From: Burkholderiaceae bacterium
GTDB taxonomy: Bacteria; Pseudomonadota; Gammaproteobacteria; Burkholderiales; Burkholderiaceae_D
Reading direction: 5' to 3'
NCBI GenBank assembly: GCA_023653025.1
Contig: JAMNXS010000007.1
Span: 1 to 63,861, forward strand
Length of the DNA: 63,861 nucleotides
The notes below the pieces were generated by a model. It did not search any database, had not been told where the DNA came from, and worked only from the letters and a program-made list of their open reading frames with translations. A program made the translations under genes and the position numbers. Numbering within the stretch: position 1 is the stretch's first letter; each line of letters starts with the position of its first letter. Shown one piece after another: positions 1-63,861 of the stretch.

Positions 1-783
1 GTAGTCGCCGCTGCGCGTCATCCCGAGTTCACGCCATAGGGTGAATCCATGCCTGAAATCCATGGCCGGCATGAGTTCGCCTTGGCACAACGGAAATCCT
101 CCGCAGGCGAGTACCGCGTAGTTGGTGCTGACCCAGCCGCCGAGCGCAATTTGCATGAACAGCACGATCAGCGCTGCGGCCGCCGGGACGCGCAGCGACG
201 CCGAACTGTCGCCCACGACGTGTGACGGCGACTGCCGCATCGCATGCCAGACCAGAAGCGCCAGCAGACCCATGCCAAGCAGCAGGTGGATGGTGACGAT
301 CACAGGCTGCAGCTTGAGCGTGACTGTCCAAGCGCCGAATGCACCCTGCACGCAGACCCACAGCAACAGCAGGGCCGGCAGCGCCGGTGCATAACGTTGC
401 TCTCGCGTGCGGCGCCACAAGCGCCAGCCAATGGCGAGCAGCGCGATGATCAGCACGCCGACGCCCATTGCAAGATAGCGATGAATCATTTCGATCCACG
501 CCTTGAAGACCGTGACCGGCCCGGTTGGCAGCGCGGCCTGCGCGGCGCTGATGTCGGCATGGGCTAGGAAGGGGTTGGCCTCGCCGTAGCAGCCGGGCCA
601 GTCGGGGCAGCCGAGCCCGGAGTCGGTCAGGCGCGTGAAGCCGCCAAAGACGATCAGGTCGAAGGTGAGGAAGGTCGTGACCCATGCCAGTTTCCGGTAG
701 CGGTCGCCGCCGCGCGCCAGCCAGACGGCGGTCAGCGGGACGAGGGCAATCAGCAAGGCCTTGGTGGCCAGTCCGAGCAACAT
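1..783 (-). CDS. ctaA: Heme A synthase (COX15/CtaA family), 3' part beyond window
   Basis: This inner-membrane enzyme converts heme O to heme A for the aa3 oxidase encoded next door. The frame reads leftwards from the ATG at 783 and is still open at base 1, so the C-terminal part is missing. Visible features are an N-terminal membrane segment, the segment GGFTRLTDSGLGCPDWPGC typical of COX15/CtaA with its paired cysteines, the heme-ligand motif EMIHRYLAMGVG in the second helix, and a third helix with TIHLLLGMGLLALL. It starts 4 bp after the Sco-like gene ends, so it is probably the last gene of a SURF1/Sco/CtaA unit. The family assignment is clear; only the end is unknown. Confidence 0.93.
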   Translation of the reverse strand, partial: MLLGLATKALLIALVPLTAVWLARGGDRYRKLAWVTTFLTFDLIVFGGFTRLTDSGLGCPDWPGCYGEANPFLAHADISAAQAALPTGPVTVFKAWIEMIHRYLAMGVGVLIIALLAIGWRLWRRTREQRYAPALPALLLLWVCVQGAFGAWTVTLKLQPVIVTIHLLLGMGLLALLVWHAMRQSPSHVVGDSSASLRVPAAAALIVLFMQIALGGWVSTNYAVLACGGFPLCQGELMPAMDFRHGFTLWRELGMTRSGDY

Positions 784-787
784 GTGG

Positions 788-1411
788 TCACCCGATGCGC
801 GAGGCTTTCAGCAACTTGGTGACGTCCTTCTTGATCTTGTTTGCATCCGGATCTTTCGGGAATCGCATCATCAGGTTGCCCAGCGGGTCGATCATGTAGA
901 TGTGGTCAGTCATCTGCGTACCTTGGGCGACCGGCAGCCAGGCCGCCAGTTTCTTCGCGTCGACGCGCAGGATGTGCGTACCGTCGTACTCCTTCATCAG
1001 CACGGTTTCCAGCGGCTGTGCGTCGGTGACGAGCCAGACGCGCTCGATGCGGTCCCTGTCCTTGCCCTGCGTAAGGCGTACCTGCCGCTGCCAGAACAGC
1101 TTGTCAGCGCAGTACTTCGGGCAGGCGCCGACATCGGCCTGGAGCATGATCCATTTGCCCGCGTAATCTTTCAATGAGGCCGGCTGGCCGTCGAGGGTGG
1201 TCGTGCCGAGATCGGGAATCGGATGCGCGCGCGGATCGATCAGGTCGCCGTAATTGGTGCGGCCGGACGGCTTGATCACGTAATAGGTCAGATAGGAAAG
1301 GATCATCGGCGCCGCACACACGGCCAGCACGAGGAACAATGTCCAGTGCGTGTGCTTCCTGACTTCCGGCACCTTCGGCACCGCCGGCTTAGCTGTTTCG
1401 CTTGCTTCCAC
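788..1411 (-). CDS. Sco1/SenC-like cytochrome oxidase assembly protein
   Basis: A 207-residue protein with one N-terminal membrane helix (about residues 23-46) and a periplasmic thioredoxin-like domain. Cys97-Pro-Lys-Tyr-Cys101 and His170 (in DHIYMIDPLGN) match the CxxxC plus distal His copper site of Sco proteins, so a role in CuA-site copper delivery or thiol reduction for cytochrome oxidase is likely. It is more divergent than classical Sco and is often left as a hypothetical protein in Burkholderiales. It overlaps the SURF1 gene by 23 bp and is followed 4 bp later by ctaA, which supports translational coupling in an oxidase assembly unit. Confidence 0.82.
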   Translation of the reverse strand: MEASETAKPAVPKVPEVRKHTHWTLFLVLAVCAAPMILSYLTYYVIKPSGRTNYGDLIDPRAHPIPDLGTTTLDGQPASLKDYAGKWIMLQADVGACPKYCADKLFWQRQVRLTQGKDRDRIERVWLVTDAQPLETVLMKEYDGTHILRVDAKKLAAWLPVAQGTQMTDHIYMIDPLGNLMMRFPKDPDANKIKKDVTKLLKASRIG

Positions 1412-2111
1412 TTCGGAATCCAGTCACGAGAAAAAAGATGAATGCGGCTGCGGCCAGTGCGTACCACTGGAACGCATAGCCGCGATGCTTGTCTATGCCG
1501 GCCGAAGGTGCCGGCCAGTCGCGCAGCAGACCATCAGGCGTATCGCTGGTCTGCTCGATTATAAAGTTTTGCAGCGTCAGGCCGCTGGCCGCTGCCAGTT
1601 CGTCGATGGCCACGTTCTGCACGATGGTGCGCGGTTGCAGCGGCGGCGGCGTACCCATCGGCATCGTGCGCGCCACCACATCGCGCACGCGCCCCTCGAT
1701 GCGCACCGGCCCGGGCGGCACGGGAATATCCGGCACGCGCGTGCGGTCGGCCGGATCGCGCGCGAACCATCCGCGCAGCACCAGCACGGCCGCGTCGCTG
1801 CCGGCCAGCTTCAGCGGCATCAGCAGGTAGAAACCGGCCTTGCCCTGGTGCGGACGGTTGTCGACGTACAGCGGCCAGCCCGCGACGAACCGGCCCTCGG
1901 CGACAACGCGGCGCAAAACCTCCGGCTGTGCGCCGCGGGCCACGGCACTTGCATCGACCAGCGGCATCTCAGCGAAGGCGGCCTGCTGCAGCGACAGTGC
2001 TTCCTTGTCGGCTGCGCGTCGCTGCTGCCAGTTGCCTAGTGCGATGCCGACGACAACGACGACAGCAGTGGCAGCAAATGGTATCCACCGGAAACGAAAC
2101 GGCAATCGCAT
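1389..2111 (-). CDS. SURF1 family cytochrome c oxidase assembly protein
   Basis: A 240-residue SURF1 protein that assists heme A insertion or assembly of oxidase subunit I. It has the two-helix topology of the family: an N-terminal helix after RFRW containing ATAVVVVVGIALGNWQ, and a C-terminal helix ending FFLVTGFR. Between them are the signature segments GNWQQRRAADKE, PLYVDNRPHQGKAGF, VLRGWFARDPADR and HRGYAFQWYALA. I chose the ATG at 2111 (MRLPFRFRW), because the upstream ATG at 2135 would add eight polar residues without family support. It is divergent from the DUF2909 gene and heads the SURF1/Sco/ctaA unit. Confidence 0.92.
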   Translation of the reverse strand: MRLPFRFRWIPFAATAVVVVVGIALGNWQQRRAADKEALSLQQAAFAEMPLVDASAVARGAQPEVLRRVVAEGRFVAGWPLYVDNRPHQGKAGFYLLMPLKLAGSDAAVLVLRGWFARDPADRTRVPDIPVPPGPVRIEGRVRDVVARTMPMGTPPPLQPRTIVQNVAIDELAAASGLTLQNFIIEQTSDTPDGLLRDWPAPSAGIDKHRGYAFQWYALAAAAFIFFLVTGFRSGSKRNS

Positions 2112-2183
2112 TACAATCGAGCCTTGTTTTTCCAATCACCGACGGTATTGCCGGCACACTGGCGGCACCCCAGGGAACCCGCC

Positions 2184-2387
2184 ATGAAAATCCTCGTCGC
2201 CATCGGCTTCATCCTCATCCTCGGCAGCCTCGGCTCGGCGCTCGTGTTCCTGATGCGGGACAAAGGCCGCAGCAACCGCACCGTGCAGGCGCTCGCTTTG
2301 CGGGTCGGCTTCTCGGTGCTGCTGTTCTTGCTGTTGCTGGTGGCCTACCGGATGGGCTGGATACAGCCGACCGGGATCATCTACTGA
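2184..2387 (+). CDS. Twin-transmembrane protein, DUF2909 family
   Basis: A 67-residue inner-membrane protein with two hydrophobic helices (about residues 2-22 and 38-58) separated by a basic loop containing MRDKGRSNRT. Small twin-helix proteins of the DUF2909 type are commonly found beside SURF1 in Betaproteobacteria; the function is unknown but the location suggests oxidase biogenesis. The ATG at 2184 fits the family length. The gene runs against the surrounding cta genes and ends just before a bidirectional terminator. Confidence 0.8.
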   Translation: MKILVAIGFILILGSLGSALVFLMRDKGRSNRTVQALALRVGFSVLLFLLLLVAYRMGWIQPTGIIY

Positions 2388-2444
2388 CGCAGGACCATTG
2401 CAGCGTCGACGCGATGGACTCAGCCGCGAGTCTGCCATCAAAAC

Positions 2445-2473
2445 AAAAAAGCCGCACCGAGGTGCGGCTTTTT
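2445..2473. terminator. Bidirectional rho-independent terminator between DUF2909 gene and ctaE
   Basis: A perfect 8-bp stem GCCGCACC/GGTGCGGC (2451-2458 and 2461-2468) with a GA loop. An A-run (2445-2450) lies on the left and a T-run (2469-2473) on the right, so it can stop transcription arriving from the plus-strand DUF2909 gene and from the minus-strand ctaE. Confidence 0.9.
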
Positions 2474-2486
2474 GCGTGGCGCAGGA

Positions 2487-3347
2487 TTACAGCCAGTAGA
2501 CAACGACATACAGGCCGAGCCAGACCACATCGACGAAGTGCCAGTACCAAGCCGCACCTTCGAACGCAAAATGATTGTCAGCGGTGAAATGGCCCTTCAG
2601 CAAGCGGTAGAGGACGACCGACAGCATGATCCCGCCCATCGTCACGTGGAAACCGTGGAAGCCGGTCAGCATGAAGAAGGTCGAGCCGTAGATGCCGGAG
2701 GTCAGCTTCAGGTTCAGCTCGCTGTATGCGTGCATGTACTCGTAGACCTGGAAGCCCATGAAGATCGCACCGAGCAGGACCGTCAGGAACAGCCACAGCG
2801 CCGCCTTGCTGCGCAGGTTCTCGCGCAGCGCATGGTGCGAGATCGTCAGCGTTACGCCGGAAGCCAGCAGCAGCGCGGTGTTGATGGTCGGAATCGGGAA
2901 CGGACCCATGGTCTCGAACTTGTCGATCACGCCAGCGGGGCCGCCGTTGCCCCAGACTCCTGCAAAATCAGGCCACAGGAACTTGTGGTCGAGATCGGCC
3001 AGCCACGGCATCGTGATGGCACGGGCGTAATACAGGGCGCCGAAGAACGCGCCGAAGAACATCACCTCGGAGAAAATGAACCAGCTCATGCTCCAGCGGT
3101 ACGAGGTGTCGATGCGGGCGTTGTAGAGGCCGCCCTCGGACTCGGCGATCGCATCGCCGAACCAGTAGTACAGAACAACCAGCGCGGCAATGATGCCGAT
3201 GATATTGACCGGCATGCCCCAGCTTATGCCGTTCACCCAAGCGGACGCGCCGGCCATCACGGCCAGCAGGGCGGTGCCCATCAGTACAGGCCACTTCGAC
3301 GGGCCGGGCACGAAATAATAGGGCGCGTTGCCTTGTTGAGTACTCAT
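2487..3347 (-). CDS. ctaE: Cytochrome c oxidase subunit III
   Basis: A 286-residue seven-helix membrane subunit of the aa3-type terminal oxidase. Recognisable family segments are PYYFVPGPSKWP at the start, SEVMFFGAFFGALYY, LLLASGVTLTISHHAL, GFQVYEY, TGFHGFHVTMGG and the terminal AWYWHFVDVVWLGLYVVVYWL. It is the last structural gene of the ctaC-ctaD-ctaG-ctaE set and ends 14 bp before the shared terminator. Length and motifs are typical. Confidence 0.97.
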   Translation of the reverse strand: MSTQQGNAPYYFVPGPSKWPVLMGTALLAVMAGASAWVNGISWGMPVNIIGIIAALVVLYYWFGDAIAESEGGLYNARIDTSYRWSMSWFIFSEVMFFGAFFGALYYARAITMPWLADLDHKFLWPDFAGVWGNGGPAGVIDKFETMGPFPIPTINTALLLASGVTLTISHHALRENLRSKAALWLFLTVLLGAIFMGFQVYEYMHAYSELNLKLTSGIYGSTFFMLTGFHGFHVTMGGIMLSVVLYRLLKGHFTADNHFAFEGAAWYWHFVDVVWLGLYVVVYWL

Positions 3348-3374
3348 CTACTTCCCCTGATTACGATATAAAAA

Positions 3375-3590
3375 TTATCCTGCCACCACCAGCTTTACCA
3401 CGACCAACAGCCCCGCGACGAAGATCACGGCGGCGAGAATGCCCGCGATGATCACATGCAGCGGATTGAGCGTCTGCGAGTCTTCCTCGTAGGCGCTGTT
3501 CTTGCGCACGCCGAAAAACGACCACAAGACGGCCTTTACCGTCGCGCCAAACGACATCTTGCGTCGTGCGGCTTCCTTCAAGTCATCCAC
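3375..3590 (-). CDS. Small membrane protein, DUF2970 family
   Basis: A 71-residue protein with a polar N-terminus containing MSFGATVKAVLWSFFGVRK and one C-terminal membrane helix (about residues 46-68). DUF2970 proteins occupy this position between ctaG and ctaE in many Betaproteobacteria. Their function is unproven; placement in the operon suggests an accessory or assembly role for cytochrome oxidase. It lies 8 bp after ctaG and 27 bp before ctaE. Confidence 0.85.
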   Translation of the reverse strand: MDDLKEAARRKMSFGATVKAVLWSFFGVRKNSAYEEDSQTLNPLHVIIAGILAAVIFVAGLLVVVKLVVAG

Positions 3591-3598
3591 GCATTACC

Positions 3599-4168
3599 TC
3601 AACTGGCTTTCGGCTTGGCCTGCAGACCCACTTCGAAAAAGGTGTATGACAGAGTAATGACGGTTACGTTTTTAGGCAGCGCCGGGTCGATAGTAAAGGC
3701 CACCGGCATCTGACGTGCCTCTTTGGCACCCAGCGTCTGCTGCTTGAAACAGAAGCACTCCATTTTCTTGAAGTACTGCGCCGCCTGCATCGGTGCGTAG
3801 CTCGGTATCGCCTGCGCCTCCATGCTGCGGCCCTGCGTATTGATTACTTCATAGACCACTTGCGCCATTTCGCCGGGGTGAACCTGCATGCTGGCCACGG
3901 CAGGCTTGAACCGCCAGGGTCCGGTGGTGTTCGCATCGAACTCCACCGTGATCAGACGGCTGGTGTCCACCTGTGTGTTGGCCTTTTTTGTGTTCAGGTT
4001 TTCCTGAACGGCCAGCACGTTGATGCCGGTGATCTCGCAGATCTTCTCGTACAATGGAACCAGCGAATAACCGAATCCGAACATCAGCACGGCCATCATC
4101 ACGAGCTTGCCCAGCATGCGGGTGTTGCGGCGTGATCGCTTTTCACCGGACAGTGCGTCGTTGCTCAT
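3599..4168 (-). CDS. ctaG: Cytochrome c oxidase assembly protein CtaG/Cox11
   Basis: A 189-residue copper chaperone that delivers copper to the CuB site of oxidase subunit I. It has a cytoplasmic basic N-terminus, one membrane helix (about residues 20-40) and a periplasmic immunoglobulin-like domain. The copper-binding Cys138-Phe-Cys140 is visible in MECFCFKQQ, preceded by PSYAPMQAAQYFKK and followed by the family segment MPVAFTIDP. It lies between the 35-residue assembly peptide and the DUF2970 gene, in the usual order for the family. Confidence 0.96.
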   Translation of the reverse strand: MSNDALSGEKRSRRNTRMLGKLVMMAVLMFGFGYSLVPLYEKICEITGINVLAVQENLNTKKANTQVDTSRLITVEFDANTTGPWRFKPAVASMQVHPGEMAQVVYEVINTQGRSMEAQAIPSYAPMQAAQYFKKMECFCFKQQTLGAKEARQMPVAFTIDPALPKNVTVITLSYTFFEVGLQAKPKAS

Positions 4169-4178
4169 GCCGTCTTCC

Positions 4179-4286
4179 TTACTGCAGCACGGACTGCTTG
4201 ATGATGACGCCGATGAAGAAGGCGACGGCCACCGACAGCAGGATCAGCGCGGTACGGACATTTCCGGGTTTTTTCTGGTCGGACAT
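4179..4286 (-). CDS. Cytochrome oxidase small assembly peptide (35 aa)
   Basis: A 35-codon gene. The peptide begins MSDQKKPGNVRTA, continues through one membrane helix (about residues 13-30) and ends KQSVLQ. Short single-helix peptides at this position between ctaD and ctaG are annotated as cytochrome oxidase small assembly proteins in Burkholderiales. Start and stop are unambiguous (ATG at 4286, TAA at 4179-4181), and it fills an otherwise empty gap in a compact operon. The function is inferred from context. Confidence 0.75.
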   Translation of the reverse strand: MSDQKKPGNVRTALILLSVAVAFFIGVIIKQSVLQ

Positions 4287-4331
4287 CGGATGGTTCCGCC
4301 GGTGGCGCAAGCCACCGGCATAGGTATTACC

Positions 4332-5930
4332 TTACTTGACGGTCGGCGGCACTTCGAAGGTGTGGAACGGCGCCGGGCTAGGCACGGTCCACTCGAGGCC
4401 TTCCGCGCCCTCCCAGGGCTTGGCTGCCGCCGCCTTGCCGCCACGGATCGAGGGCAGCACGACGAAGAACAGAAAGTACACCTGGCACAGGCCGAAGCCG
4501 AAGGCGCCGATAGTCGCGATCATGTTGAAGTCGGTGAACTGCGCCGCATAGTCTGCGTAGCGGCGCGGCATGCCGGCCAGCCCGAGGAAGTGCATCGGGA
4601 AGAACGTGATGTTGAACGTGATGATCGATGCCCAGAAGTGGAACTTGCCGCGGCCTTCGTCGTACATGAAGCCGGTCCACTTCGGCGCCCAGTAGTAGAA
4701 GCCGGCGAACAGCGCGAACAGCGAGCCCGCGACCAGCACGTAGTGGAAGTGCGCCACGACGTAGTAGGTATCCTGCATCTGGATGTCGATCGGGGTCACG
4801 GCGAGGATCAGGCCGGTGAAGCCGCCCATCGTGAAGACGAAGATGAAGCCGATGGCGAACAGCATCGGGGTCTCGAAAGTCATCGAGCCCTTCCACATCG
4901 TCGCGATCCAGTTGAACACCTTCACGCCGGTTGGCACCGCGATCAACATCGTCGCGTACATGAAGAACAGCTGCGACGTGACGGGCATGCCGGTGGCGAA
5001 CATGTGGTGCGCCCAGACGATGAACGACAGGATCGCGATCGACGCGGTTGCGTACACCATCGATGCGTAGCCGAACAGCGGCTTGCGTGCGAAGGCCGGG
5101 ATGATCTGCGACACGATGCCGAACGCCGGCAGAATCATGATGTAGACCTCGGGGTGGCCGAAGAACCAGAAGATGTGCTGGTACATGACCGGGTCGCCGC
5201 CGCCGGCCGCGTTGAAGAACGAAGTGCCGAAATGACGGTCGGTCAGGGTCATGGTGATCGCACCGGCAAGCACCGGCATGACGGCGATCAGCAGGTAGGC
5301 GGTGATCAGCCAGGTCCAGGCGAACATCGGCATCTTCATCAGCGTCATGCCCGGCGCGCGCATGTTAAGGATGGTGGTGACGATGTTGATCGAGCCCATG
5401 ATCGACGACGCGCCCATGATGTGCATCGCGAAAATCGCCATGTCCATGCCGATGCCCATCTGCGTGGTCAGCGGTGCGTACAGGGTCCAGCCCGCCGCGG
5501 TCGCGCCGCCCGGCACCAGGAAGGACGCGACCAGCAGGATCGCGGCCGGCGGCAGCAGCCAGAACGAGAAGTTGTTCATCCGCGCAAACGCCATGTCGGA
5601 GGCGCCGATCTGCAGCGGAATCATCCAGTTGGCGAAGCCGACGAAGGCCGGCATGATCGCGCCGAACACCATGATCAGACCGTGCATCGTGGTCAGCTGG
5701 TTGAAGAACTCGGGCGCGAACAGCTGCAGGCCCGGCTGGAACAGCTCGGCACGAATGCCCAGCGCCAGCACGCCGCCGGTCAGCAGCATGGCGAACGAGA
5801 ACCACAGATACAGGGTGCCGATATCCTTGTGGTTGGTCGCGTACAGCCAGCGGCGCCAGCCGTGCGGGTGATGGTCGTCGTGCGCGTGGTCGGCAGCGTG
5901 ACCGTGTGCGTGATCGATAGTTGTGCTCAT
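4332..5930 (-). CDS. ctaD: Cytochrome c oxidase subunit I
   Basis: A 532-residue twelve-helix catalytic subunit carrying heme a and the heme a3-CuB centre. Diagnostic motifs include [12 protein letters not shown] with a low-spin heme His, [17 protein letters not shown] with the CuB His and cross-linked Tyr, the tandem His pair in VWAHHMF, the K-channel region, and [13 protein letters not shown] with the a3 and a ligands. It lies between ctaC and the small assembly peptide, and the full length is normal. A His-rich N-terminus ([18 protein letters not shown]) precedes the first helix, as is common in Betaproteobacteria. Confidence 0.98.
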
Positions 5931-5952
5931 TTACCTCTCCCTGATATTTCTG

Positions 5953-7110
5953 TTACTTGCGCGCGGCCAGGACTTCGGCGGGTTGAACGATGTTGTCTTC
6001 AGGCTTGTTGCCCCAGATGTTGCGGGTATACGTGATGACGGCGGCGATTTCGGTGTCGTTGAGCGTCGCCTTCCATGCTGGCATGCCGTTCTTGCCGTTG
6101 AGCAGGATGCCGATGTGCGGCTCTTGCGGGCCGTTGACCATCTGCGATCCTGCCAGCGCCGGGAAAGCGCCCTGCACGCCCTGGCCATTGGCCTGGTGGC
6201 AGGCGACGCAGTTGGCGGCGTAGACTTTCTCGCCGCGCGCCGACAGCTCTGCCACGGTCAGGGTCTTGTTCGGGTCGTCGGCCTTGGCGGCCATGGCCTT
6301 CTTCTGCTCGCCGACCCACTTCGTGTAGTCCTCTTCGCTGACGACGTTAACGACGATTGGCATGAACGCATGCTCCTTGCCGCACAACTCATAGCAGTTG
6401 CCGCGGTAGACGCCAACCTTCTCTGCCTTGAACCATGTGTCGCGCACAAAGCCGGGGATGGCATCCTGCTTGACGCCGAAGGCCGGCACGCCCCAGGCGT
6501 GGATGACGTCATTGGCGGTGGTGACGATGCGAATCTTCTTGTTGACCGGCACGACCAGCGCGTTGTCGACTTCGAGCAGGTAATTGTCGCCCTTGGCGAC
6601 TGCCTGGTGGATCTGGTCGCGCGGAGTCGACAGCGCCGACAGGAAGGAAATGCCCTCGCCATCGCCCTTCAGGTAGTCATAGCCCCACTTCCACTGCATG
6701 CCGGTGGCCTTGATGGTGATGTCGGCGTTCGACGTGTCCTTCATCGCGACCACGGTCTTGGTGGCCGGCAGCGCCATCAAAACGACGATCAGGAACGGCA
6801 CGACGGTCCATGCGATCTCGACGGCCGTGCTCTCGTGGAAGCTGGCCGCCTTGTGGCCCAGCGATTTGCGGTGCTTGAGGATCGAATAGAACATCACGCC
6901 GAACACCGCGAGGAAGATCGCGATGCAGATACCCATCATCCAGTTGTGCAGCTGGAAAATGTCTGCGGCGATGCCGGTGACCGGCGCCTGGAAGTTCAGC
7001 TGGCGTACGGCCGGTCCGCCGACGGAGTCGTTGACCGCCAGGGTCGAGCCGGATGCGATCAGGCCGGCTACGGCCATCAGCGATTGGATTAGGCGCTTCG
7101 CGTAGTTCAT
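5953..7110 (-). CDS. ctaC: Cytochrome c oxidase subunit II with C-terminal cytochrome c domain
   Basis: A 385-residue precursor: a signal-like N-terminus, two membrane helices (about 56-78 and 98-118), the CuA cupredoxin domain and an added c-type heme domain. CuA ligands are visible as His204, Cys239, Cys243, His247 and Met250 (in GNCYELCGKEHAFM), with the electron-entry aromatics in MQWKWGYDY. The heme site is Cys301-Val-Ala-Cys304-His305, followed by a distal Met region (NGMPAW). It is therefore a caa3-like subunit II. It is the first structural gene of the oxidase operon, 28 bp after the DUF2244 gene. Confidence 0.97.
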   Translation of the reverse strand: MNYAKRLIQSLMAVAGLIASGSTLAVNDSVGGPAVRQLNFQAPVTGIAADIFQLHNWMMGICIAIFLAVFGVMFYSILKHRKSLGHKAASFHESTAVEIAWTVVPFLIVVLMALPATKTVVAMKDTSNADITIKATGMQWKWGYDYLKGDGEGISFLSALSTPRDQIHQAVAKGDNYLLEVDNALVVPVNKKIRIVTTANDVIHAWGVPAFGVKQDAIPGFVRDTWFKAEKVGVYRGNCYELCGKEHAFMPIVVNVVSEEDYTKWVGEQKKAMAAKADDPNKTLTVAELSARGEKVYAANCVACHQANGQGVQGAFPALAGSQMVNGPQEPHIGILLNGKNGMPAWKATLNDTEIAAVITYTRNIWGNKPEDNIVQPAEVLAARK

Positions 7111-7138
7111 GGTGTCCTCAAATGCCTTGTCTGAATAC

Positions 7139-7606
7139 TCAAAATCTGTTGCCTTGCAAGCCGGCCCGATAGCCGACCAATTCCCGACTCAGTTCTTGCG
7201 CAAACTCCTTGCGCCTGCGCTCGGTCAGGAAGCGCCCTACTTCGACCCGGTCGCCATTCGCCTCGAGGCCGATCAATCCGTGCCGCAACGCCGGCAGCTT
7301 CACGCAGGTGCGCTGCGGATCCATCCGGTGCTGCAAGACCTTCTCGGCCTGCACCAGCTCGACGACGAGTCCGGCTTCGCTCAATGCAATGTGCTCCCGG
7401 TCAGTCGCGTGCCGCCCGAAATACAAAAATGCCGCAGCTACTGCCGACATTTCCAATATCGCGAACACCATCACGACCCACGCGCCTTGCATCACGAAGT
7501 AACTGGCCACCAGAAACGAAGCCGTGCATAACGCGCCGTACGCCTTGGCCAGCTGCCGCGGCGAAATCGAGCAATTTTTTTTCAAAATCCACTCACGCGT
7601 CGCCAT
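7139..7606 (-). CDS. DUF2244 domain integral membrane protein
   Basis: A 155-residue protein with an N-terminal segment REWILKKNCSISPRQL followed by two helices (about 20-60), then a soluble C-terminal domain with ERRRKEFAQELSREL. This pattern matches DUF2244 proteins, which often sit next to cytochrome oxidase genes and are of unknown function. I used the ATG at 7606 (MATREWILK), which gives the family length; upstream in-frame ATGs would add unrelated residues. It is co-directional with ctaC and may be co-transcribed. Confidence 0.78.
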   Translation of the reverse strand: MATREWILKKNCSISPRQLAKAYGALCTASFLVASYFVMQGAWVVMVFAILEMSAVAAAFLYFGRHATDREHIALSEAGLVVELVQAEKVLQHRMDPQRTCVKLPALRHGLIGLEANGDRVEVGRFLTERRRKEFAQELSRELVGYRAGLQGNRF

Positions 7607-7762
7607 CACACAACACTCTGGTCGTAGTTTTGCCGCCAATGGCAGGGCACAAAGCCGGCGGAGTATAAGCGAAAAGAATATCGGCCGCCAAGCGAAAACC
7701 ATGACGCCGGATCGTGAATTGCGACCCTGCGGTTCCGGCATGACCGCCGCGTTTGAATTCGC

Positions 7763-8704
7763 TCATGATCGCCTGCGCTCGAAGCGGACAATGGCCTCGC
7801 CGCGGCTGTTCGATCTCGGCGCAGACCGGAACGCGTGGCCGTACACAACCTCGATCGTCAGCGTGATTTTTCCCTCTGCAGTCCGGCGCGCCCCGAGATG
7901 CTTGACGAAGCGTTCCCACTGCCGCCGCCCCTGCAGTCCCTGGGGGCGCTGCAATGACGGATTGCCGCCGAACGCACGCACATCGGCCAGCAGTTTTTCA
8001 ACCGATGAATAAGTGATATTCATCTTTTCCATATCCATAACCGGCGTCTCGAAGCCGGCCTGCAACAACATGTCGCCGTAGTCATGCAAATCGACGAACG
8101 GCAGCACGCGCTGCCGCGACGGTTCGCCATCGGCGGCGGCAAACGCCTCGCGCAGCTCGGCGAACGTGTCCGGCCCGAAGCAACTGAACATCAGCAGGCC
8201 GCCGGTGCGCATCGCCTGCGACCACTCGTCGATCACGCGGTGCGGCTGCGGATGCCAGTGCAATGCGAGGTTGGACCAGACGAGGTCGATGGAAGATCGG
8301 CCGACGGGAAGGGCGCCGAAATCGGCGCAGGCAAGCGCGGCGCCGTGCACGGGCAGCGAGCGGCGCGCGAGCAGGCGCGACATCAGCTGCTTCATCCCCG
8401 AGCGCGAGGAATCGCCCGCACGCCGGGCGTGGTCGATCATCGGCAGCGACAGGTCGAGGCCGATCAGCTGGGCCGACGGAAAGGCCTGCTGCAGGCCGAG
8501 CAGGTCGTCGCCCTCGCCGCAACCGGCATCGAGCATGCGCTGCGGGTCGGTCTTGATCAGCGCCAGGCGCTCGAACATGCGCGCGGAAATCTCGCGTCGC
8601 AAGAATTGCGAATCCGCACATCGCTCGGGGCGCAGGAAGCACTGGCGCACCGCCGCAACAGAAACGGGCGCCATGCGTCGGGAATCATTGGAAAGCTCGG
8701 GCAT
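7763..8704 (-). CDS. bioC: Malonyl-ACP O-methyltransferase BioC (SAM-dependent)
   Basis: A 313-residue class I methyltransferase. The SAM-binding motif MLDAGCGEGDDLLGL (about 57-71) is followed by GLDLSLPMI, then LVWSNLALHWHPQPHRVIDEW and GGLLMFSCFGPDTFAELR. The LALHW and FGPDTF-type segments and the C-terminal VVYGHAF are characteristic of BioC, which methylates malonyl-ACP to start the pimeloyl moiety of biotin. No other bio genes lie in the window, so the assignment rests on motifs alone. It is divergent from the ComF-type gene, with a 70-bp spacer. Confidence 0.85.
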   Translation of the reverse strand: MPELSNDSRRMAPVSVAAVRQCFLRPERCADSQFLRREISARMFERLALIKTDPQRMLDAGCGEGDDLLGLQQAFPSAQLIGLDLSLPMIDHARRAGDSSRSGMKQLMSRLLARRSLPVHGAALACADFGALPVGRSSIDLVWSNLALHWHPQPHRVIDEWSQAMRTGGLLMFSCFGPDTFAELREAFAAADGEPSRQRVLPFVDLHDYGDMLLQAGFETPVMDMEKMNITYSSVEKLLADVRAFGGNPSLQRPQGLQGRRQWERFVKHLGARRTAEGKITLTIEVVYGHAFRSAPRSNSRGEAIVRFERRRS

Positions 8705-8774
8705 CGGTCAGCAAGCGGCACAGCCGCACATCCCGGACAGGACAATGCCTCGCAGTGTACTTCAGCGAGCCGCG

Positions 8775-9515
8775 ATGACCGTTTCGACCCGATTCCCTTC
8801 GTTGCGCTGGACGGCCCGGCTCACCAACTTGGTGCTGCCGGCCCGCTGCCCGCTTTGCGCCGGCCGAAGCCTTGACCGATGCAGCGGCCTGTTCTGCAAC
8901 GACTGCCGCGCCCGCTACCTCGCCGATCCGGCCGAGCGTTGCCCGCGCTGTGCGCTGGGGCTGACCGGCTTGTCGTCGCTCTGCGGGCGCTGCCTGACGA
9001 CGGCGCCGGCTTTCGATGCCAGCTATGCCGCGACGCATTACCAGCCGCCGATCGATCTGCTGGTGAGACGGCTGAAGTTCGGCGCGCAACTGCCGCTGGC
9101 CGCTGCATTCGCCGCTGCCCTGCTCGAACCGCTGCGCCGCCGCCGGCTCGACGACTACGATCTCGTGCTGCCGGTACCGCTGTCGGCCGACAGGCTGGCC
9201 GAGCGCGGCTTCAATCAGGCGATGGAGATCGCCCGGCCGCTGGCGCGCGCGCTCGGGCTGCCGCTGGCGGCGCAGGCTTGCGTGCGGGTGCGCGATACCA
9301 CGCCGCAGTCGATGCTTGCACTGGCGGACAGGAAGGATAATATGCGCGGCGCGTTCGCCGTCCGCGATCGCGCGGCCGTCAGCGGTCGGCGGGTGCTGGT
9401 GATCGACGACGTAATGACGACCGGTCACACGCTCGACGCGCTGGCCGCCTGCCTGAAGCGGCATGGCGCAACGCAGGTGGTCAACGCTGTGTTCGCGCGC
9501 ACGCCGCTGCGCTGA
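8775..9515 (+). CDS. ComF family phosphoribosyltransferase-like protein
   Basis: A 246-residue cytosolic protein. It has an N-terminal zinc-ribbon with four cysteine pairs (CPLC, CNDC, CPRC and CGRC, about residues 25-73) and a C-terminal type I phosphoribosyltransferase fold with the PRPP loop RVLVIDDVMTTGHTLDAL. This is the ComF/GntX architecture. ComF is needed for DNA uptake in competent bacteria, while homologues elsewhere have unclear roles. I chose the ATG at 8775 (MTVSTRF); an ATG about 30 bp upstream would add ten residues. trmL follows 18 bp later. Confidence 0.88.
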   Translation: MTVSTRFPSLRWTARLTNLVLPARCPLCAGRSLDRCSGLFCNDCRARYLADPAERCPRCALGLTGLSSLCGRCLTTAPAFDASYAATHYQPPIDLLVRRLKFGAQLPLAAAFAAALLEPLRRRRLDDYDLVLPVPLSADRLAERGFNQAMEIARPLARALGLPLAAQACVRVRDTTPQSMLALADRKDNMRGAFAVRDRAAVSGRRVLVIDDVMTTGHTLDALAACLKRHGATQVVNAVFARTPLR

Positions 9516-9533
9516 CCACTTCCGGAGAATCAC

Positions 9534-10004
9534 GTGTTTCATGTCGTCCTGGTCGAACCCGAAATCCCGCCGAACACGGGCAACGTCATCCGCCTGTGCG
9601 CCAATGCGGGCGCGCAATTGCATCTGGTCGAGCCGCTCGGCTTCCCGCTCGACGATGCGCGGATGCGCCGCGCCGGCCTCGATTATCACGAGTTCGCGCC
9701 GATGCGCGTGCACCGCGACTGGGACGCCTTTCTGGCCGACCTGCGTCCGGACCCTGCGCGCCTGTTCGCCTTCACCACGCACGGTTCGTCGATCTTCTCC
9801 GACCTGCACTTCCTTCCCGGCGACGTGTTCGTGTTCGGTTCGGAGACCCGCGGCCTGGCGCCGGCATTGCGCGACAGCTTCCCGACCGCGCAGCGGATAC
9901 GCTTGCCGATGCGTCCCGCCAATCGCAGCATGAACCTGTCCAATGCGGTCGCCGTCACGGTGTTCGAGGCCTGGCGGCAGCATGGCTACAACGGCGGGGC
10001 ATGA
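9534..10004 (+). CDS. trmL: tRNA (cytidine(34)-2'-O)-methyltransferase TrmL
   Basis: A 156-residue SPOUT methyltransferase that methylates the wobble ribose of tRNA-Leu. It matches TrmL almost end to end: [20 protein letters not shown] at the N-terminus, then [25 protein letters not shown] (SAM knot) and the C-terminal [19 protein letters not shown]. It begins with GTG preceded by a purine-rich CGGAGAA site. It lies directly after the ComF-type gene and is probably co-transcribed with it. Confidence 0.96.
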
Positions 10005-10057
10005 CACTGTCGCCTCGCCCTATAATGCGGCGGTCTGTCGCTCAACCGGGGAATACC

Positions 10058-10555
10058 ATGACCTTGCTTCGCACTTTCGCCGCCGTCCTCCTGATCGCCT
10101 CGACCAGCCTGCATGCGCAGGAGGGCAAGCCGATCGTCGTCGGCAAGGCGGTCGCGCGCGCGACGGTGGGCAAGCAGCCGAATGGCGCGGCTTTCCTGCA
10201 GATCGAGAACCGCGGAAAGACCGATGATGCGCTGCTGTCGGCCGCTTCGCCGGCGGCGGCGCGGGTGGAAATCCACACGATGAGCATGGACGGCGACGTG
10301 ATGAAAATGCGCGCGCTCGACCAACTCGAGATCAAGGCCGGCCAGGCGGTCGCGATGAAGCCAGGCAGCGGCGCGCACCTGATGCTGATGGGGCTCAAGA
10401 AGCCGCTGGTGGCTGGCGAGCGCATTCCGGTGACGCTGAACTTTCGCCAGGCCGGCAAGGTCGAGGTGACGGCAGAGGTGGCGACCATGGGCATGCCCAA
10501 GCCGGCCGACGGCGCGGGCGCACACTCGCACGGCCACCATCATCACCACGAATAG
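10058..10555 (+). CDS. Periplasmic copper chaperone, PCu(A)C family
   Basis: A 165-residue exported protein: a signal peptide ending near SLHAQ (about residue 20), then a PCu(A)C cupredoxin-like domain. Copper-binding residues of the family are visible in RVEIHTMSMDGDVMKM (His plus Met residues) and HLMLMGLKKPL. The C-terminus ends in a His-rich tail, HSHGHHHHHE, which could bind extra metal. PCu(A)C proteins deliver Cu(I) for CuA-site assembly, which fits a chromosome region that also encodes ctaC and an Sco-like protein. It is convergent with the DUF411 gene. Confidence 0.93.
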   Translation: MTLLRTFAAVLLIASTSLHAQEGKPIVVGKAVARATVGKQPNGAAFLQIENRGKTDDALLSAASPAAARVEIHTMSMDGDVMKMRALDQLEIKAGQAVAMKPGSGAHLMLMGLKKPLVAGERIPVTLNFRQAGKVEVTAEVATMGMPKPADGAGAHSHGHHHHHE

Positions 10556-10588
10556 AAGCCTGTCCGGTCAGGCCGCCCGTTGCCGCTG

Positions 10589-11047
10589 TCAGCGGCGGGC
10601 CGCGTAGCGCTGATACACCTTGCGGCTGCCGTCGTCGGCGAACAGCACGACGTCGAACGCATCGCGCCGCGTTCCTTCGACTTCCATCCCCGGGCTGCCG
10701 ACCGGCATGCCCGGCACGGCCAGGCCGCGCGCCTTCGGCCGCTCGGCCAGCAGGCGGCTGATGTCGCTGGCGGGCACGTGGCCCTCCAGCGCGTAGCCAT
10801 CGACCACGCCGGTGTGGCATGAACCGAGGTCGGCCGGCACGCCGAACTTGGCGCGATAGGGCGTGGTGGAAGGCACGTCGCGGGCATCGACCCGGAATCC
10901 GTTGTGCTCCAGATGCGCCACCCATTCATGGCAGCAGCCGCAGGTGGGCGTCTTGTAGACGGTAATGACGGGCTTTTTCTCGGCCCATGCCGTCAGCGGC
11001 AGGACGGCGGCGGCCAGCGCGCCGTGCAGGAAAATGCGTCGTTTCAT
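10589..11047 (-). CDS. DUF411 periplasmic metal-binding protein
   Basis: A 152-residue protein with a twin-Arg-like start (MKRRIFLHGALAAAVLPLTAWA) and a mature DUF411 domain. A CGCCHEW motif (TPTCGCCHEWVAHL, about residues 34-47) resembles a thioredoxin-like metal site; a further conserved Cys sits in LGSCHTGVVDGY, followed by GHVPASDI and the terminal PGMPVGSPGME motif. DUF411 proteins often accompany copper resistance genes, and the PCu(A)C neighbour supports a copper role. The exact function is unknown. Confidence 0.85.
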   Translation of the reverse strand: MKRRIFLHGALAAAVLPLTAWAEKKPVITVYKTPTCGCCHEWVAHLEHNGFRVDARDVPSTTPYRAKFGVPADLGSCHTGVVDGYALEGHVPASDISRLLAERPKARGLAVPGMPVGSPGMEVEGTRRDAFDVVLFADDGSRKVYQRYAARR

Positions 11048-11241
11048 GCTTCACTCCACAGCCGATTCGGCACACCGGCCGCGAATGCGCGCAGCCAGCG
11101 CCGACGTCGATCAGTAGTGTACCCATGGGATCGCGACGGCGCGCGCCGAGTCGTCGCCATTGACGGCCACCAGCAGCGAGGCGCCGAGTTCGCGTGCGCG
11201 TCGGCAGCCGCAGCCGTGCGGAACTGCGCGGCGTCAGCGGA

Positions 11242-12099
11242 TCAGGCTGGGGCCGAGGCGGAAGCGGGTGCGAGCCGTGCCGCAGCTTCCTTGCGGAATC
11301 GGTTCAGTTCCTGCACGGTCGGGAAGCTGCGCTCGAACAGCAGCGACAGGTTGTGCAGGATACGGTCGACGACTTTCTTTTCCCACACTTCGTCGAAGCG
11401 GATCTGCCGATCCAGCCAGGCCTCGAGCCAGTTCGGGTCGGGCAAGCGGCTCTGAACGGTGTCGTTCGGGAACAGCGACTGGTTCACGTGCAGGTTGGTC
11501 GGGTGCAGCGGCTTGTCGGTGCGCCGCGCCGACGCCATCAGCACGCCGATTTTCGCGAACGCCGCGCGCGCGCTGTCGCCGAACTCGTTGAGCGCCTTTT
11601 TCATGTAACGCAGGTAGGCGCCGCCGTGGCGTGCCTCGTCATGGCTAATGGTCTTGTAGATGTGCTTGATGACGGGCTCGGTATGCCAGTCGGCTGCGCA
11701 GCGATACCAGTGATTGAGCCGGATCTCGCCGCAGAAGTGCAGCATCAGCGTCTCCAGCGGCGGCGCCGGGTCGAATTCGAAACGCACATTGTGCAGCTCC
11801 TCTTCGGTCGGCACCAATTCGGGGCGGAAGCGGCGCAGGTATTCCATCAGCACCAGCGAATGCTTCTGCTCCTCGAAAAACCACACCGACATGAAGGCCG
11901 AAAAATCACTGTCGTTGCGATTGTCGCGCAAGAACATCTCGGTAGCGGGCAGGGCCGACCACTCGGTGATCGCATTCATCTTGATCGTGCGGGCCTGCTC
12001 GTCGGAAAGCTGGCTGGCGTTGAACTGGCTCCACGGAATGTCGGTTTCCATGTTCCAGCGCACTTGCTCGAGCGAGCGGAAGAGTTCGGGATACAGCAT
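11242..12099 (-). CDS. Ferritin-like di-iron protein (acyl-ACP desaturase-type fold)
   Basis: A 285-residue soluble protein with two carboxylate-histidine iron motifs: Glu76-Glu77-Gln-Lys-His80, and Asp154-Glu155-Ala-Arg-His158, plus Glu125 in CGEIRLNHWY. This is the EXXH...EXXH di-iron layout of ferritin-like and stearoyl-ACP desaturase-like proteins. No substrate can be read from the sequence. I chose the ATG at 12099 (MLYPELFRSLEQ), since the upstream extension is polar and atypical. It lies 106 bp downstream of the photolyase on the same strand, so a role in the same stress or lipid programme is possible but inferred. Confidence 0.75.
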   Translation of the reverse strand: MLYPELFRSLEQVRWNMETDIPWSQFNASQLSDEQARTIKMNAITEWSALPATEMFLRDNRNDSDFSAFMSVWFFEEQKHSLVLMEYLRRFRPELVPTEEELHNVRFEFDPAPPLETLMLHFCGEIRLNHWYRCAADWHTEPVIKHIYKTISHDEARHGGAYLRYMKKALNEFGDSARAAFAKIGVLMASARRTDKPLHPTNLHVNQSLFPNDTVQSRLPDPNWLEAWLDRQIRFDEVWEKKVVDRILHNLSLLFERSFPTVQELNRFRKEAAARLAPASASAPA

Positions 12100-12205
12100 C
12101 GGTATCGGGCAGAAAATGTCGGAGTGGCTTGATTCTATCAACAAAGCATGACGGTTCGATGTCCGCCCATGACGCACTGACCTTCTGAATCGCCCGAAGT
12201 TGCCA

Positions 12206-13747
12206 TCACAGCATCTCGAGATTGGTCAGCATCTCGGCGGCCCGAGCGCGGATGGCCTGCCGCTCACCATCGCCGAGCCGCTGCAGGTTTTTCGCCATCA
12301 ACGCCGTGCGCGGGTTGGTCGCGAGCGCGTCGGCATGTCGGTCGATGAAGTTCCAGTACAGCGTGGTGAACGGACAGGCATCGTCGCCGCTGCGCCGGGC
12401 CGGGTCGTAGCGACAGCCGCTGCAGTAATTGCTCTGGCGCTGGATGTAGGCGCCGCTGGCCACATAGGGCTTGCTGGTGAAGCGCGGGCCGCAGGCGTGC
12501 AGCGCCATACCGGCCGTGTTCGGCAATTCGACCCATTCGATCGCATCCACATAAATCGCCAGATACCAGTCGCCCACCTGCGACGGCGACAGCTCGGCCA
12601 GCAGCGCGAAGTTGCCGGTCACCATCAGCCGCTGGATGTGGTGCGCGTAGCCGAGCTCGAGCGTCTGCTTCAGGCTGTCGCGCACGCAGGCCATCTGGGT
12701 CTGCCCAGTCCAGAACCAGGCCGGCAGGTCGCGCACATGGGCGTAATGGTTGGCCTCTTTCATCGCCGGCATGTCGAGCCAGTAGACGCCGCGGATGAAT
12801 TCGCGCCAGCCGAGGATCTGCCGGATGAAGCCCTCGGCGGCTTCGAGCGGCACGCGGCCGGCGCGCCAGGCGCGCTCGGCGGCGGCGATCACTTCGCGCG
12901 GGTCGAGCAGGTGCAGGTTCAGGGCCGTCGACAGCAGCGAATGCCAGCCGGTCGGCGTATCGGTCCACATCGCATCCTGGTATTTGCCGAAGCCGGCGAG
13001 GCGGCGCTCGATGAAGACATCGAGCGCGTGCAGCGCCTGTTCGCGCGTGACGGCCCACGCGAATTTCTCGAGCATTCCCGGATGGCCGGGGAAATGCCGC
13101 TCGACCAGAACGATCACTTCTTGCGTCACCGCGTCGGGCGCAAACCCGGCCGGAGCGGGTATGTCGCCCGGCCCGCTGCGCTTCGGATACGGGCTGCGGT
13201 TGTCGGCGTCGAAATTCCACTGGCCGCCGACCGGCTCGCGGCCCTCCATCAACACGCCGCTCTTGCGGCGCATCTCGCGGTAGAAAAACTCCATCCGCAG
13301 CTCTTTCTTGTTGCGCGCCCAGCGCGCGAAGTCGGCGCGACTGCAAAGGAAGTGCGTGTCGTCGATCCAGTGCAACGGCGTGCCCTCCTGCTCGCAGGCT
13401 TGTGCGATGGCCTGCTCCATCCGCCACTCGCCGGCTTCGAGCACGCGCAGCGCGGCGGGCCGGTGACGGCGCAGGGCGGCGCGCAGGCGGACTGCGAAGT
13501 CCGGGTCCGGGTCCGTGTCGGCATCGAGCGTCAGGTAGTCGAGCGGCCATCCGCGCGCCGCAACATCGTTGGCGAAATGGCGCATAGCCGACAGAAACAG
13601 TACTATGCGGGCCTTGTGCGACCAGACGGCCGTCGCCTCGCCTCCGGCTTCAATCATCAGGATGCCGTCCTGCGCGGGGTCAAAGCCGGCCAGAGCCGGG
13701 CTGTCAAAACTCAGCTGGTCGCCGAGAACGAGGATCAGGTGCCGCAT
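12206..13747 (-). CDS. phrB: Iron-sulfur bacterial cryptochrome/(6-4) photolyase (FeS-BCP, PhrB-type)
   Basis: A 513-residue flavoprotein that repairs UV photoproducts using blue light. The N-terminal Rossmann domain begins MRHLILVLGDQLS. The C-terminal catalytic domain carries GWREFIRGVYW, the HHIQRLMVTGN active-site His segment and WVELPNTAGMAL. Four cysteines at 354, 442, 445 and 458 (in QMACVRD, NYCSGCRYD and DACPF) have spacings of 88, 3 and 13, which as I recall equal those of the 4Fe-4S ligands in Agrobacterium PhrB (350, 438, 441, 454). The ATG at 13747 is preferred over 13762. It is divergent from the glutathione peroxidase gene. Confidence 0.94.
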   Translation of the reverse strand: MRHLILVLGDQLSFDSPALAGFDPAQDGILMIEAGGEATAVWSHKARIVLFLSAMRHFANDVAARGWPLDYLTLDADTDPDPDFAVRLRAALRRHRPAALRVLEAGEWRMEQAIAQACEQEGTPLHWIDDTHFLCSRADFARWARNKKELRMEFFYREMRRKSGVLMEGREPVGGQWNFDADNRSPYPKRSGPGDIPAPAGFAPDAVTQEVIVLVERHFPGHPGMLEKFAWAVTREQALHALDVFIERRLAGFGKYQDAMWTDTPTGWHSLLSTALNLHLLDPREVIAAAERAWRAGRVPLEAAEGFIRQILGWREFIRGVYWLDMPAMKEANHYAHVRDLPAWFWTGQTQMACVRDSLKQTLELGYAHHIQRLMVTGNFALLAELSPSQVGDWYLAIYVDAIEWVELPNTAGMALHACGPRFTSKPYVASGAYIQRQSNYCSGCRYDPARRSGDDACPFTTLYWNFIDRHADALATNPRTALMAKNLQRLGDGERQAIRARAAEMLTNLEML

Positions 13748-13780
13748 CGAGGTTGATTTCACGAGAGTTTAAGGTAAGTG

Positions 13781-13816
13781 TGTACATACATAATGTTCGC
13801 CAGGAAACATCGACAA
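13781..13816 (-). promoter_or_regulatory. Putative phrB promoter with TGTACA palindrome
   Basis: Read on the minus strand, TTGTCG (13811-13816) and TATGTA (13787-13792) are separated by 18 bp and could be a sigma-70 -35/-10 pair for phrB. The palindrome TGTACA (13781-13786) abuts the -10, and a TACATACA extension continues from it. TGTACA-containing sites are associated with light-sensing MerR regulators of the CarH/LitR type, but no such regulator gene is in the window. This is motif-level evidence only. Confidence 0.4.
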
Positions 13817-13941
13817 AAAGCGAACACGCCAACCCACAAAATTTCTGCAGATGCGCTAGAATGACCACGCAGTTTAAATTAAAACCAAGTGGTATTTCTG
13901 CGATGAAGATGAAACAGACGCTTGATCCGAGGAAACACCTG

Positions 13942-14508
13942 ATGCGCACGATGGCGGCCGCTGCCGCCACGCTGGGCCTGCTGACGCTCTTGGCCTTGCT
14001 GCCGCGCGTGGCCGCGGCGGCCGACTGCCCGGTGCTGCTGAACCATCAGTTTCCGCGCCTGCAGGACGAGGCTCCGCAAAACCTCTGCCAGTACGCGGGG
14101 CGCGTCGCCGTCGTCGTCAATACCGCCAGCTACTGCGGTTTCACGTCGCAGTACGAGGGTTTGGAAAAACTGCATGCGCGGTACAAGGACAAGGGCCTGG
14201 TGGTGCTCGGCTTCCCGTCGAACGATTTCTCGCAGGAACCCGGCGACAACAAGAAGATCGCGGACTTTTGCTACAACACCTACGGCGTGAAGTTCCCGAT
14301 GTTCGCGAAGAGCTCGGTCAAGGGCAGCGAAGCCAATACGCTGTTCGCCGCGATGATGAAGGCGGGCGCGAAAGAGCCGAGCTGGAATTTCAACAAGTAT
14401 GTGATCGGGCGCGACGGCAAGTTGGTCGGCAGCTTCGGCAGCATGACCCGGCCGGACGACGGCAAGTTCGTCGCCGCGCTCGAGAAGGCGCTGGCCGCGC
14501 CACAGTGA
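13942..14508 (+). CDS. Exported glutathione peroxidase family protein
   Basis: A 188-residue thiol peroxidase of the GPx fold that reduces hydrogen peroxide or lipid hydroperoxides. The Cys65 site NTASYCGFTSQYEGL replaces selenocysteine; Gln98 (in GFPSNDFSQEPG) and Trp148-Asn149 (in EPSWNFNKYVIGRDG) complete the catalytic tetrad. A hydrophobic leader (about residues 4-27, ending AAAA-DC) indicates export to the periplasm, unlike cytosolic BtuE-type enzymes. I chose the ATG at 13942, behind GAGGAA; ATGs at 13903 and 13909 are alternatives that lengthen the leader. It is divergent from the photolyase. Confidence 0.9.
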   Translation: MRTMAAAAATLGLLTLLALLPRVAAAADCPVLLNHQFPRLQDEAPQNLCQYAGRVAVVVNTASYCGFTSQYEGLEKLHARYKDKGLVVLGFPSNDFSQEPGDNKKIADFCYNTYGVKFPMFAKSSVKGSEANTLFAAMMKAGAKEPSWNFNKYVIGRDGKLVGSFGSMTRPDDGKFVAALEKALAAPQ

Positions 14509-14515
14509 TTTTGCA

Positions 14516-14550
14516 GGGCGCCATCCGCCGGTCGTACCGGCGCGGTGCCC
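14516..14550 (+). terminator. Strong hairpin after glutathione peroxidase, possible terminator
   Basis: An interrupted hairpin with a perfect core, CGCCGGT/ACCGGCG, around a CGT loop and outer GGGC/GCCC pairing, beginning 8 bp after the peroxidase stop. It is followed by AAGGTTTTC, a weak T-tract, so termination may be partial. Confidence 0.35.
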
Positions 14551-14686
14551 AAGGTTTTCAGCTGCGGTGCCTCCCGGCGTTCAAGCGTCGGTGGCAAGTC
14601 GGGGCGATCTTCCCCCAACCCGTATTTCTCTCCGACGGGCGCCGCAGCCCTTTTATTCTCCACGGGAGTCCCTGCCTGGACAGTCC

Positions 14687-15988
14687 ATGAACATTGCAGT
14701 GATCGGCGCCGGCATCTCCGGACTCTCGGCGGCATGGGAGCTGGCGCGCAAGGGCCACGAGGTGTCGCTGTACGAAGCTGGCGGCTACTTCGGCGGCCAT
14801 ACCAATACCGTCGATGTCGCCATCGATGGCCAGCGCTTCGGCGTCGATACCGGTTTTCTGGTCTTCAATCACCGCACCTATCCCAACCTCGTGCGTCTGT
14901 TCGACACGTTGCAGGTACACACCACGGCCAGCGACATGTCGTTCGCGGTCAAGCTGCCGCTGTCGGACCGGCCCGGCGCGGCGATGCTGGAATGGGCCGG
15001 GTCGAATCTCGACACCGTCTTCGCACAGCGCCGCAACCTGCTGCGTCCGCGCTTTCTGCGCATGCTGCGCGACATCCTCCGCTTCAACCGCGAGACCACG
15101 CAACTGGCGCTGCAAGCCGGTGCAATGGACGAGATGCCGCTCGGAGAATTTCTCGTCGCGCGCGGCTACGGCTCGGAATTCCGCGACTGGTACCTGTTGC
15201 CGATGGCCGGCTGCATCTGGTCCTGCCCGACCGAGCAGATGCTGGCTTTCCCGCTGGCGACCTTCGTCCGCTTTTGCCACAACCACGGGCTGATCCAGGT
15301 CAGCGACCGTCCGCAGTGGCATACGGTGACCGGCGGAGCGCGCCACTACGTGCGCAAGATACTGGAAGCGATACCGCACAAATACCTGTCCACCCCGGTG
15401 CACGGCGTCACCCGCATCGATGTCGGCACGCGGCGCCAGGTGCGCGTCGAGTCCGCGCTCGGCGCGCTGATGTACGACCATCTGGTGCTCGCCGCGCACA
15501 GCGACCAGTCGCTGGCGCTGCTGCGCGATGCCGGCGACGACGAGCGCAAGCTGCTGTCGGCCGTGTCCTACCAGCCGAACCATGCCGTGCTGCATACCGA
15601 CGCGCGCTGCCTGCCGCAGCGCCAGAAGGCCTGGTCTGCATGGAACTACGAGAGCGCCGGCGGCGCCGAACCGCACGTCTGCGTGCACTACCTGCTGAAC
15701 AAGCTGCAACCGCTGCCGGTGAAAACGCCGGTGATCGTGTCGCTGAACCCGATCAACGAGCCCGACCCGGCCACGGTGCTCGGCCGCTTCGACTACGCGC
15801 ATCCGGTGTTCGACGGCGCGGCGATCGCCGCGCAGCAGGCGCTGCCGCGGCTGCAGGGCGAGCGCAACACCTGGTTCGCCGGCGCCTGGACCGGCTACGG
15901 CTTCCACGAGGACGGCCTGAAGTCGGGGCTGTCGGTCGCCGCCGCGATCGACGCGCTGGCCGGGTCGCCGTCGCTGCAGGCGGCCTGA
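14687..15988 (+). CDS. FAD-dependent oxidoreductase (amine oxidase/phytoene desaturase-like)
   Basis: A 433-residue protein beginning with an FAD Rossmann motif (Gly7-x-Gly9-x-x-Gly12 in MNIAVIGAGISGLSAAWEL) and the second motif YEAGGYFGGHTNT. The C-terminal GERNTWFAGAWTGYGFHEDGLKSG segment contacts FAD in this family. Homologues always travel with DUF1365 and a cyclopropane-synthase-like gene, and in Rhodobacter such a set belongs to the singlet-oxygen (RpoE/ChrR) response. A role in oxidising or dehydrogenating membrane fatty acids is plausible; the substrate is not evident. It starts the rightward cluster, 4 bp before the DUF1365 gene. Confidence 0.88.
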   Translation: MNIAVIGAGISGLSAAWELARKGHEVSLYEAGGYFGGHTNTVDVAIDGQRFGVDTGFLVFNHRTYPNLVRLFDTLQVHTTASDMSFAVKLPLSDRPGAAMLEWAGSNLDTVFAQRRNLLRPRFLRMLRDILRFNRETTQLALQAGAMDEMPLGEFLVARGYGSEFRDWYLLPMAGCIWSCPTEQMLAFPLATFVRFCHNHGLIQVSDRPQWHTVTGGARHYVRKILEAIPHKYLSTPVHGVTRIDVGTRRQVRVESALGALMYDHLVLAAHSDQSLALLRDAGDDERKLLSAVSYQPNHAVLHTDARCLPQRQKAWSAWNYESAGGAEPHVCVHYLLNKLQPLPVKTPVIVSLNPINEPDPATVLGRFDYAHPVFDGAAIAAQQALPRLQGERNTWFAGAWTGYGFHEDGLKSGLSVAAAIDALAGSPSLQAA

Positions 15989-15992
15989 GGGC

Positions 15993-16793
15993 ATGAGCAT
16001 GCAGCCCAAGGAGCGCGTGCCGCAGATCAGCATGGGCGTGGTGCGGCACAGCCGGCTGCGGCCCGCAAGCCATGCGTTCAGCTATGGCGTCTTCACGCTG
16101 CTGCTGCCGCTGCGCGCGCTGGGCGACGCCGGAATCGGCAGCCGCCTGTGCTCGCGCAACCGCTTCAACCTGATGTCTTTTCATGACCGCGACCATGGCG
16201 ACGGCCGCACGCCGCTGCTGACGTGGATCGCACGCCTGCTCGCCGACGAGGGCATAGACGATGCCGACGGCGAGATCTGGCTGCAGACGTTCCCGCGCGT
16301 GCTCGGCTACGTGTTCAACCCGGTGTCTTTCTGGTTCTGCCATCGCAGCGACGGCGCGCTGCGGGCGGTCGTCTGCGAAGTGAACAATACCTTCGGCGAG
16401 CGCCATTGCTACCTGCTCGACACCGGCGGCACGATGGCCTGGGGCCGCCTGCTCGATGCACGCAAGGTGTTCCATGTCTCGCCTTTCTGCGCCGTCGAGG
16501 GCAGCTACCGCTTCCGCTTCATGCGCGCCACCCGCGGCGCGGGCGAGGCCGGCACCGAGCGCATCGTCGCCCGCATCGATTACCACGACAATCAGGGCCC
16601 GCTGCTCCTGACCAGCGTGTCTGGCGTGCTACATCCGCTGTCGGACGCAAGCGCCGCGCGCGCCTTCCTGCGCCATCCGATGATGACGCTCGGCGTTATT
16701 GCCCGCATTCACTGGCAGGCGTTGCAGCTGTTCGTCAAGCGCGTGCCTTTCTTCAGCAAACCCATTCCGCCAACTCGCACCGTCAGCCGATGA
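15993..16793 (+). CDS. DUF1365 family protein
   Basis: A 266-residue protein of unknown biochemical role. Family landmarks are VRHSRLRPASHAFSYGVF near the start, the repeated aromatic segment LGYVFNPVSFWFCHR, VCEVNNTFGERHCYLL, KVFHVSPFC and the C-terminal LGVIARIHWQALQLFVKRVPF. It is sandwiched between the FAD oxidoreductase (4 bp away) and the methyltransferase (ATGA overlap), the usual trio. The conserved linkage suggests a step in the same fatty-acid modification. Confidence 0.92.
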   Translation: MSMQPKERVPQISMGVVRHSRLRPASHAFSYGVFTLLLPLRALGDAGIGSRLCSRNRFNLMSFHDRDHGDGRTPLLTWIARLLADEGIDDADGEIWLQTFPRVLGYVFNPVSFWFCHRSDGALRAVVCEVNNTFGERHCYLLDTGGTMAWGRLLDARKVFHVSPFCAVEGSYRFRFMRATRGAGEAGTERIVARIDYHDNQGPLLLTSVSGVLHPLSDASAARAFLRHPMMTLGVIARIHWQALQLFVKRVPFFSKPIPPTRTVSR

Positions 16794-18031
16794 ACAAGCC
16801 ACTCCACGCCAGCATCGAACTCGACCACCAGATCGCCGACAGCTACGCGCGCTCCGCATCGCTGCCCGCCCAGGCGCGCATCGTGCTGGGCATGCTGCGC
16901 CGCCTCGACCACGGCGTGCTGCGCCTGACCTGCCCGGACGGCACGACGCTGGTGTGCGGCAAGGCCGGCAGCGGGCCGGCGGCTTCGCTGGTGCTGAAAG
17001 ACTGGGAACCCTGCATCGCCGCGCTCAAGTCCGGCGACATCGGCTTTGCCGAAACCTACATTGCCGGCCACTGGCAGACCGACGACCTGGCCGCCCTGCT
17101 CGAGCTGTTTATACGCAACCGCACCACGCTCGAGAACGCGATCTACGGCGGCTGGTGGGGCGGCCTGCTGTACCGCCTGCGCCACCTGTTCAACCGTAAC
17201 TCGAAGTCCGGCAGCCGGCGCAACATCCATGCGCACTACGACATCGGCAACCGCTTCTACCGGCTCTGGCTCGATCCGTCGATGACATATTCGAGCGCGT
17301 GGTTCTCCGGCCCCGGACAATCGCTGCAGGACGGCCAGCGCGCCAAATACGCGCGCATTCTCGAGCAGCTGCAGTTGCCGCCGGACGGCCGCGTGCTCGA
17401 GATTGGCTGCGGCTGGGGCGGCTTCGCTGAACTCGCCGCCCGGCAGGGCGCGCACCTGACCGGCCTGACCCTGTCGACCGAACAACTCGAGTTCGCCCGC
17501 CAACGGCTGCAGGCCGCCGGCCTGAGCACGCAGGCCGAGTTGCGACTGCAGGATTATCGCGACGTGCAGGGCGAGTTCGACGGCATTGCGTCGATCGAGA
17601 TGTTCGAGGCCGTCGGCGAGGTGTACTGGGACAGCTACTTCGCCTGCGTCGCGCAGCGCCTGAAGGCCGGCGGCCGCGCCTGCATCCAGACCATCACCAT
17701 CGATGACGCGCTGTTCGACCGCTACCGCAAGGGCACGGACTTCATCCAGCAATACATCTTCCCGGGCGGCATGCTGCCGTCGCCTTCGGCATTCCGCGCA
17801 CATGCAGATCGTCATGGCCTCGACGTCGAGGCCGAATTGGCCTTCGGACTCGATTACGCGCGCACGCTGGCCGAGTGGCATCACGAGTTCAATCACCGGC
17901 TCGATGAGGTGCGCGCGCAGGGATTCGACGAGCGCTTTGTCCGCACCTGGCAGTTCTATCTGGCCTACTGCGAAGCGGGCTTCCGCGCAGGCAGCACCGA
18001 CGTCATGCAATTCACCCTGCTGAAACGATGA
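16790..18031 (+). CDS. Cyclopropane-fatty-acyl-phospholipid synthase-like methyltransferase
   Basis: A 413-residue SAM-dependent enzyme that adds a methyl or methylene carbon to unsaturated acyl chains of membrane phospholipids. It has an N-terminal lipid-binding domain (AETYIAGHWQTDDL, about 87-100), the CFA landmark NIHAHYDIGNRFYRLWLDPSMTYSSAWF split across 145-172, the SAM motif VLEIGCGWGGFAE (202-214), SIEMFEAVGE and YIFPGGMLPS. Its ATG overlaps the DUF1365 stop (ATGA). A homologue in this context takes part in furan fatty acid synthesis in Rhodobacter, so the product may be a methylated rather than a cyclopropanated chain. Confidence 0.93.
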   Translation: MNKPLHASIELDHQIADSYARSASLPAQARIVLGMLRRLDHGVLRLTCPDGTTLVCGKAGSGPAASLVLKDWEPCIAALKSGDIGFAETYIAGHWQTDDLAALLELFIRNRTTLENAIYGGWWGGLLYRLRHLFNRNSKSGSRRNIHAHYDIGNRFYRLWLDPSMTYSSAWFSGPGQSLQDGQRAKYARILEQLQLPPDGRVLEIGCGWGGFAELAARQGAHLTGLTLSTEQLEFARQRLQAAGLSTQAELRLQDYRDVQGEFDGIASIEMFEAVGEVYWDSYFACVAQRLKAGGRACIQTITIDDALFDRYRKGTDFIQQYIFPGGMLPSPSAFRAHADRHGLDVEAELAFGLDYARTLAEWHHEFNHRLDEVRAQGFDERFVRTWQFYLAYCEAGFRAGSTDVMQFTLLKR

Positions 18032-18044
18032 GGAGGCACGCCAC

Positions 18045-18569
18045 GTGCTGCTGCGCCGACTGCTCTGCTTCGTCATCCTCTGCGCGCTGCTGCCGGCCGC
18101 GGCCATCGCGCAGGAGACGTTTGCACTGAAAGACCCGGTCGAGGTCGGCAGCGGCAGCTTCCGCTGGTTCGGACTCAAGCTGTATGACGCTCGCCTGCGG
18201 GCCGAGCGCGGCCGCCCGCCCGGCAACGACTGGAATCAGGTGCCGCTGGCGCTGGAACTGACGTATGCGCGCTCGCTGGTCGGCAGCAAGATCGCCGATG
18301 CCAGCGTGGATGAGATGAAAAAAGTCGGTGTCGGCAACCCGGCGCAGCACGATGCATGGCGCGCCGCGATGCGCGCAGTGTTCCCCGATGTGCAGGACGG
18401 CACGCGGCTGACCGGGCTCTACCAGCCGGGGCAGCCGATGCGCTTCCTGCGCGACGGGCAGCCGATCGGCGAGGTGGCCGACCCGGAATTCGGCGCGGCC
18501 TTCCTCGCGATCTGGCTGCATCCGAAGACCAGCGCGCCGAAGCTGCGCGCCGCCCTGCTCGGCAAATGA
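18045..18569 (+). CDS. Chalcone isomerase-like periplasmic protein
   Basis: A 174-residue exported protein starting with GTG at 18045 behind an AGGAGG ribosome-binding site at 18030-18036. The signal peptide runs to about AIAQE (residue 24). The rest resembles the chalcone isomerase-like domain: FRWFGLKLYDARL, LALELTYARSLVG, and FLRDGQPIGEVADPEFGAAFLAIWLHPKT. Enzymatic activity is unproven in bacteria; the fold can bind fatty acids in plant homologues, which suits a lipid-remodelling cluster. The stop overlaps the MFS start. Confidence 0.85.
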   Translation: MLLRRLLCFVILCALLPAAAIAQETFALKDPVEVGSGSFRWFGLKLYDARLRAERGRPPGNDWNQVPLALELTYARSLVGSKIADASVDEMKKVGVGNPAQHDAWRAAMRAVFPDVQDGTRLTGLYQPGQPMRFLRDGQPIGEVADPEFGAAFLAIWLHPKTSAPKLRAALLGK

Positions 18570-19804
18570 TGACGCTCTCGCGCCGCGACCTGCTGGCCTA
18601 CGGGCTGTTCGGCCTGCCATTGGCGCTGGTCGCGCTGCCGGTGTATGTACAAGTGCCACAACTGTATGCGGCCGGATTGGGCATGCCGCTGACGATGGTC
18701 GGCACGATCCTGCTGGCGGCGCGTGTGCTGGATGCCTTCATCGATCCGGTGCTCGGAGGCTGGATGGACGGCAGCCGCGACCGTCGCGGCCATGTCGCCT
18801 TCGTGCTGCTGTCGCTGCCCCTGCTGCTGGCCGGCTATCTGGCGCTGATGCATCCGCCGGCCCTCGGGCCCGCAGCCATCGGCGTCTGGTTCGGCGCCAG
18901 CCTGGTACTGGTTTACCTGGGGTTTTCGATGGCGACGATCGCGCACAACAGCTGGGGCGCGCATCTGGCTCCGCAGCGCGGCGAGCGTGCGCGGCTGACC
19001 GCGATGCGCGAAGGCTGCGCGCTGGCCGGCGTGGTGCTGGCCGCCGCGCTGCCGACGCTGGCCGGCCTCTTTGGCCTGAGCGTCGCCTTCGCCGTGCTGC
19101 TCGCGCTCGCGGCGCTGGTGCTGGTGCGCCATGCGCCGCGGCCGCAGCACACGGGCTCGGCACCGGCCACGACGCAATGGCTGCTGCCGCTGCGCGATGC
19201 GCGCTTCCGGCAACTGCTGCTGGTGTACGCGGTCAATGGCACGGCGGCGGCGATACCGGCGACGCTGTTCCTGTTCTTCGCGTCGGACAAGCTGCAGCTG
19301 CCGCAGTACGCGCCGCTGTTCCTGGTGCTGTATTTCGTTGCGGCTGCCGCCGCGCTGCCGCTGTGGGCGAAGCTGGCGGCGTCCATCGGCGAAGCGCGCG
19401 CGTGGCTAGCCGGCATGCTGCTGGCCGTGGCCGCCTTCGTCTGGACCGCGCAGCTCGATGCCGGCGCATTTGCCGGCTTTGCCGTGATCTGCGTGCTGTC
19501 CGGCGCCGCGCTCGGCGCCGACCTCGCGCTGCCGCCGGCGCTGCTGGCCGGGGTGATCGCGGCCGCCGGCCATCACGGCGAGCGCGAGGGTGCGTATTTC
19601 GGCCTCTGGAGCTGGATGACGAAAATGAATCTCGCGCTGGCGGCAGGCATCGCGCTGCCGCTGCTCGAGTGGCTGGGGTATACGCCCGGAACCGTCAGCA
19701 CCGACGGACTGGATGCGCTGACGATGGCCTATGCGCTGCTGCCCTGCGGGCTGAAACTGCTCGCGGCGCTGCTGCTGTGGCGCTCGCGCCTTGACGATGT
19801 GTAA
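18566..19804 (+). CDS. MFS transporter, GPH/melibiose-like type
   Basis: A 412-residue inner-membrane protein with about 12 hydrophobic helices. The A-loop-like DPVLGGWMDGSRDRRGHVAF after helix 2 is the glycoside-pentoside-hexuronide (GPH) cation symporter pattern. Its ATG lies in ATGATG, overlapping the previous stop, so it is translationally coupled to the chalcone isomerase-like gene. The cargo is unknown; because it is always found in the photolyase/CFA cluster, lipid or lipid-derived substrates are possible, but this is inference. Confidence 0.87.
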   Translation: MMTLSRRDLLAYGLFGLPLALVALPVYVQVPQLYAAGLGMPLTMVGTILLAARVLDAFIDPVLGGWMDGSRDRRGHVAFVLLSLPLLLAGYLALMHPPALGPAAIGVWFGASLVLVYLGFSMATIAHNSWGAHLAPQRGERARLTAMREGCALAGVVLAAALPTLAGLFGLSVAFAVLLALAALVLVRHAPRPQHTGSAPATTQWLLPLRDARFRQLLLVYAVNGTAAAIPATLFLFFASDKLQLPQYAPLFLVLYFVAAAAALPLWAKLAASIGEARAWLAGMLLAVAAFVWTAQLDAGAFAGFAVICVLSGAALGADLALPPALLAGVIAAAGHHGEREGAYFGLWSWMTKMNLALAAGIALPLLEWLGYTPGTVSTDGLDALTMAYALLPCGLKLLAALLLWRSRLDDV

Positions 19805-19824
19805 TGAAGGAAGGATGACACGAG

Positions 19825-20364
19825 ATGAATCGATGGCTGATGCCAGCGCTGCTGCTGGCGGCTGCGCTGCTGGCCGGCTGCGGAGCGACGATGCGACCCG
19901 CTGACTACGCGGCCGAGCAACCGAAGCTCGACCTGAAGACCTACTTCAACGGCACGGTCGATGCCTGGGGAATTTTCCAGGACCGCTCGGGCAAGGTCGT
20001 CAAGCGCTTCACCGTGGTGATGCGCTGCACCTGGGACGGCGATACCGGCGTGCTGGACGAAGACTTCACCTACTCGGACGGCACGACGCAGAAACGCGTC
20101 TGGACCCTGAAGAAGGTCGACGAGAACCGCTACGTAGGCACTGCCTCCGACGTGGTCGGCGAGGCCAGCGGCGAGACCGGCGGCAATGCATTCAACTGGA
20201 AATACGTGCTCGCGCTGCCGGTCGATGGCAAGGTTTACCACGTGAACTTCGACGACTGGATGTACCTGATGGACGACCGCGTCATGCTCAACCGCGCCGT
20301 GATGAGCAAGTTCGGCTTCCGGCTCGGCGAGGTCACGCTGTCGTTCCGCAAGAGGGGCGATTGA
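19825..20364 (+). CDS. DUF3833 lipoprotein
   Basis: A 179-residue lipoprotein precursor with a lipobox LLAGC (Cys at about residue 20), so it is membrane-anchored in the periplasm. The mature part carries DUF3833 landmarks: LDLKTYFNGTVDAWGIFQDRSGKVVKRF, FTYSDGTTQKRVW, GNAFNWKYVLALPVDG and DDWMYLMDDRVMLNRAVMSKFG, a lipocalin-like beta pattern. The function is unknown; homologues are encoded with CFA and photolyase genes. The stop overlaps the SDR start. Confidence 0.92.
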   Translation: MNRWLMPALLLAAALLAGCGATMRPADYAAEQPKLDLKTYFNGTVDAWGIFQDRSGKVVKRFTVVMRCTWDGDTGVLDEDFTYSDGTTQKRVWTLKKVDENRYVGTASDVVGEASGETGGNAFNWKYVLALPVDGKVYHVNFDDWMYLMDDRVMLNRAVMSKFGFRLGEVTLSFRKRGD

Positions 20365-21200
20365 TGATGTACCTCCAGTCCCCCGCCGGCCGGCGGCGCC
20401 CGGATGCGGCGCCGCGCAAGCGCGGCTGGGCGATGAACCCGCGCGTGCGCGACTGGCGCGGGCTGCGCGTCTGGGTGATCGGCGCCTCTACCGGCATCGG
20501 CGCCGAGACCGCGCGCCTGCTGCTGGCCCGTGGCGCGCGCGTGGCGCTGTCGGCGCGCAATGCCGCGGTGCTTGAGGGCGTGGCCGACGGCAGCGCGCAG
20601 GCGCTGGTAATGCCGCTCGACGTCACGGCCCGCGCCGAAGTTGCGGCGGTACACGAGCGCCTGCTCTCGGCATGGCAGGGCATCGACCTGGTGCTGGTGG
20701 TGGCCGGCGCCTATGTCGAGATGCGCGCCGACCAGCTCGACATGGCGGTGGTGGACCGGATACTGGACGTCAACCTGCGTGGCGTCTTCCACTGCCTCGA
20801 GGCGGTGCTGCCCACGCTGCTCGCGCAAGGCCAGGGCGGCATCGGCATCGTGTCGTCGGTGGCCGGCTTCTCGGGCCTGCCGAAGGCGCTCGTCTACGGC
20901 CCGACCAAGGCTGCGCTGATCAATCTCTGCGAATCGCTGTATTTCGACCTGCAGCCCCAGGGCATCGGCGTCTACCTGATCAATCCGGGGTTTGTCGAGA
21001 CGCCGGCGACAGCGAGCAACAATTTTGCGATGCCCGGACTGATCAGCGCGGGTAAGGCGGCAACGGAAATCCTGTCCGGCATCGAGCGCGGGCGCTTCCA
21101 CATTCATTTTCCGCGGCGCTTCACGAACTGGCTGCGGTTCGCGCGGCTGTTACCCTATCGCTGGTATTTCTCGCTCATCCACAAGGTCACCGGCCTATGA
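20364..21200 (+). CDS. Short-chain dehydrogenase/reductase (SDR)
   Basis: A 278-residue NAD(P)-dependent oxidoreductase. The cofactor motif VIGASTGIGAETARL lies at 38-52; the catalytic Tyr178-x-x-x-Lys182 (VYGPTKAAL) and the preceding Ser in GIVSSVAGFSG are present. The ATG at 20364 shares a base with the DUF3833 stop; a start at 20433 (MNPRVRDW), close to the SDR core, is also possible because the first 23 residues are atypical. The substrate is unknown. Its stop overlaps the start of the NTF2-like gene. Confidence 0.87.
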   Translation: MMYLQSPAGRRRPDAAPRKRGWAMNPRVRDWRGLRVWVIGASTGIGAETARLLLARGARVALSARNAAVLEGVADGSAQALVMPLDVTARAEVAAVHERLLSAWQGIDLVLVVAGAYVEMRADQLDMAVVDRILDVNLRGVFHCLEAVLPTLLAQGQGGIGIVSSVAGFSGLPKALVYGPTKAALINLCESLYFDLQPQGIGVYLINPGFVETPATASNNFAMPGLISAGKAATEILSGIERGRFHIHFPRRFTNWLRFARLLPYRWYFSLIHKVTGL

Positions 21201-21628
21201 ACCACGACGCCAGCCTCGCGCGGCTGATCGCCGTCTTCGAGGGCATCGCCCCCGACAATATCGGCCGCCTGGCCGACGTCTATACCGGCGACGTCTGGTT
21301 CAAGGATCCGTTCAACGAGGTGCAGGGGATCGCCGAGGTCACGCGCATCTTCGCGCACATGTTTACGCAGGTCGATGCGCCGCGCTTCGTCGTCACCGGC
21401 AGCGTGCTGCAGGGGGAGCAGGCTTTCCTGACCTGGGACTTCCTGTTTCGCATGAAGCGTTTCTCGCGCGACGAGCAGTGCATACGCGGCGCCTCGCACC
21501 TGCGCTTCGCGCCCGATGGCCGCGTCGCCTTCCACCGCGACTACTGGGATGCGGCCGAGGAGCTCTACGAGAAGCTGCCGGTGCTGGGCGCGCTGATGCG
21601 CGCCCTGAAGCGCGCGGCACGCAGCTAG
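21197..21628 (+). CDS. NTF2/SnoaL-like domain protein
   Basis: A 143-residue single-domain cone-shaped fold. Typical elements are YTGDVWFKDPFNEVQGIAEVTRIF, TWDFLFRMKRFS and RFAPDGRVAFHRDYWDAAEELYEKLPVLG. Members bind small hydrophobic molecules or act as isomerases or hydrolases; no activity can be assigned here. It overlaps the SDR gene by 4 bp and is the last gene of the cluster. phaM converges on it 10 bp away. Confidence 0.88.
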   Translation: MNHDASLARLIAVFEGIAPDNIGRLADVYTGDVWFKDPFNEVQGIAEVTRIFAHMFTQVDAPRFVVTGSVLQGEQAFLTWDFLFRMKRFSRDEQCIRGASHLRFAPDGRVAFHRDYWDAAEELYEKLPVLGALMRALKRAARS

Positions 21629-21638
21629 CGCCCGCCGT

Positions 21639-22283
21639 TCAGGACCGGGACCGGGGCTGGGACCGGGACGGAACCTTCGACGCCCGCTTGCGCGGGCTGG
21701 CGGCCTTCTTCGCCGCACTCTTTTTCGCCGTCGCCTTGCGGGCCGTTGTTTTCTTTTCCGGCGCCGTCGCCTGTTCGACCGCGTTCGCAAACTGTTCCTG
21801 CACGATATTCCACCACATTGCCGGGTTGGCGAACTGCGCCGCCATGGCGGCGGTCTCGGGCAAGGTGCCAGCAGCCGGCCGGTCGTCGGCAACGCCGGCC
21901 GGCGGCGACGCCGGTTGTGCAAACGGCGTCTCGAAGGCCGGCATCCCCTGCGCGGCGGCCGGCGGCGAGGCTGCCTGCGCGAAACTCTGGCTCATCGAGC
22001 GCAGCGCCGACAAGGTCGCGCTCTGCACCTCCAGCGCCTGAATCGAGCCACGCAGCATGTTCATGTTCATCTGCAGCCACGACTCGACCGCCTTCAGGTC
22101 GGCAATCTGCTTGTCGATATCGTCGGGCGACATCGACGGCATGCTCATGCCGGGAATCTTCATCGAACCCCAGAGGTTCTTCACGAACTCGAGGGTATCG
22201 CCCATCGGATTGGCGCCGGGCATGCCGCCCGCGCCGCCCATGCCACCGTTACCGCCCGCACCGTGGGTGCCGTTGCTGGACAT
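21639..22283 (-). CDS. phaM: Polyhydroxyalkanoate granule regulatory protein PhaM
   Basis: A 214-residue protein that links PHA granules to the nucleoid and activates PHA synthase. The N-terminal part has the PhaM signature GDTLEFVKNLWGSM followed by DDIDKQIADLKAVESWLQMNMNMLRGSIQALEVQ, a coiled-coil-like helix, and NPAMWWNIVQEQF. The C-terminus is a Lys/Ala-rich histone H1-like tail (about 174-214) suited to DNA binding. It stands alone, divergent from the DUF3108 gene. Its presence implies the organism makes polyhydroxybutyrate. Confidence 0.9.
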   Translation of the reverse strand: MSSNGTHGAGGNGGMGGAGGMPGANPMGDTLEFVKNLWGSMKIPGMSMPSMSPDDIDKQIADLKAVESWLQMNMNMLRGSIQALEVQSATLSALRSMSQSFAQAASPPAAAQGMPAFETPFAQPASPPAGVADDRPAAGTLPETAAMAAQFANPAMWWNIVQEQFANAVEQATAPEKKTTARKATAKKSAAKKAASPRKRASKVPSRSQPRSRS

Positions 22284-22426
22284 CGCTTGCCTCCGTCAGG
22301 ATATGCGCGAAGATCGACCATCACCCGCGTCGAGCGCTAGGGTAGCAGATCGTCTGTCCCGGACAAGCAGGAATCCGAGGGCTGGCGACCTCCGTCAAGC
22401 AAGCCGGATTTCATTACACTAGCCGG

Positions 22427-23617
22427 ATGCCGACGCCGCCTGTTTCTCCGCGCCCCCCATCGCCCGTCCGGCGCAAACGGGCGGCCGTTGCCCTTACCCT
22501 GCTGCTGATCGTACTGGTCCACCTGAGCGTCATCGAATGGCTGCGGTCTGAATTGGAGTTGATCGCGCCGCAAGATGACGACGACAGCGTTATCAGCATC
22601 AGCCTGCAGAACCTCCTGCCACAAACCGCACCGCCGCCGCCGAGCAAGCCGCAGCCATCCCCGCTGCCCACGCTGGTCGATACCGAACCCGTTCCTGCCG
22701 TTTCGGCCAGCGAAACCCCGGTGGCCGCAGTGCCGAAAGCTGCCGCAGAAGAACCGGCAACAGCCGACAGCCCGCCAACCGAGCCGGCGCACGCCGAGGC
22801 CGACAGCCCGCCGCCGGCCGAGGCTGCGGCGGCTGCTGCGGCCGGGAATGCCGATGGCGTCGGATCCGAGGCAGTCGCGGCCAGCAGTGGCAGCGAGCCG
22901 GCGGCCGCGACCGACGACACGCCTGCGGCCATCATGCCTCAGGCGCCGGCGCGCCCGCTGTTCGAGCGGGCCAGCCCGCCGCCACCGGCGACGCTGGCCT
23001 TCAGGGTGGTTGGCGTGCGCAACGGCCGGCGCATGGAGGGGCATGGCAGCATGGCCTGGCAGCCGGACGGGCGGCGCTACACGCTCAAAACCGAGATCGG
23101 CGTGCTGTTCTTCACGCTGCTGAGTTCAAGCAGCCGGGGCGAGCTCGGCAGTCTCGGCATCGTCCCCGAGTTGTATGCGGAAAAACGGATCGGGCGCTCG
23201 GAGACGAACACGCATTTTCATCGCGAGCGGCAGCAAATCAGCTTTTCGGCCTCGACCGCGACCGTGCCGGTGCAGGGCGGCGAGCAGGACCGGGGCACAT
23301 GGGTCTGGCAGCTGGCCGCGCTGGGACGCGGCGATCCGGACAAATTCGACGCCGGCCTCGTGTTCGAGATGGTCGTCGCCGGCACCAAGGCCGCCGACCG
23401 CTGGCGCATTTATGTGAACGGACGTGACAATATCGACCTACCCGACGGGCCTGTGTCAGCATGGAGGCTGTCAGTGATTCCCGGACCGGACAGCTTCGAG
23501 CGACAATTCGACCTGTGGCTGGCGCCGGAGCGCGACTGGTACCCGGTAAAACTCCGCCACGAGGACCGCAACGGCAACAGCGTCGACATGCAACTGACGA
23601 AAATCGGCAGGAACTGA
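22427..23617 (+). CDS. DUF3108 protein with N-terminal membrane anchor and Pro/Ala-rich linker
   Basis: A 396-residue protein: a basic N-terminus, one membrane helix (about residues 20-38), a long Pro/Ala/Glu-rich spacer (about 65-180) and a DUF3108 beta-rich domain (about 185-396). The domain ends [31 protein letters not shown]. The anchor plus extended linker resembles TonB-type periplasm-spanning proteins, but no TonB C-terminal domain is present. The function is unknown. A shorter paralogue follows 36 bp downstream. Confidence 0.8.
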
Positions 23618-23653
23618 CGCGGCACGAAGCTCCGGCAACATCAGGAATTCATC

Positions 23654-24400
23654 TTGAACATCTTTTCGACACTTCTGCAGCGCGGCGCCCTGCTGCTGGC
23701 CCTGGGCTGGTTGGCGCCGGCCGCGACGGCGACGCAGGACATCCCCGCCATCAAGCCGCCGCCCTCCGCGCAACTGGTCTACCGCGCAAAAGCCGACGTG
23801 CGCGGCATGTCGCTCGACGGCCAGAGCCGGATCGACTGGAGCAGCGACGCGCGCGGCTACGAACTGGTATTGGAGACGCGCACCTCGCTGACCGGCGTGC
23901 TGCTGCTGGAAAAGAGCGAGGGCGGGTTCGACCAGTACGGCCTCGCGCCGAACCGCTACCACGCGCGGCGCCTGCTGAAGTCGCCAACGGCCACCGTGTT
24001 CGACCGCGACGCCGGCGAGATCGACTTCGCGGGCGACGGCCCCGTCCATCCGCTCAAGGGCGGCGAGCAGGACCGGGTCAGCGTGCTGTGGCAGCTGATG
24101 TCGATGATGCGCGCACGGCCGGCCGCTTTCTCGATCGGCTCGCGCTGGAGTTTCTTCGTGGCCGGGCCGCGCGGCGGCGATGCCTGGACCTTCGAGATCA
24201 AGGCCAAGCAGCGGCTGCGCTCGCCGCTTGGCGAGCTCGACACCCTGCATGTGGCCTACCTGCCCGACGATGCGTCGAGCACGACCCGCGTCGAGGTCTG
24301 GTTCGCGCCGTCGCAGGACTGGTTCCCGGTGCGCATCCGTTTCTCGGAGCCGAACGGCGACTTCATCGAGCAATCGCTGGAAAGGATCACGCGCAAATGA
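23654..24400 (+). CDS. DUF3108 periplasmic protein (paralogue of upstream gene)
   Basis: A 248-residue protein with a signal peptide (to about ATATQ, residue 28) and a full-length DUF3108 domain. It parallels the upstream protein: [36 protein letters not shown] aligns with its [35 protein letters not shown], and both share [18 protein letters not shown] and the [14 protein letters not shown] end. TTG at 23654 appears to be the start. The function is unknown. The stop overlaps the queC start (ATGA). Confidence 0.82.
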
Positions 24401-25095
24401 GTTCGTCGGCGCTGGTGCTGTTCTCGGGAGGCCAGGACTCGGCAACCTGCCTCGCCTGGGCGCTGTCGCGCTACGAGCGCGTGGAGACGCTGGGTTTCGA
24501 TTACGGGCAGCGGCACGCGATCGAGCTGGCGATCCGGCCGCATCTGCTGGCCGCGATGCGCGCGCTGAGGCCGGACTGGGCCGGGCGCCTCGGCGACGAC
24601 CACCTGCTCGACCTGACGGTGCTGGGCAAGGTCTCCGATACGGCATTGACCGGCGACGCCGAGATCGCGATGCAGGCCAACGGCCTGCCGAACACCTTCG
24701 TGCCGGGCCGCAATCTGCTGTTCATCACGCTCGCCGCGGCGCTCGCGTATCGGCGCGGCATCGATGTGCTGGTCGGCGGCATGTGCGAGACCGATTACTC
24801 CGGCTATCCGGACTGCCGCGACGAGACCATGCAGTCGCTGCAATCGACGCTGCGCTTAGGCATGGCGACGGACGTGAGCATCGCCACGCCGCTGATGTGG
24901 CTGGACAAGGCCGCGACCTGGCAACTGGCGCAGGACCTCGGTGGCGCGGCGCTGGTCGAACTGATCCGCACCGGCACGCACACCTGCTATCTCGGCGAGC
25001 GTGGAACGCTGCATGACTGGGGGTATGGCTGCGGCACATGCCCGGCGTGCGTGTTGCGGGCGAACGGGTATGCCGGGTTCGTCAAAAATATATGA
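24397..25095 (+). CDS. queC: 7-cyano-7-deazaguanine synthase QueC
   Basis: A 232-residue ATP-dependent enzyme that makes preQ0 in queuosine biosynthesis. The PP-loop [18 protein letters not shown] lies at 7-24; [23 protein letters not shown] and [18 protein letters not shown] are family signatures; the zinc cysteines occur in [22 protein letters not shown] (read as Cys, then CxxC and CxxC). Its start overlaps the DUF3108 stop, so the two are co-translated although unrelated in function. No queD, queE or queF lies in the window. Confidence 0.96.
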
Positions 25096-25121
25096 AGCGG
25101 GCTTGGATGGCGGGGCTGGAT

Positions 25122-25150
25122 GGCGGGTTTCGCCTGAGGCTCTACCCGCC
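25122..25150 (-). repeat. Palindromic intergenic repeat, copy 1
   Basis: A 29-bp imperfect palindrome with outer arms GGCGGGT/ACCCGCC and inner GCC/GGC pairing, between queC and the indolepyruvate oxidoreductase gene. It matches two copies at 35293 and 36575, in the opposite orientation. It lies 27 bp after the queC stop. Confidence 0.75.
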
Positions 25151-25172
25151 ACCATTCCCAATAAGGCCTAAA

Positions 25173-28100
25173 TCAGGCCGCGTGCCGCCCGCCCTCCGGC
25201 ACAGATCCCGCATTCAGCTGCGCCAGCAGCTTCGCTTCCTTCTCCTTTGCATTGCGCAGGTGCCTCTCCTTCACATGACCGTAGCCGCGAATCTCTTCCG
25301 GGATCCGCGCGACCTCGGTCACCAGCGGCAGCCGCTCGCGCGTCAGTGACGCGCACAGGCCGGCGATGGTCTCGCGGTAGGACGTAATCAGCGCGCGCTC
25401 GGTCTTGCGCTCCTCCGTGTGGCCGAAAGGATCAAGCATGCTGCCGCGCAGGAAGCGCATCTTCGCCAGCAGCGGGAATACCTTGCCGACCCAGCTGCCG
25501 TATTGCTGCTTGACGAGGTGGCCGTTGGCGTCGCGCCTAGACAGCAGCGGCGGCGCGAGGTGGTAGTTGACCGCGTAGTCGCCCTCGAACATGTTGGCAA
25601 TCCGCGCCTTGAAAGCCGGGTCGCTGTGCAACCGCGCGACTTCGTATTCATCCTTGTAGGACATCAACTTGAACAGGTAGCGCGCCACCGCCTCGGTCAG
25701 CCGCAGCGGCTCGTCCGGGTCGACCACGCGCGACTCGTCGGCGCGCACGCGCTCGACGAAGTCGCGGTAGCTCTGTGCATAGCCGGCATTCTGGTAGCCG
25801 GTGAGGAAATCCGCGCGGCGGCGGATCACTTCGTCCAGCGTCGGCTGGCGCTTGAACTCGATCACCTGCGCCGGCGCCAGCGACTTCACCTCCTGCTCGA
25901 CCGTCGCCGGGTCGTGCGCGGCGAGCCGGCCCCAGGCGAAGGACTGCTGGTTGAAATCGACCGACACGCCGTTCAGTTCGATCGCCTTCAGCAGCGCCGC
26001 CTCCGACAGCGGCACCCAGCCGCGCTGCCATGCGTAGCCGAGCATGAACATGTTGGTCGCGATCGAGTCGCCCATCAGGGCCGTCGCCAGCCGTCCGGCC
26101 TGGACCGCATCGACCCGGTCGGCGCCGCAGGCCTCGCGAACGGTCTCGACCGAGACGGCATCCGGATAGCTCCAGTCCGGGTTCTTGACGAAGGCTGCCG
26201 TGGGCGCCAGCGTCGCGTTCACAACCGCATGCGTGCGTCCCTGTCCCATGCGCGAGACCGCATCCTTGCTGGCCGAGACCAGCACGTCGCAGCCGATCAG
26301 CAGGTCGGCCGCGCCGGTGCCGACGCGCGTGGCGAAAATGTGGTCATCCGACGCGGCCAGCCGCACATGCGACATCACCGGCCCGCCTTTCTGGGCCAGC
26401 CCGCTCATGTCGAGCACCGTGCAGGCCTTGCCGGCCACGTGCGCGGCCATCGCGAGGATCTGGCCGACCGTCACGACGCCGGTACCGCCGATGCCGGTGA
26501 CGAGCACGCCGTAGGGCTGCGCGAGTTCCGGCAGCCGGGGCTGCGGCAGGGCCTTTGCGCGCTCGAGCGCCGTGGCGCGGGCGGCGTCGCGACCGGCTGC
26601 CTTCTTCGGCTTTTTCAGCTGTCCGCCCTCGACCGTCACGAAGCTCGGACAGAAGCCGGTCACGCAGGAAAAGTCCTTGTTGCAGGTCGACTGGTTGATC
26701 TGGCGCTTGCGACCGAACTCGGTCTCTAGCGGCTCGACCGACAGGCAGTTGGATTTGACGCTGCAATCGCCGCAGCCTTCGCACACCAGTTCGTTGATCA
26801 CGGCACGCTTGGCTGGATCCGGATACGCGCCGCGCTTGCGGCGGCGGCGCTTTTCGGACGCGCAGGTCTGGTCGTAGATGATGGCCGATACGCCCTTCAC
26901 CTCGCGCAGCTCGCGCTGCACGGCATCGAGTTCGCTGCGATGGCGGATCGTCACGCCCGGCGCCCAGTCGGTTCCGGCCGGGTACTTGTCCGGCTCGTCG
27001 GTGACGACGATGATGGGCGTAACGCCCTCGGCCGCGACCTGGCGCGAGATGGTGGCCGGGTCGAGCGGGCCGTCATGCGTCTGGCCGCCGGTCATGGCCA
27101 CCGCGTCGTTGAACAGGATCTTGTAGGTCATGTTGACCTTGGCGGCGGCGGCCGCCCGGATCGCCAGCAGGCCCGAGTGGTAATAGGTGCCGTCGCCGAT
27201 ATTGGCGAACACGTGCTTCTCTTCGGTGAACGGCGCCTCGCCGATCCAGGTCGAGCCTTCGGCGCCCATGTGCGTGAAGGTCGCGGTCGAGCGGTCCATC
27301 CACAGCGCCATGTAATGACAGCCGATACCGGCTAACGCGCGGCTGCCGTCGGGCACGCGGGTCGACGTGTTGTGCGGGCAGCCCGAGCAGAAATACGGAA
27401 TCCGGTCCTTCTGCGGATCGGACTTGCCGGCCTTCAGAACGGCCTCCTTGGCCTCGATGTACGCAAGCCGCTCCTGCACGCGCTGCTCGACCGGGTGGCC
27501 GGCGAAATAGGTCGAGATGCGCGCGGCGATCGCGCGCGCGATCTGCGCCGGGTTCAATTCATAGGTGGCCGGCAGCAGCCAGTCGCCGTGGCCGGCGCGG
27601 CGCGTGTTGCTCCATTCGCCGGTATCGTCGAACTTGCCGACCACGCGCGGCCGCACGTCGTCACGCCAGTTGTAGAGCTCTTCCTTGAGCTGGTACTCGA
27701 GCAATTGCCGCTTTTCCTCGACCACCATGATCTCTTCCAGCCCGGTCGCGAACTCGCGCACGCCGGAGGCCTCGAGCGGCCAGGTCATGCCGACCTTGTA
27801 GAGGCGCAGGCCGATGTCGCGCGCGACCTCCTCGTCGATGCCGAGGTCGTCCAGCGCCTGCCGCGTATCGAGATAGGCCTTGCCGGCGGTGAGGATGCCG
27901 ATGCGCGCGCGCGGGCTGTCCCAGACCACGCGATTCAGGCGGTTGGCACGCGCATACGCGAGCGCCGCATACCACTTGTAATTGACCAGCCGCGCCTCCT
28001 GGTCGAGCACGGCGTCGGGCCAGCGGATGTTGAGGCCGGCGGCAGGCATGTCGAAATCGTCGGGCAGCGCGATCTGCACGCGGTCGGGATCGACGTCGAC

Positions 28101-28763
28101 GGTCGCGCCCGATTCCACCACGTCGGTCACGCACTTCATCGCGACCCACAGGCCGGTGTAGCGGCTCATCGCCCAGCCATGCAGGCCGTAGTCCAGATAC
28201 TCCTGCACCGATGCCGGATACAGCACCGGAATGCCGCAGGCCTTGAGGATGTGCTCGCTCTGGTGCGCATTGGTCGAAGACTTGGCCGCATGGTCGTCGC
28301 CGGCCAGCACCAGCACGCCGCCGTGCTTCGCGCTGCCGGCGCCGTTGGCGTGCTTGAAGACGTCGCCGCAGCGGTCGACCCCCGGCCCCTTGCCGTACCA
28401 CATCGAGAACACGCCATCGACCTTCGCACCGGGGAAGAGGTTGACCTGCTGCGTGCCCCAGATGCTGGTGGCGGCGAGATCTTCGTTGACGCCGGGCTGG
28501 AAGCGTACCTGATGCGCTTCCAGATGCTTCTTCGCCTTCATCGCAGTCTGGTCGACGCTGCCCAGCGGCGAGCCGCGGTAGCCGGAAATGTAGCCGGCCG
28601 TGTTCAGACCGGCGGCGAGGTCGCGCTGGCGCTGCATCATCGGCAGCCGGATCAGCGCCTGGGTGCCGGTCAGGAACACGCGGCCGCTGGCCAGCGTGTA
28701 CTTGTCGTCCAGGGAAATGGCCTCTGGCGTCAGGGCCTGCTGCGCGCTCAACGGTGCGTTCAT
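25173..28763 (-). CDS. Indolepyruvate ferredoxin oxidoreductase family protein (fused subunits)
   Basis: A 1196-residue thiamine-diphosphate enzyme that oxidatively decarboxylates aryl- or branched 2-oxo acids to acyl-CoA. The N-terminal pyrimidine-binding domain shows YISGYRGSPLGSVD; the TPP-binding middle shows CSGCPHNTSTRVPDGSRALAGIGCH and NIGDGTYYHSG. A Cys-rich insert (CEGCGDCSVKSNC, then CNKDFSCVTGFCPSF) suggests iron-sulfur clusters, and the C-terminal gamma domain begins VLVTGIGGTGVVTVGQIL. The ATG at 28763 follows GGAGGAG. A LysR gene diverges from it and probably regulates it. Confidence 0.94.
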   Translation of the reverse strand: MNAPLSAQQALTPEAISLDDKYTLASGRVFLTGTQALIRLPMMQRQRDLAAGLNTAGYISGYRGSPLGSVDQTAMKAKKHLEAHQVRFQPGVNEDLAATSIWGTQQVNLFPGAKVDGVFSMWYGKGPGVDRCGDVFKHANGAGSAKHGGVLVLAGDDHAAKSSTNAHQSEHILKACGIPVLYPASVQEYLDYGLHGWAMSRYTGLWVAMKCVTDVVESGATVDVDPDRVQIALPDDFDMPAAGLNIRWPDAVLDQEARLVNYKWYAALAYARANRLNRVVWDSPRARIGILTAGKAYLDTRQALDDLGIDEEVARDIGLRLYKVGMTWPLEASGVREFATGLEEIMVVEEKRQLLEYQLKEELYNWRDDVRPRVVGKFDDTGEWSNTRRAGHGDWLLPATYELNPAQIARAIAARISTYFAGHPVEQRVQERLAYIEAKEAVLKAGKSDPQKDRIPYFCSGCPHNTSTRVPDGSRALAGIGCHYMALWMDRSTATFTHMGAEGSTWIGEAPFTEEKHVFANIGDGTYYHSGLLAIRAAAAAKVNMTYKILFNDAVAMTGGQTHDGPLDPATISRQVAAEGVTPIIVVTDEPDKYPAGTDWAPGVTIRHRSELDAVQRELREVKGVSAIIYDQTCASEKRRRRKRGAYPDPAKRAVINELVCEGCGDCSVKSNCLSVEPLETEFGRKRQINQSTCNKDFSCVTGFCPSFVTVEGGQLKKPKKAAGRDAARATALERAKALPQPRLPELAQPYGVLVTGIGGTGVVTVGQILAMAAHVAGKACTVLDMSGLAQKGGPVMSHVRLAASDDHIFATRVGTGAADLLIGCDVLVSASKDAVSRMGQGRTHAVVNATLAPTAAFVKNPDWSYPDAVSVETVREACGADRVDAVQAGRLATALMGDSIATNMFMLGYAWQRGWVPLSEAALLKAIELNGVSVDFNQQSFAWGRLAAHDPATVEQEVKSLAPAQVIEFKRQPTLDEVIRRRADFLTGYQNAGYAQSYRDFVERVRADESRVVDPDEPLRLTEAVARYLFKLMSYKDEYEVARLHSDPAFKARIANMFEGDYAVNYHLAPPLLSRRDANGHLVKQQYGSWVGKVFPLLAKMRFLRGSMLDPFGHTEERKTERALITSYRETIAGLCASLTRERLPLVTEVARIPEEIRGYGHVKERHLRNAKEKEAKLLAQLNAGSVPEGGRHAA

Positions 28764-28916
28764 GACGGTCTCCTCCGCTTTTTTCGGTATCTGCCGCAAA
28801 GTATAGGCAGCGGCACAGGTATCGTAAAATCACAAATAGAGAAGCTTCGCATCCATAAAACAGATACCTGCCCTGCTGCACCGCAGCGCCCGCGAGGCGG
28901 TGCCGAAGGAATTGCC

Positions 28917-29825
28917 ATGTCGGTCAACAACGTTACCCTGCGCCAATTGCGCTACTTCGTCTCGGCCGCGCGCAACGGCCAGTTCTCGATGGCGGCCAGC
29001 AGCGAGAATGTGTCGCAGTCGGCAATCACGAACGCTGTGCTGTCGCTCGAGAAGGAACTGGGCGTGCGCCTGTTCGACCGCCTCGCGCAGGGCGTGTCGC
29101 TGACCGCCGACGGACAGGATTTTTTCCACCACGCCTGCCACATCCTCGATTCGGTGCGTGACGCGACGCACAAGCCGCGCTTTCGCAATGCCAAGCTGCG
29201 CGGCACGGTCAGCGTCGCGGCGTCGTACACGGTGCTCGGCTATTTCCTGCCGGACCTGCTCGCGCGCTTCCGGGCCAGCTATCCGGACGTGGAAATCGAC
29301 CTGCGCGATCTGCCGCGCGACGCGATCGAGCAGGCGGTGCTGAGCCGCGAGGTCGACCTCGGCGTGCTGATCCTGTCGAACGTCGCCAGGCTGGCACGGT
29401 TCGGTCATGCGGTGCTGGTGCGTTCGCGCCGGCAGCTGTGGGTGGCTCCCGGCCACCCGCTGGCGCAGATGGCCTCGCCGTCGCTGAAGGAGATTGCGCA
29501 ACATCCGTACATCATGATGACCGCCGACGAGGCCGAGGAATCGACGCTCGCCTATTGGCGCTCGCGTCGCATCCGCCCGAACATCGTGTTCCGCACGATG
29601 TCGATGGAAGCCGTGCGCGGACTGGTGGCGCATGGGTTCGGCGTCACGGCGCTGTCGGACATGGTGTTCCGGCCATGGTCGCTGGAAGGCAAGCGGATCG
29701 AGGCGCGGCCGATACTCGACGTGGTGCCGCCGATGGAAGTCGGCGCGATCTGGCATCCGCAATCGGCGATGAGCCCGTCGGCCGATGCGCTGCAGCAGTT
29801 CCTGCTGCATGCCTACGGCTACTGA
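28917..29825 (+). CDS. LysR family transcriptional regulator
   Basis: A 302-residue regulator with an N-terminal winged helix-turn-helix (VTLRQLRYFVSAARNGQFSMAASSENVSQSAITNAVLSLEKELGVRLF, split over about 6-55) and a periplasmic-binding-protein-like effector domain (about 92-300). It is divergent from the indolepyruvate oxidoreductase gene across a 153-bp spacer, the classic arrangement for a LysR regulator and its target. The effector is probably an aromatic 2-oxo acid or amino acid; this is inferred from context only. Confidence 0.92.
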   Translation: MSVNNVTLRQLRYFVSAARNGQFSMAASSENVSQSAITNAVLSLEKELGVRLFDRLAQGVSLTADGQDFFHHACHILDSVRDATHKPRFRNAKLRGTVSVAASYTVLGYFLPDLLARFRASYPDVEIDLRDLPRDAIEQAVLSREVDLGVLILSNVARLARFGHAVLVRSRRQLWVAPGHPLAQMASPSLKEIAQHPYIMMTADEAEESTLAYWRSRRIRPNIVFRTMSMEAVRGLVAHGFGVTALSDMVFRPWSLEGKRIEARPILDVVPPMEVGAIWHPQSAMSPSADALQQFLLHAYGY

Positions 29826-29918
29826 CGAGCGGGCTCTGTAACAAGCAGTAAACCCGCGGGCCGCCGCCGGCACCGCGCATGACAATCCTGCCATCAACCA
29901 CCCGCTGAAAGGACCATC

Positions 29919-30407
29919 ATGAAGCAGCTCTCACGCCTCCTCGTCGCCGCCGCCGGCTTGCTGATCGGCAGCGCCGCGCTCGCCGACCATCACGGCGGCG
30001 GCATGCATGAACATCAGGGCAAGGACGCCCGGATGCCGATGTTCGGTCTGTTCGACGAAAACAAGGACGGCAAGCTCAGCCGCGACGAAGTACAGAAGGG
30101 CGTCGACAAGATGTTCGCCGACATCGACGCCAACAAGGACGGCACGATCTCGCAAGACGAGATGCGCGCGCATCACAAGACCATGCACGACAAGATGCAA
30201 TCGCAGATGCAGGAACGCTGGAAGGCCGCCGACAAGGATGGCGACGGCGCGCTCAGCCGGGCCGAGGTCGATGCCGCGAAGATGCCGATGCTCTCGCGCG
30301 ATTTCGACAAGTTCGATGCCGACAAGGACGGCAAGCTGACGGCCGACGAAATGCGCAATGCGATGATGCAGCGCCGCCAGGGCGGCGCCGCGCCGAAAGC
30401 GCAATAG
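29919..30407 (+). CDS. Periplasmic EF-hand calcium-binding protein
   Basis: A 162-residue exported protein with a signal peptide (to about ALADH, residue 22), a short His/Met-rich stretch and four EF-hand loops at 46-57 (DENKDGKLSRDE), 70-81, 105-116 and 133-144. Each loop keeps Asp at position 1 and Glu at 12, so calcium binding is likely. It may buffer calcium or act as a calcium-responsive periplasmic protein; no partner is evident. A clear terminator follows. Confidence 0.9.
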   Translation: MKQLSRLLVAAAGLLIGSAALADHHGGGMHEHQGKDARMPMFGLFDENKDGKLSRDEVQKGVDKMFADIDANKDGTISQDEMRAHHKTMHDKMQSQMQERWKAADKDGDGALSRAEVDAAKMPMLSRDFDKFDADKDGKLTADEMRNAMMQRRQGGAAPKAQ

Positions 30408-30453
30408 GCGGCGCCCGACCCTCTGCTCCGAAACCGCGCCTCGCGGCGCGTTG

Positions 30454-30485
30454 CGGGCCCGTTCACGGCAATGGGCCCGTTTTTT
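30454..30485 (+). terminator. Rho-independent terminator after EF-hand gene
   Basis: A 7-bp stem CGGGCCC/GGGCCCG (30454-30460 and 30473-30479) with a 12-base loop, followed by six Ts. It lies 47 bp after the EF-hand stop and just at the convergent end of cca. Confidence 0.85.
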
Positions 30486-31734
30486 ACGTCTGTCCGATCA
30501 CCTGCGCCACGGCCTGCACGCGCGCGGCATGTATGGCTTGCGCGATCTTGTCGGCCGGACGCTGCGGCGTGCGCGCCATGACATAGGCCGCGATGGCGCC
30601 GGCATGGACGGCCTGTGCGGCCGCCAGCGCGGCCTGCAGCAGCGGCTTCTGCGGATAGGGCCGGTCGGCAAAGCCCGCGCGCCCGAGGTGGTCGCATTCG
30701 CTGGCATCGAGCAGGGCGGCGAAACGCGCCGGCTTCCTGAACGCGTCGCTGCGCTCGAACAGCTTGACCATGGTCGCCGCGCGCATTTCCTGCGCGCGCG
30801 ACACCGTGCCATGCTCGCGCGCGGTCAGCAGCGCCAGGTCGCGCACGTCGTTCTGTACCTTCAGCCGCTGGCAGGCCTGACCGACCAGAGCGACGCCGCG
30901 CGCCTCATGCGCGATATGGCGCGGCCACTCGGCCGGATCGGTGTCGCCCTTGCCGAGGTCATGCATCAGCGCGGCAAAGCGCGTGGCCAGCGGCAATCCG
31001 CGCCGTGCGGCGGCATCGACCACCATCATGACGTGAACGAAGGCATCGATCTCGGGATGGTGCTGCGCCGGCTGCGGCACGCCGGCCAGCGCATCGAGTT
31101 CAGGCAGGATGCGCGCCAGCGCGCCGCAGTCGCGCAGCACGGCGAACATGCGGGACGGCCGGGCCTCCATCAGGCCGCGCGACAATTCCTGCCATACCCG
31201 CTCGGGCACCAGCGCGTCGACCTCGCCGCAGGCGACCATGGACTGCATCAGCGACTGCGTCGCCGGCGCGACCGTGAAGTCGGTGAAGCGGGCGGCGAAG
31301 CGGGCCACGCGCAGGATGCGCACCGGATCCTCGGCAAACGCGTCCGACACATGGCGGAACAGCCGGTGCTCGAGATCGGCGCGGCCGCCGCAGGGGTCGA
31401 CCAGCGTGCCGTCCTCGGCCTGCGCGATCGCGTTGATGGTCAGGTCGCGCCGCTGCAGGTCCTGCTCGAGCGTGACGTCGGGCGCGGCATGAAAGGCAAA
31501 GCCCGCGTAGCCGGGCGCGGTCTTGCGCTCGGTGCGCGCGAGCGCGTATTCCTCGTGCGTCTGCGGGTGCAGGAATACCGGGAAGTCCTTGCCGACTGCC
31601 ACGAAACCGGCGGCGCGCATCTGCTCGGGCGTGGCGCCGACGACCACATGGTCGCGGTCCTGCACCGGCAGGCCGAGCAGTGCGTCGCGCACGGCGCCGC
31701 CGACCACATAGGTCCGCCACTCGGCCATCGTCAT
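30484..31734 (-). CDS. cca: Multifunctional CCA tRNA nucleotidyltransferase
   Basis: A 416-residue class II CCA-adding enzyme with an extra HD phosphohydrolase domain. The nucleotidyltransferase head has VVGGAVRDALLG and the carboxylates of VQDRDHVVVG, then TINAIAQ and DPVRILRVARFAARF; the HD domain shows RFAALMHDLGKG (about 240-280). It repairs or completes the 3' CCA end of tRNAs. The ATG at 31734 overlaps the upstream stop (ATGA); ATG at 31728 is an equally good start. It is co-directional with the NDUFA9-like and slt genes. Confidence 0.96.
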   Translation of the reverse strand: MTMAEWRTYVVGGAVRDALLGLPVQDRDHVVVGATPEQMRAAGFVAVGKDFPVFLHPQTHEEYALARTERKTAPGYAGFAFHAAPDVTLEQDLQRRDLTINAIAQAEDGTLVDPCGGRADLEHRLFRHVSDAFAEDPVRILRVARFAARFTDFTVAPATQSLMQSMVACGEVDALVPERVWQELSRGLMEARPSRMFAVLRDCGALARILPELDALAGVPQPAQHHPEIDAFVHVMMVVDAAARRGLPLATRFAALMHDLGKGDTDPAEWPRHIAHEARGVALVGQACQRLKVQNDVRDLALLTAREHGTVSRAQEMRAATMVKLFERSDAFRKPARFAALLDASECDHLGRAGFADRPYPQKPLLQAALAAAQAVHAGAIAAYVMARTPQRPADKIAQAIHAARVQAVAQVIGQT

Positions 31735-32642
31735 CCGCGCAGGTAATCGGGCGCCACCGCCTCCAGCGGCGTCGGGGCCCAGTGCGGCGGCAGCGGATGC
31801 CGGCCGCTGGCGACATTGTCGGCCTTCATCGAATCGAGATTGTCGCGGCTCATCAGCGGGCCGCCCGGCATCCATTCGAGCATCAGCGCCTGCAGGCGCG
31901 CTGCCGCTGCCGGCAGCGGAATGACCATGCGGCGATGGCCGCTGTAGGTACCGGCCAGCCGCACCAGTTCGCGCAGCGTGTAGACGCGCGGCCCGACCAG
32001 CTCGAAGACCTGGCCGACGCTGGCCGGATCGTCGAGCGCATCGGCAAACGCGCGCGCGACGTCGCCGACGTAGACCGGCTGGAAGCTGGCGTCGGCGCCA
32101 CCGAGCGGCATGACCGGCGCGAGCGCCTGCAGCTTCGCGAACAGGTTAAGGAAGCTGTCGCCGGGACCGAACACAACCGAGGGCCGGAACGCCGTCACCT
32201 GCAAGCCGGGCGCCTCGCGGATGATCTGTTCGCCGGCGGCCTTCGAGCGCAGGTACATCGACGGCCCGCCGGCCGACGCGCCGAGCGCGCTCATGTGCAG
32301 CACGCGCGTCCGATGATGACGCGCGCACATCCGCGCCAGGAGCCGTAGCAGCGCCACGTGCGCATGCTCGAACGCGGGCCCCCACGGGTGGCCGGGCCGC
32401 GAGTGCAGCACGCCGACGAGGTTGATGACGGCATCGGCCTGCGGCAGCAGGCGGTCGAGTTCGCGCTCGTCGAAGATGTCGGCTTCGACCACCCGCACGG
32501 TCGGCAGCACCGACAGCTGCTTCGCACGAGCCAGACGCCGGGTCGGCACGATCACGCGCCGGCCGTCGGCGGCCAGCCGGGCCGCGATGCGCGAGCCGAT
32601 GAAGCCGCTGCCGCCGATCAGGAGTATCGATTCATGTCGCAT
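31731..32642 (-). CDS. NDUFA9-like NAD(P)-binding protein (atypical SDR)
   Basis: A 303-residue Rossmann-fold protein beginning MRHESILLIGGSGFIGSRIA. It has VVEADIFDERELDRLLPQADAVINLVGVLHS and VLHMSALGA, typical of the complex I NDUFA9-like atypical SDR group; a YxxxK pair appears in YLRSKAAGE. Members bind nucleotide cofactors and are often linked with lipid or quinone metabolism; the exact role is unknown. It lies 8 bp downstream of slt and overlaps cca, implying a three-gene transcript. Confidence 0.87.
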   Translation of the reverse strand: MRHESILLIGGSGFIGSRIAARLAADGRRVIVPTRRLARAKQLSVLPTVRVVEADIFDERELDRLLPQADAVINLVGVLHSRPGHPWGPAFEHAHVALLRLLARMCARHHRTRVLHMSALGASAGGPSMYLRSKAAGEQIIREAPGLQVTAFRPSVVFGPGDSFLNLFAKLQALAPVMPLGGADASFQPVYVGDVARAFADALDDPASVGQVFELVGPRVYTLRELVRLAGTYSGHRRMVIPLPAAAARLQALMLEWMPGGPLMSRDNLDSMKADNVASGRHPLPPHWAPTPLEAVAPDYLRG

Positions 32643-32650
32643 CAACGGCC

Positions 32651-34624
32651 TCAGGGCAGGTCGCCGAGTTCGGCGAGGTTGGCGTCGCGCGGCGCCACGG
32701 CGCCCAGGCGCGCTTTCAGCGACTGCGGACGATTCTCGAAATGCGCGGCATACCAGGTGGCATTGGCCAGCACGTTCTTCACGTAGCCGCGCGTCTCGGA
32801 AAAAGGAATGGTCTCCGCGAAAATGGCGCCCTCGACCGGTCGCTCGAGCGACGAGCGCCATAGCCGCGGCCGGCTGGGTCCGGCGTTGTAGGCCGCCGTC
32901 GCCAGCGTCTGCGAGCCGCCGAGGTTGGCCAGCACCATGTTCAGGTACTGAGTACCGAGCGTGATGTTGGTACGGATGTCGTTTAGGCCCGACAGCGAGA
33001 AGCCGGTCATGCCGATCTTCTTCGCCACGTAATTTGCGGTGTTGGGCATGATCTGCATCAGCCCGGAAGCGCCGACGACCGAGCGGGCGCTCTTGATGAA
33101 GCGCGACTCCTGCCGGATCAGGCCGTACACCCAGGCCTTGTCGAGGCCGAGGCTCTGCGTCGCGCCGTGCATGATGTCGTCATGCGGCGACGGGTAGCGA
33201 TGGCTCATATCGATCTCGGTCTTCGCGCGGTCGGCGCTGGCCACCATGCGATCGAGCGCGTCGCTCTGGCGAGCGAATTCGGCTGCTGCCAGCAGTTGAC
33301 GCTCGCCGAGGCGGCGTAATTGCCAGTTCCATTCGCGGTTGCCCTCGAAGCGTAGCTCGAGCTCGTAGAATTTGAGCGCATGGCGCAGGCCCGGATTGGC
33401 AGCGGCTTCGGCAATCTCTTCGGCGCTCGCCGGCACCGGCCTCGGCAGCGGCGCGATCTGCAGCCCGAGTTCCTCGCTGGCCAGCAGGCCGTAGAAATGC
33501 GGCTGGCCCGCGAGCTGCTGGTAGTGGCGCTGGGCATCGTCGGCCTTGCCCTGCGCGGCAGCGGCGCGGCCGCGCCAGTAGATCCATGCGGGATCTTTCT
33601 GCAGCTCGCGCGGCATCGCCTCGATGGCCCGGACCACCATGGGCCAATCGCCGGCGCGCAGCGCAGCGCGCGCGCGCCACTGGTAACCGTCCTGTGACAG
33701 CGGCGCGTCCCAGGTGCGGCGCCAGTAAGCTGGCGCTTCCCTGGCCAGCGCCAGCGAGGCCGGCAAGGCAATCTGCGACCACGCGATCGCCTGCTCCGCC
33801 GGATTCAGGCGCGGCAGCGCCTTTTCGAGTGCGCGCACGGCCTTCTCGTGGCTGTCGCGCGCGACGCGCCCGAGCGCAATCAGGAAAACCTCGCGCGATG
33901 CGCGGCCGGCGGCCGCGCCGCGCTCGACGATGGCCGCCGGCTTGTCGATGGCCTGCGGTATCAGGCTGGCATTGACATCGGCAAAGGCGGCGATGCGGCG
34001 CGCGGTGGCGCCCTGCCCGTACTCGACCGCGAGCCGCACCTGGCGCCAGACGTCGGCGTCGGTGAATTTCTTCTCGTCGGCCAGCCGGCCGATCAGGTCG
34101 ACGCAGGCCTCGCCGTAGTACTTGGGCTGCACCAGCAAGTCGCGCGCCGCATGGGCGACGTCGTCGCCCCGGGCCAGCCGCGACATCAGCGCATAGCACT
34201 TGACCTGGGTATCGTCGTTCAGTACGAAACGTGAGGCCTGTTCGTCGAACACGTTCCAGTCGCGCGCGCGGCCGAGCAGCAGCAGCCAGTCGTTGCGCAA
34301 GCGGTCCGCGATGGCGGTGCCGTCATGGCGATCGAGGAAGCTGCGGATCTCGCCTGCCGGCGCGGAGACAAGACGCGGGTAGAGCCGGTAGTAATCGACG
34401 TAGGAGGGAATGGGGTAGTTGGCCAGTCGCGCCGCGAGCCGGCCGGATTCGGCGATGTCGCCGCGCAGCGAGGCCTCGCGCAGGGCAACGAAGTCGGCAT
34501 CAGCCGGCGAGGCCGCCAGCGTCGCACGCCGGGCTCCGTTGGCCATGGCCGACTGGAGCGGCAGCAACGCAGCAGCGCCGACGCAGACGGCAAGGCCCGC
34601 AAGCCAGAGAGAGGAACGCTTCAT
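32651..34624 (-). CDS. slt: Soluble lytic murein transglycosylase (Slt70 type)
   Basis: A 657-residue periplasmic enzyme that cleaves peptidoglycan glycan strands to 1,6-anhydro products. It has a signal peptide (MKRSSLWLAGLAV, to about AMANG), a long superhelical alpha domain (about 40-470) and a C-terminal lysozyme-like catalytic domain. The domain carries GLIRQESRF (catalytic Glu), GLMQIMPNTA, NITLGTQYLN and TAAYNAGPSRPRLWR. I chose the ATG at 34624 because it gives a proper signal peptide; the frame is open ten codons further upstream. It is divergent from the 5-FCL gene. Confidence 0.95.
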   Translation of the reverse strand: MKRSSLWLAGLAVCVGAAALLPLQSAMANGARRATLAASPADADFVALREASLRGDIAESGRLAARLANYPIPSYVDYYRLYPRLVSAPAGEIRSFLDRHDGTAIADRLRNDWLLLLGRARDWNVFDEQASRFVLNDDTQVKCYALMSRLARGDDVAHAARDLLVQPKYYGEACVDLIGRLADEKKFTDADVWRQVRLAVEYGQGATARRIAAFADVNASLIPQAIDKPAAIVERGAAAGRASREVFLIALGRVARDSHEKAVRALEKALPRLNPAEQAIAWSQIALPASLALAREAPAYWRRTWDAPLSQDGYQWRARAALRAGDWPMVVRAIEAMPRELQKDPAWIYWRGRAAAAQGKADDAQRHYQQLAGQPHFYGLLASEELGLQIAPLPRPVPASAEEIAEAAANPGLRHALKFYELELRFEGNREWNWQLRRLGERQLLAAAEFARQSDALDRMVASADRAKTEIDMSHRYPSPHDDIMHGATQSLGLDKAWVYGLIRQESRFIKSARSVVGASGLMQIMPNTANYVAKKIGMTGFSLSGLNDIRTNITLGTQYLNMVLANLGGSQTLATAAYNAGPSRPRLWRSSLERPVEGAIFAETIPFSETRGYVKNVLANATWYAAHFENRPQSLKARLGAVAPRDANLAELGDLP

Positions 34625-34713
34625 GCAAGAGCCGGAGATGAGGATGGAATTCATTCTTTAGAATAGCATGCAGGTGTGATGCGTATCGTTGAAGGAAAAC
34701 CCCTTTTTCACTC

Positions 34714-35256
34714 ATGGAAAAACTGTCAGACAAGGCGCAACTGCGCCGCGACCTGCTCGCCGCGCGGCGCGCGCTGCCTGCCGATGCAAAGCGGGAGGCC
34801 GATGCGCGAATCGCCCGCCGCTTGTCGCAATGGCTTGCGGATCATCAGGTGAAGCTGCTCGGCGGCTATCTGGCCATGGCCGGTGAGCCGGACCTGTCGG
34901 CGCTGTACGCGGAGCTGCCGTCGCGCGGCATCGAACTGCTGCTGCCGGTGGTGCTGGAGAAGCAGCAGCCGCTGGTATTCGTGCGCTGGCGCCCGGGCGA
35001 TGCGCTCGCGCGCGACGCGAGCGGCACGATGGCGCCGTCCGCACGCGGCGATTACCTGCAGCCCGATGCCGTGCTCGCGCCCTGCATCGGTTTCACGCAG
35101 GAGAATCTGCGGCTCGGCTTCGGCGGCGGCTATTTCGACCGCACGCTGGCGCGGTCGCCGCGACCGGCGTCCATCGGCATTGCGTATCAGTTCGGCAAGG
35201 CGAGCTTCGCGGCCGAGGCGCATGACGTGCCGCTGGATGTGATCATTACCGATTGA
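34714..35256 (+). CDS. 5-formyltetrahydrofolate cyclo-ligase
   Basis: A 180-residue ATP-dependent enzyme that converts 5-formyl-THF to 5,10-methenyl-THF. The ATP/Mg-binding loop RLGFGGGYFDRTLA (about 129-142) and the DYLQPDAVLAPCIGFTQEN segment are family signatures, and KAQLRRDLLAARRAL near the start is typical. It feeds the one-carbon pool used by MetF, whose gene lies just downstream on the other strand. It is a single-gene unit. Confidence 0.95.
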   Translation: MEKLSDKAQLRRDLLAARRALPADAKREADARIARRLSQWLADHQVKLLGGYLAMAGEPDLSALYAELPSRGIELLLPVVLEKQQPLVFVRWRPGDALARDASGTMAPSARGDYLQPDAVLAPCIGFTQENLRLGFGGGYFDRTLARSPRPASIGIAYQFGKASFAAEAHDVPLDVIITD

Positions 35257-35292
35257 TGCGGGAGTCGGCGGGACGCAACGCATCTGACACAG

Positions 35293-35321
35293 GGCGGGTA
35301 GAGCCGAAGGCGAAACCCGCC
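35293..35321 (+). repeat. Palindromic intergenic repeat, copy 2
   Basis: A 29-bp palindrome with arms GGCGGGT/ACCCGCC and inner GCC/GGC, in the convergent gap between the 5-FCL gene and metF. The flank 5' of it (CAACGCATC at about 15-25 bp) is also shared with the copy at 36575. Confidence 0.78.
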
Positions 35322-35329
35322 GGGCGCAC

Positions 35330-36166
35330 CTAGCCCCCCCTCAACCGCCGCCAGATCGCCAGCGTCGGTCCCGACTGGTTCAGCGTATAGAAATGCAGCC
35401 CCGGCGCGCCCCCGGCCAGCAAGCGCTCGCACATCTGCGTGACGACATCGAGACCGAATGCGCGGATCGACGCACTGTCGTCGCCGAAGCTGGCTAGCTT
35501 CAGGCGGATCCAGCGCGGGATCTCCGCGCCGCACATGTCGGAAAACCTGACTAGCTGCGCGTGGTTGGTGATGGGCATGATGCCGGCCACGACCGGCACA
35601 TCGACGCCGAGCTTCCTCGCGTCATCGACGAAGCGGAAGTAGGCATCGGCGTTGTAGAAGTACTGCGTGATCGCGGAATTTGCGCCGGCCTTGACCTTGC
35701 GCGCGAAGTTCTGCAGGTCGTCCTGCGGCGACTTGGCCTGCGGATGCATCTCCGGATAGGCGGCGCATTCGATATGGAACCAGTCGCCGGTCTCGGCCCG
35801 GACGAATTCGATCAGGTCGCTGGCATGGTGCAGTTCGCCGAAGGATCCGCCAAAGCCGCTGGGCAGGTCGCCGCGCAGCGCGACCAGCTGTCGGATGCCG
35901 TGTGCCTTGTATTCGGCGATGATGGCGCGCAGGTCGGCGCGCGTGCGCCCGATGCAGGACAAGTGCGGCGCCGCCCCGAGACCTTCGTTGTGGATCTCGA
36001 GCACGGTGTCGCGTGTGCCCGCCTGCGTGGAGCCGGCGGCGCCGAAGGTGACGGAGAAGTATTCGGGTCGAAGCTCGGCCAGCACCTTGCGGGTGGCGCG
36101 CAGCTTGTCGGTGCCCTCGGGTGTCTTGGGCGGAAAAAATTCGATGCTGAAGCTGGGTGTTGACAT
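35330..36166 (-). CDS. metF: Methylenetetrahydrofolate reductase [NAD(P)H]
   Basis: A 278-residue FAD-dependent TIM-barrel enzyme that makes 5-methyl-THF for methionine synthesis. MetF landmarks are SIEFFPPKTPEG (active-site Glu), YFSVTFGAAGST, LVALRGDLPSGFG, FHIECAAYPEMHPQAKS, NSAITQYFYNADAYFRFVDDARKLG and PVVAGIMPITN. It starts immediately after the PF04020 gene with no spacer (stop at 36167-36169, ATG at 36166), and is the last gene of the riboswitch-led ahcY operon. Confidence 0.97.
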   Translation of the reverse strand: MSTPSFSIEFFPPKTPEGTDKLRATRKVLAELRPEYFSVTFGAAGSTQAGTRDTVLEIHNEGLGAAPHLSCIGRTRADLRAIIAEYKAHGIRQLVALRGDLPSGFGGSFGELHHASDLIEFVRAETGDWFHIECAAYPEMHPQAKSPQDDLQNFARKVKAGANSAITQYFYNADAYFRFVDDARKLGVDVPVVAGIMPITNHAQLVRFSDMCGAEIPRWIRLKLASFGDDSASIRAFGLDVVTQMCERLLAGGAPGLHFYTLNQSGPTLAIWRRLRGG

Positions 36167-36508
36167 TTATTTTCGCAAGAGGATCGCCGACAGCAGCCAG
36201 GAGATCACGCTGTACACGAGCGCGGCCAGGATCGCGGAACCGAAGCCGGCCACCCGCAAGCCCGACACCAGGTCCGCGACCGCCCAGAACAGCAGGCCGT
36301 TGATCACGAAGATGAACAGGCCAAGCGTCAGGAGAGTGACGGGCAGCGTCAGCAAAACCAGGAGGGGGCGAATCAGCGTATTGACGAGGCCGAGCACGAG
36401 TGCGGCAAACAGCGCGGTCGTGAAGCTGTCGACCTCGACCGAATCGAGCAGGTGCGGCAGCGCGAAGATCGCGACGGTGTTGATCAGCCAGGTGAGCAGA
36501 AGGCGCAT
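36167..36508 (-). CDS. PF04020 (phage holin family 4) small membrane protein
   Basis: A 113-residue inner-membrane protein with four hydrophobic helices. PF04020 hallmarks are VNTLIRPLLVLLTLPVTLLTLGLFIFVINGLLFW and a C-terminal SVISWLLSAILLRK. Despite the family name it is a widespread chromosomal protein, not a phage holin marker. It is placed between ahcY and metF, as in many Betaproteobacteria, and is probably transcribed with them; its function is unknown. Confidence 0.87.
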   Translation of the reverse strand: MRLLLTWLINTVAIFALPHLLDSVEVDSFTTALFAALVLGLVNTLIRPLLVLLTLPVTLLTLGLFIFVINGLLFWAVADLVSGLRVAGFGSAILAALVYSVISWLLSAILLRK

Positions 36509-36523
36509 GGTGCAGTGGTTGAA

Positions 36524-36603
36524 GGTGGATTTCGCTGCGCTCTATCCACCCTACGGCAACGCATCAGGCCGTAGGGCGGGTAGAGCCGCAGGCGAAACCC
36601 GCC
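36524..36603. repeat. Composite palindromic repeat, copies 3 and variant 4
   Basis: Two related palindromes are arranged head to head. The left one (36524-36550) has arms GGTGGAT/ATCCACC; the right one (36575-36603) has arms GGCGGGT/ACCCGCC and matches the copies at 25122 and 35293. CCTAC and GTAGG flank the spacer, giving an outer inverted repeat. It lies between ahcY and the PF04020 gene, so it would be inside the ahcY-metF transcript. Confidence 0.78.
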
Positions 36604-36614
36604 ATGCGACCCGA

Positions 36615-38045
<1,431 letters not shown>

Positions 38046-38084
38046 CACGCCCTCCTTTCATTGTTGGAAACGAAAAAAGTAACG

Positions 38085-38152
38085 TGAGCGTCGTTGCGAA
38101 TACTGTGCCAAGCCTGGCGGGAAAGCGGGATCCCGTCGCAACGCTCCTTGGC
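38085..38152 (-). promoter_or_regulatory. SAH riboswitch upstream of ahcY
   Basis: On the minus strand, 40-107 bp upstream of the ahcY ATG, the RNA reads GCCAAGGAGCGTTGCGACGG, then a GC-rich hairpin, CCAGGCTTGG, and later GCAACGACGCTCA. This gives helix P1 (CCAAG/CTTGG), the conserved GGAGCGTTGC strand, and a pseudoknot partner GCAACG plus CGCTC. These elements and their order match the S-adenosylhomocysteine riboswitch consensus known upstream of ahcY in Betaproteobacteria, which turns expression on when SAH rises. Confidence 0.9.
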
Positions 38153-38163
38153 AGACCGGTATT

Positions 38164-38724
38164 CTAATCGAAATGATCCGGCAAGGTGCGGGTCGGCCTA
38201 CGGAGCAATGCCCACACCATCCCGCTGGCCGCGCCGTAGACATGCGCGGCGGCCACGACCGGCATCCCGCCCGGGCCGTCATTGAAGAAAGCCAGCTTGA
38301 TTGCCAGCGCCGCCAGCGCGCCGGCAAACAGCGGCCGCCGCCAGCGCCACCAGCCGGCCAGTGCCGCGCCGGCCCACAAGCCGTGCAGCGCGCCGGACAG
38401 GCCGGCGTACCAGCGCAGCCCGGGTTCGAACAGCCAGAGCAGCAAGCCGGTGCCAAGCGCACTGGCCAGCAGCAGCGACCACAGCGCCGCCAGCCGCCAG
38501 CGCTCGAGCAGCCACTCCGCCACCAGCACCAGTCCGAGCAGGTTGAACATCAGGTGGCGGGTATCAATATGCGCGAAGTGCGCGCTCAGCAGCCGGCCCC
38601 ACTGGCCGTCGGCGATCGCCGCGCGTTCCCAGCGCAGCGCCTCGAGGGCGCCGGGCGCCAGGCTGGCCGCCAGCGACAGCAGGGCCAGCGCGAGCACGAA
38701 CGGCCAGCGCGCCCTGCTGTTCAT
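38164..38724 (-). CDS. rrtA: Rhombosortase (rhomboid-family intramembrane protease)
   Basis: A 186-residue six-helix rhomboid relative that processes proteins bearing a GlyGly-CTERM tail. The catalytic Ser110 is in WYAGLSGALHGLWAGA and His161 in VVAAAHVYGAASG; HLMFNLLGLVLVAEWLLER (57-75) is the rhomboid HxxxN helix. Small size and the LSGALHG motif fit rhombosortase. Its ATG overlaps the stop of the S8 protease, which carries such a tail, so enzyme and substrate are co-translated. It lies directly upstream of the ahcY riboswitch, on the same strand. Confidence 0.88.
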   Translation of the reverse strand: MNSRARWPFVLALALLSLAASLAPGALEALRWERAAIADGQWGRLLSAHFAHIDTRHLMFNLLGLVLVAEWLLERWRLAALWSLLLASALGTGLLLWLFEPGLRWYAGLSGALHGLWAGAALAGWWRWRRPLFAGALAALAIKLAFFNDGPGGMPVVAAAHVYGAASGMVWALLRRPTRTLPDHFD

Positions 38725-40901
38725 GGCCGGCGCAGCCGCCGGCCGATGGCCAGCGCGCCGGCCAGCCACAGCAGCAGGTCGCCGCCCACGGCGCCGCCGC
38801 CCCCACCGCCGGCCGGCGCGGCGGCCGATGCGCCGGCCGGCGCATCGGTGACGGTAATGTCGATCCGGCCGGGCAGGCTGCTGCCGTGGGTGTCGCTGGC
38901 CTGCCAGACGATGGCGGTGTCGCCGACGGGCGCTGCGCCTGCCCAGCTCAGCAGGCCGGACGACGACAAGCTGGCGCCGGGCGGCAGCGAAGCGGCGTGG
39001 TAGACGATGGCGTCGCCGTCGGCATCGGTAGCGCTCAGTTGCAGCCGCAGCGTGCCGCCGAACGGCACCTGCTGCCCGGGGACGGACGCCGGCACCGGCA
39101 CATTGTTCACGCGCACGGTGGCGCTGGCCGTGCCGACGGCGCCGCTGCTGTCGGTGACCTGCAGCGTGAACGCATAGGTGCCGGTGGCCGGCGCCGTGAA
39201 TCCGGCATTGGCGGTCGTCGCATTCGACAGCGTCACTGGCGACGGGTTGGAGGCGGCCGGCTGCCACTGGTAGCCGGCGATGCTGCGCCCGGCCGGCGGC
39301 TGCGCGCTGCCGGACAGGAAGACGCTGGCGCCCGGCGCCACGACCTGACTGGGCGGAACCGCTTGCACGACCGGCGCGATGGCCGTCAGCGCGGCCTGAG
39401 CGTCGAGCAGGCCGGCGCCGCACAGGCCGCTGTTCTCGGGCAGCAGGCAGGCACTGTTGGCAGGGAACGCGCGGGCCGAGCTGCGCAGCAGGGAGACAAT
39501 CTCGGCGCGCGTGAGCTGCGGGTTCATCGACAGCATCAGCGCAATGGTGCCGCTGACATGCGGAGCGGCCATGCTGGTGCCGAGCTTGAGCGCTGCACTG
39601 TCGGCCAGCGGCACGCTGGTGCCGGTGTTGCCGAGCGAGTAGACGGCCGGACCGTCGGCGGTATAGCCGGCGATGCAGGCCGAAGCAATGGTGCCGCAGC
39701 CGCCGCCCGGCGCGCTGATCGCGGTCTGCGCGCCGATGTTCGCGTAGTCGGCATTGTCGCCATCGATCGCATGCGCGGTGACGGCGACCACCCCGCTGCA
39801 GTTGGCCGGCTGGTTGACCGCGCTGGCGCCGCCGTTACCGGTGGCGACGACGACGATCGCGCCGCGGGCATTGACCTCGCTGACCGCATTCTGGAAAGCG
39901 GCCGAGCAGCTGCCCGCGCTGCCCAGCGACAGGTTGATCACGCGCGCCGGATTGGCATTGCGCGGCACGCCGGCGACGTCGATGCCGGCCGCCCAGCGCA
40001 GGGCGTCGACAATATCGGAGGTATAGCCGCCGCAGCGCCCCAGCACCCGCACCGGCAGCAGGCGCACGCTGGGCGCGACGCCGGTGCCGTACAGGCCGTT
40101 GTCCATCAGGGCACCGATGGTGCCGATCACGTGCGTGCCGTGCCAGCTCGAGTTCTTCGCAGCCGATCCGCTGCCGCATTCGCCGGCAACCGTGTAATCG
40201 CCCGGATCGGACGGGTCCGCGTCGCGCCCGCCGCCATCGTTGGCGACCGCGGCGGTGCTGATGAAGTCATAGCCCGGCAGCAGGGGGGCAAGGTCGCGGT
40301 GCGGACGCACGCCGGTGTCCAGCACGGCGACGTTGACATTGCCGCTGCCCAGGGTCATGGCCCACGCGGGAGGCAGGTCGGCGCCGCCGGCATTTGCGCC
40401 GCCCGGCGACAGGTAATGCCACTGCCCCGGCCAGGTCGCAAAACCGGGGTCGTTCGGCGCGATGACTTGCGGCTGCATCAGCAGGTCGGGCTCGGCGGCC
40501 TCGACCTCGCCGCTGGCGCGCAGCTGCGCGGCCAGCGCGCGCGCCTCGCCGACCGTCATCGGCCGCTCCAGTCGTAGCAGATGCGAACGCGCGGAGAGCT
40601 TGCGCTCGACCGACAGCGGAACGGTGGCCAGGGTCGACAGACGGCTGCTGCTGCGCTGCTCGAGCTGCGCTGCCAGCTTGCCGCCCCGGGTCGGATGCGG
40701 CGTGACGATCAGCCGCTCGACCATCGGCTCGGAGGGGGGGGCGGTCTCGGCGACGGCGGCTGCCGGCGGTGCCCGCAAGCCGGCTTTCTTGCCGAGCACG
40801 GCCGGGTCGGCACTCGCCGCGCCGCTGAGCGCCACGGCCAGCAACGCTGCCACGGTGCGCGCACGGGCGCGCGATGCACGTGGGGCAAAAGGGGAACCCA
40901 T
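38721..40901 (-). CDS. Secreted S8 serine protease with GlyGly-CTERM sorting tail
   Basis: A 726-residue subtilisin-like protease. It has an N-terminal signal region (about 15-31), an inhibitor-like propeptide (about 60-145) and a catalytic domain with Asp195 (VAVLDTGVRPH), His254 (SSWHGTHVIG), Asn356 (VATGNGG) and Ser443 (LGTSMAAPHVSG). Two immunoglobulin-like regions follow (about 515-690). The C-terminus is a glycine run, a hydrophobic helix (LLLWLAGALAIG) and a basic end (RRLRRP), i.e. a GlyGly-CTERM signal cut by rhombosortase. Such proteins leave the cell through type II secretion in Vibrio. Confidence 0.93.
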   Translation of the reverse strand: MGSPFAPRASRARARTVAALLAVALSGAASADPAVLGKKAGLRAPPAAAVAETAPPSEPMVERLIVTPHPTRGGKLAAQLEQRSSSRLSTLATVPLSVERKLSARSHLLRLERPMTVGEARALAAQLRASGEVEAAEPDLLMQPQVIAPNDPGFATWPGQWHYLSPGGANAGGADLPPAWAMTLGSGNVNVAVLDTGVRPHRDLAPLLPGYDFISTAAVANDGGGRDADPSDPGDYTVAGECGSGSAAKNSSWHGTHVIGTIGALMDNGLYGTGVAPSVRLLPVRVLGRCGGYTSDIVDALRWAAGIDVAGVPRNANPARVINLSLGSAGSCSAAFQNAVSEVNARGAIVVVATGNGGASAVNQPANCSGVVAVTAHAIDGDNADYANIGAQTAISAPGGGCGTIASACIAGYTADGPAVYSLGNTGTSVPLADSAALKLGTSMAAPHVSGTIALMLSMNPQLTRAEIVSLLRSSARAFPANSACLLPENSGLCGAGLLDAQAALTAIAPVVQAVPPSQVVAPGASVFLSGSAQPPAGRSIAGYQWQPAASNPSPVTLSNATTANAGFTAPATGTYAFTLQVTDSSGAVGTASATVRVNNVPVPASVPGQQVPFGGTLRLQLSATDADGDAIVYHAASLPPGASLSSSGLLSWAGAAPVGDTAIVWQASDTHGSSLPGRIDITVTDAPAGASAAAPAGGGGGGAVGGDLLLWLAGALAIGRRLRRP

Positions 40902-41060
40902 CGAGAACTCCAGAAGCTGCAGTGTTGAAGCCAGTCACTGTAGCAGCGGAGAAATCAATTTCTGATGGGTATTAAGAGGGAAAGTCCGCCTATTTTTCGA
41001 AGATGCGAAGGCTGCAATGACGGATCGTCCATGTTCGTTGCCAGTCTGACTGCAAGTACA

Positions 41061-41120
41061 AGGCGGTACGCGGCGGCACGCGGCGGCACGCGGCGGCACG
41101 CGGCGGTACGCGGCGGCACG
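41061..41120. repeat. 10-bp tandem repeat
   Basis: Six near-perfect units of CGGCGGYACG (period exactly 10 bp), the Y being T in the first and fifth and C in the others. It lies between metK and the S8 protease gene, 72 bp downstream of the metK stop. There is no spacer sequence, so it is not a CRISPR array. It codes for nothing recognisable. Confidence 0.85.
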
Positions 41121-41191
41121 CCGGCAATCTGTCGCGCCGAAGAACGACGGGGCGGCGTCGCCGGCCCGTCGTTCAGGCGCTGGTGCGCGGC

Positions 41192-42355
<1,164 letters not shown>

Positions 42356-42374
42356 GCAAGCTCCCTGAAAAAGA

Positions 42375-42395
42375 TTGACACAGTGTCGAGGTCAA
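42375..42395. promoter_or_regulatory. Inverted repeat in metK upstream region
   Basis: TTGAC (42375-42379) and GTCAA (42391-42395) form a 5-bp inverted repeat, and the 11-base palindrome GACACAGTGTC (42377-42387) lies inside it. It begins 20 bp upstream of the metK ATG. It could be an operator or a small RNA hairpin; there is no further support. Confidence 0.3.
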
Positions 42396-42527
42396 CCCAG
42401 TGAGCCTGCGACGCTTTAGCGAAATTTGTAGACCGCCTCGCAAGTTGTCTGATTAACTCGGCGGTTGCTGCGCATGCTATTTTACGCGCCTTGCCCGAAT
42501 TCAGCAAAATCGCCCCGCCTGTTCCGC

Positions 42528-43376
42528 ATGCTGCTCCGCCTGTTCCAGTTTCTTTCGCTCATGCCGCTTCCGGTGCTGCACGCGCTGGGCGTGGCCACCG
42601 GCTGGATCGTCTACCTGTCGTCGCCGGGCTACCGGCGCCGCATGCGCGAACACCTGGCGCTAGCCGGCTACGGTCCGCTGCTGCACTCGGCCATCGCCGA
42701 GGCCGGCAAGGGCGTGCTCGAACTGCCGTTCATCTGGTGCGCGCCACCGTCGCGCGTGCTGGGCGCAGCCACCCTGCATGACTGGGACGTCGCGCAAGCC
42801 GCGTTGGATTGCGGACGCGGCGCGATTTTCCTGACGCCGCATCTGGGCTGCTTCGAGATCATCGCGCAAGCCATCGCCAGCCGCGTGCCGCTGACCGCGA
42901 TGTACCGCCCGCCGAAAAAAGCGGCGCTCGAACCGCTGCTCGGACAGGCGCGCGCGCGCGACGGGCTCTCGCTGGCCCCGGCCACGCTGGCCGGTGTGCG
43001 TACCTTGCTCAAGCGCCTGCGCGGCGGCGCTGCGATCGGGCTGCTGCCGGATCAGGTGCCGGGCACGGGCGAGGGCGTCTGGGCGCCTTTCTTCAAGCGG
43101 CCTGCCTACACGATGACACTGCCGGCCAAGCTGCACCAGATGAGCGGTGCGCCGCTGGTGCTGTGCTACGCCGAGCGTCTGCCGCGAGGCCGCGGCTTCG
43201 CGATCCGCTTCGTCCGCTTCGAGCAGGCGCTCGAGGGTACGCCGGCGCAGCAGGCACAGGCGATCAATGCCGCGATGGAGCTGCTGGTCGCGCGCTGCCC
43301 CGCGCAGTACTTCTGGAGCTACAACCGCTTCAAGGGCGCGCCCGGCGCCGACGACCGAGACGGAGAGCCGGCATGA
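42528..43376 (+). CDS. Lipid A-type acyltransferase (LpxL/LpxM family), first of pair
   Basis: A 282-residue membrane-associated acyltransferase. An N-terminal hydrophobic anchor (about 1-30) precedes the catalytic HX4E motif (FLTPHLGCFEIIAQ, about 103-116); MYRPPKKAALEPLL, IGLLPDQVPGTGEGVWAPFF and YFWSYNRFKG are typical family blocks. It probably transfers an acyl chain to lipid A or a related glycolipid. The ATG at 42528 (MLLRLFQFL) gives the usual length. Its stop overlaps the start of a second acyltransferase. Confidence 0.9.
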   Translation: MLLRLFQFLSLMPLPVLHALGVATGWIVYLSSPGYRRRMREHLALAGYGPLLHSAIAEAGKGVLELPFIWCAPPSRVLGAATLHDWDVAQAALDCGRGAIFLTPHLGCFEIIAQAIASRVPLTAMYRPPKKAALEPLLGQARARDGLSLAPATLAGVRTLLKRLRGGAAIGLLPDQVPGTGEGVWAPFFKRPAYTMTLPAKLHQMSGAPLVLCYAERLPRGRGFAIRFVRFEQALEGTPAQQAQAINAAMELLVARCPAQYFWSYNRFKGAPGADDRDGEPA

Positions 43377-44251
43377 GACTGCTGCTGGGCCTGATGTGGC
43401 TGCTGCACTGGCTCCCGCTGCCGCTGCTGGGGCGGATCGGCAATGCCGCCGGCAGCCTCCTGTACGCACTGATGCGCGAGCGTCGCCGCATCACGCTGAC
43501 CAACCTCGGGCTCTGCCTGCCCGAACTTTCCAACGCAGCCCGCGCCCGCATCGCGCGCGCGCATTTCCGCGCCTACGCGCGCAGCGTGCTCGAGCGCGCC
43601 ATTCTCTGGTGGGCGCCGGAGTCGCGGCTGCGGCGGCTAATTCATGTCGACCCTGCGGTGCCGACCGCATTGGCGGCACAGCGCCCGACCATTTTCCTGT
43701 GCCCGCATTTCGTCTGCCTCGAAACCGCCGGCGTGGCGATCACGATGGATGGCCCGGCCTGCTCGATCTACTCGCGCCAGCGCAACCGGATCTTCGACGA
43801 GGCGCTGCGGCGCGGCCGCCTGCGCTTCACGCCGGACGAGAGCAACCTGATGGCGCGCGACGCCGGCATCAAGCCGATCATCCGCGCGATGCGCGGCGGG
43901 CGTCCTTTCCTGATGCTGCCGGACATGGATTTCGGACGCAAGGAATCGATCTTCGTCCCCTTTTTCGGCATACCTGCCGCCACGCTGACGGCACCGGCAC
44001 GTCTTGCCGCCACGACGGGCGGGCAAGTGATCCCGGTCGTGACACGCTTCCTGCCGGACTATCGCGGCTGGGAGGTCCGGTTCCATCCGCCGTGGGAAGA
44101 TTATCCGGGCGACGATATCGAAGCCGCGACACGGCGCATGAATGCCTTCATCGAGGAGCGCATCCGCGAGGCGCCGGCCGAGTACTTCTGGTCGCACAAG
44201 CGCTTCAAGACCCGGCCCGAGGGCCTGCCGTCCGTGTACGATGGGCGCTGA
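43373..44251 (+). CDS. Lipid A-type acyltransferase (LpxL/LpxM family), second of pair
   Basis: A 292-residue paralogue of the preceding gene. It has an N-terminal hydrophobic segment [21 protein letters not shown], the HX4E motif [15 protein letters not shown] (about 108-122), [40 protein letters not shown] and the terminal [14 protein letters not shown]. The ATGA overlap shows translational coupling. A tandem pair matches the two late acylations of lipid A; which enzyme adds which chain cannot be told. Confidence 0.9.
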
Positions 44252-44270
44252 ATCACAGGGAAGCGCAACC

Positions 44271-45122
44271 ATGAAGCTGAAGTTCACCAAGATGCACGGC
44301 GCCGGCAACGATTTTGTCGTGATCGACGCGATCAACCAGGCCGTCAATATTTCGCCCGACCATTGGAAGCAACTGGCCGACCGGCGCTTCGGCATCGGAG
44401 CGGACCAGATCCTGGTCGTCGAGCGTCCGAGTTCCGGCGATGTCGACTTCCGCTACCGGATCTTTAACGCCGACGGCGGCGAGGTCGAGCAGTGCGGCAA
44501 CGGTGCGCGCGCATTCGTGAAGTTCGTGGTCGACAAGGGCCTGACCGAGCAGCGCGAGATCCGCGTCGAGACCCTGTCCGGCGTCATCGCGCCCCGGCTC
44601 GAAGATGACGGACAGATCACGGTCGACATGGGCGCGCCCTTGCTGGCCCCCGAGCGCGTGCCGTTCGATACCGCAGGGCTGATGCCGAGGACGATGGGCT
44701 CCGCGGCGCTGTGGCCGCTCGAAATCGGCGGCACGCTGACCGAGCTGGCCGTCATTTCGATGGGGAATCCGCACGCGGTGCAGGTCGTGGCGGACGCGGA
44801 TGCCGCGCCGGTCGCGCAGCACGGCCCGCTCATTGAAAACCATCGGCGCTTTCCGCGCCGCGTGAATGCCGGCTTCATGCAAGTCGTCGATCGCCACCAT
44901 GTGCGGCTGCGCGTGTTCGAACGCGGCGCCGGCGAGACGCTGGCCTGCGGCACGGGCGCGTGCGCCGCCGTGGTTGCCGGCATCACGATGGGCCTGCTCG
45001 ATTCGCCGGTCGCGGTCTCGACGCGCGGCGGCGAGTTGTCGATCGCGTGGGACGGCGGCGGCGCGCCGGTGCGCCTGACCGGGCCGGCAGTCAGCGTGTT
45101 CGAGGGCACTATCGACATCTGA
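44271..45122 (+). CDS. dapF: Diaminopimelate epimerase
   Basis: A 283-residue cofactor-independent racemase converting LL- to meso-diaminopimelate for lysine and peptidoglycan. Both active-site cysteines are present: [12 protein letters not shown] (about 72-84) and [14 protein letters not shown] (about 222-235). The N-terminal [16 protein letters not shown] is diagnostic. It follows the acyltransferase pair by 19 bp and may share its transcript. Confidence 0.97.
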
Positions 45123-45158
45123 CGCCGCTCGCGCGCAGTGGCGTGTGGCCGCGTGCCG

Positions 45159-46712
45159 CTATGCCACGCGCCCCTGCTGCACGCGCCGCTGCGCTAACAG
45201 GCTGCGGTAGCGATACAGCCGCTGCCGGTAATTTCCCTCGGGGCCGACGTCGCCGCGCGCATCGGCGATGTCGAAAATGCGGGCCGCCCGGTCGAGCGCC
45301 TGCCGCTGCTCGCCGGTCTGGACCGGGATCAGCCTACGCCGGCTGCGCGGGTGCACTGCGCGTATGTCGATCTCGAGGCAGTGACCGTGATCGGCGGCCT
45401 CGACGTCGATCAGCAGGGCCTCGGCGCGGGTGAGCCCGAACCAGTAGGCAAGCTCGATGCGGGCTGCGAGGAACGGGTACTGGCTGCTCATCTCGCGCGT
45501 CAGCGATGCGCGCGCCGCCGTTGCCCACTCGGCCCTGGATGCCGGCGGAGCGAACTTCGCCATCATCGCCTTGGCCTCGGGATTGTCCTGACCCGCCGCC
45601 TTTTGCAGCCAGTACACCGCGCGTACGTCGGAACTCGGCTCTATCCGCCGCGCGCGCCAGGCGACGAGCCCCAACTCCAGCTGCGCGCGCTCGTATCCGG
45701 CTACTGCCGCCATCTCGAGCAGGCGCCGCGACTCCGCAAGGCTGCGCCGTGAAAACTCCGGCTTCAGGTAGATGCGCGACATGGCGTACCAGGCCGCGGC
45801 CAGCCCCGCCTGTGCCGCTTGCGACAGCCAGCGTATCGCTTTTTTATAGTGAGCCACGCCCGGCAGCGACGGAATGCGCACGCCGTTGACATCCATGCGC
45901 GCGATCCACAGGCCGTAGTCGAGCTGGGCGCCGCAGAGGCCGCCCTCGGCCGCCATTTTCAGGTAGCGCTCGATCAGCCGCGAGTTCGGATCGGCCGTCA
46001 GCAGCAGCGCCTTTGCGCAGCGGGCCAGCAGTTCAAGTTCCTGGTCGTTGCAGGGCCTGCGGCGCGCGGGCGGGCCGTTGGTGCGGCGATCGATGTCCTG
46101 CGCCAGCGGCAACGCCCACAGCAGGAATTTCAGGGAGTCGCCTTGCGACCACGCATAGTCGGCCAGCGCGCGCTGGGCATCAACCACACCGCCTTTGGCA
46201 CCCCTCGTCGCCCACTCGAGGATCAAATCGCGCCGGCTGCGCACCGGCGTCGACCACTGGGACGGCGGCTTCGACAGCAACTCCCGCAGACCGAGCTGCT
46301 GTGCATGCAGCCATTGCGCTTCGGCCAACCCGGCCTCGGCCGCCACCTGCAGCGCCCGCATGGATTTCTGCCGCAGCATCGCCTCGGCGCGCGTCCATGC
46401 CGAGAACACCAGCATGGCCAGCACCAGCGCGGCGCGGGCCGAGCCGCTTTCGAACGCGCGCTCGTACCAAAGCGCCACCCGCAGCGGGTCGCCTGATTGC
46501 CGCGCAATGTCGAACGAGACGTTTTCGCCGATCAGCATCCACGCCTCCTGCACGTTCTGTTCTGCCGCCTTTTCCAGCCAGTGCAGGGCCGTGGGGTGGC
46601 TTTGCGGCAGGCTGGCGCTGCCAAACAGATAGCGCTTTCCGAGCGCCAGCTGTGCCAGCGGCTGCCCGGCGCGCGCAGCGCGAATGATCAGCAGTTCTTC
46701 CCGATTGGCCAT
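45159..46712 (-). CDS. SEL1-repeat protein with tyrosine-recombinase-like C-terminus
   Basis: A 517-residue cytosolic-looking protein without a signal peptide. Residues about 10-390 are degenerate SEL1/TPR-like helical pairs such as ALHWLEKAAEQNVQEAWMLIG, RLLEMAAVAGYERAQLELGLVAW and YWLQKAAGQDNPEAKAMMAKF. Residues about 413-480 (AARIELAYWFGLTRAEALLI, then DHGHCLEIDIRAVHPRSRRRLIPVQTGEQ) resemble the core of tyrosine recombinases, where XerC-type proteins have SGLRVSELTSL. The catalytic Arg is shifted or lost and no HxxR or Tyr follows, so recombinase activity is unlikely. It probably acts as a protein-interaction scaffold; it is convergent with dapF. Confidence 0.7.
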   Translation of the reverse strand: MANREELLIIRAARAGQPLAQLALGKRYLFGSASLPQSHPTALHWLEKAAEQNVQEAWMLIGENVSFDIARQSGDPLRVALWYERAFESGSARAALVLAMLVFSAWTRAEAMLRQKSMRALQVAAEAGLAEAQWLHAQQLGLRELLSKPPSQWSTPVRSRRDLILEWATRGAKGGVVDAQRALADYAWSQGDSLKFLLWALPLAQDIDRRTNGPPARRRPCNDQELELLARCAKALLLTADPNSRLIERYLKMAAEGGLCGAQLDYGLWIARMDVNGVRIPSLPGVAHYKKAIRWLSQAAQAGLAAAWYAMSRIYLKPEFSRRSLAESRRLLEMAAVAGYERAQLELGLVAWRARRIEPSSDVRAVYWLQKAAGQDNPEAKAMMAKFAPPASRAEWATAARASLTREMSSQYPFLAARIELAYWFGLTRAEALLIDVEAADHGHCLEIDIRAVHPRSRRRLIPVQTGEQRQALDRAARIFDIADARGDVGPEGNYRQRLYRYRSLLAQRRVQQGRVA

Positions 46713-46853
46713 GAATCAGAAGCAGCAAGCGCAGTTATCAAAACGAAAACAATTGAACTGTGCGGCTTCGACCCTGCTGCGTCAACGCGGGGTGGTGTGA
46801 ATAAAACAACACCCTTTGCATATCCCCAACGGCCAAGCCAAATGTTGCAGTTC

Positions 46854-46883
46854 TTGAAAGCCGATCTTCGAGCTGTTTATTTT
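46854..46883 (+). promoter_or_regulatory. Possible sigma-70 promoter of the porin gene
   Basis: TTGAAA (46854-46859) and TATTTT (46878-46883) are separated by 18 bp, about 70 bp upstream of the porin ATG. The surrounding sequence is notably AT-rich for this genome. The -10 match is weak. Confidence 0.4.
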
Positions 46884-46951
46884 TTAGAAATTAAGGTTCG
46901 CCCATCCGACTTGCGCGGATTGCTCGATAACACTTTCAATTGGGGAAAACG

Positions 46952-48007
46952 ATGAAGAAGCTGCATGTCGCGCTGGCATTGGCCGGCGCAGTGGCCGGTA
47001 CGGCGCACGCACAATCGGCGGTCGAGGTGTACGGCGTTCTGGATATGGGTTTTGTGCGGGAGAGCGGCACGATCGCCGGTCTCGATTCGAACGGTCCGCT
47101 GCCCGGTGGGACACCAATCAGCGCGGGCGGCAACAAGCTGAGCAGCGGCGCTCAATCCGGTACGCGTCTGGGCTTCAAAGGCACCGAAGATCTGGGCGGC
47201 GGCCTGAAAGCACTGTTTGTGCTTGAAACCGGCATCGCTGCCGACCGGGGCGGCTTCAACCAAGGCAACTTGGCCTTTGGCCGCCAGAGTTTCGTCGGCC
47301 TGCAGGGCAACTTCGGTACCGTGACTCTGGGACGCCAGTATCCGTCGTATTTTCTGGCGCTCAATCAGGTTGCCGATCCGTTCGCCTCCGGTCTCGCCGG
47401 CAATGCCCAGAATCTGATGCTCCCCCCATCCATCATCGAGCCTGACCGCGCAATCCGCATGAACAACGCGGTCAAGTATGCGTCTCCGATCATCGGCGGC
47501 GTGAGCGGCGAGATCGCCTACGGCTTCGGTGAAGTGGCGGACAACCAAAGCGCAAACCGCGTCTTCACTGCGTCCATCGGCTACCAGCAGCAGCCGGTGG
47601 CGGTTCGCCTGGCCCACTACCGGAAGAACAATGAAACCGACACCGCACGCATCACCAGCACCCTGCTGGCAGCAAACTGGGATTTTGGCGTTGCCAAACT
47701 GTTTGCGGCGTATGCCGACAATGACTGGTTCGGCATCGACAGCCGCGATCTGCTGATCGGCGCCACCGTGCCGTACGGCCAGCACACCTTCATTGTGTCC
47801 TTCATCCGGAAGGATGGGCGCAATGTCAGTGCCGATGCCGATCAGGCAGGTCTGGGCTACACCTACAAACTGTCGAAGCGCACGAACCTGTATGCCGCGT
47901 ATGGCCGCATCGACAACGAAGGCGGTGCGACCTTCACCGTTGGCAACAACTCCGAGAACGGCACCAGCAAGGCGGCCTTCAACCTCGGCGTTCGTCACCT
48001 GTTCTGA
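46952..48007 (+). CDS. Outer-membrane porin (Gram-negative porin family)
   Basis: A 351-residue precursor of a trimeric 16-stranded porin. The signal peptide MKKLHVALALAGAVAGTAHA is followed by SAVEVYGVLDMGFV, the hallmark start of betaproteobacterial porins. LGFKGTEDLGGGLKALFVLETG and the FGTVTLGRQYPSYF strand follow, and it ends in a C-terminal Phe (FNLGVRHLF) recognised by the BAM complex. I used the ATG at 46952 behind GGGGAAAA, because a TTG start at 46940 would spoil the signal peptide. A strong terminator follows. Confidence 0.95.
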   Translation: MKKLHVALALAGAVAGTAHAQSAVEVYGVLDMGFVRESGTIAGLDSNGPLPGGTPISAGGNKLSSGAQSGTRLGFKGTEDLGGGLKALFVLETGIAADRGGFNQGNLAFGRQSFVGLQGNFGTVTLGRQYPSYFLALNQVADPFASGLAGNAQNLMLPPSIIEPDRAIRMNNAVKYASPIIGGVSGEIAYGFGEVADNQSANRVFTASIGYQQQPVAVRLAHYRKNNETDTARITSTLLAANWDFGVAKLFAAYADNDWFGIDSRDLLIGATVPYGQHTFIVSFIRKDGRNVSADADQAGLGYTYKLSKRTNLYAAYGRIDNEGGATFTVGNNSENGTSKAAFNLGVRHLF

Positions 48008-48123
48008 TTTACCGGGCACATCCGCCCGAACCGGGTTCGGCGCTTGCCGCGGCCAATCGGCAGGCGCCGGATAGGCTGGTTCCAGCCTGCAGAGTCTTTC
48101 TGCGAATGTAATCTCCTCTCTTT

Positions 48124-48150
48124 GCGGCACCTTCGGGTGCCGCTTTTTTT
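48124..48150 (+). terminator. Rho-independent terminator of the porin gene
   Basis: A perfect 8-bp stem GCGGCACC/GGTGCCGC (48124-48131 and 48136-48143) with a TTCG tetraloop, followed by seven Ts. It lies 117 bp after the porin stop. Confidence 0.95.
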
Positions 48151-48292
48151 GGCCCGCTTTTTTAGCCTGCTTCGATGAAGGCACTCGCCGGCAAGGAATT
48201 CGGCGCTTCGATGGCAAGCAGGTAAAATCCGGGCACCCGACCTTAGAACTGTATGGGCGGCATGCCGCCCGAATTACCGACCTCCCGAAGCC

Positions 48293-48955
48293 ATGACCGA
48301 TCTGCCCGACGCCAACGCAGTTGCCGAATTTCTTGCCGCCTATCCGGACTTCTTCGAGCACAACCCGGATCTGATCGCGGGCCTGAAACTGACGACGACG
48401 CTCGGCGGACGCACGGTATCGCTGCAGGAGCGGCAAGTCGAGGTATTGCGCGACAAGATGCGCCAGCTGGAGCTGAAGCTCGCCACGCTGAGCCGCCACG
48501 CCGTCAGCAACGATGTCATCCTGAGCAACTTCCATCAGTGGGTGTTGCGGCTGATGTCATATGACGGTGATGACGCAGCCGCCGCGCTGCTCGACGCCAT
48601 GCGCGAGAGTTTTCAAGTGCCGGCGGCCAGCCTGCGCTTGTGGGGGGTCAAGCCAGGATACGACGGTGCCTGGTTCGCCGTCGACACGCAGGACGCGCAG
48701 GCATTCGCCGACGGCCAGCCTGTGCCGGTGTGCGGTGCGGCCAGCGGCCGGCCGGGGGTACCATGGCTCGATGACGCATCGTCGATGCAATCGGCCGCGC
48801 TGCTCCCGCTGCGCGAACCCGGCGCCGAGCGGAGCTTTGGCCTCCTGGTGCTGGGCTCGCCGGACAAGCAACGCTTTTCGAGCGAGCTGGCAACCGACAT
48901 CCTGGTGCGGATCGGCGAAACCGCCAGCGCACGCCTGCGCCACCTGATTGCCTAA
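48293..48955 (+). CDS. DUF484 family protein
   Basis: A 220-residue protein with a GAF-like fold. The N-terminus VAEFLAAYPDFFEHNPDLIAGLKL, then GGRTVSLQERQVEVLRDKMRQLELKL (a coiled-coil-like helix), and the C-terminal GLLVLGSPDKQRFSSELATDILVRIGETASARL are classic DUF484. It is almost always directly upstream of xerC, as here (1-bp gap), and so may act with the recombinase or with dimer resolution. The biochemical function is unknown. Confidence 0.93.
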   Translation: MTDLPDANAVAEFLAAYPDFFEHNPDLIAGLKLTTTLGGRTVSLQERQVEVLRDKMRQLELKLATLSRHAVSNDVILSNFHQWVLRLMSYDGDDAAAALLDAMRESFQVPAASLRLWGVKPGYDGAWFAVDTQDAQAFADGQPVPVCGAASGRPGVPWLDDASSMQSAALLPLREPGAERSFGLLVLGSPDKQRFSSELATDILVRIGETASARLRHLIA

Positions 48956-48956
48956 G

Positions 48957-49931
48957 ATGGCCGGCACCGGCACGCGCAGCGAGATGGCCGGATACCTGCA
49001 GCACCTGCAGGCCGAGCGCAAGCTGTCGGACCATACGCTCGACAGCTACCGCCGCGATCTGGCGCAGCTGACCGAACTGCTGCCGGCGGGCTCGTCCGCC
49101 GCGCTGGCCGGCCTGAGCCAGTTCGATATCCGCCGCTGCGCCAGCCAGCTGCACGCGCGCGGTCTGGCGCCGCGCTCGATTGCCCGCAAGTTGTCTGCCT
49201 GGCGCGGCTTCTTTGCATGGCTGGCCCTGCAGCAGCCGCTGGCTGCCAATCCGGTTGATGGCGTCAAGGCACCGAAACGCCCAAAGGCACTACCCAAGGC
49301 GCTGGGAGTCGACGATGCGGTGAAGCTGGTCTCGGCGCCGGTGGCGGCGAATGACGACAACCCGGCCAACGCGCTCTGCAGCAAGGCCATGTTCGAACTG
49401 CTGTACTCCAGCGGCCTGCGCGTGTCCGAGCTGACTAGCCTCGACATCGCCTACCACCGCGACAGCGAACACGAATCGCAGGGCTGGCCGGATTTCGACG
49501 CGGCCGAACTGGTCGTCACCGGCAAGGGCAGCAAGCGGCGCAGCGTGCCGATTGGCGGCGCGGCGCTGTGCGCGCTGCGCGACTGGCTGGCCGCGCGCGC
49601 CAGCCTCGCGAAGCCGGCGCCGGCAGCGGACGCGCACGCGCTGTTCCTGTCGAGCCGGGGGCGCCGGATCTCGGCGCGCGACGTGCAGAAGCGGATTAAG
49701 GCGCACGCGCAGGCAGTGGGCATTCCGGCCGACGTGCACCCGCACATGTTGCGTCACTCGTTCGCCTCGCACCTGCTGCAATCATCGGGCGACCTGCGGG
49801 CCGTGCAGGAAATGCTGGGCCATGCATCGATTGCCTCGACCCAGGTCTATACTTCACTGGATTTCCAGCGCCTCGCGCAGGTCTACGATGCTGCGCACCC
49901 GCGCGCGAAAAAACGGGGCAGCGACGCCTGA
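48957..49931 (+). CDS. xerC: Tyrosine recombinase XerC
   Basis: A 324-residue recombinase that resolves chromosome dimers at dif together with XerD. It has an N-terminal SAM-like core-binding domain (about 8-90) and a catalytic domain with the Arg of SSGLRVSELTSLD, Lys of VTGKGSKRRSVP, HxxR in PHMLRHSFASHLL, the distal His of LGHASIASTQ and the nucleophile Tyr in VYTSLD. The ATG at 48957 follows the DUF484 stop by one base. This is a housekeeping gene, not evidence of an integrated element. Confidence 0.96.
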   Translation: MAGTGTRSEMAGYLQHLQAERKLSDHTLDSYRRDLAQLTELLPAGSSAALAGLSQFDIRRCASQLHARGLAPRSIARKLSAWRGFFAWLALQQPLAANPVDGVKAPKRPKALPKALGVDDAVKLVSAPVAANDDNPANALCSKAMFELLYSSGLRVSELTSLDIAYHRDSEHESQGWPDFDAAELVVTGKGSKRRSVPIGGAALCALRDWLAARASLAKPAPAADAHALFLSSRGRRISARDVQKRIKAHAQAVGIPADVHPHMLRHSFASHLLQSSGDLRAVQEMLGHASIASTQVYTSLDFQRLAQVYDAAHPRAKKRGSDA

Positions 49932-49974
49932 CGGCCGGCGCGCCCCCGCTCTCAACCCAGTCAATCGAACCACC

Positions 49975-51051
49975 ATGTCCCTGATACCCGCCACCATTCT
50001 CACCGGCTTTCTCGGCGCCGGCAAAACCACGCTGCTCAACCGCATCCTGCACGAGCAGCACGGAATGAAGATCGCCGTGATCGAGAACGAATTCGGCGAG
50101 GAGAACATCGACAACGAGATCCTCGTCCAGGACAGCAACGAGCAGATCGTCGAGATGAGCAACGGCTGCGTCTGCTGCACGGTACGCGGCGACCTGATCG
50201 CGGCGCTCGGCCAGCTAGCGCAGAAGCGCCGCGACGGCGCGCTGCAGTTCGACCGCGTCGTGATTGAGACCACGGGCCTCGCGAACCCCGGTCCGGTGGC
50301 GCAGACCTTCTTCATGGACGAGGAGATTGCCGTCTCCTACCTGCTCGACGGCGTGATCACGGTGGTCGATGCCAGCCACGCGATGGACCAGCTCGACCGC
50401 TTCCAGGAAGCGCAGCGGCAGGCGGGCTTCGCCGATCGCATGCTGCTGTCCAAGACCGATCTCGTCACACCCGAACAGGTCGCGTCGCTCGAAGCGCGGC
50501 TCATGCGCATCAACCCGCGCGCGCCGATTGCGCGAGTCGACTTCGGCAACGCGCCGATCGACGAGATCTTCGACATCCGTGGCTTCAATCTCAACGAGCG
50601 GCTCGACATCGACCCCGATTTCCTGAAAGCCGACGAGCATGACCACGACTGCGACGATCACTGCGATCATCAGCACCACGATCATCACGATCATCACGGC
50701 CACCACGATCACGCGCACGGCCATCATCACCACGGCCACGGCCATACCGACGAGATCGCGGCCTTCGTCTTCCGTAGCGACCGGCCTTTCGATCCGGCGC
50801 TGCTCGAGGAATTCGTTGGCAGCCTGATCAAGGTCTACGGTCCGCGCATGCTGCGCTACAAGGGCGTACTGTGGCTGCAGGGCGCCACGCGCAAGGTCAT
50901 CGTGCAGGGCGTGCACCAGACGATGGGCAGCGACCTCGGTGCGCCGTGGGGCGAGGACGAAGCGCGCGGCAGCAAGATGGTCTTCATCGGCCAGTCGCTG
51001 CCGAAGCAGGTGTTCCTCGACGGGCTGGCGCAGTGTCTGGTACAAAATTGA
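49975..51051 (+). CDS. CobW/COG0523 GTPase with His-rich loop, probable zinc metallochaperone
   Basis: A 358-residue G3E-family GTPase. Walker A is GFLGAGKTT (11-19), the family metal motif CVCC (Cys65-Val-Cys67-Cys68) lies in NGCVCCTVRGD, and SKTD (159-162) is the guanine-binding element. A very His/Asp-rich tract spans about 222-258. The C-terminal CobW domain ends with the VFIGQSLPKQVF type segment. COG0523 proteins of this form serve zinc allocation. It is followed 220 bp later by dksA, a recurrent pairing in Proteobacteria. Confidence 0.9.
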   Translation: MSLIPATILTGFLGAGKTTLLNRILHEQHGMKIAVIENEFGEENIDNEILVQDSNEQIVEMSNGCVCCTVRGDLIAALGQLAQKRRDGALQFDRVVIETTGLANPGPVAQTFFMDEEIAVSYLLDGVITVVDASHAMDQLDRFQEAQRQAGFADRMLLSKTDLVTPEQVASLEARLMRINPRAPIARVDFGNAPIDEIFDIRGFNLNERLDIDPDFLKADEHDHDCDDHCDHQHHDHHDHHGHHDHAHGHHHHGHGHTDEIAAFVFRSDRPFDPALLEEFVGSLIKVYGPRMLRYKGVLWLQGATRKVIVQGVHQTMGSDLGAPWGEDEARGSKMVFIGQSLPKQVFLDGLAQCLVQN

Positions 51052-51115
51052 AAAGCTTTCCGTCCCCCCTTGCCGCTTCCCGCCGCGAAACAAATCAAAA
51101 ATAAGGCAAAGCTGC

Positions 51116-51143
51116 TTGTACGAACCGACAATGCGATTACAAT
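51116..51143 (+). promoter_or_regulatory. Putative sigma-70 promoter of dksA
   Basis: TTGTAC (51116-51121) and TACAAT (51138-51143) are separated by 16 bp. Transcription from here would leave a leader of roughly 120 bases before the dksA GTG. The leader is GC-rich and contains the hairpin GTGCCT...AGGCAC around 51220-51240. Confidence 0.55.
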
Positions 51144-51271
51144 AGCCGCCGGTTTCAGCCGGGTCGGTTCCTGCATCAGCGTCGCGCGGGAGGCCCGGAT
51201 CCACGGCCCGGGCGGGTCTGTGCCTCAGCAAGGCAGGCACGAGGGTCCCGGGTAAAATTCACCGATTCGTA

Positions 51272-51742
51272 GTGACGAAAGCTAACGACGTGGCAACCAA
51301 CTCCAAAACCTCTAAATCTTCCGGCGTCGATGGCGGCCTCCTGACCGAGCAGCAGATCCTTGCGATGGACGAGAAGGACTACATGAACTCCGCGCAACTG
51401 GCGTTCTTCAGGGCGCGGCTGCAGCAGCTCGAGAAGGACCTGCTGCGCAACGCGGGCGAGACCACCGAGCACTTGCGCGAGACCGTGCTGGTGCCGGATC
51501 CGGCGGATCGCGCAACCATCGAAGAAGAGCACGCGCTGGAGTTGCGCACACGCGACCGCGAGCGCAAGCTGCTCAAGAAGGTCCAGCAGTCGCTGCAGTC
51601 CATCGACTCCGGCGACTACGGCTGGTGCGAAGAAACCGGCGAACCGATCGGCATTCCGCGCCTGCTGGCGCGACCGACCGCCACGCTCTCGCTGGAGGCG
51701 CAGCAGCGCCGCGAACTGAAGCAGAAGCTCTACGGCGACTGA
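51272..51742 (+). CDS. dksA: RNA polymerase-binding transcription factor DksA (Cys-poor type)
   Basis: A 156-residue RNA-polymerase secondary-channel protein that works with ppGpp in the stringent response. The coiled-coil (about 45-110) includes the acidic tip region PDPADRATIEEEHALEL. The C-terminal globule reads YGWCEETGEPIGIPRLLARPTATLSLEAQQRRELKQKL. Only one Cys remains where classical DksA has four zinc ligands, so zinc binding is unlikely; this form is usual in several beta- and alphaproteobacteria. It begins with GTG at 51272. A terminator follows. Confidence 0.93.
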   Translation: MTKANDVATNSKTSKSSGVDGGLLTEQQILAMDEKDYMNSAQLAFFRARLQQLEKDLLRNAGETTEHLRETVLVPDPADRATIEEEHALELRTRDRERKLLKKVQQSLQSIDSGDYGWCEETGEPIGIPRLLARPTATLSLEAQQRRELKQKLYGD

Positions 51743-51763
51743 CCCGCCCCCGGCGCCGCGCGA

Positions 51764-51793
51764 CCCCCGCCCGATGGCGGGGGTTTTGTTTTT
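51764..51793 (+). terminator. Rho-independent terminator of dksA
   Basis: A perfect 8-bp stem CCCCCGCC/GGCGGGGG (51764-51771 and 51776-51783) with a CGAT loop and a TTTTGTTTTT tail, 21 bp after the dksA stop. Confidence 0.93.
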
Positions 51794-51842
51794 CGGCTAC
51801 GATCTACGGTATGACCGTTTTTCCACCGATCCGCCTGCCCGG

Positions 51843-52196
51843 ATGAATCCATCCTCGACGCGCCACCGCCGCCGCCATGCCCTGATGGGCATGCTGCTAG
51901 CCATGAGCCTGCTGTTCACACAGTGGCTCGGCTATGCGCACGCGATTGCCCATGCTGGCGGGGCGGCGGAGTTCACGAAGCTCGCGCAGGCCGGCGGGCC
52001 GCTCGAGCATGCGAAGTCGGCCGGTGCCTGCGCCGCCTTCGACGCCGCCACCCTGGGCGCCGGCACGCTCAATTCCGCGTTGCCGCCGCTTGCGCCCGTG
52101 CAAGCAGGCAGCCCGGTCATCCTGCCGCTGCGCGCCGGCTGGCCTCGCCAATTCACTGCCCATTTCAGTTCCCGCGCTCCGCCCCTGAACGGCTGA
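51843..52196 (+). CDS. Small exported protein upstream of a TonB receptor (hypothetical)
   Basis: A 117-residue protein that I do not recognise as a named family. It has a basic N-terminus (STRHRRRH), one hydrophobic segment (about 13-32, signal peptide or anchor), and then His residues in YAHAIAHAGG and a single Cys in GACAAFDAATLG. Small His/Cys-containing exported proteins often precede metal-regulated TonB receptors, and here such a receptor gene begins 66 bp later. Co-expression is likely; a role in metal handling is a guess. Confidence 0.6.
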   Translation: MNPSSTRHRRRHALMGMLLAMSLLFTQWLGYAHAIAHAGGAAEFTKLAQAGGPLEHAKSAGACAAFDAATLGAGTLNSALPPLAPVQAGSPVILPLRAGWPRQFTAHFSSRAPPLNG

Positions 52197-52262
52197 TTCC
52201 GCCATCAGCCGCGACCGGCATTTCGTCGGCCGCGAGTCACGTTCATTGTTTGTGGAGATTCC

Positions 52263-54287
52263 ATGATTTTCCAGCGATCCGCGCTCGCACGCGCGGCACT
52301 GTGCGCGCTATCGGCCGCCGCCGTCGGCGCCCACGCACACCAAGTTCCCAAGACTCTTGCCCCGGTGGTCGTCACCGCCGACCCTTTCGGCTCGTCCGAG
52401 TCGGGCACAATTCTGGCACCGGCGCGCGTCGTCTCCGGCGACGAACTGCGCGACAAGCTCGGTGGCTCGCTCGGCGAGACGCTGATCCGCGAGCCCGGCG
52501 TCAACGCGTCCGGCTTCAGCACCGGCTCGTCGCGCCCCGTCATCCGCGGTCTCGAGGGACCGCGCGTAAAGATCCTGCAGGACGGCATGGGCAGCGGCGA
52601 CCTGTCGGCCATCTCGAACGACCACGCTGTCGGCTCCGCGCTGCTGACGGCGCAACAGATCGAGATTTTGCGCGGGCCGGCGACGCTGCTCTATGGTTCG
52701 GGCGCCATCGGCGGCGCGATCAATATCGTTAACGGACGCATTCCGATCCAGCTCGAGCCGCGCCCGACCGGCGAAGCCGAGCTGCGGGCCGGCAGCGCCG
52801 ACCGCAGCGGCGCGCTGGCCTTCAGCGCCGATCGCTCAGTCGGCAACATCGGCCTGCATGTCGATGGCAGCCTGCTGCGTGCCGGCGACTACCGGATTCC
52901 CGGTAACAGCGCCGTCGATGGCAGTGGCGGCACGGGCCGCCTGCCGTTCTCCGGCAGTCGCGACGACAATCTCGGCGTCGGCGCGTCGCTGATCCAGTCG
53001 TGGGGCCATGTCGGTGCCTCGCTGGCGCAGACCGACAAGCTGTACGGCATCCACGGCCGCGACGAGAACGCGAAAATCGACCTTGCCCAGACCCGTTTCG
53101 ACATCGACAGCCTGGTCCGCTCACCCCTGCCCGGCTTCGACGCGCTGCGCGTCAAGCTCGGCCGCAACAACTACCGGCACACCGAACTGGAAGACGGCAC
53201 CGAACCGCATGTCAGGTTCTCGAACCGCTCGCTGGAATCGCGCTGGGAACTGAGCCATCTGCCGCTGGCCGGCTGGCGCGGCAAGCTCGGCCTGCAGACC
53301 GACAACGCGACCGTGCAGGCGCTCAATCTCGAAGGCGAAGACCCGACCGTACCGCGCACCCGCTCGGCGTCGACCGCGGCATTCGTGGTCGAGGAGAAGG
53401 ACTTCGGCAGCGTGCGCCTGAATGCCGGCGCGCGTCTCGAGCAAGTGAACCGGCGGCCGATCGCCGAGACCCGCCGCAACTTCACGCTGGCCTCGACCTC
53501 GGTCGGCGCGCTCTGGACGTACACGCCCGGCTATGCCCTCGGCCTGACCGGATCGCTCGCGCAGCGCGCGCCGACGGCGGAGGAACTGTATTCGGGCGGC
53601 GTCCATCATCCGACCGAAACCTTTGACCGCGGCGACTCCGCGCTGCGCAAGGAAACCTCGCAAAACCTCGACCTCTCGTGGCAGAAGACGGAAGACCGGC
53701 TGCGCTGGCGCGCGAACCTGTTCCAGAACAAGATCAGCAATTTCGTCTTCGGCCGGATTGGCAATGAGGTGTGCGAAGACGGCAGCACGCCCAGCCCGGG
53801 GTGCGCCGGTGGCGAAGACCCGCTGCGTACCCGCAATTTCAGCCAAGCCGACGCCACGCTGCGCGGCTACGAAGTCGATGTCAGCTACAACCTCTACGAG
53901 GTCGGCTGGTTCGGCCGCGCCTTCGCCGACAGCTCGCGCGGCAAGCTGAACAATCTCGGCAACCTGCCGCTGCAGCCGGCCAACCGGGTCGGCGTGACCG
54001 TCGGCTACCAAGACAACACCTGGCGCTCGTCGCTGTCGGTGCTCAATGCCAGTGCACAAAACCGCATCGCCGGCGCCGACGTCTCGGACGAGAGGGTCAC
54101 GCGCGGCTACACGCGGGTCGACGCCAGCCTGTCGTGGCGTCAGCGTCACGGCACGACCGATCTCACCTGGTTCCTGCTGGCGCGCAACCTGCTGAATGAA
54201 GAAATCCGGCTGTCGACCTCGCTGCTGAAGGACTATGTGCCGCAAGCGGGCCGCCACCTGATGGTCGGCGTGCGGGCGCGTTTCTGA
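52263..54287 (+). CDS. TonB-dependent outer-membrane receptor, ZnuD-like
   Basis: A 674-residue receptor with a signal peptide (to about AHAHQ, residue 26), an N-terminal plug (about 35-165) and a 22-strand barrel ending VGVRARF. The plug segment RPVIRGLEGPRVKILQDGM, then NDHAVGSALLTAQQIEILRGPATLLYGSGAIGGAINIVNGRIP, closely resembles zinc receptor ZnuD-type proteins. Zinc import is therefore the best guess, supported by the CobW GTPase and the Cys-poor DksA nearby; heme or another metal is not excluded. I see no obvious Zur box upstream. Confidence 0.82.
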   Translation: MIFQRSALARAALCALSAAAVGAHAHQVPKTLAPVVVTADPFGSSESGTILAPARVVSGDELRDKLGGSLGETLIREPGVNASGFSTGSSRPVIRGLEGPRVKILQDGMGSGDLSAISNDHAVGSALLTAQQIEILRGPATLLYGSGAIGGAINIVNGRIPIQLEPRPTGEAELRAGSADRSGALAFSADRSVGNIGLHVDGSLLRAGDYRIPGNSAVDGSGGTGRLPFSGSRDDNLGVGASLIQSWGHVGASLAQTDKLYGIHGRDENAKIDLAQTRFDIDSLVRSPLPGFDALRVKLGRNNYRHTELEDGTEPHVRFSNRSLESRWELSHLPLAGWRGKLGLQTDNATVQALNLEGEDPTVPRTRSASTAAFVVEEKDFGSVRLNAGARLEQVNRRPIAETRRNFTLASTSVGALWTYTPGYALGLTGSLAQRAPTAEELYSGGVHHPTETFDRGDSALRKETSQNLDLSWQKTEDRLRWRANLFQNKISNFVFGRIGNEVCEDGSTPSPGCAGGEDPLRTRNFSQADATLRGYEVDVSYNLYEVGWFGRAFADSSRGKLNNLGNLPLQPANRVGVTVGYQDNTWRSSLSVLNASAQNRIAGADVSDERVTRGYTRVDASLSWRQRHGTTDLTWFLLARNLLNEEIRLSTSLLKDYVPQAGRHLMVGVRARF

Positions 54288-54475
54288 GCCGGCGCGGGTA
54301 CATTCCCGCCGATAACGTGATCCGGCCCCGGGGCGGGCGTTGGTTTCATGCCACGCCCCGGCGAGCAGCGACGGATCGGAATCAAACAGACGAAGGCCGC
54401 TTGCCACGGCTCGGGGCGGTGCGAGAGCGCGCAAGGTAATGTCTGCGGATTCACGGCTCGACCTGCTGGCTCTGA

Positions 54476-55648
54476 GTGAAATTCCTCGACCTCTTCGGCA
54501 AGACCCGGACGCATCCGCTGCGGGACGTGCGCGAGCCATCGCGGCCCGGGCTGTCGGCCGACGAGCGCCGCGCCACGACGCGCAAGATCGACGCCATCGA
54601 ATCCGACATCGCGTCGGAAATCGCCTCGGAAATCGCGTCAGAGATCGCGCCGGGCATTGAACCAGCGCTCGCGGCCGGGCCCGTCGCATTACTGCGCCAG
54701 CGGATCGAGGAGGCCACCCTGCTGCACGCCAGCGGCCAGTCGGCAGCAGCGGCCGCGCTGCTGGCCGAGGCGACGGCCGCGCCCGTGCCCGACGACGCGC
54801 CGGCCGAGCAGCGCGCCTGGCTGATGCGGCTCGAACTGGCCGGTTTCGCCGGCGCGCAGGCCCGCTTCGAGGATATTGCGCTCGGCTATGCCCGGCGCTT
54901 CGAAACCTCGCCGCCGCAATGGCGCAGCCCGCAAGCACCCGCGGGGGACGACGAATCGTCGATACCCGCCGTCGGCTTCCGCGGTCGGCTGTGTGCCAGC
55001 GCGCAGCCGGCGCTGGCCCGGCTCGCGCAGGTGGCGAGCCGGCATGATCGTTTCAGTCTGGATCTGGCCGGCGTGACCGAGGTCGACGTCGGCGGCAGCC
55101 GCCTGCTGCTCGAGTTGCTGCATCGCTGGCGCGGCGAGGGCCGCCATGTCGAATGTATCGCGATCGACAGCCTGCTCGGCCTGTTGCGCCAGCAGCTGAG
55201 CGAGGGACGGCGCGACCGCGACGATGCTGCCTGGCGGCTGCTGATCGAATTGTTGGCCGCCGGTGGCAGGACCGAGGAGCATGAAGACGCCTGCCTTGCC
55301 TACAGCCTGACCTATGAAGTCTCGCCACCGGCCGGCTCGACGCCGACAGCCTGCGCGCCGCCGGGCGTCGGCCGGCCCGGATACCTGCTGTTGCCGGCCG
55401 AGATACGTTGCCCGGTAGACGACACGCTCGAACGCATCCGCGGCGCGGGCCGCGCAGCAGACGCCATCGTGCTGGACTGCCGGCGCCTGCAGCGCATCGA
55501 GTTCGGTGCCGCTGCTCCGATGCTTGCCGGCATCCGTCGCGTGGCCGGAGGCAAACCGGTAGAATGGTGCGACGTGCCTTGCCTGGTTTCGACGCTGCTA
55601 CAGCTCGTTGGCGACGACGCGATGAGCATTGCCCACCGCAAACCCTGA
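54476..55648 (+). CDS. Protein with two STAS-like domains upstream of hslVU
   Basis: A 390-residue soluble protein starting with GTG. After a polar region with a fourfold S(D/E)IA repeat (residues 43-58), a helical stretch (about 66-145) leads to a STAS-like domain (FSLDLAGVTEVDVGGSRLLLELLHRW, about 180-240) and a second degenerate one (IVLDCRRLQRIEFGAAAPMLAGIRRV, about 330-385). STAS domains bind nucleotides or partner proteins in regulatory pathways; no kinase site is evident. The gene lies 78 bp upstream of hslV, a position seen in other Burkholderiales. The function is unknown. Confidence 0.75.
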   Translation: MKFLDLFGKTRTHPLRDVREPSRPGLSADERRATTRKIDAIESDIASEIASEIASEIAPGIEPALAAGPVALLRQRIEEATLLHASGQSAAAAALLAEATAAPVPDDAPAEQRAWLMRLELAGFAGAQARFEDIALGYARRFETSPPQWRSPQAPAGDDESSIPAVGFRGRLCASAQPALARLAQVASRHDRFSLDLAGVTEVDVGGSRLLLELLHRWRGEGRHVECIAIDSLLGLLRQQLSEGRRDRDDAAWRLLIELLAAGGRTEEHEDACLAYSLTYEVSPPAGSTPTACAPPGVGRPGYLLLPAEIRCPVDDTLERIRGAGRAADAIVLDCRRLQRIEFGAAAPMLAGIRRVAGGKPVEWCDVPCLVSTLLQLVGDDAMSIAHRKP

Positions 55649-55726
55649 GGCGATGCAGCCGCACCGCGGCGCGACGAATGCCATGGCCTGCTGCGCATGC
55701 ATCGCACCCAACCCACACCACATCGC

Positions 55727-56263
55727 ATGGAACAATTTCACGGCACCACCATACTCTCGGTCCGCCGCGGCGCGCAGGTCGCGCTCGGCGGAGATGGCCA
55801 AGTCACGCTCGGCAATGTCGTCATGAAGGGCTCGGCGCGCAAGGTGCGCAAGCTGTTCCACGGCAAGGTGCTGGCCGGCTTTGCCGGCGGCACGGCCGAC
55901 GCGTTCACGCTGATCGAGCGCTTCGAATCCAAGCTCGAGACGCATCAGGGCAACCTGCTGCGCGCCTCGGTCGAACTGGCGAAAGACTGGCGCACCGACC
56001 GCATGCTGCGCCGACTCGAAGCGATGCTGCTGGTGGCCGACCGCGAATCGACGCTCATCATCACCGGCAACGGCGACGTGCTCGAGCCCGAGAAGGGCGT
56101 AGGCGCGATCGGCTCCGGCGGCAGCTATGCGCAGGCCGCAGCGCTGGCGCTGGTTGACAACACCGACCTGGCGCCGACCGAGGTCGTGAAGAAGTCGCTC
56201 TCCATTGCCGGCGAGCTCTGCATCTACACCAATCTGTCGCTGACGATAGAGACACTGGACTGA
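55727..56263 (+). CDS. hslV: ATP-dependent protease peptidase subunit HslV
   Basis: A 178-residue threonine peptidase of the HslUV protease. The short propeptide MEQFHG is removed to expose the catalytic Thr of [23 protein letters not shown]. The oxyanion segment [33 protein letters not shown] and the C-terminal [17 protein letters not shown] are typical. I chose the ATG at 55727 because a start ten codons upstream would lengthen the propeptide unusually. hslU follows after 7 bp. Confidence 0.97.
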
Positions 56264-56270
56264 ACGCACC

Positions 56271-57605
56271 ATGAATCTCACCCCGCAACAAATCGTCGCC
56301 GAACTCGACAAGCACGTAGTCGGCCAGGCGAAGGCCAAGCGCGCGGTCGCGATCGCGCTGCGCAATCGCTGGCGCCGCCAGCAGGTGCCGGATCCGCTGC
56401 GCCACGAGATCACGCCGAAGAACATCCTGATGATCGGCCCGACCGGCGTGGGCAAGACCGAGATCGCGCGCCGGCTCGCCAAGCTGGCCGATGCGCCGTT
56501 CATCAAGATCGAGGCCACCAAGTTCACCGAAGTCGGCTATGTCGGGCGCGACGTCGACACCATCATCCGCGACCTGGCCGAGATCGGCATCAAGCAGACC
56601 CGCGAGCAGGAAATGCGCAAGGTACGCGCGCAAGCGCAGGACGCGGCCGAGGAGCGCATCCTCGACGTACTGCTGCCGCCGGCGCGTGACTTCGGCTTCG
56701 CCACGCAGGCCGGCGAAGACAAGGGCGCGAACGCGACGCGACAAACTTTCCGCAAGCGGCTGCGCGAGGGCGCGCTCGACGACAAGGAAATCGACATCGA
56801 GGTCGCCGAGCCGCGCGCGCAGATGGAGATCATGGCCCCGCCCGGCATGGAGGAAATGACCGAGCAGATCAAGTCGATGTTCTCCGGGCTCGGCGCCGGC
56901 CGCAGGAAGTCGCGCAAGCTGAAGATCGCCGAGGCGATGAAGCTGCTGCTCGACGAGGAAGCCGAGCGCATGGTGAACGAGGACGAGTTGAAGCAGCGCG
57001 CGATTGCCAACGTCGAGCAGAACGGTATTGTCTTTCTGGACGAAATCGACAAGATCGCCTCGCGCGCCAACACGCAGGGCGCCGACGTCTCGCGCGCCGG
57101 CGTGCAGCGCGACCTATTGCCGCTGGTCGAGGGCACGACCGTCAATACCAAGTACGGCATGGTGAGGACCGATCACATCCTGTTCATCGCCTCGGGCGCG
57201 TTTCATCTCGCCAAACCCTCGGACCTGATTCCCGAGTTGCAGGGGCGCTTCCCGATCCGCGTCGAGCTCGAGGCTCTGGCGATCGCCGACTTCGAGCGCA
57301 TCCTGACCGCGACCGATGCCTGTCTGACGCGCCAGTACCAGGCATTGCTGGGCACCGAGGGCGTGGACGTGAGCTTCGCCGCCGATGGCATACGACGTCT
57401 CGCCGAAATTGCCTGCGCGGTCAATGAAAAGACCGAGAACATCGGCGCGCGCCGGCTGTACACGGTGATGGAAAAGCTGCTCGAGGACATCTCGTTTTCG
57501 GCCGGCACGCAGGGCGCGCAGGCGGTACAGATCGACGCTGCCTACGTCGACGCCACGCTCGGCGAGCTGGCAGTCAACGAAGACCTGTCGCGCTACGTGC
57601 TCTGA
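56271..57605 (+). CDS. hslU: ATP-dependent protease ATPase subunit HslU
   Basis: A 444-residue AAA+ unfoldase partner of HslV. It starts [19 protein letters not shown]. Walker A is GPTGVGKTE (56-64), Walker B is [11 protein letters not shown] (about 255-265), and the pore GYVG motif is in [12 protein letters not shown]. The I-domain (about 110-230) and the C-terminal [15 protein letters not shown], which docks into HslV, are present. It degrades misfolded proteins during heat stress. Confidence 0.98.
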
Positions 57606-57624
57606 CTTGGCCGAGGATGGCGCC

Positions 57625-57828
57625 ATGGCCAACAAGGCACTCGCCAAGCGACAAAAGCTGTCGTTCCGCGTCGAGCCCTCGCAGCAGGGGGGCAAGCCGC
57701 GCAACCCGGTCGCGGTGCCAGCAAAGCAGCGCGCGGCCGGTCCGCACACCAAGGGCAAGTCGGCCAACCGGCAGGCGAAAAAGCGGGAACTGATCCGGCT
57801 GCTGTTGCAGAAAAACGCAGACGACTGA
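57625..57828 (+). CDS. Small basic hypothetical protein
   Basis: A 67-residue Lys/Arg/Gln-rich protein (MANKALAKRQKLSFRVEPSQ..., ending LIRLLLQKNADD) with no membrane segment. I do not recognise a family. It begins 19 bp after hslU; ATG at 57625 is preferred, while a TTG at 57607 would add six residues. Charge and size suggest nucleic-acid or ribosome association, but that is only an inference. It is convergent with gspC, the two stop codons touching. Confidence 0.55.
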   Translation: MANKALAKRQKLSFRVEPSQQGGKPRNPVAVPAKQRAAGPHTKGKSANRQAKKRELIRLLLQKNADD

Positions 57829-58443
57829 TCAGCGCGGCTGCGGCTGCCCGGCGGGCGCGCCGCCTGGCCCGCCGGCGCCCGCGCCTCCGGGGCCGCTGGC
57901 ACCCATCGCCGTCGGTTGCGGCAGCGACGGCGGCGGTGCCGGCTGCGGTGGCTGCGGTGGCTGCGGCTGGGGCGGCTGCGACTGGGGCGCCACCGGCTGC
58001 GGCACCGGCGTGGCGGCCTGCATGCCCGAGCTGCCTGCCTCCTGCGCCGCGAAGGCCGGCAAGCTCAGTTCGCGCTCGACACCGCGGTCCGACAGCACCA
58101 CCGTGCGCGCATGAATCTCCTTGACCGTGAGCCCCGGCAGCACCTCCGCATCGACCGCCAGCGCGCGGGTCGGCTTGCCCTCGGCGGCGAGGATGGCGAC
58201 GCTGCCGGCCGAACGGCCCGAGCGAATGATGCCGCGCAGCTGCACGTTGGCCATGCCGCCGCCCTGCGGACGGCCGCCGAACAGGCTGGATGCGGCCGCC
58301 ACCGGCGGCGCGCTGCGCTCGGCCCGGGGCGGCGCGGCCACTGCGCGCGGCTCCGGAGCCAGCCACTGCAGCAGCCAGTACGCGACCGACGCGCACAGCA
58401 GGAGAAACAACAGGAAGCTGGCGATGACGGGTGCGCGCTGCAT
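57829..58443 (-). CDS. gspC: Type II secretion protein GspC-like
   Basis: A 204-residue inner-membrane protein with an N-terminal helix (about 8-28) and a periplasmic homology region (VQLRGIIRSGRSAGSVAILAAEGKPTRALAVDAEVLPGLTVKEIHARTVVLSDRG, about 67-121) that contacts the secretin. It lacks a PDZ domain; instead the C-terminus is a Pro/Gln/Gly-rich tail (about 140-204), an unusual ending. It lies 4 bp downstream of gspF and is the last gene of this transcript. Confidence 0.8.
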   Translation of the reverse strand: MQRAPVIASFLLFLLLCASVAYWLLQWLAPEPRAVAAPPRAERSAPPVAAASSLFGGRPQGGGMANVQLRGIIRSGRSAGSVAILAAEGKPTRALAVDAEVLPGLTVKEIHARTVVLSDRGVERELSLPAFAAQEAGSSGMQAATPVPQPVAPQSQPPQPQPPQPPQPAPPPSLPQPTAMGASGPGGAGAGGPGGAPAGQPQPR

Positions 58444-58447
58444 CGGC

Positions 58448-59665
58448 TTACCGCACCAGCTGGTTGATTTCGATGATGGGCATCAGCACCGCCAGCACGA
58501 TCAGCAGCACTACCACCCCCATGGCAAGAATCAGCACCGGCTCCAGCAGGCCGGCAATGGTCAGCGCGCGCCGCTCGAGATCCTGCTCCTGCAGCTGGGC
58601 GGCGCGGTTCAGCATGGCCGGCAGTTCGCCGGTGACCTCGCCGGCGCGGATCATGTGAATCAGCATCGGCGGGAAATGCCGGTGCGCCGACAGCGCACGC
58701 GCCAGTCCCACGCCCTCGCGCACCGAGGCCGTGGCTTCCTCGACCTGCTGCCGCATCGCGACGTTCGACAGGGTGTCGCGGCTGGTCTGAAGCGCGCGCA
58801 GGATGGGCACGCCGGAACTGATCGTGATGGCCAGCGTGCTGGCGAAGCGCGAGGTATTCAGGCTGCGCTCGAACTTGCCGACCAGCGGCGCCGTCAGCAG
58901 CCACCGGTGCCAGCGCAGCTTCGCGTCCGGATCGCGCAGGCTGCGCCGCCACAGCACAAGGCCGGCCATGACGAACAGCGCCACCAGCCAGCCCCAGGCG
59001 CGCACGAAGTCCGAGATGGCCAGCATGGCCACCGTCAGGAACGGCAGTTGCTGCTTGGTGTTGGCAAAGACGGTGACGATCTGTGGCACCACGTAGGCGA
59101 GCAGGAAGATCACGATCGCGAAAGCGACCACGGTCACGATGGCCGGATAGGTGAACGCCAGCCGCACCTTCTGCACCAGCGCGTTGCGCCGCTCGACGAA
59201 ATCGGCTAACCGCGACAGCACGCCGGCGAGCTGGCCGATCTGCTCGCCGGACGCCACCAGCGCCCGGTAGATGTCGGCAAAATCGCGCGGGTGCTGCGCC
59301 AGCGCGTCCGACAGCGAAGAGCCGCCCATTACTTCGGCGCGGATGGCCGCAATCAGGTCACGCAAATAGGGACGCTCGGCCTGCTCCATCAGCGCATCGA
59401 AAGCCTGCTCCAGCGGCAAATTGGCTTCCAGCAGCGAGGCCAGCTGGCGGGTGAACAGCGCCAGTTCCACTGTCGACAGGCGCTCGCCGAAGCTGAACGA
59501 GCGGCGCGCGCCGCCGCCGGCGTCGCCGACAATGACATCGAGCGCCAGCGGCACCAGCCCGCGCGCGCGCAAGTCGGCGCGCGCCGCGCGCGGACTGTCG
59601 GCCTGCAACACACCCTTGCTGCTCGCACCGGCGGCGTCGACGGCTTCGTAGCGGAAGGCGGGCAT
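58448..59665 (-). CDS. gspF: Type II secretion inner-membrane platform protein GspF
   Basis: A 405-residue polytopic protein with two duplicated GspF domains (about 68-190 and 270-392), each preceding a membrane segment. Landmarks are MPAFRYEAVDAAGASSKGVLQADSPRAAR, LFTRQLASLLEANLPLEQA, NTSRFASTLAITISSGVPILRALQ and MIRAGEVTGELPAMLNRAAQLQE. It anchors the ATPase GspE and the pseudopilus. It lies 3 bp downstream of gspE. Confidence 0.96.
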   Translation of the reverse strand: MPAFRYEAVDAAGASSKGVLQADSPRAARADLRARGLVPLALDVIVGDAGGGARRSFSFGERLSTVELALFTRQLASLLEANLPLEQAFDALMEQAERPYLRDLIAAIRAEVMGGSSLSDALAQHPRDFADIYRALVASGEQIGQLAGVLSRLADFVERRNALVQKVRLAFTYPAIVTVVAFAIVIFLLAYVVPQIVTVFANTKQQLPFLTVAMLAISDFVRAWGWLVALFVMAGLVLWRRSLRDPDAKLRWHRWLLTAPLVGKFERSLNTSRFASTLAITISSGVPILRALQTSRDTLSNVAMRQQVEEATASVREGVGLARALSAHRHFPPMLIHMIRAGEVTGELPAMLNRAAQLQEQDLERRALTIAGLLEPVLILAMGVVVLLIVLAVLMPIIEINQLVR

Positions 59666-59668
59666 CGC

Positions 59669-61105
59669 TTACTCCTTCGTCACCCGCAACAGCTCCGCCT
59701 CGGTCGTCGTGCCGTCGCGCAGCCAGCGCTCGCCGTCCTCGCGCATGCTGAGCATGCCGTCGCGCTGGGCAGAGGCGCGGATCTCGGCTTCCGACGCCTG
59801 GTTGTGGATCTGCGCGCGGATGGGATCTGTCGTCAGTAGCAGTTCGTAGATGCCGACCCGGCCGTGGTAGCCGGTGTGCCCGCACTTGTCGCAGCCGACC
59901 TCGTGCCAGCGCTCGCCGTCGAAATGGCGGCAATGCACGCACAGCTTGCGCACCAGGCGCTGCGCGACGACACCGATCAGCGAGGACGACAGCAAGAAGG
60001 GCTCGATACCCATGTCGAGCAGCCGGGTAACGGCCGCCGGCGCATCGTTGGTGTGCAGGGTGGCCAATACGAGGTGACCGGTTAGCGAGGCCTGGACCGC
60101 GATCTGTGCGGTCTCGAGGTCGCGGATCTCGCCGATCATGATCACGTCCGGGTCTTGCCGCAGGATCGCGCGCAAGGCCTTGGCGAACGTCATGTCGATG
60201 CGCGCATTGACCTGGGTCTGGCCGACGCCGGGCAATTCGTATTCGATCGGATCCTCGACCGTGAGGACATTGGTCGATGGCGAGTTCAGCCGCGACAGCG
60301 CCGCATAGAGCGTCGTGGTCTTGCCGGAGCCGGTCGGTCCCGTGACCAGCACGATGCCGTGCGGCTGCGCGATCAGGTGGTCGAACTGCGCCTGCGTGCC
60401 CTCGCCCATGCCCAGATGCTGCAGGTCCATGCGCCCGCCTTCCTTGTCGAGCAGTCGCAGCACCGCACGCTCGCCGTGGCCAGTGGGCAGCGTGGACACG
60501 CGCACGTCGACCGGCTTGCCGCCGACGCGCAGCGTGATCCGCCCGTCCTGCGGCAGGCGCTTCTCGGCGATGTCGAGCTGAGACATGATCTTGATGCGCG
60601 AGATCAGTGCCGCATGGATCGCCTTCTTCGGACGCACCACGTCGCGCAGCCGGCCGTCGATGCGAAAGCGCACCACCGACACCTGCTCGAAGGGCTCGAT
60701 GTGGATGTCGGAGGCGCCCTCGCGCAGCGCCTGCGTGAGCAGCGCGTTGATCATGCGTATCACCGGTGCGTCGTCGGACGACTCCAGCAGGTCCTCGACC
60801 GCCGGCATGTCTTGCATCAGGCGCGCGAGGTCGAGATCGGACTCGACCTCGTCGACCACCTGCGCGGCGTCGCCGCCGGAGCCGGCGTAGGCTTTCGCGA
60901 TCGCGCTCTCGAGCTGCTCGCGCGGCAGCCGGTTCAGGCGCACGCGTCCGAAGCGGCGACTGACTTCGGCCACCGCCGACGGCACGGTCGCCTCCGATAC
61001 CCAGATATCGACGGCGCCGTCCGGCTCGCCGGCCTGCGCGAGCACGCCGAAGTCGCGCGCGAAAGTGAACGGCAGCAGCCGCGGGTCATGCATGGCAATG
61101 GTCAT
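59669..61105 (-). CDS. gspE: Type II secretion ATPase GspE
   Basis: A 478-residue assembly ATPase. It has an N-terminal domain (about 1-90), Walker A TGPTGSGKTTTLYAALSRL (about 257-275), the Asp box and Walker B (RAILRQDPDVIMIGEIRDLETA), the His box LVLATLHTNDA, and the tetracysteine zinc region CVHC...CDKCGHTGYHGRVGIYELL that distinguishes GspE from twitching ATPases. It powers the pseudopilus for export of folded proteins. It is 33 bp downstream of gspD. Confidence 0.97.
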   Translation of the reverse strand: MTIAMHDPRLLPFTFARDFGVLAQAGEPDGAVDIWVSEATVPSAVAEVSRRFGRVRLNRLPREQLESAIAKAYAGSGGDAAQVVDEVESDLDLARLMQDMPAVEDLLESSDDAPVIRMINALLTQALREGASDIHIEPFEQVSVVRFRIDGRLRDVVRPKKAIHAALISRIKIMSQLDIAEKRLPQDGRITLRVGGKPVDVRVSTLPTGHGERAVLRLLDKEGGRMDLQHLGMGEGTQAQFDHLIAQPHGIVLVTGPTGSGKTTTLYAALSRLNSPSTNVLTVEDPIEYELPGVGQTQVNARIDMTFAKALRAILRQDPDVIMIGEIRDLETAQIAVQASLTGHLVLATLHTNDAPAAVTRLLDMGIEPFLLSSSLIGVVAQRLVRKLCVHCRHFDGERWHEVGCDKCGHTGYHGRVGIYELLLTTDPIRAQIHNQASEAEIRASAQRDGMLSMREDGERWLRDGTTTEAELLRVTKE

Positions 61106-61138
61106 GGCTGGTCTCTTCTGAACAATGCTTGCCGTCCC

Positions 61139-63316
61139 TCATCGCTGGTTGATTACGGGCGGCTCCACCGGAAAGACCTCGGGCGGCGGCGAAGGTTGCA
61201 CCGCAGACCGCCCCGACGCGCCGGAAGACTGGCGCACGCCGGACGGCTCGCGGTTGAGCATCGAGCCGCCGACCGGGCGACCGCCCTCGAGCGGCGGCAG
61301 GCGCGGCGAATCGGTGTCGGGCAGCAGCGCATTGGGTGTCGGCTGTACGGCCATCTGCGCGCCGCGGATGTAGTCATAGCGATCGCCGGCCACCGACACG
61401 CTTTGCTCGCTGCTGCGCACGACGGTCGGTCGCAGGAACACTATCAGGTTGGTCTTGGTGCGCCGCTTCGACTGGTAGCGAAACAGATAGCCCAGCAACG
61501 GAATGTTACCCAGGCCCGGCACGCGCTCGACCGAGTCGGTCAGCGTGTCCTCGATCAGCCCGCCGAGCACGATGATCTGTCCGTCGTCGACCAGCACGTT
61601 GGTGTCGATCGAGCGCTTGGAGGTGATCAGTCCCGAGGCGGTCGACTGCTGGATGTTGGATGTTTCCTGATAGATCGCCATCTTGACCGTGCCGCCCTCG
61701 GAAATCGTCGGGCGCACGCGCAGCGACAGGCCGATGTCGCGCCGCTCGATGGTCTGGAACGGGTTGACTCCGGCCGCGCCGCCGGCCGAGGCCGGCGTGG
61801 TGAACTGGCCGGTGATGAAAGGAACGTTCTGGCCGACGATGATCCGCGCTTCCTCGTTGTCGAGCGTGATCAAGTTGGGCATCGACAGGATATTGGCCTT
61901 GGTGTTGGTTTCGAGCGCGCGGGCCAGCGCGCCGAGTCCGAGCTGTCCGTTGTCCTGCTTGAAGATGCCGGCGGTGAGGCCATTACCCGGCGGCAGAGGC
62001 GTGTTGTTCGGCCCGAGAATGGACGCGGCCTGCCGCACAAGATTGTTACCCTCGGTGGCAAAGCCGGTCAGGATGCCGACCCGGTAGCTGCTGCCGCCGC
62101 TGCCAGACAAGGCCGCCCACTGCACGCCCAGTTCTGCCGCGCGGTCGGCGCTGATCTCGACGATCAGCGACTCGACATACACTTGCGCGCGCCGCGCATC
62201 GAGCTGGTCGATGATGGCGCGCAGGTTGCGGTAGACCCGTTCGTTGGCGGTAATGATCAGCGTATTGGTGGCCGGGTCCGCCTGGATGAAGCCGGCCGTA
62301 CCGCCGGTCGGCAGCGGCCCCTGCTGCGGCGCGGGCGACGACGGCGGGACCTGCAGGCCGGCTCCCTGCTGCTGCGTGGTCGGCTGCGTCGGCTGGGTGG
62401 GCGTTGTCGTCGTCGGGCCGGTGGGGCTGGCCGCGCCGGTCTCGCCGGCCACCACCGCGCGCAATACCTGCGCCAGCCGCGTCGCTTCGGCGTTGCGCAG
62501 GTACACCACATGCACGTTCCCCGGGAGCGTGGTCGGCTGGTCGAGCTTGGCGATCAGGTTGCGCGCGAGGTTCGCGCGGGCGGCCGTCGGCGCGCGGATG
62601 ATCAGCGAGTTGGTGCGCGAGTCGGCCAGCAGCAGCACGCGGCCGGGGTCGGCCTGTCCGGGCGCAGCGCCGGTATCGAGCAGGCGGTTGATGGTGATGG
62701 CCATGTCGACCGCGATGCCATGCTCGATCTTGATCACGTCGAGGTCGCCGATCGACGGTACGTCGAGCGCGGCGATGATGCGCGACAGGCGTTTCAGATT
62801 GTCCGCGTAGTCGGTGATGATCAGCGTGTTGTTGGTCGGGTCGGCCGCGATCGTGTTGTTCGGCGAGATCAGCGGCCGCAGCACGGCGACGAGCCCGTTG
62901 GCGTTCTCGTGATCGAGGCGGAAGATCTGGGTGGCGATCTGGTCGCCGCGCAGCTTGCCGATCTGCACCGGCGACGCCTGCAGCTTGGCGTCGGCCTCCG
63001 GCACCACCTTGACGAAATTCTGCGTGCGCACCACCGCATAGCCCTGCAGGCGCAGTACCGAGGTCAGCATCTCGAAAGCCTGACGCTTGCTGACCGGCTT
63101 CTCGGAGACGAGGTTGATGGTCCCTTTCACGCGCGGGTCGATGACGAAGGTGTTGCCGGTAAAGTGCCCGACCGCGCGCACCACCGACTCGATGTCGGCG
63201 CCGACGAAGTTCAGCGTCGCCTGGTTGTCGGCGGGTTCCTGCGCGAAGGCCGCAGGCAGGACGGCCGACAGCCAGAGCACCGCGAGCAGCATGGCGAGTT
63301 GCGAGATTCTTTTCAT
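61139..63316 (-). CDS. gspD: Type II secretion secretin GspD
   Basis: A 725-residue outer-membrane secretin. The signal peptide ends near AFAQE (residue 26). N-domains follow (NFVGADIESVVRAVGHFTGNTFVIDP, then FEMLTSVLRLQGYAVV and repeated NTLIITDYADNLKRL-type units). The secretin core contains VYVESLIVEISADRAAELGVQW, MPNLITLDNEEARIIVGQNVPF and GGLIEDTLTDSVERVPGLGNIPLLGYLFR. An unusual Thr/Pro/Gln-rich insert (about 275-325) sits between N-domains. The ATG at 63316 overlaps the gspN stop. Confidence 0.96.
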   Translation of the reverse strand: MKRISQLAMLLAVLWLSAVLPAAFAQEPADNQATLNFVGADIESVVRAVGHFTGNTFVIDPRVKGTINLVSEKPVSKRQAFEMLTSVLRLQGYAVVRTQNFVKVVPEADAKLQASPVQIGKLRGDQIATQIFRLDHENANGLVAVLRPLISPNNTIAADPTNNTLIITDYADNLKRLSRIIAALDVPSIGDLDVIKIEHGIAVDMAITINRLLDTGAAPGQADPGRVLLLADSRTNSLIIRAPTAARANLARNLIAKLDQPTTLPGNVHVVYLRNAEATRLAQVLRAVVAGETGAASPTGPTTTTPTQPTQPTTQQQGAGLQVPPSSPAPQQGPLPTGGTAGFIQADPATNTLIITANERVYRNLRAIIDQLDARRAQVYVESLIVEISADRAAELGVQWAALSGSGGSSYRVGILTGFATEGNNLVRQAASILGPNNTPLPPGNGLTAGIFKQDNGQLGLGALARALETNTKANILSMPNLITLDNEEARIIVGQNVPFITGQFTTPASAGGAAGVNPFQTIERRDIGLSLRVRPTISEGGTVKMAIYQETSNIQQSTASGLITSKRSIDTNVLVDDGQIIVLGGLIEDTLTDSVERVPGLGNIPLLGYLFRYQSKRRTKTNLIVFLRPTVVRSSEQSVSVAGDRYDYIRGAQMAVQPTPNALLPDTDSPRLPPLEGGRPVGGSMLNREPSGVRQSSGASGRSAVQPSPPPEVFPVEPPVINQR

Positions 63317-63861
63317 TTGAATTCGAGCGCGATCACGTTTCTGTTTCCCACCTGGCGGCGCTGACCCAGCAGGTTCAGCAGCACGGCCAGCCTCTGTTCT
63401 TCGCCTTCCTGCGCCCAGGCCTGCCCCGAGAATTGCAGGCGCCCGTCGACGATGCTGCCGGCGCCTTCGAGCAGCAGCGGACCCGACAAGCTTTTCAGAT
63501 CGAGCCGGGCCTTGTCTCCCTGCCAATCAAATTGCATGCGATAAGCACCCAGCGGCTTGACCGGCGATAAGGCCGACGCAATCTCCGTCATGTCCAGCTG
63601 CATGCGGCCATCGATATCCACCCCGCCGGCCGCGCGTTCGACCGTCAGCGCAGGCCACGACAGCCGCATCAGTCCCGACGGCTGCACGGTGTTGAGCGGC
63701 GCGCCCAGCGCGGCCAGGCGCTCGGCCGGCAGGCTGATAGTCGCCGGCCCGAGCTGCCAGCGTCGCCAGTTGCCGTCGATGGCCAGCGGCGCGTCGAGCG
63801 CACGCGGATTGCGCACGCCGGCATCGACGATGCCCACCAGCGCCAGCGGCGACAGCGTCCA
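63313..63861 (-). CDS. gspN: Type II secretion protein GspN, N-terminus outside window
   Basis: The 182 C-terminal residues of a GspN-like protein; the frame continues past base 63861. It shows beta-rich repeats: WRRWQLGPATISLPAERLAALG, MRLSWPALTVERAAGGVDIDGRMQLDMTEIASALSPVKPLGAYRM and LLLEGAGSIVDGRLQFSGQAWAQEGEEQRLAVLLNLLGQ. GspN is an accessory inner-membrane/periplasmic component whose role is unclear. Its stop overlaps the gspD start (ATGA). Confidence 0.85.
   Translation of the reverse strand, partial: WTLSPLALVGIVDAGVRNPRALDAPLAIDGNWRRWQLGPATISLPAERLAALGAPLNTVQPSGLMRLSWPALTVERAAGGVDIDGRMQLDMTEIASALSPVKPLGAYRMQFDWQGDKARLDLKSLSGPLLLEGAGSIVDGRLQFSGQAWAQEGEEQRLAVLLNLLGQRRQVGNRNVIALEFK

Follow-up and report, generated by a model that had tools for sequence, protein, structure and literature searches.

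Does a secreted protease encoded next to a small rhomboid form, with that rhomboid, a dedicated sorting system? The question is raised by two adjacent genes in a 63,861-nucleotide stretch of DNA (hereinafter, the window) from a freshwater bacterium with a genome of 2.89 Mb in 126 contigs that is 95.8% complete. The initial annotation, made from the sequence, proposed that an S8 protease with a GlyGly-CTERM tail is the single substrate of a rhombosortase encoded immediately downstream.

Organization of the locus

Re-derivation of the reading frames placed both genes on the minus strand at 38164-40901, as annotated, with the stop codon of the protease gene (726 amino acids) and the start codon of the rhomboid gene sharing 4 bp (Table 1). 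A scan of positions 38000-41250 for promoters and terminators gave no useful result. A 10-bp repeat (GGCGGCACGC) is present in six copies at 41062-41121, between metK and the protease gene; elsewhere in the window (54596-54653), a 12-bp tandem repeat within an open reading frame encodes an I-A-S-E peptide repeat.

The catalytic triad of the protease was assigned by motif to Asp195, His254, and Ser443, and the closest solved proteins by sequence (5yl7, 7w2a, and AprV2/BprV) cover approximately residues 147-508. The N-terminus contains a hydrophobic stretch (residues 16-32) and is a predicted signal peptide that would be cleaved after AASA, before D. The catalytic domain is followed by a PKD domain, an Ig-like domain, an Ala/Gly linker, and the C-terminal tail. 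One relative (G015) lacks the PKD and Ig-like domains and retains the catalytic domain and the tail. A Nitrosomonadales protease (L065:2143-4953) has both of these domains doubled ahead of the tail.

Table 1. Features of the protease-rhombosortase locus and its surroundings (positions in the window)
Feature	Position	Strand	Basis or remark
S8 (subtilisin-like) secreted protease gene	38721..40901	-	Pfam Peptidase_S8 9.2e-43; motif positions
Predicted signal peptide, residues 1-31	40809..40901	-	judged by eye
Catalytic domain, residues 188-476	39474..40340	-	domain search
K319L-like PKD domain, residues 519-598	39108..39347	-	domain search
He_PIG Ig-like domain, residues 605-685	38847..39089	-	domain search
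GlyGly-CTERM-type tail, residues 698-726	38724..38810	-	tail alignment and profile; missed by TIGR03501
ATGA overlap, protease stop/rhombosortase start	38721..38724	-	
Rhombosortase gene (rrtA/rssP type), 186 aa	38164..38724	-	TIGR03902, alignments, predicted model
ahcY, downstream neighbor flanking the cassette	36615..38048	-	
metK, upstream neighbor flanking the cassette	41192..42355	-	
Type II secretion genes gspC, gspF, gspE, gspD	57829..63526	-	more gsp genes on contig C65

The small rhomboid is a rhombosortase

The rhomboid scored 99.5 bits against TIGR03902, above the curated cutoff of 84, which bears out its annotation as a rhombosortase. The LSGALHG and AHVYGAASG motifs begin at residues 109 and 160, respectively, in agreement with the proposed numbering of Ser110 and His161, and both residues are conserved without exception in an alignment of 20 sequences. 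A histidine four residues past the catalytic serine, at the position of Tyr205 in GlpG, marks the rhombosortase subfamily (PMC3237569). The window enzyme has His114 at this position (Ser110-Gly-Ala-Leu-His114), and this residue is invariant in all 18 rows of one alignment (A4); in the wider rhombosortase set, tyrosine occupies the position in G003, G004, and G086. Rhombosortase is described as having no GlpG-type cytoplasmic N-terminal domain (PMC11389362), and none is found in the window protein, in which the first transmembrane-length helix spans residues 6-22.

A structure model built from 18 sequences (pLDDT 91.3) contains six transmembrane-length helices, and the closest solved fold is that of Escherichia coli GlpG (TM-score 0.70); the predicted model supports a rhomboid fold and says nothing on specificity. 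No other rhombosortase over the cutoff was detected in the host genome. A second rhomboid candidate, on contig C32, scored 12.1 bits against the rhombosortase model and lies in a frame without a Pfam match, and GlpG was not seen in the host genome with the rhombosortase model as the only probe.

The protease ends in a GlyGly-CTERM-type tail

The C-terminus of the protease, GGGGGGAVGGDLLLWLAGALAIGRRLRRP, consists of a Gly run, a hydrophobic helix, and the Arg-rich tip RRLRRP, as the initial annotation had read it, and among the window open reading frames selected for a simple motif rule, this tail is the only one of its type. A tail profile was built from the last 40 residues of 19 proteases encoded upstream of rhombosortases in relatives, the host included; all 19 aligned tails proceed from GGGG through a hydrophobic stretch to basic residues. 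The window tail scored 33.7 bits against a profile rebuilt without the host's row, compared with 10.2 bits on the tail profile for the highest-scoring among 2,000 shuffled tails, and is therefore not a chance match. Of four tails set aside as a test, two were recovered by the full profile and two divergent ones were missed, which limits the completeness of the tail search.

The curated GlyGly-CTERM model, TIGR03501, matches neither the window protease nor, at an E value of 10, its position in the genome. The same model matches only 2 of the 19 tails of this protein family and, according to its curators, overlooks true members (PMC3237569). For this reason, the tail is called here a GlyGly-CTERM-type tail: as judged from the published three-part architecture and from homology, it belongs to this type without being a member of TIGR03501. 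The features present are a Cys-free Gly-rich motif, a hydrophobic helix, and a basic end at the extreme C-terminus, an N-terminal signal peptide (by eye), and a rhombosortase encoded in the same genome.

A MYXO-CTERM identity was also considered; the corresponding model (TIGR03901) weakly matches 7 of the 19 family tails. The MYXO-CTERM/myxosortase system shares the three-part tail, a trimming protease, and type II transport to the surface, but its motif has an invariant Cys, and the myxosortase active site is described as unlike that of rhombosortase (PMC11980579). Cys is absent from the window tail and from the Gly run in all 19 tails (L013 has a Cys further on), and the MYXO-CTERM identity was rejected for want of the signature-motif Cys.

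Proposed processing and destination of the protease

The two genes very probably constitute a protein-sorting cassette in which the protease precursor is sorted by the co-encoded rhombosortase. The basis for this reading is the family identity of the enzyme, the architecture of the tail, the one-to-one pairing and the joint presence or absence of the genes in the genus, and the recurrence of the pair in both orientations. The signal peptide would export the precursor, and the C-terminal helix would hold it in the inner membrane, the Arg-rich tip protruding into the cytoplasm. We infer that the rhombosortase cleaves the tail; the cut would fall at or near the Gly run. By analogy with VesB and RssP of Vibrio cholerae, the new C-terminus would gain a glycerophosphoethanolamine-containing group, keeping the protease on a membrane, and type II secretion, which is present in the host genome, would then carry it to the cell surface.

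VesB resembles the window protease as a secreted serine protease that has an Ig-like region, a linker, and a Gly-rich tail; a rhombosortase processes it, and the cell possesses type II secretion (PMC6219818, PMC11389362, PMC13393428). Its surface display requires the rhombosortase, the tail, and type II secretion, and it bears the glycerophosphoethanolamine-containing group (PMC6219818). The tail and RssP are enough for membrane association; transport to the outer membrane requires another signal (PMC13393428). Thus, the original proposal that such tails are cut by rhombosortase and that the proteins leave through type II secretion has a published precedent, but its second half is too simple, because the processed V. 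cholerae protein carries a C-terminal modification, stays on the membrane or surface, and needs that further signal for outer-membrane transport (PMC6219818, PMC13393428).

Alternatively, the rhombosortase might cut the tail and the protease might simply be released by hydrolysis, as a free exoenzyme with no lipid-like anchor. Such release would fit the Gly/Ala-rich linker ahead of the window tail and two observations in V. cholerae: GlpG cleavage of VesB, which has been told apart from RssP cleavage (PMC11389362), yields a soluble, secreted protein, and VesC is freed by self-cleavage in its linker (PMC11389362; PMC13393428). RssP cleavage of VesB, however, leads to surface retention (PMC6219818), and the window enzyme is of the RssP type; a freely released protease is accordingly a possible, if rather doubtful, outcome.

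Type II secretion is separable from the pair

The four gsp genes of the window lie 16.9 kb from the pair (about 17 kb had been estimated), and gspG, gspH, gspI, gspK, gspL, and gspM were found at the end of contig C65. Of the 21 genus genomes, 19 have gspD over the cutoff, 17 have gspF, and 18 have gspG; all three are over their cutoffs in G015, whose protease has no PKD or Ig-like domain. The seven genomes that lack the pair all have a gspD over the cutoff, so type II secretion presumably has other clients in the genus.

A clear exception is G003. In G013, the operon runs from gpsA-gspG to gspC-hslUV. In G003, residues 26-82 of gspG are fused straight to residues 310-407 of gspF (G013 frame numbering), inside a 116.7-kb contig of a genome scored 100% complete; the remnant operon (locus L105, G003:C47:10000-25000, bases ~6600-7080) comprises the gspG fragment and the final quarter of gspF, next to gspC and hslVU. 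A single deletion, from within gspG to within gspF, took most of the type II operon, this being one event in a metagenome assembly in which a consensus error is possible. The G003 protease frame is intact, including the tail, and the rhombosortase (L010) has an in-frame stop at codon 5, with a possible TTG restart a few codons later. The dN/dS values between G003 and G004, 0.08 (protease) and 0.25 (rhombosortase), fall inside the range of other pairs in a comparison that took in 9 of the 13 S8 genes. A second case of type II loss may be G004, in which neither gspD nor gspG was detected and the contig breaks off within gspF.

Type II secretion is thus separable from the pair, because G003 keeps the protease without most of the operon; taken together with the codon-5 stop in the rhombosortase, this means that not all steps of the chain are required in the genus. 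The genus thus holds, in G003, a natural experiment in pathway dismantling. On a bold but improbable reading, the cassette would be a membrane-anchoring module independent of type II secretion, and loss of type II secretion would make the rhombosortase dispensable, the protease then staying uncleaved in the inner membrane.

One enzyme and one detectable substrate

The genome search for further GlyGly-CTERM proteins that the initial annotation had called for was run with the tail profile, and no credible tail besides that of the protease was found in the host genome. Two candidate second tails were rejected: a profile match at 51698-51751 (minus strand) falls within a frame antisense to another gene, and a TIGR03501 match on contig C18 is under the cutoff; neither match is located at a C-terminus. 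Across the genus, the antisense match apart, every one of the 13 genomes whose rhombosortase exceeds the cutoff yielded a single tail, and the remaining 8 yielded none; these genus tails had served to train the profile, and the informative part of this result is the lack of extra ones.

This distribution argues against the existence of several substrates of the rhombosortase in the host genome. Multiple substrates would accord with the survey of Haft and Varghese, in which several targets per enzyme are the rule (PMC3237569), with the two divergent held-out tails missed by the profile, and with a host genome that is 95.8% complete. In the same survey, however, multi-target genomes, two named exceptions apart, have no target adjoining the rhombosortase gene (PMC3237569), and a set of several substrates is unlikely here. 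The annotated single substrate therefore stands as one credible tail per genome; further divergent substrates are possible because the profile missed two such tails.

The genes are present or absent together and adjoin in both orientations

Within the genus, the protease and the rhombosortase co-occur: both genes were found in 13 of the 21 genomes and neither in 7. The protease, found in 14 genomes, stands alone in G020, where the match ends at base 20 of the contig, that is, cut off at the contig edge. Under independence, this 13/1/7 split has a probability of 7e-5, a value that is merely illustrative because the genomes share descent. The pair sits between metK and ahcY, and it is cleanly absent, with metK and ahcY adjacent, from G001, G008, G009, and G019 (~120, 120, 250, and 320 bp between matches, respectively). 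In G005, ahcY lies at a contig edge, and it was not found in G010, G012, and G020.

A family search of 96 relatives yielded 23 rhombosortases over the cutoff. A tail-bearing gene is located directly upstream on the same strand for 19 of these, and two others (G027 and G086) adjoin a tail-bearing S8 protease gene in convergent orientation. No tail gene was present near the remaining two (G053 and G055) within the stretches fetched; the G055 protein (L131, 1081-1728), a rhomboid over the rhombosortase cutoff, has a changed motif after the Ser, with no tail gene within the 9 kb fetched. In two genomes with weaker rhombosortase matches (G048 and G058), the neighbor is likewise a tail-bearing S8 protease in convergent orientation. 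Another 24 loci came from named records, 14 of them repeating, as judged by length, contigs of the 96-relative search. A cultured relative, Keguizhuia sedimenti R-40 (L066), also carries the pair. The 10 additional loci include co-directional genes with tails in a Nitrosomonadales bacterium (L065) and in Gallionella (L067), a convergent S8 gene with a tail in Polaromonas (L075), and, in an uncultured proteobacterium, a HAF-repeat/DUF3466-like protein with a GlyGly-type tail encoded upstream of the rhombosortase (L064:343-1695); no tail-bearing partner was seen at the other six.

In other Burkholderiales, rhombosortases adjoin tail-bearing S8 proteases that are oriented the opposite way. The partnership therefore outlasts a change of gene order, because co-directional and convergent pairs both occur, and one locus pairs the enzyme with an unrelated protein bearing the same type of tail. 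That the tail is an ordinary, uncleaved membrane anchor, left uncalled by TIGR03501, and that the rhomboid acts on other proteins and is adjacent only by accident of a shared operon, is very improbable in view of the joint presence or absence, the lack of any other credible tail in the host genome, and the convergent neighbors in G027, G086, G048, G058, and Polaromonas, because recurrence in convergent orientation is not explained by a single shared operon. The TIGR03902 score, the joint presence or absence, and the single credible tail instead support the dedicated protease-rhombosortase pair of the initial annotation.

Relation to described systems and implications

Dedicated adjacent rhombosortase/GlyGly-CTERM pairs, in which a rhombosortase-family enzyme likewise adjoins its only detectable tail-bearing target, were described by Haft and Varghese in 2011 (PMC3237569). 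The window pair is therefore a further example of a published two-part system, correctly spotted and named, and not a new kind. The Haft and Varghese table already has Burkholderiales (Ralstonia and Cupriavidus), and S8/S53 proteases are among the targets (PMC3237569). In contrast, the window lineage (Oxalobacteraceae MAGs) was not found in the accessible text of that paper, the window tail scores below their GlyGly-CTERM model, and the cassette, placed between metK and ahcY, is missing as a unit in several sister genomes. A literature search on rhombosortase in Oxalobacteraceae returned nothing, and no biochemical evidence for the host species was found. Compared with VesB, which is one of six GlyGly-CTERM proteins (PMC11389362), the window protease is the one target detected, and it is a subtilase encoded beside its enzyme.

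The biology of rhombosortase sorting is already outlined in print. Relative to the accessible text of PMC3237569, PMC6219818, PMC11389362, and PMC13393428, the additions made here are the lineage, the clean presence or absence between metK and ahcY, the recurrence in two orientations, and the loss of most of the type II operon in G003. The proposal that such a locus would make a compact model system is not new, dedicated pairs having been described before (PMC3237569). Published rhombosortase experiments, as far as the accessible text of these papers goes, used a pathogen that has six targets and in which VesB is also cleaved by a second rhomboid. If the relationship is indeed one enzyme to one substrate in an environmental freshwater lineage, the pair would offer a cleaner test bed for the rhombosortase cut site and the attached group, and sister genomes without the pair, without the Ig-like domains (G015), or without most of the type II operon (G003) would allow the dependence of the pathway to be compared step by step.
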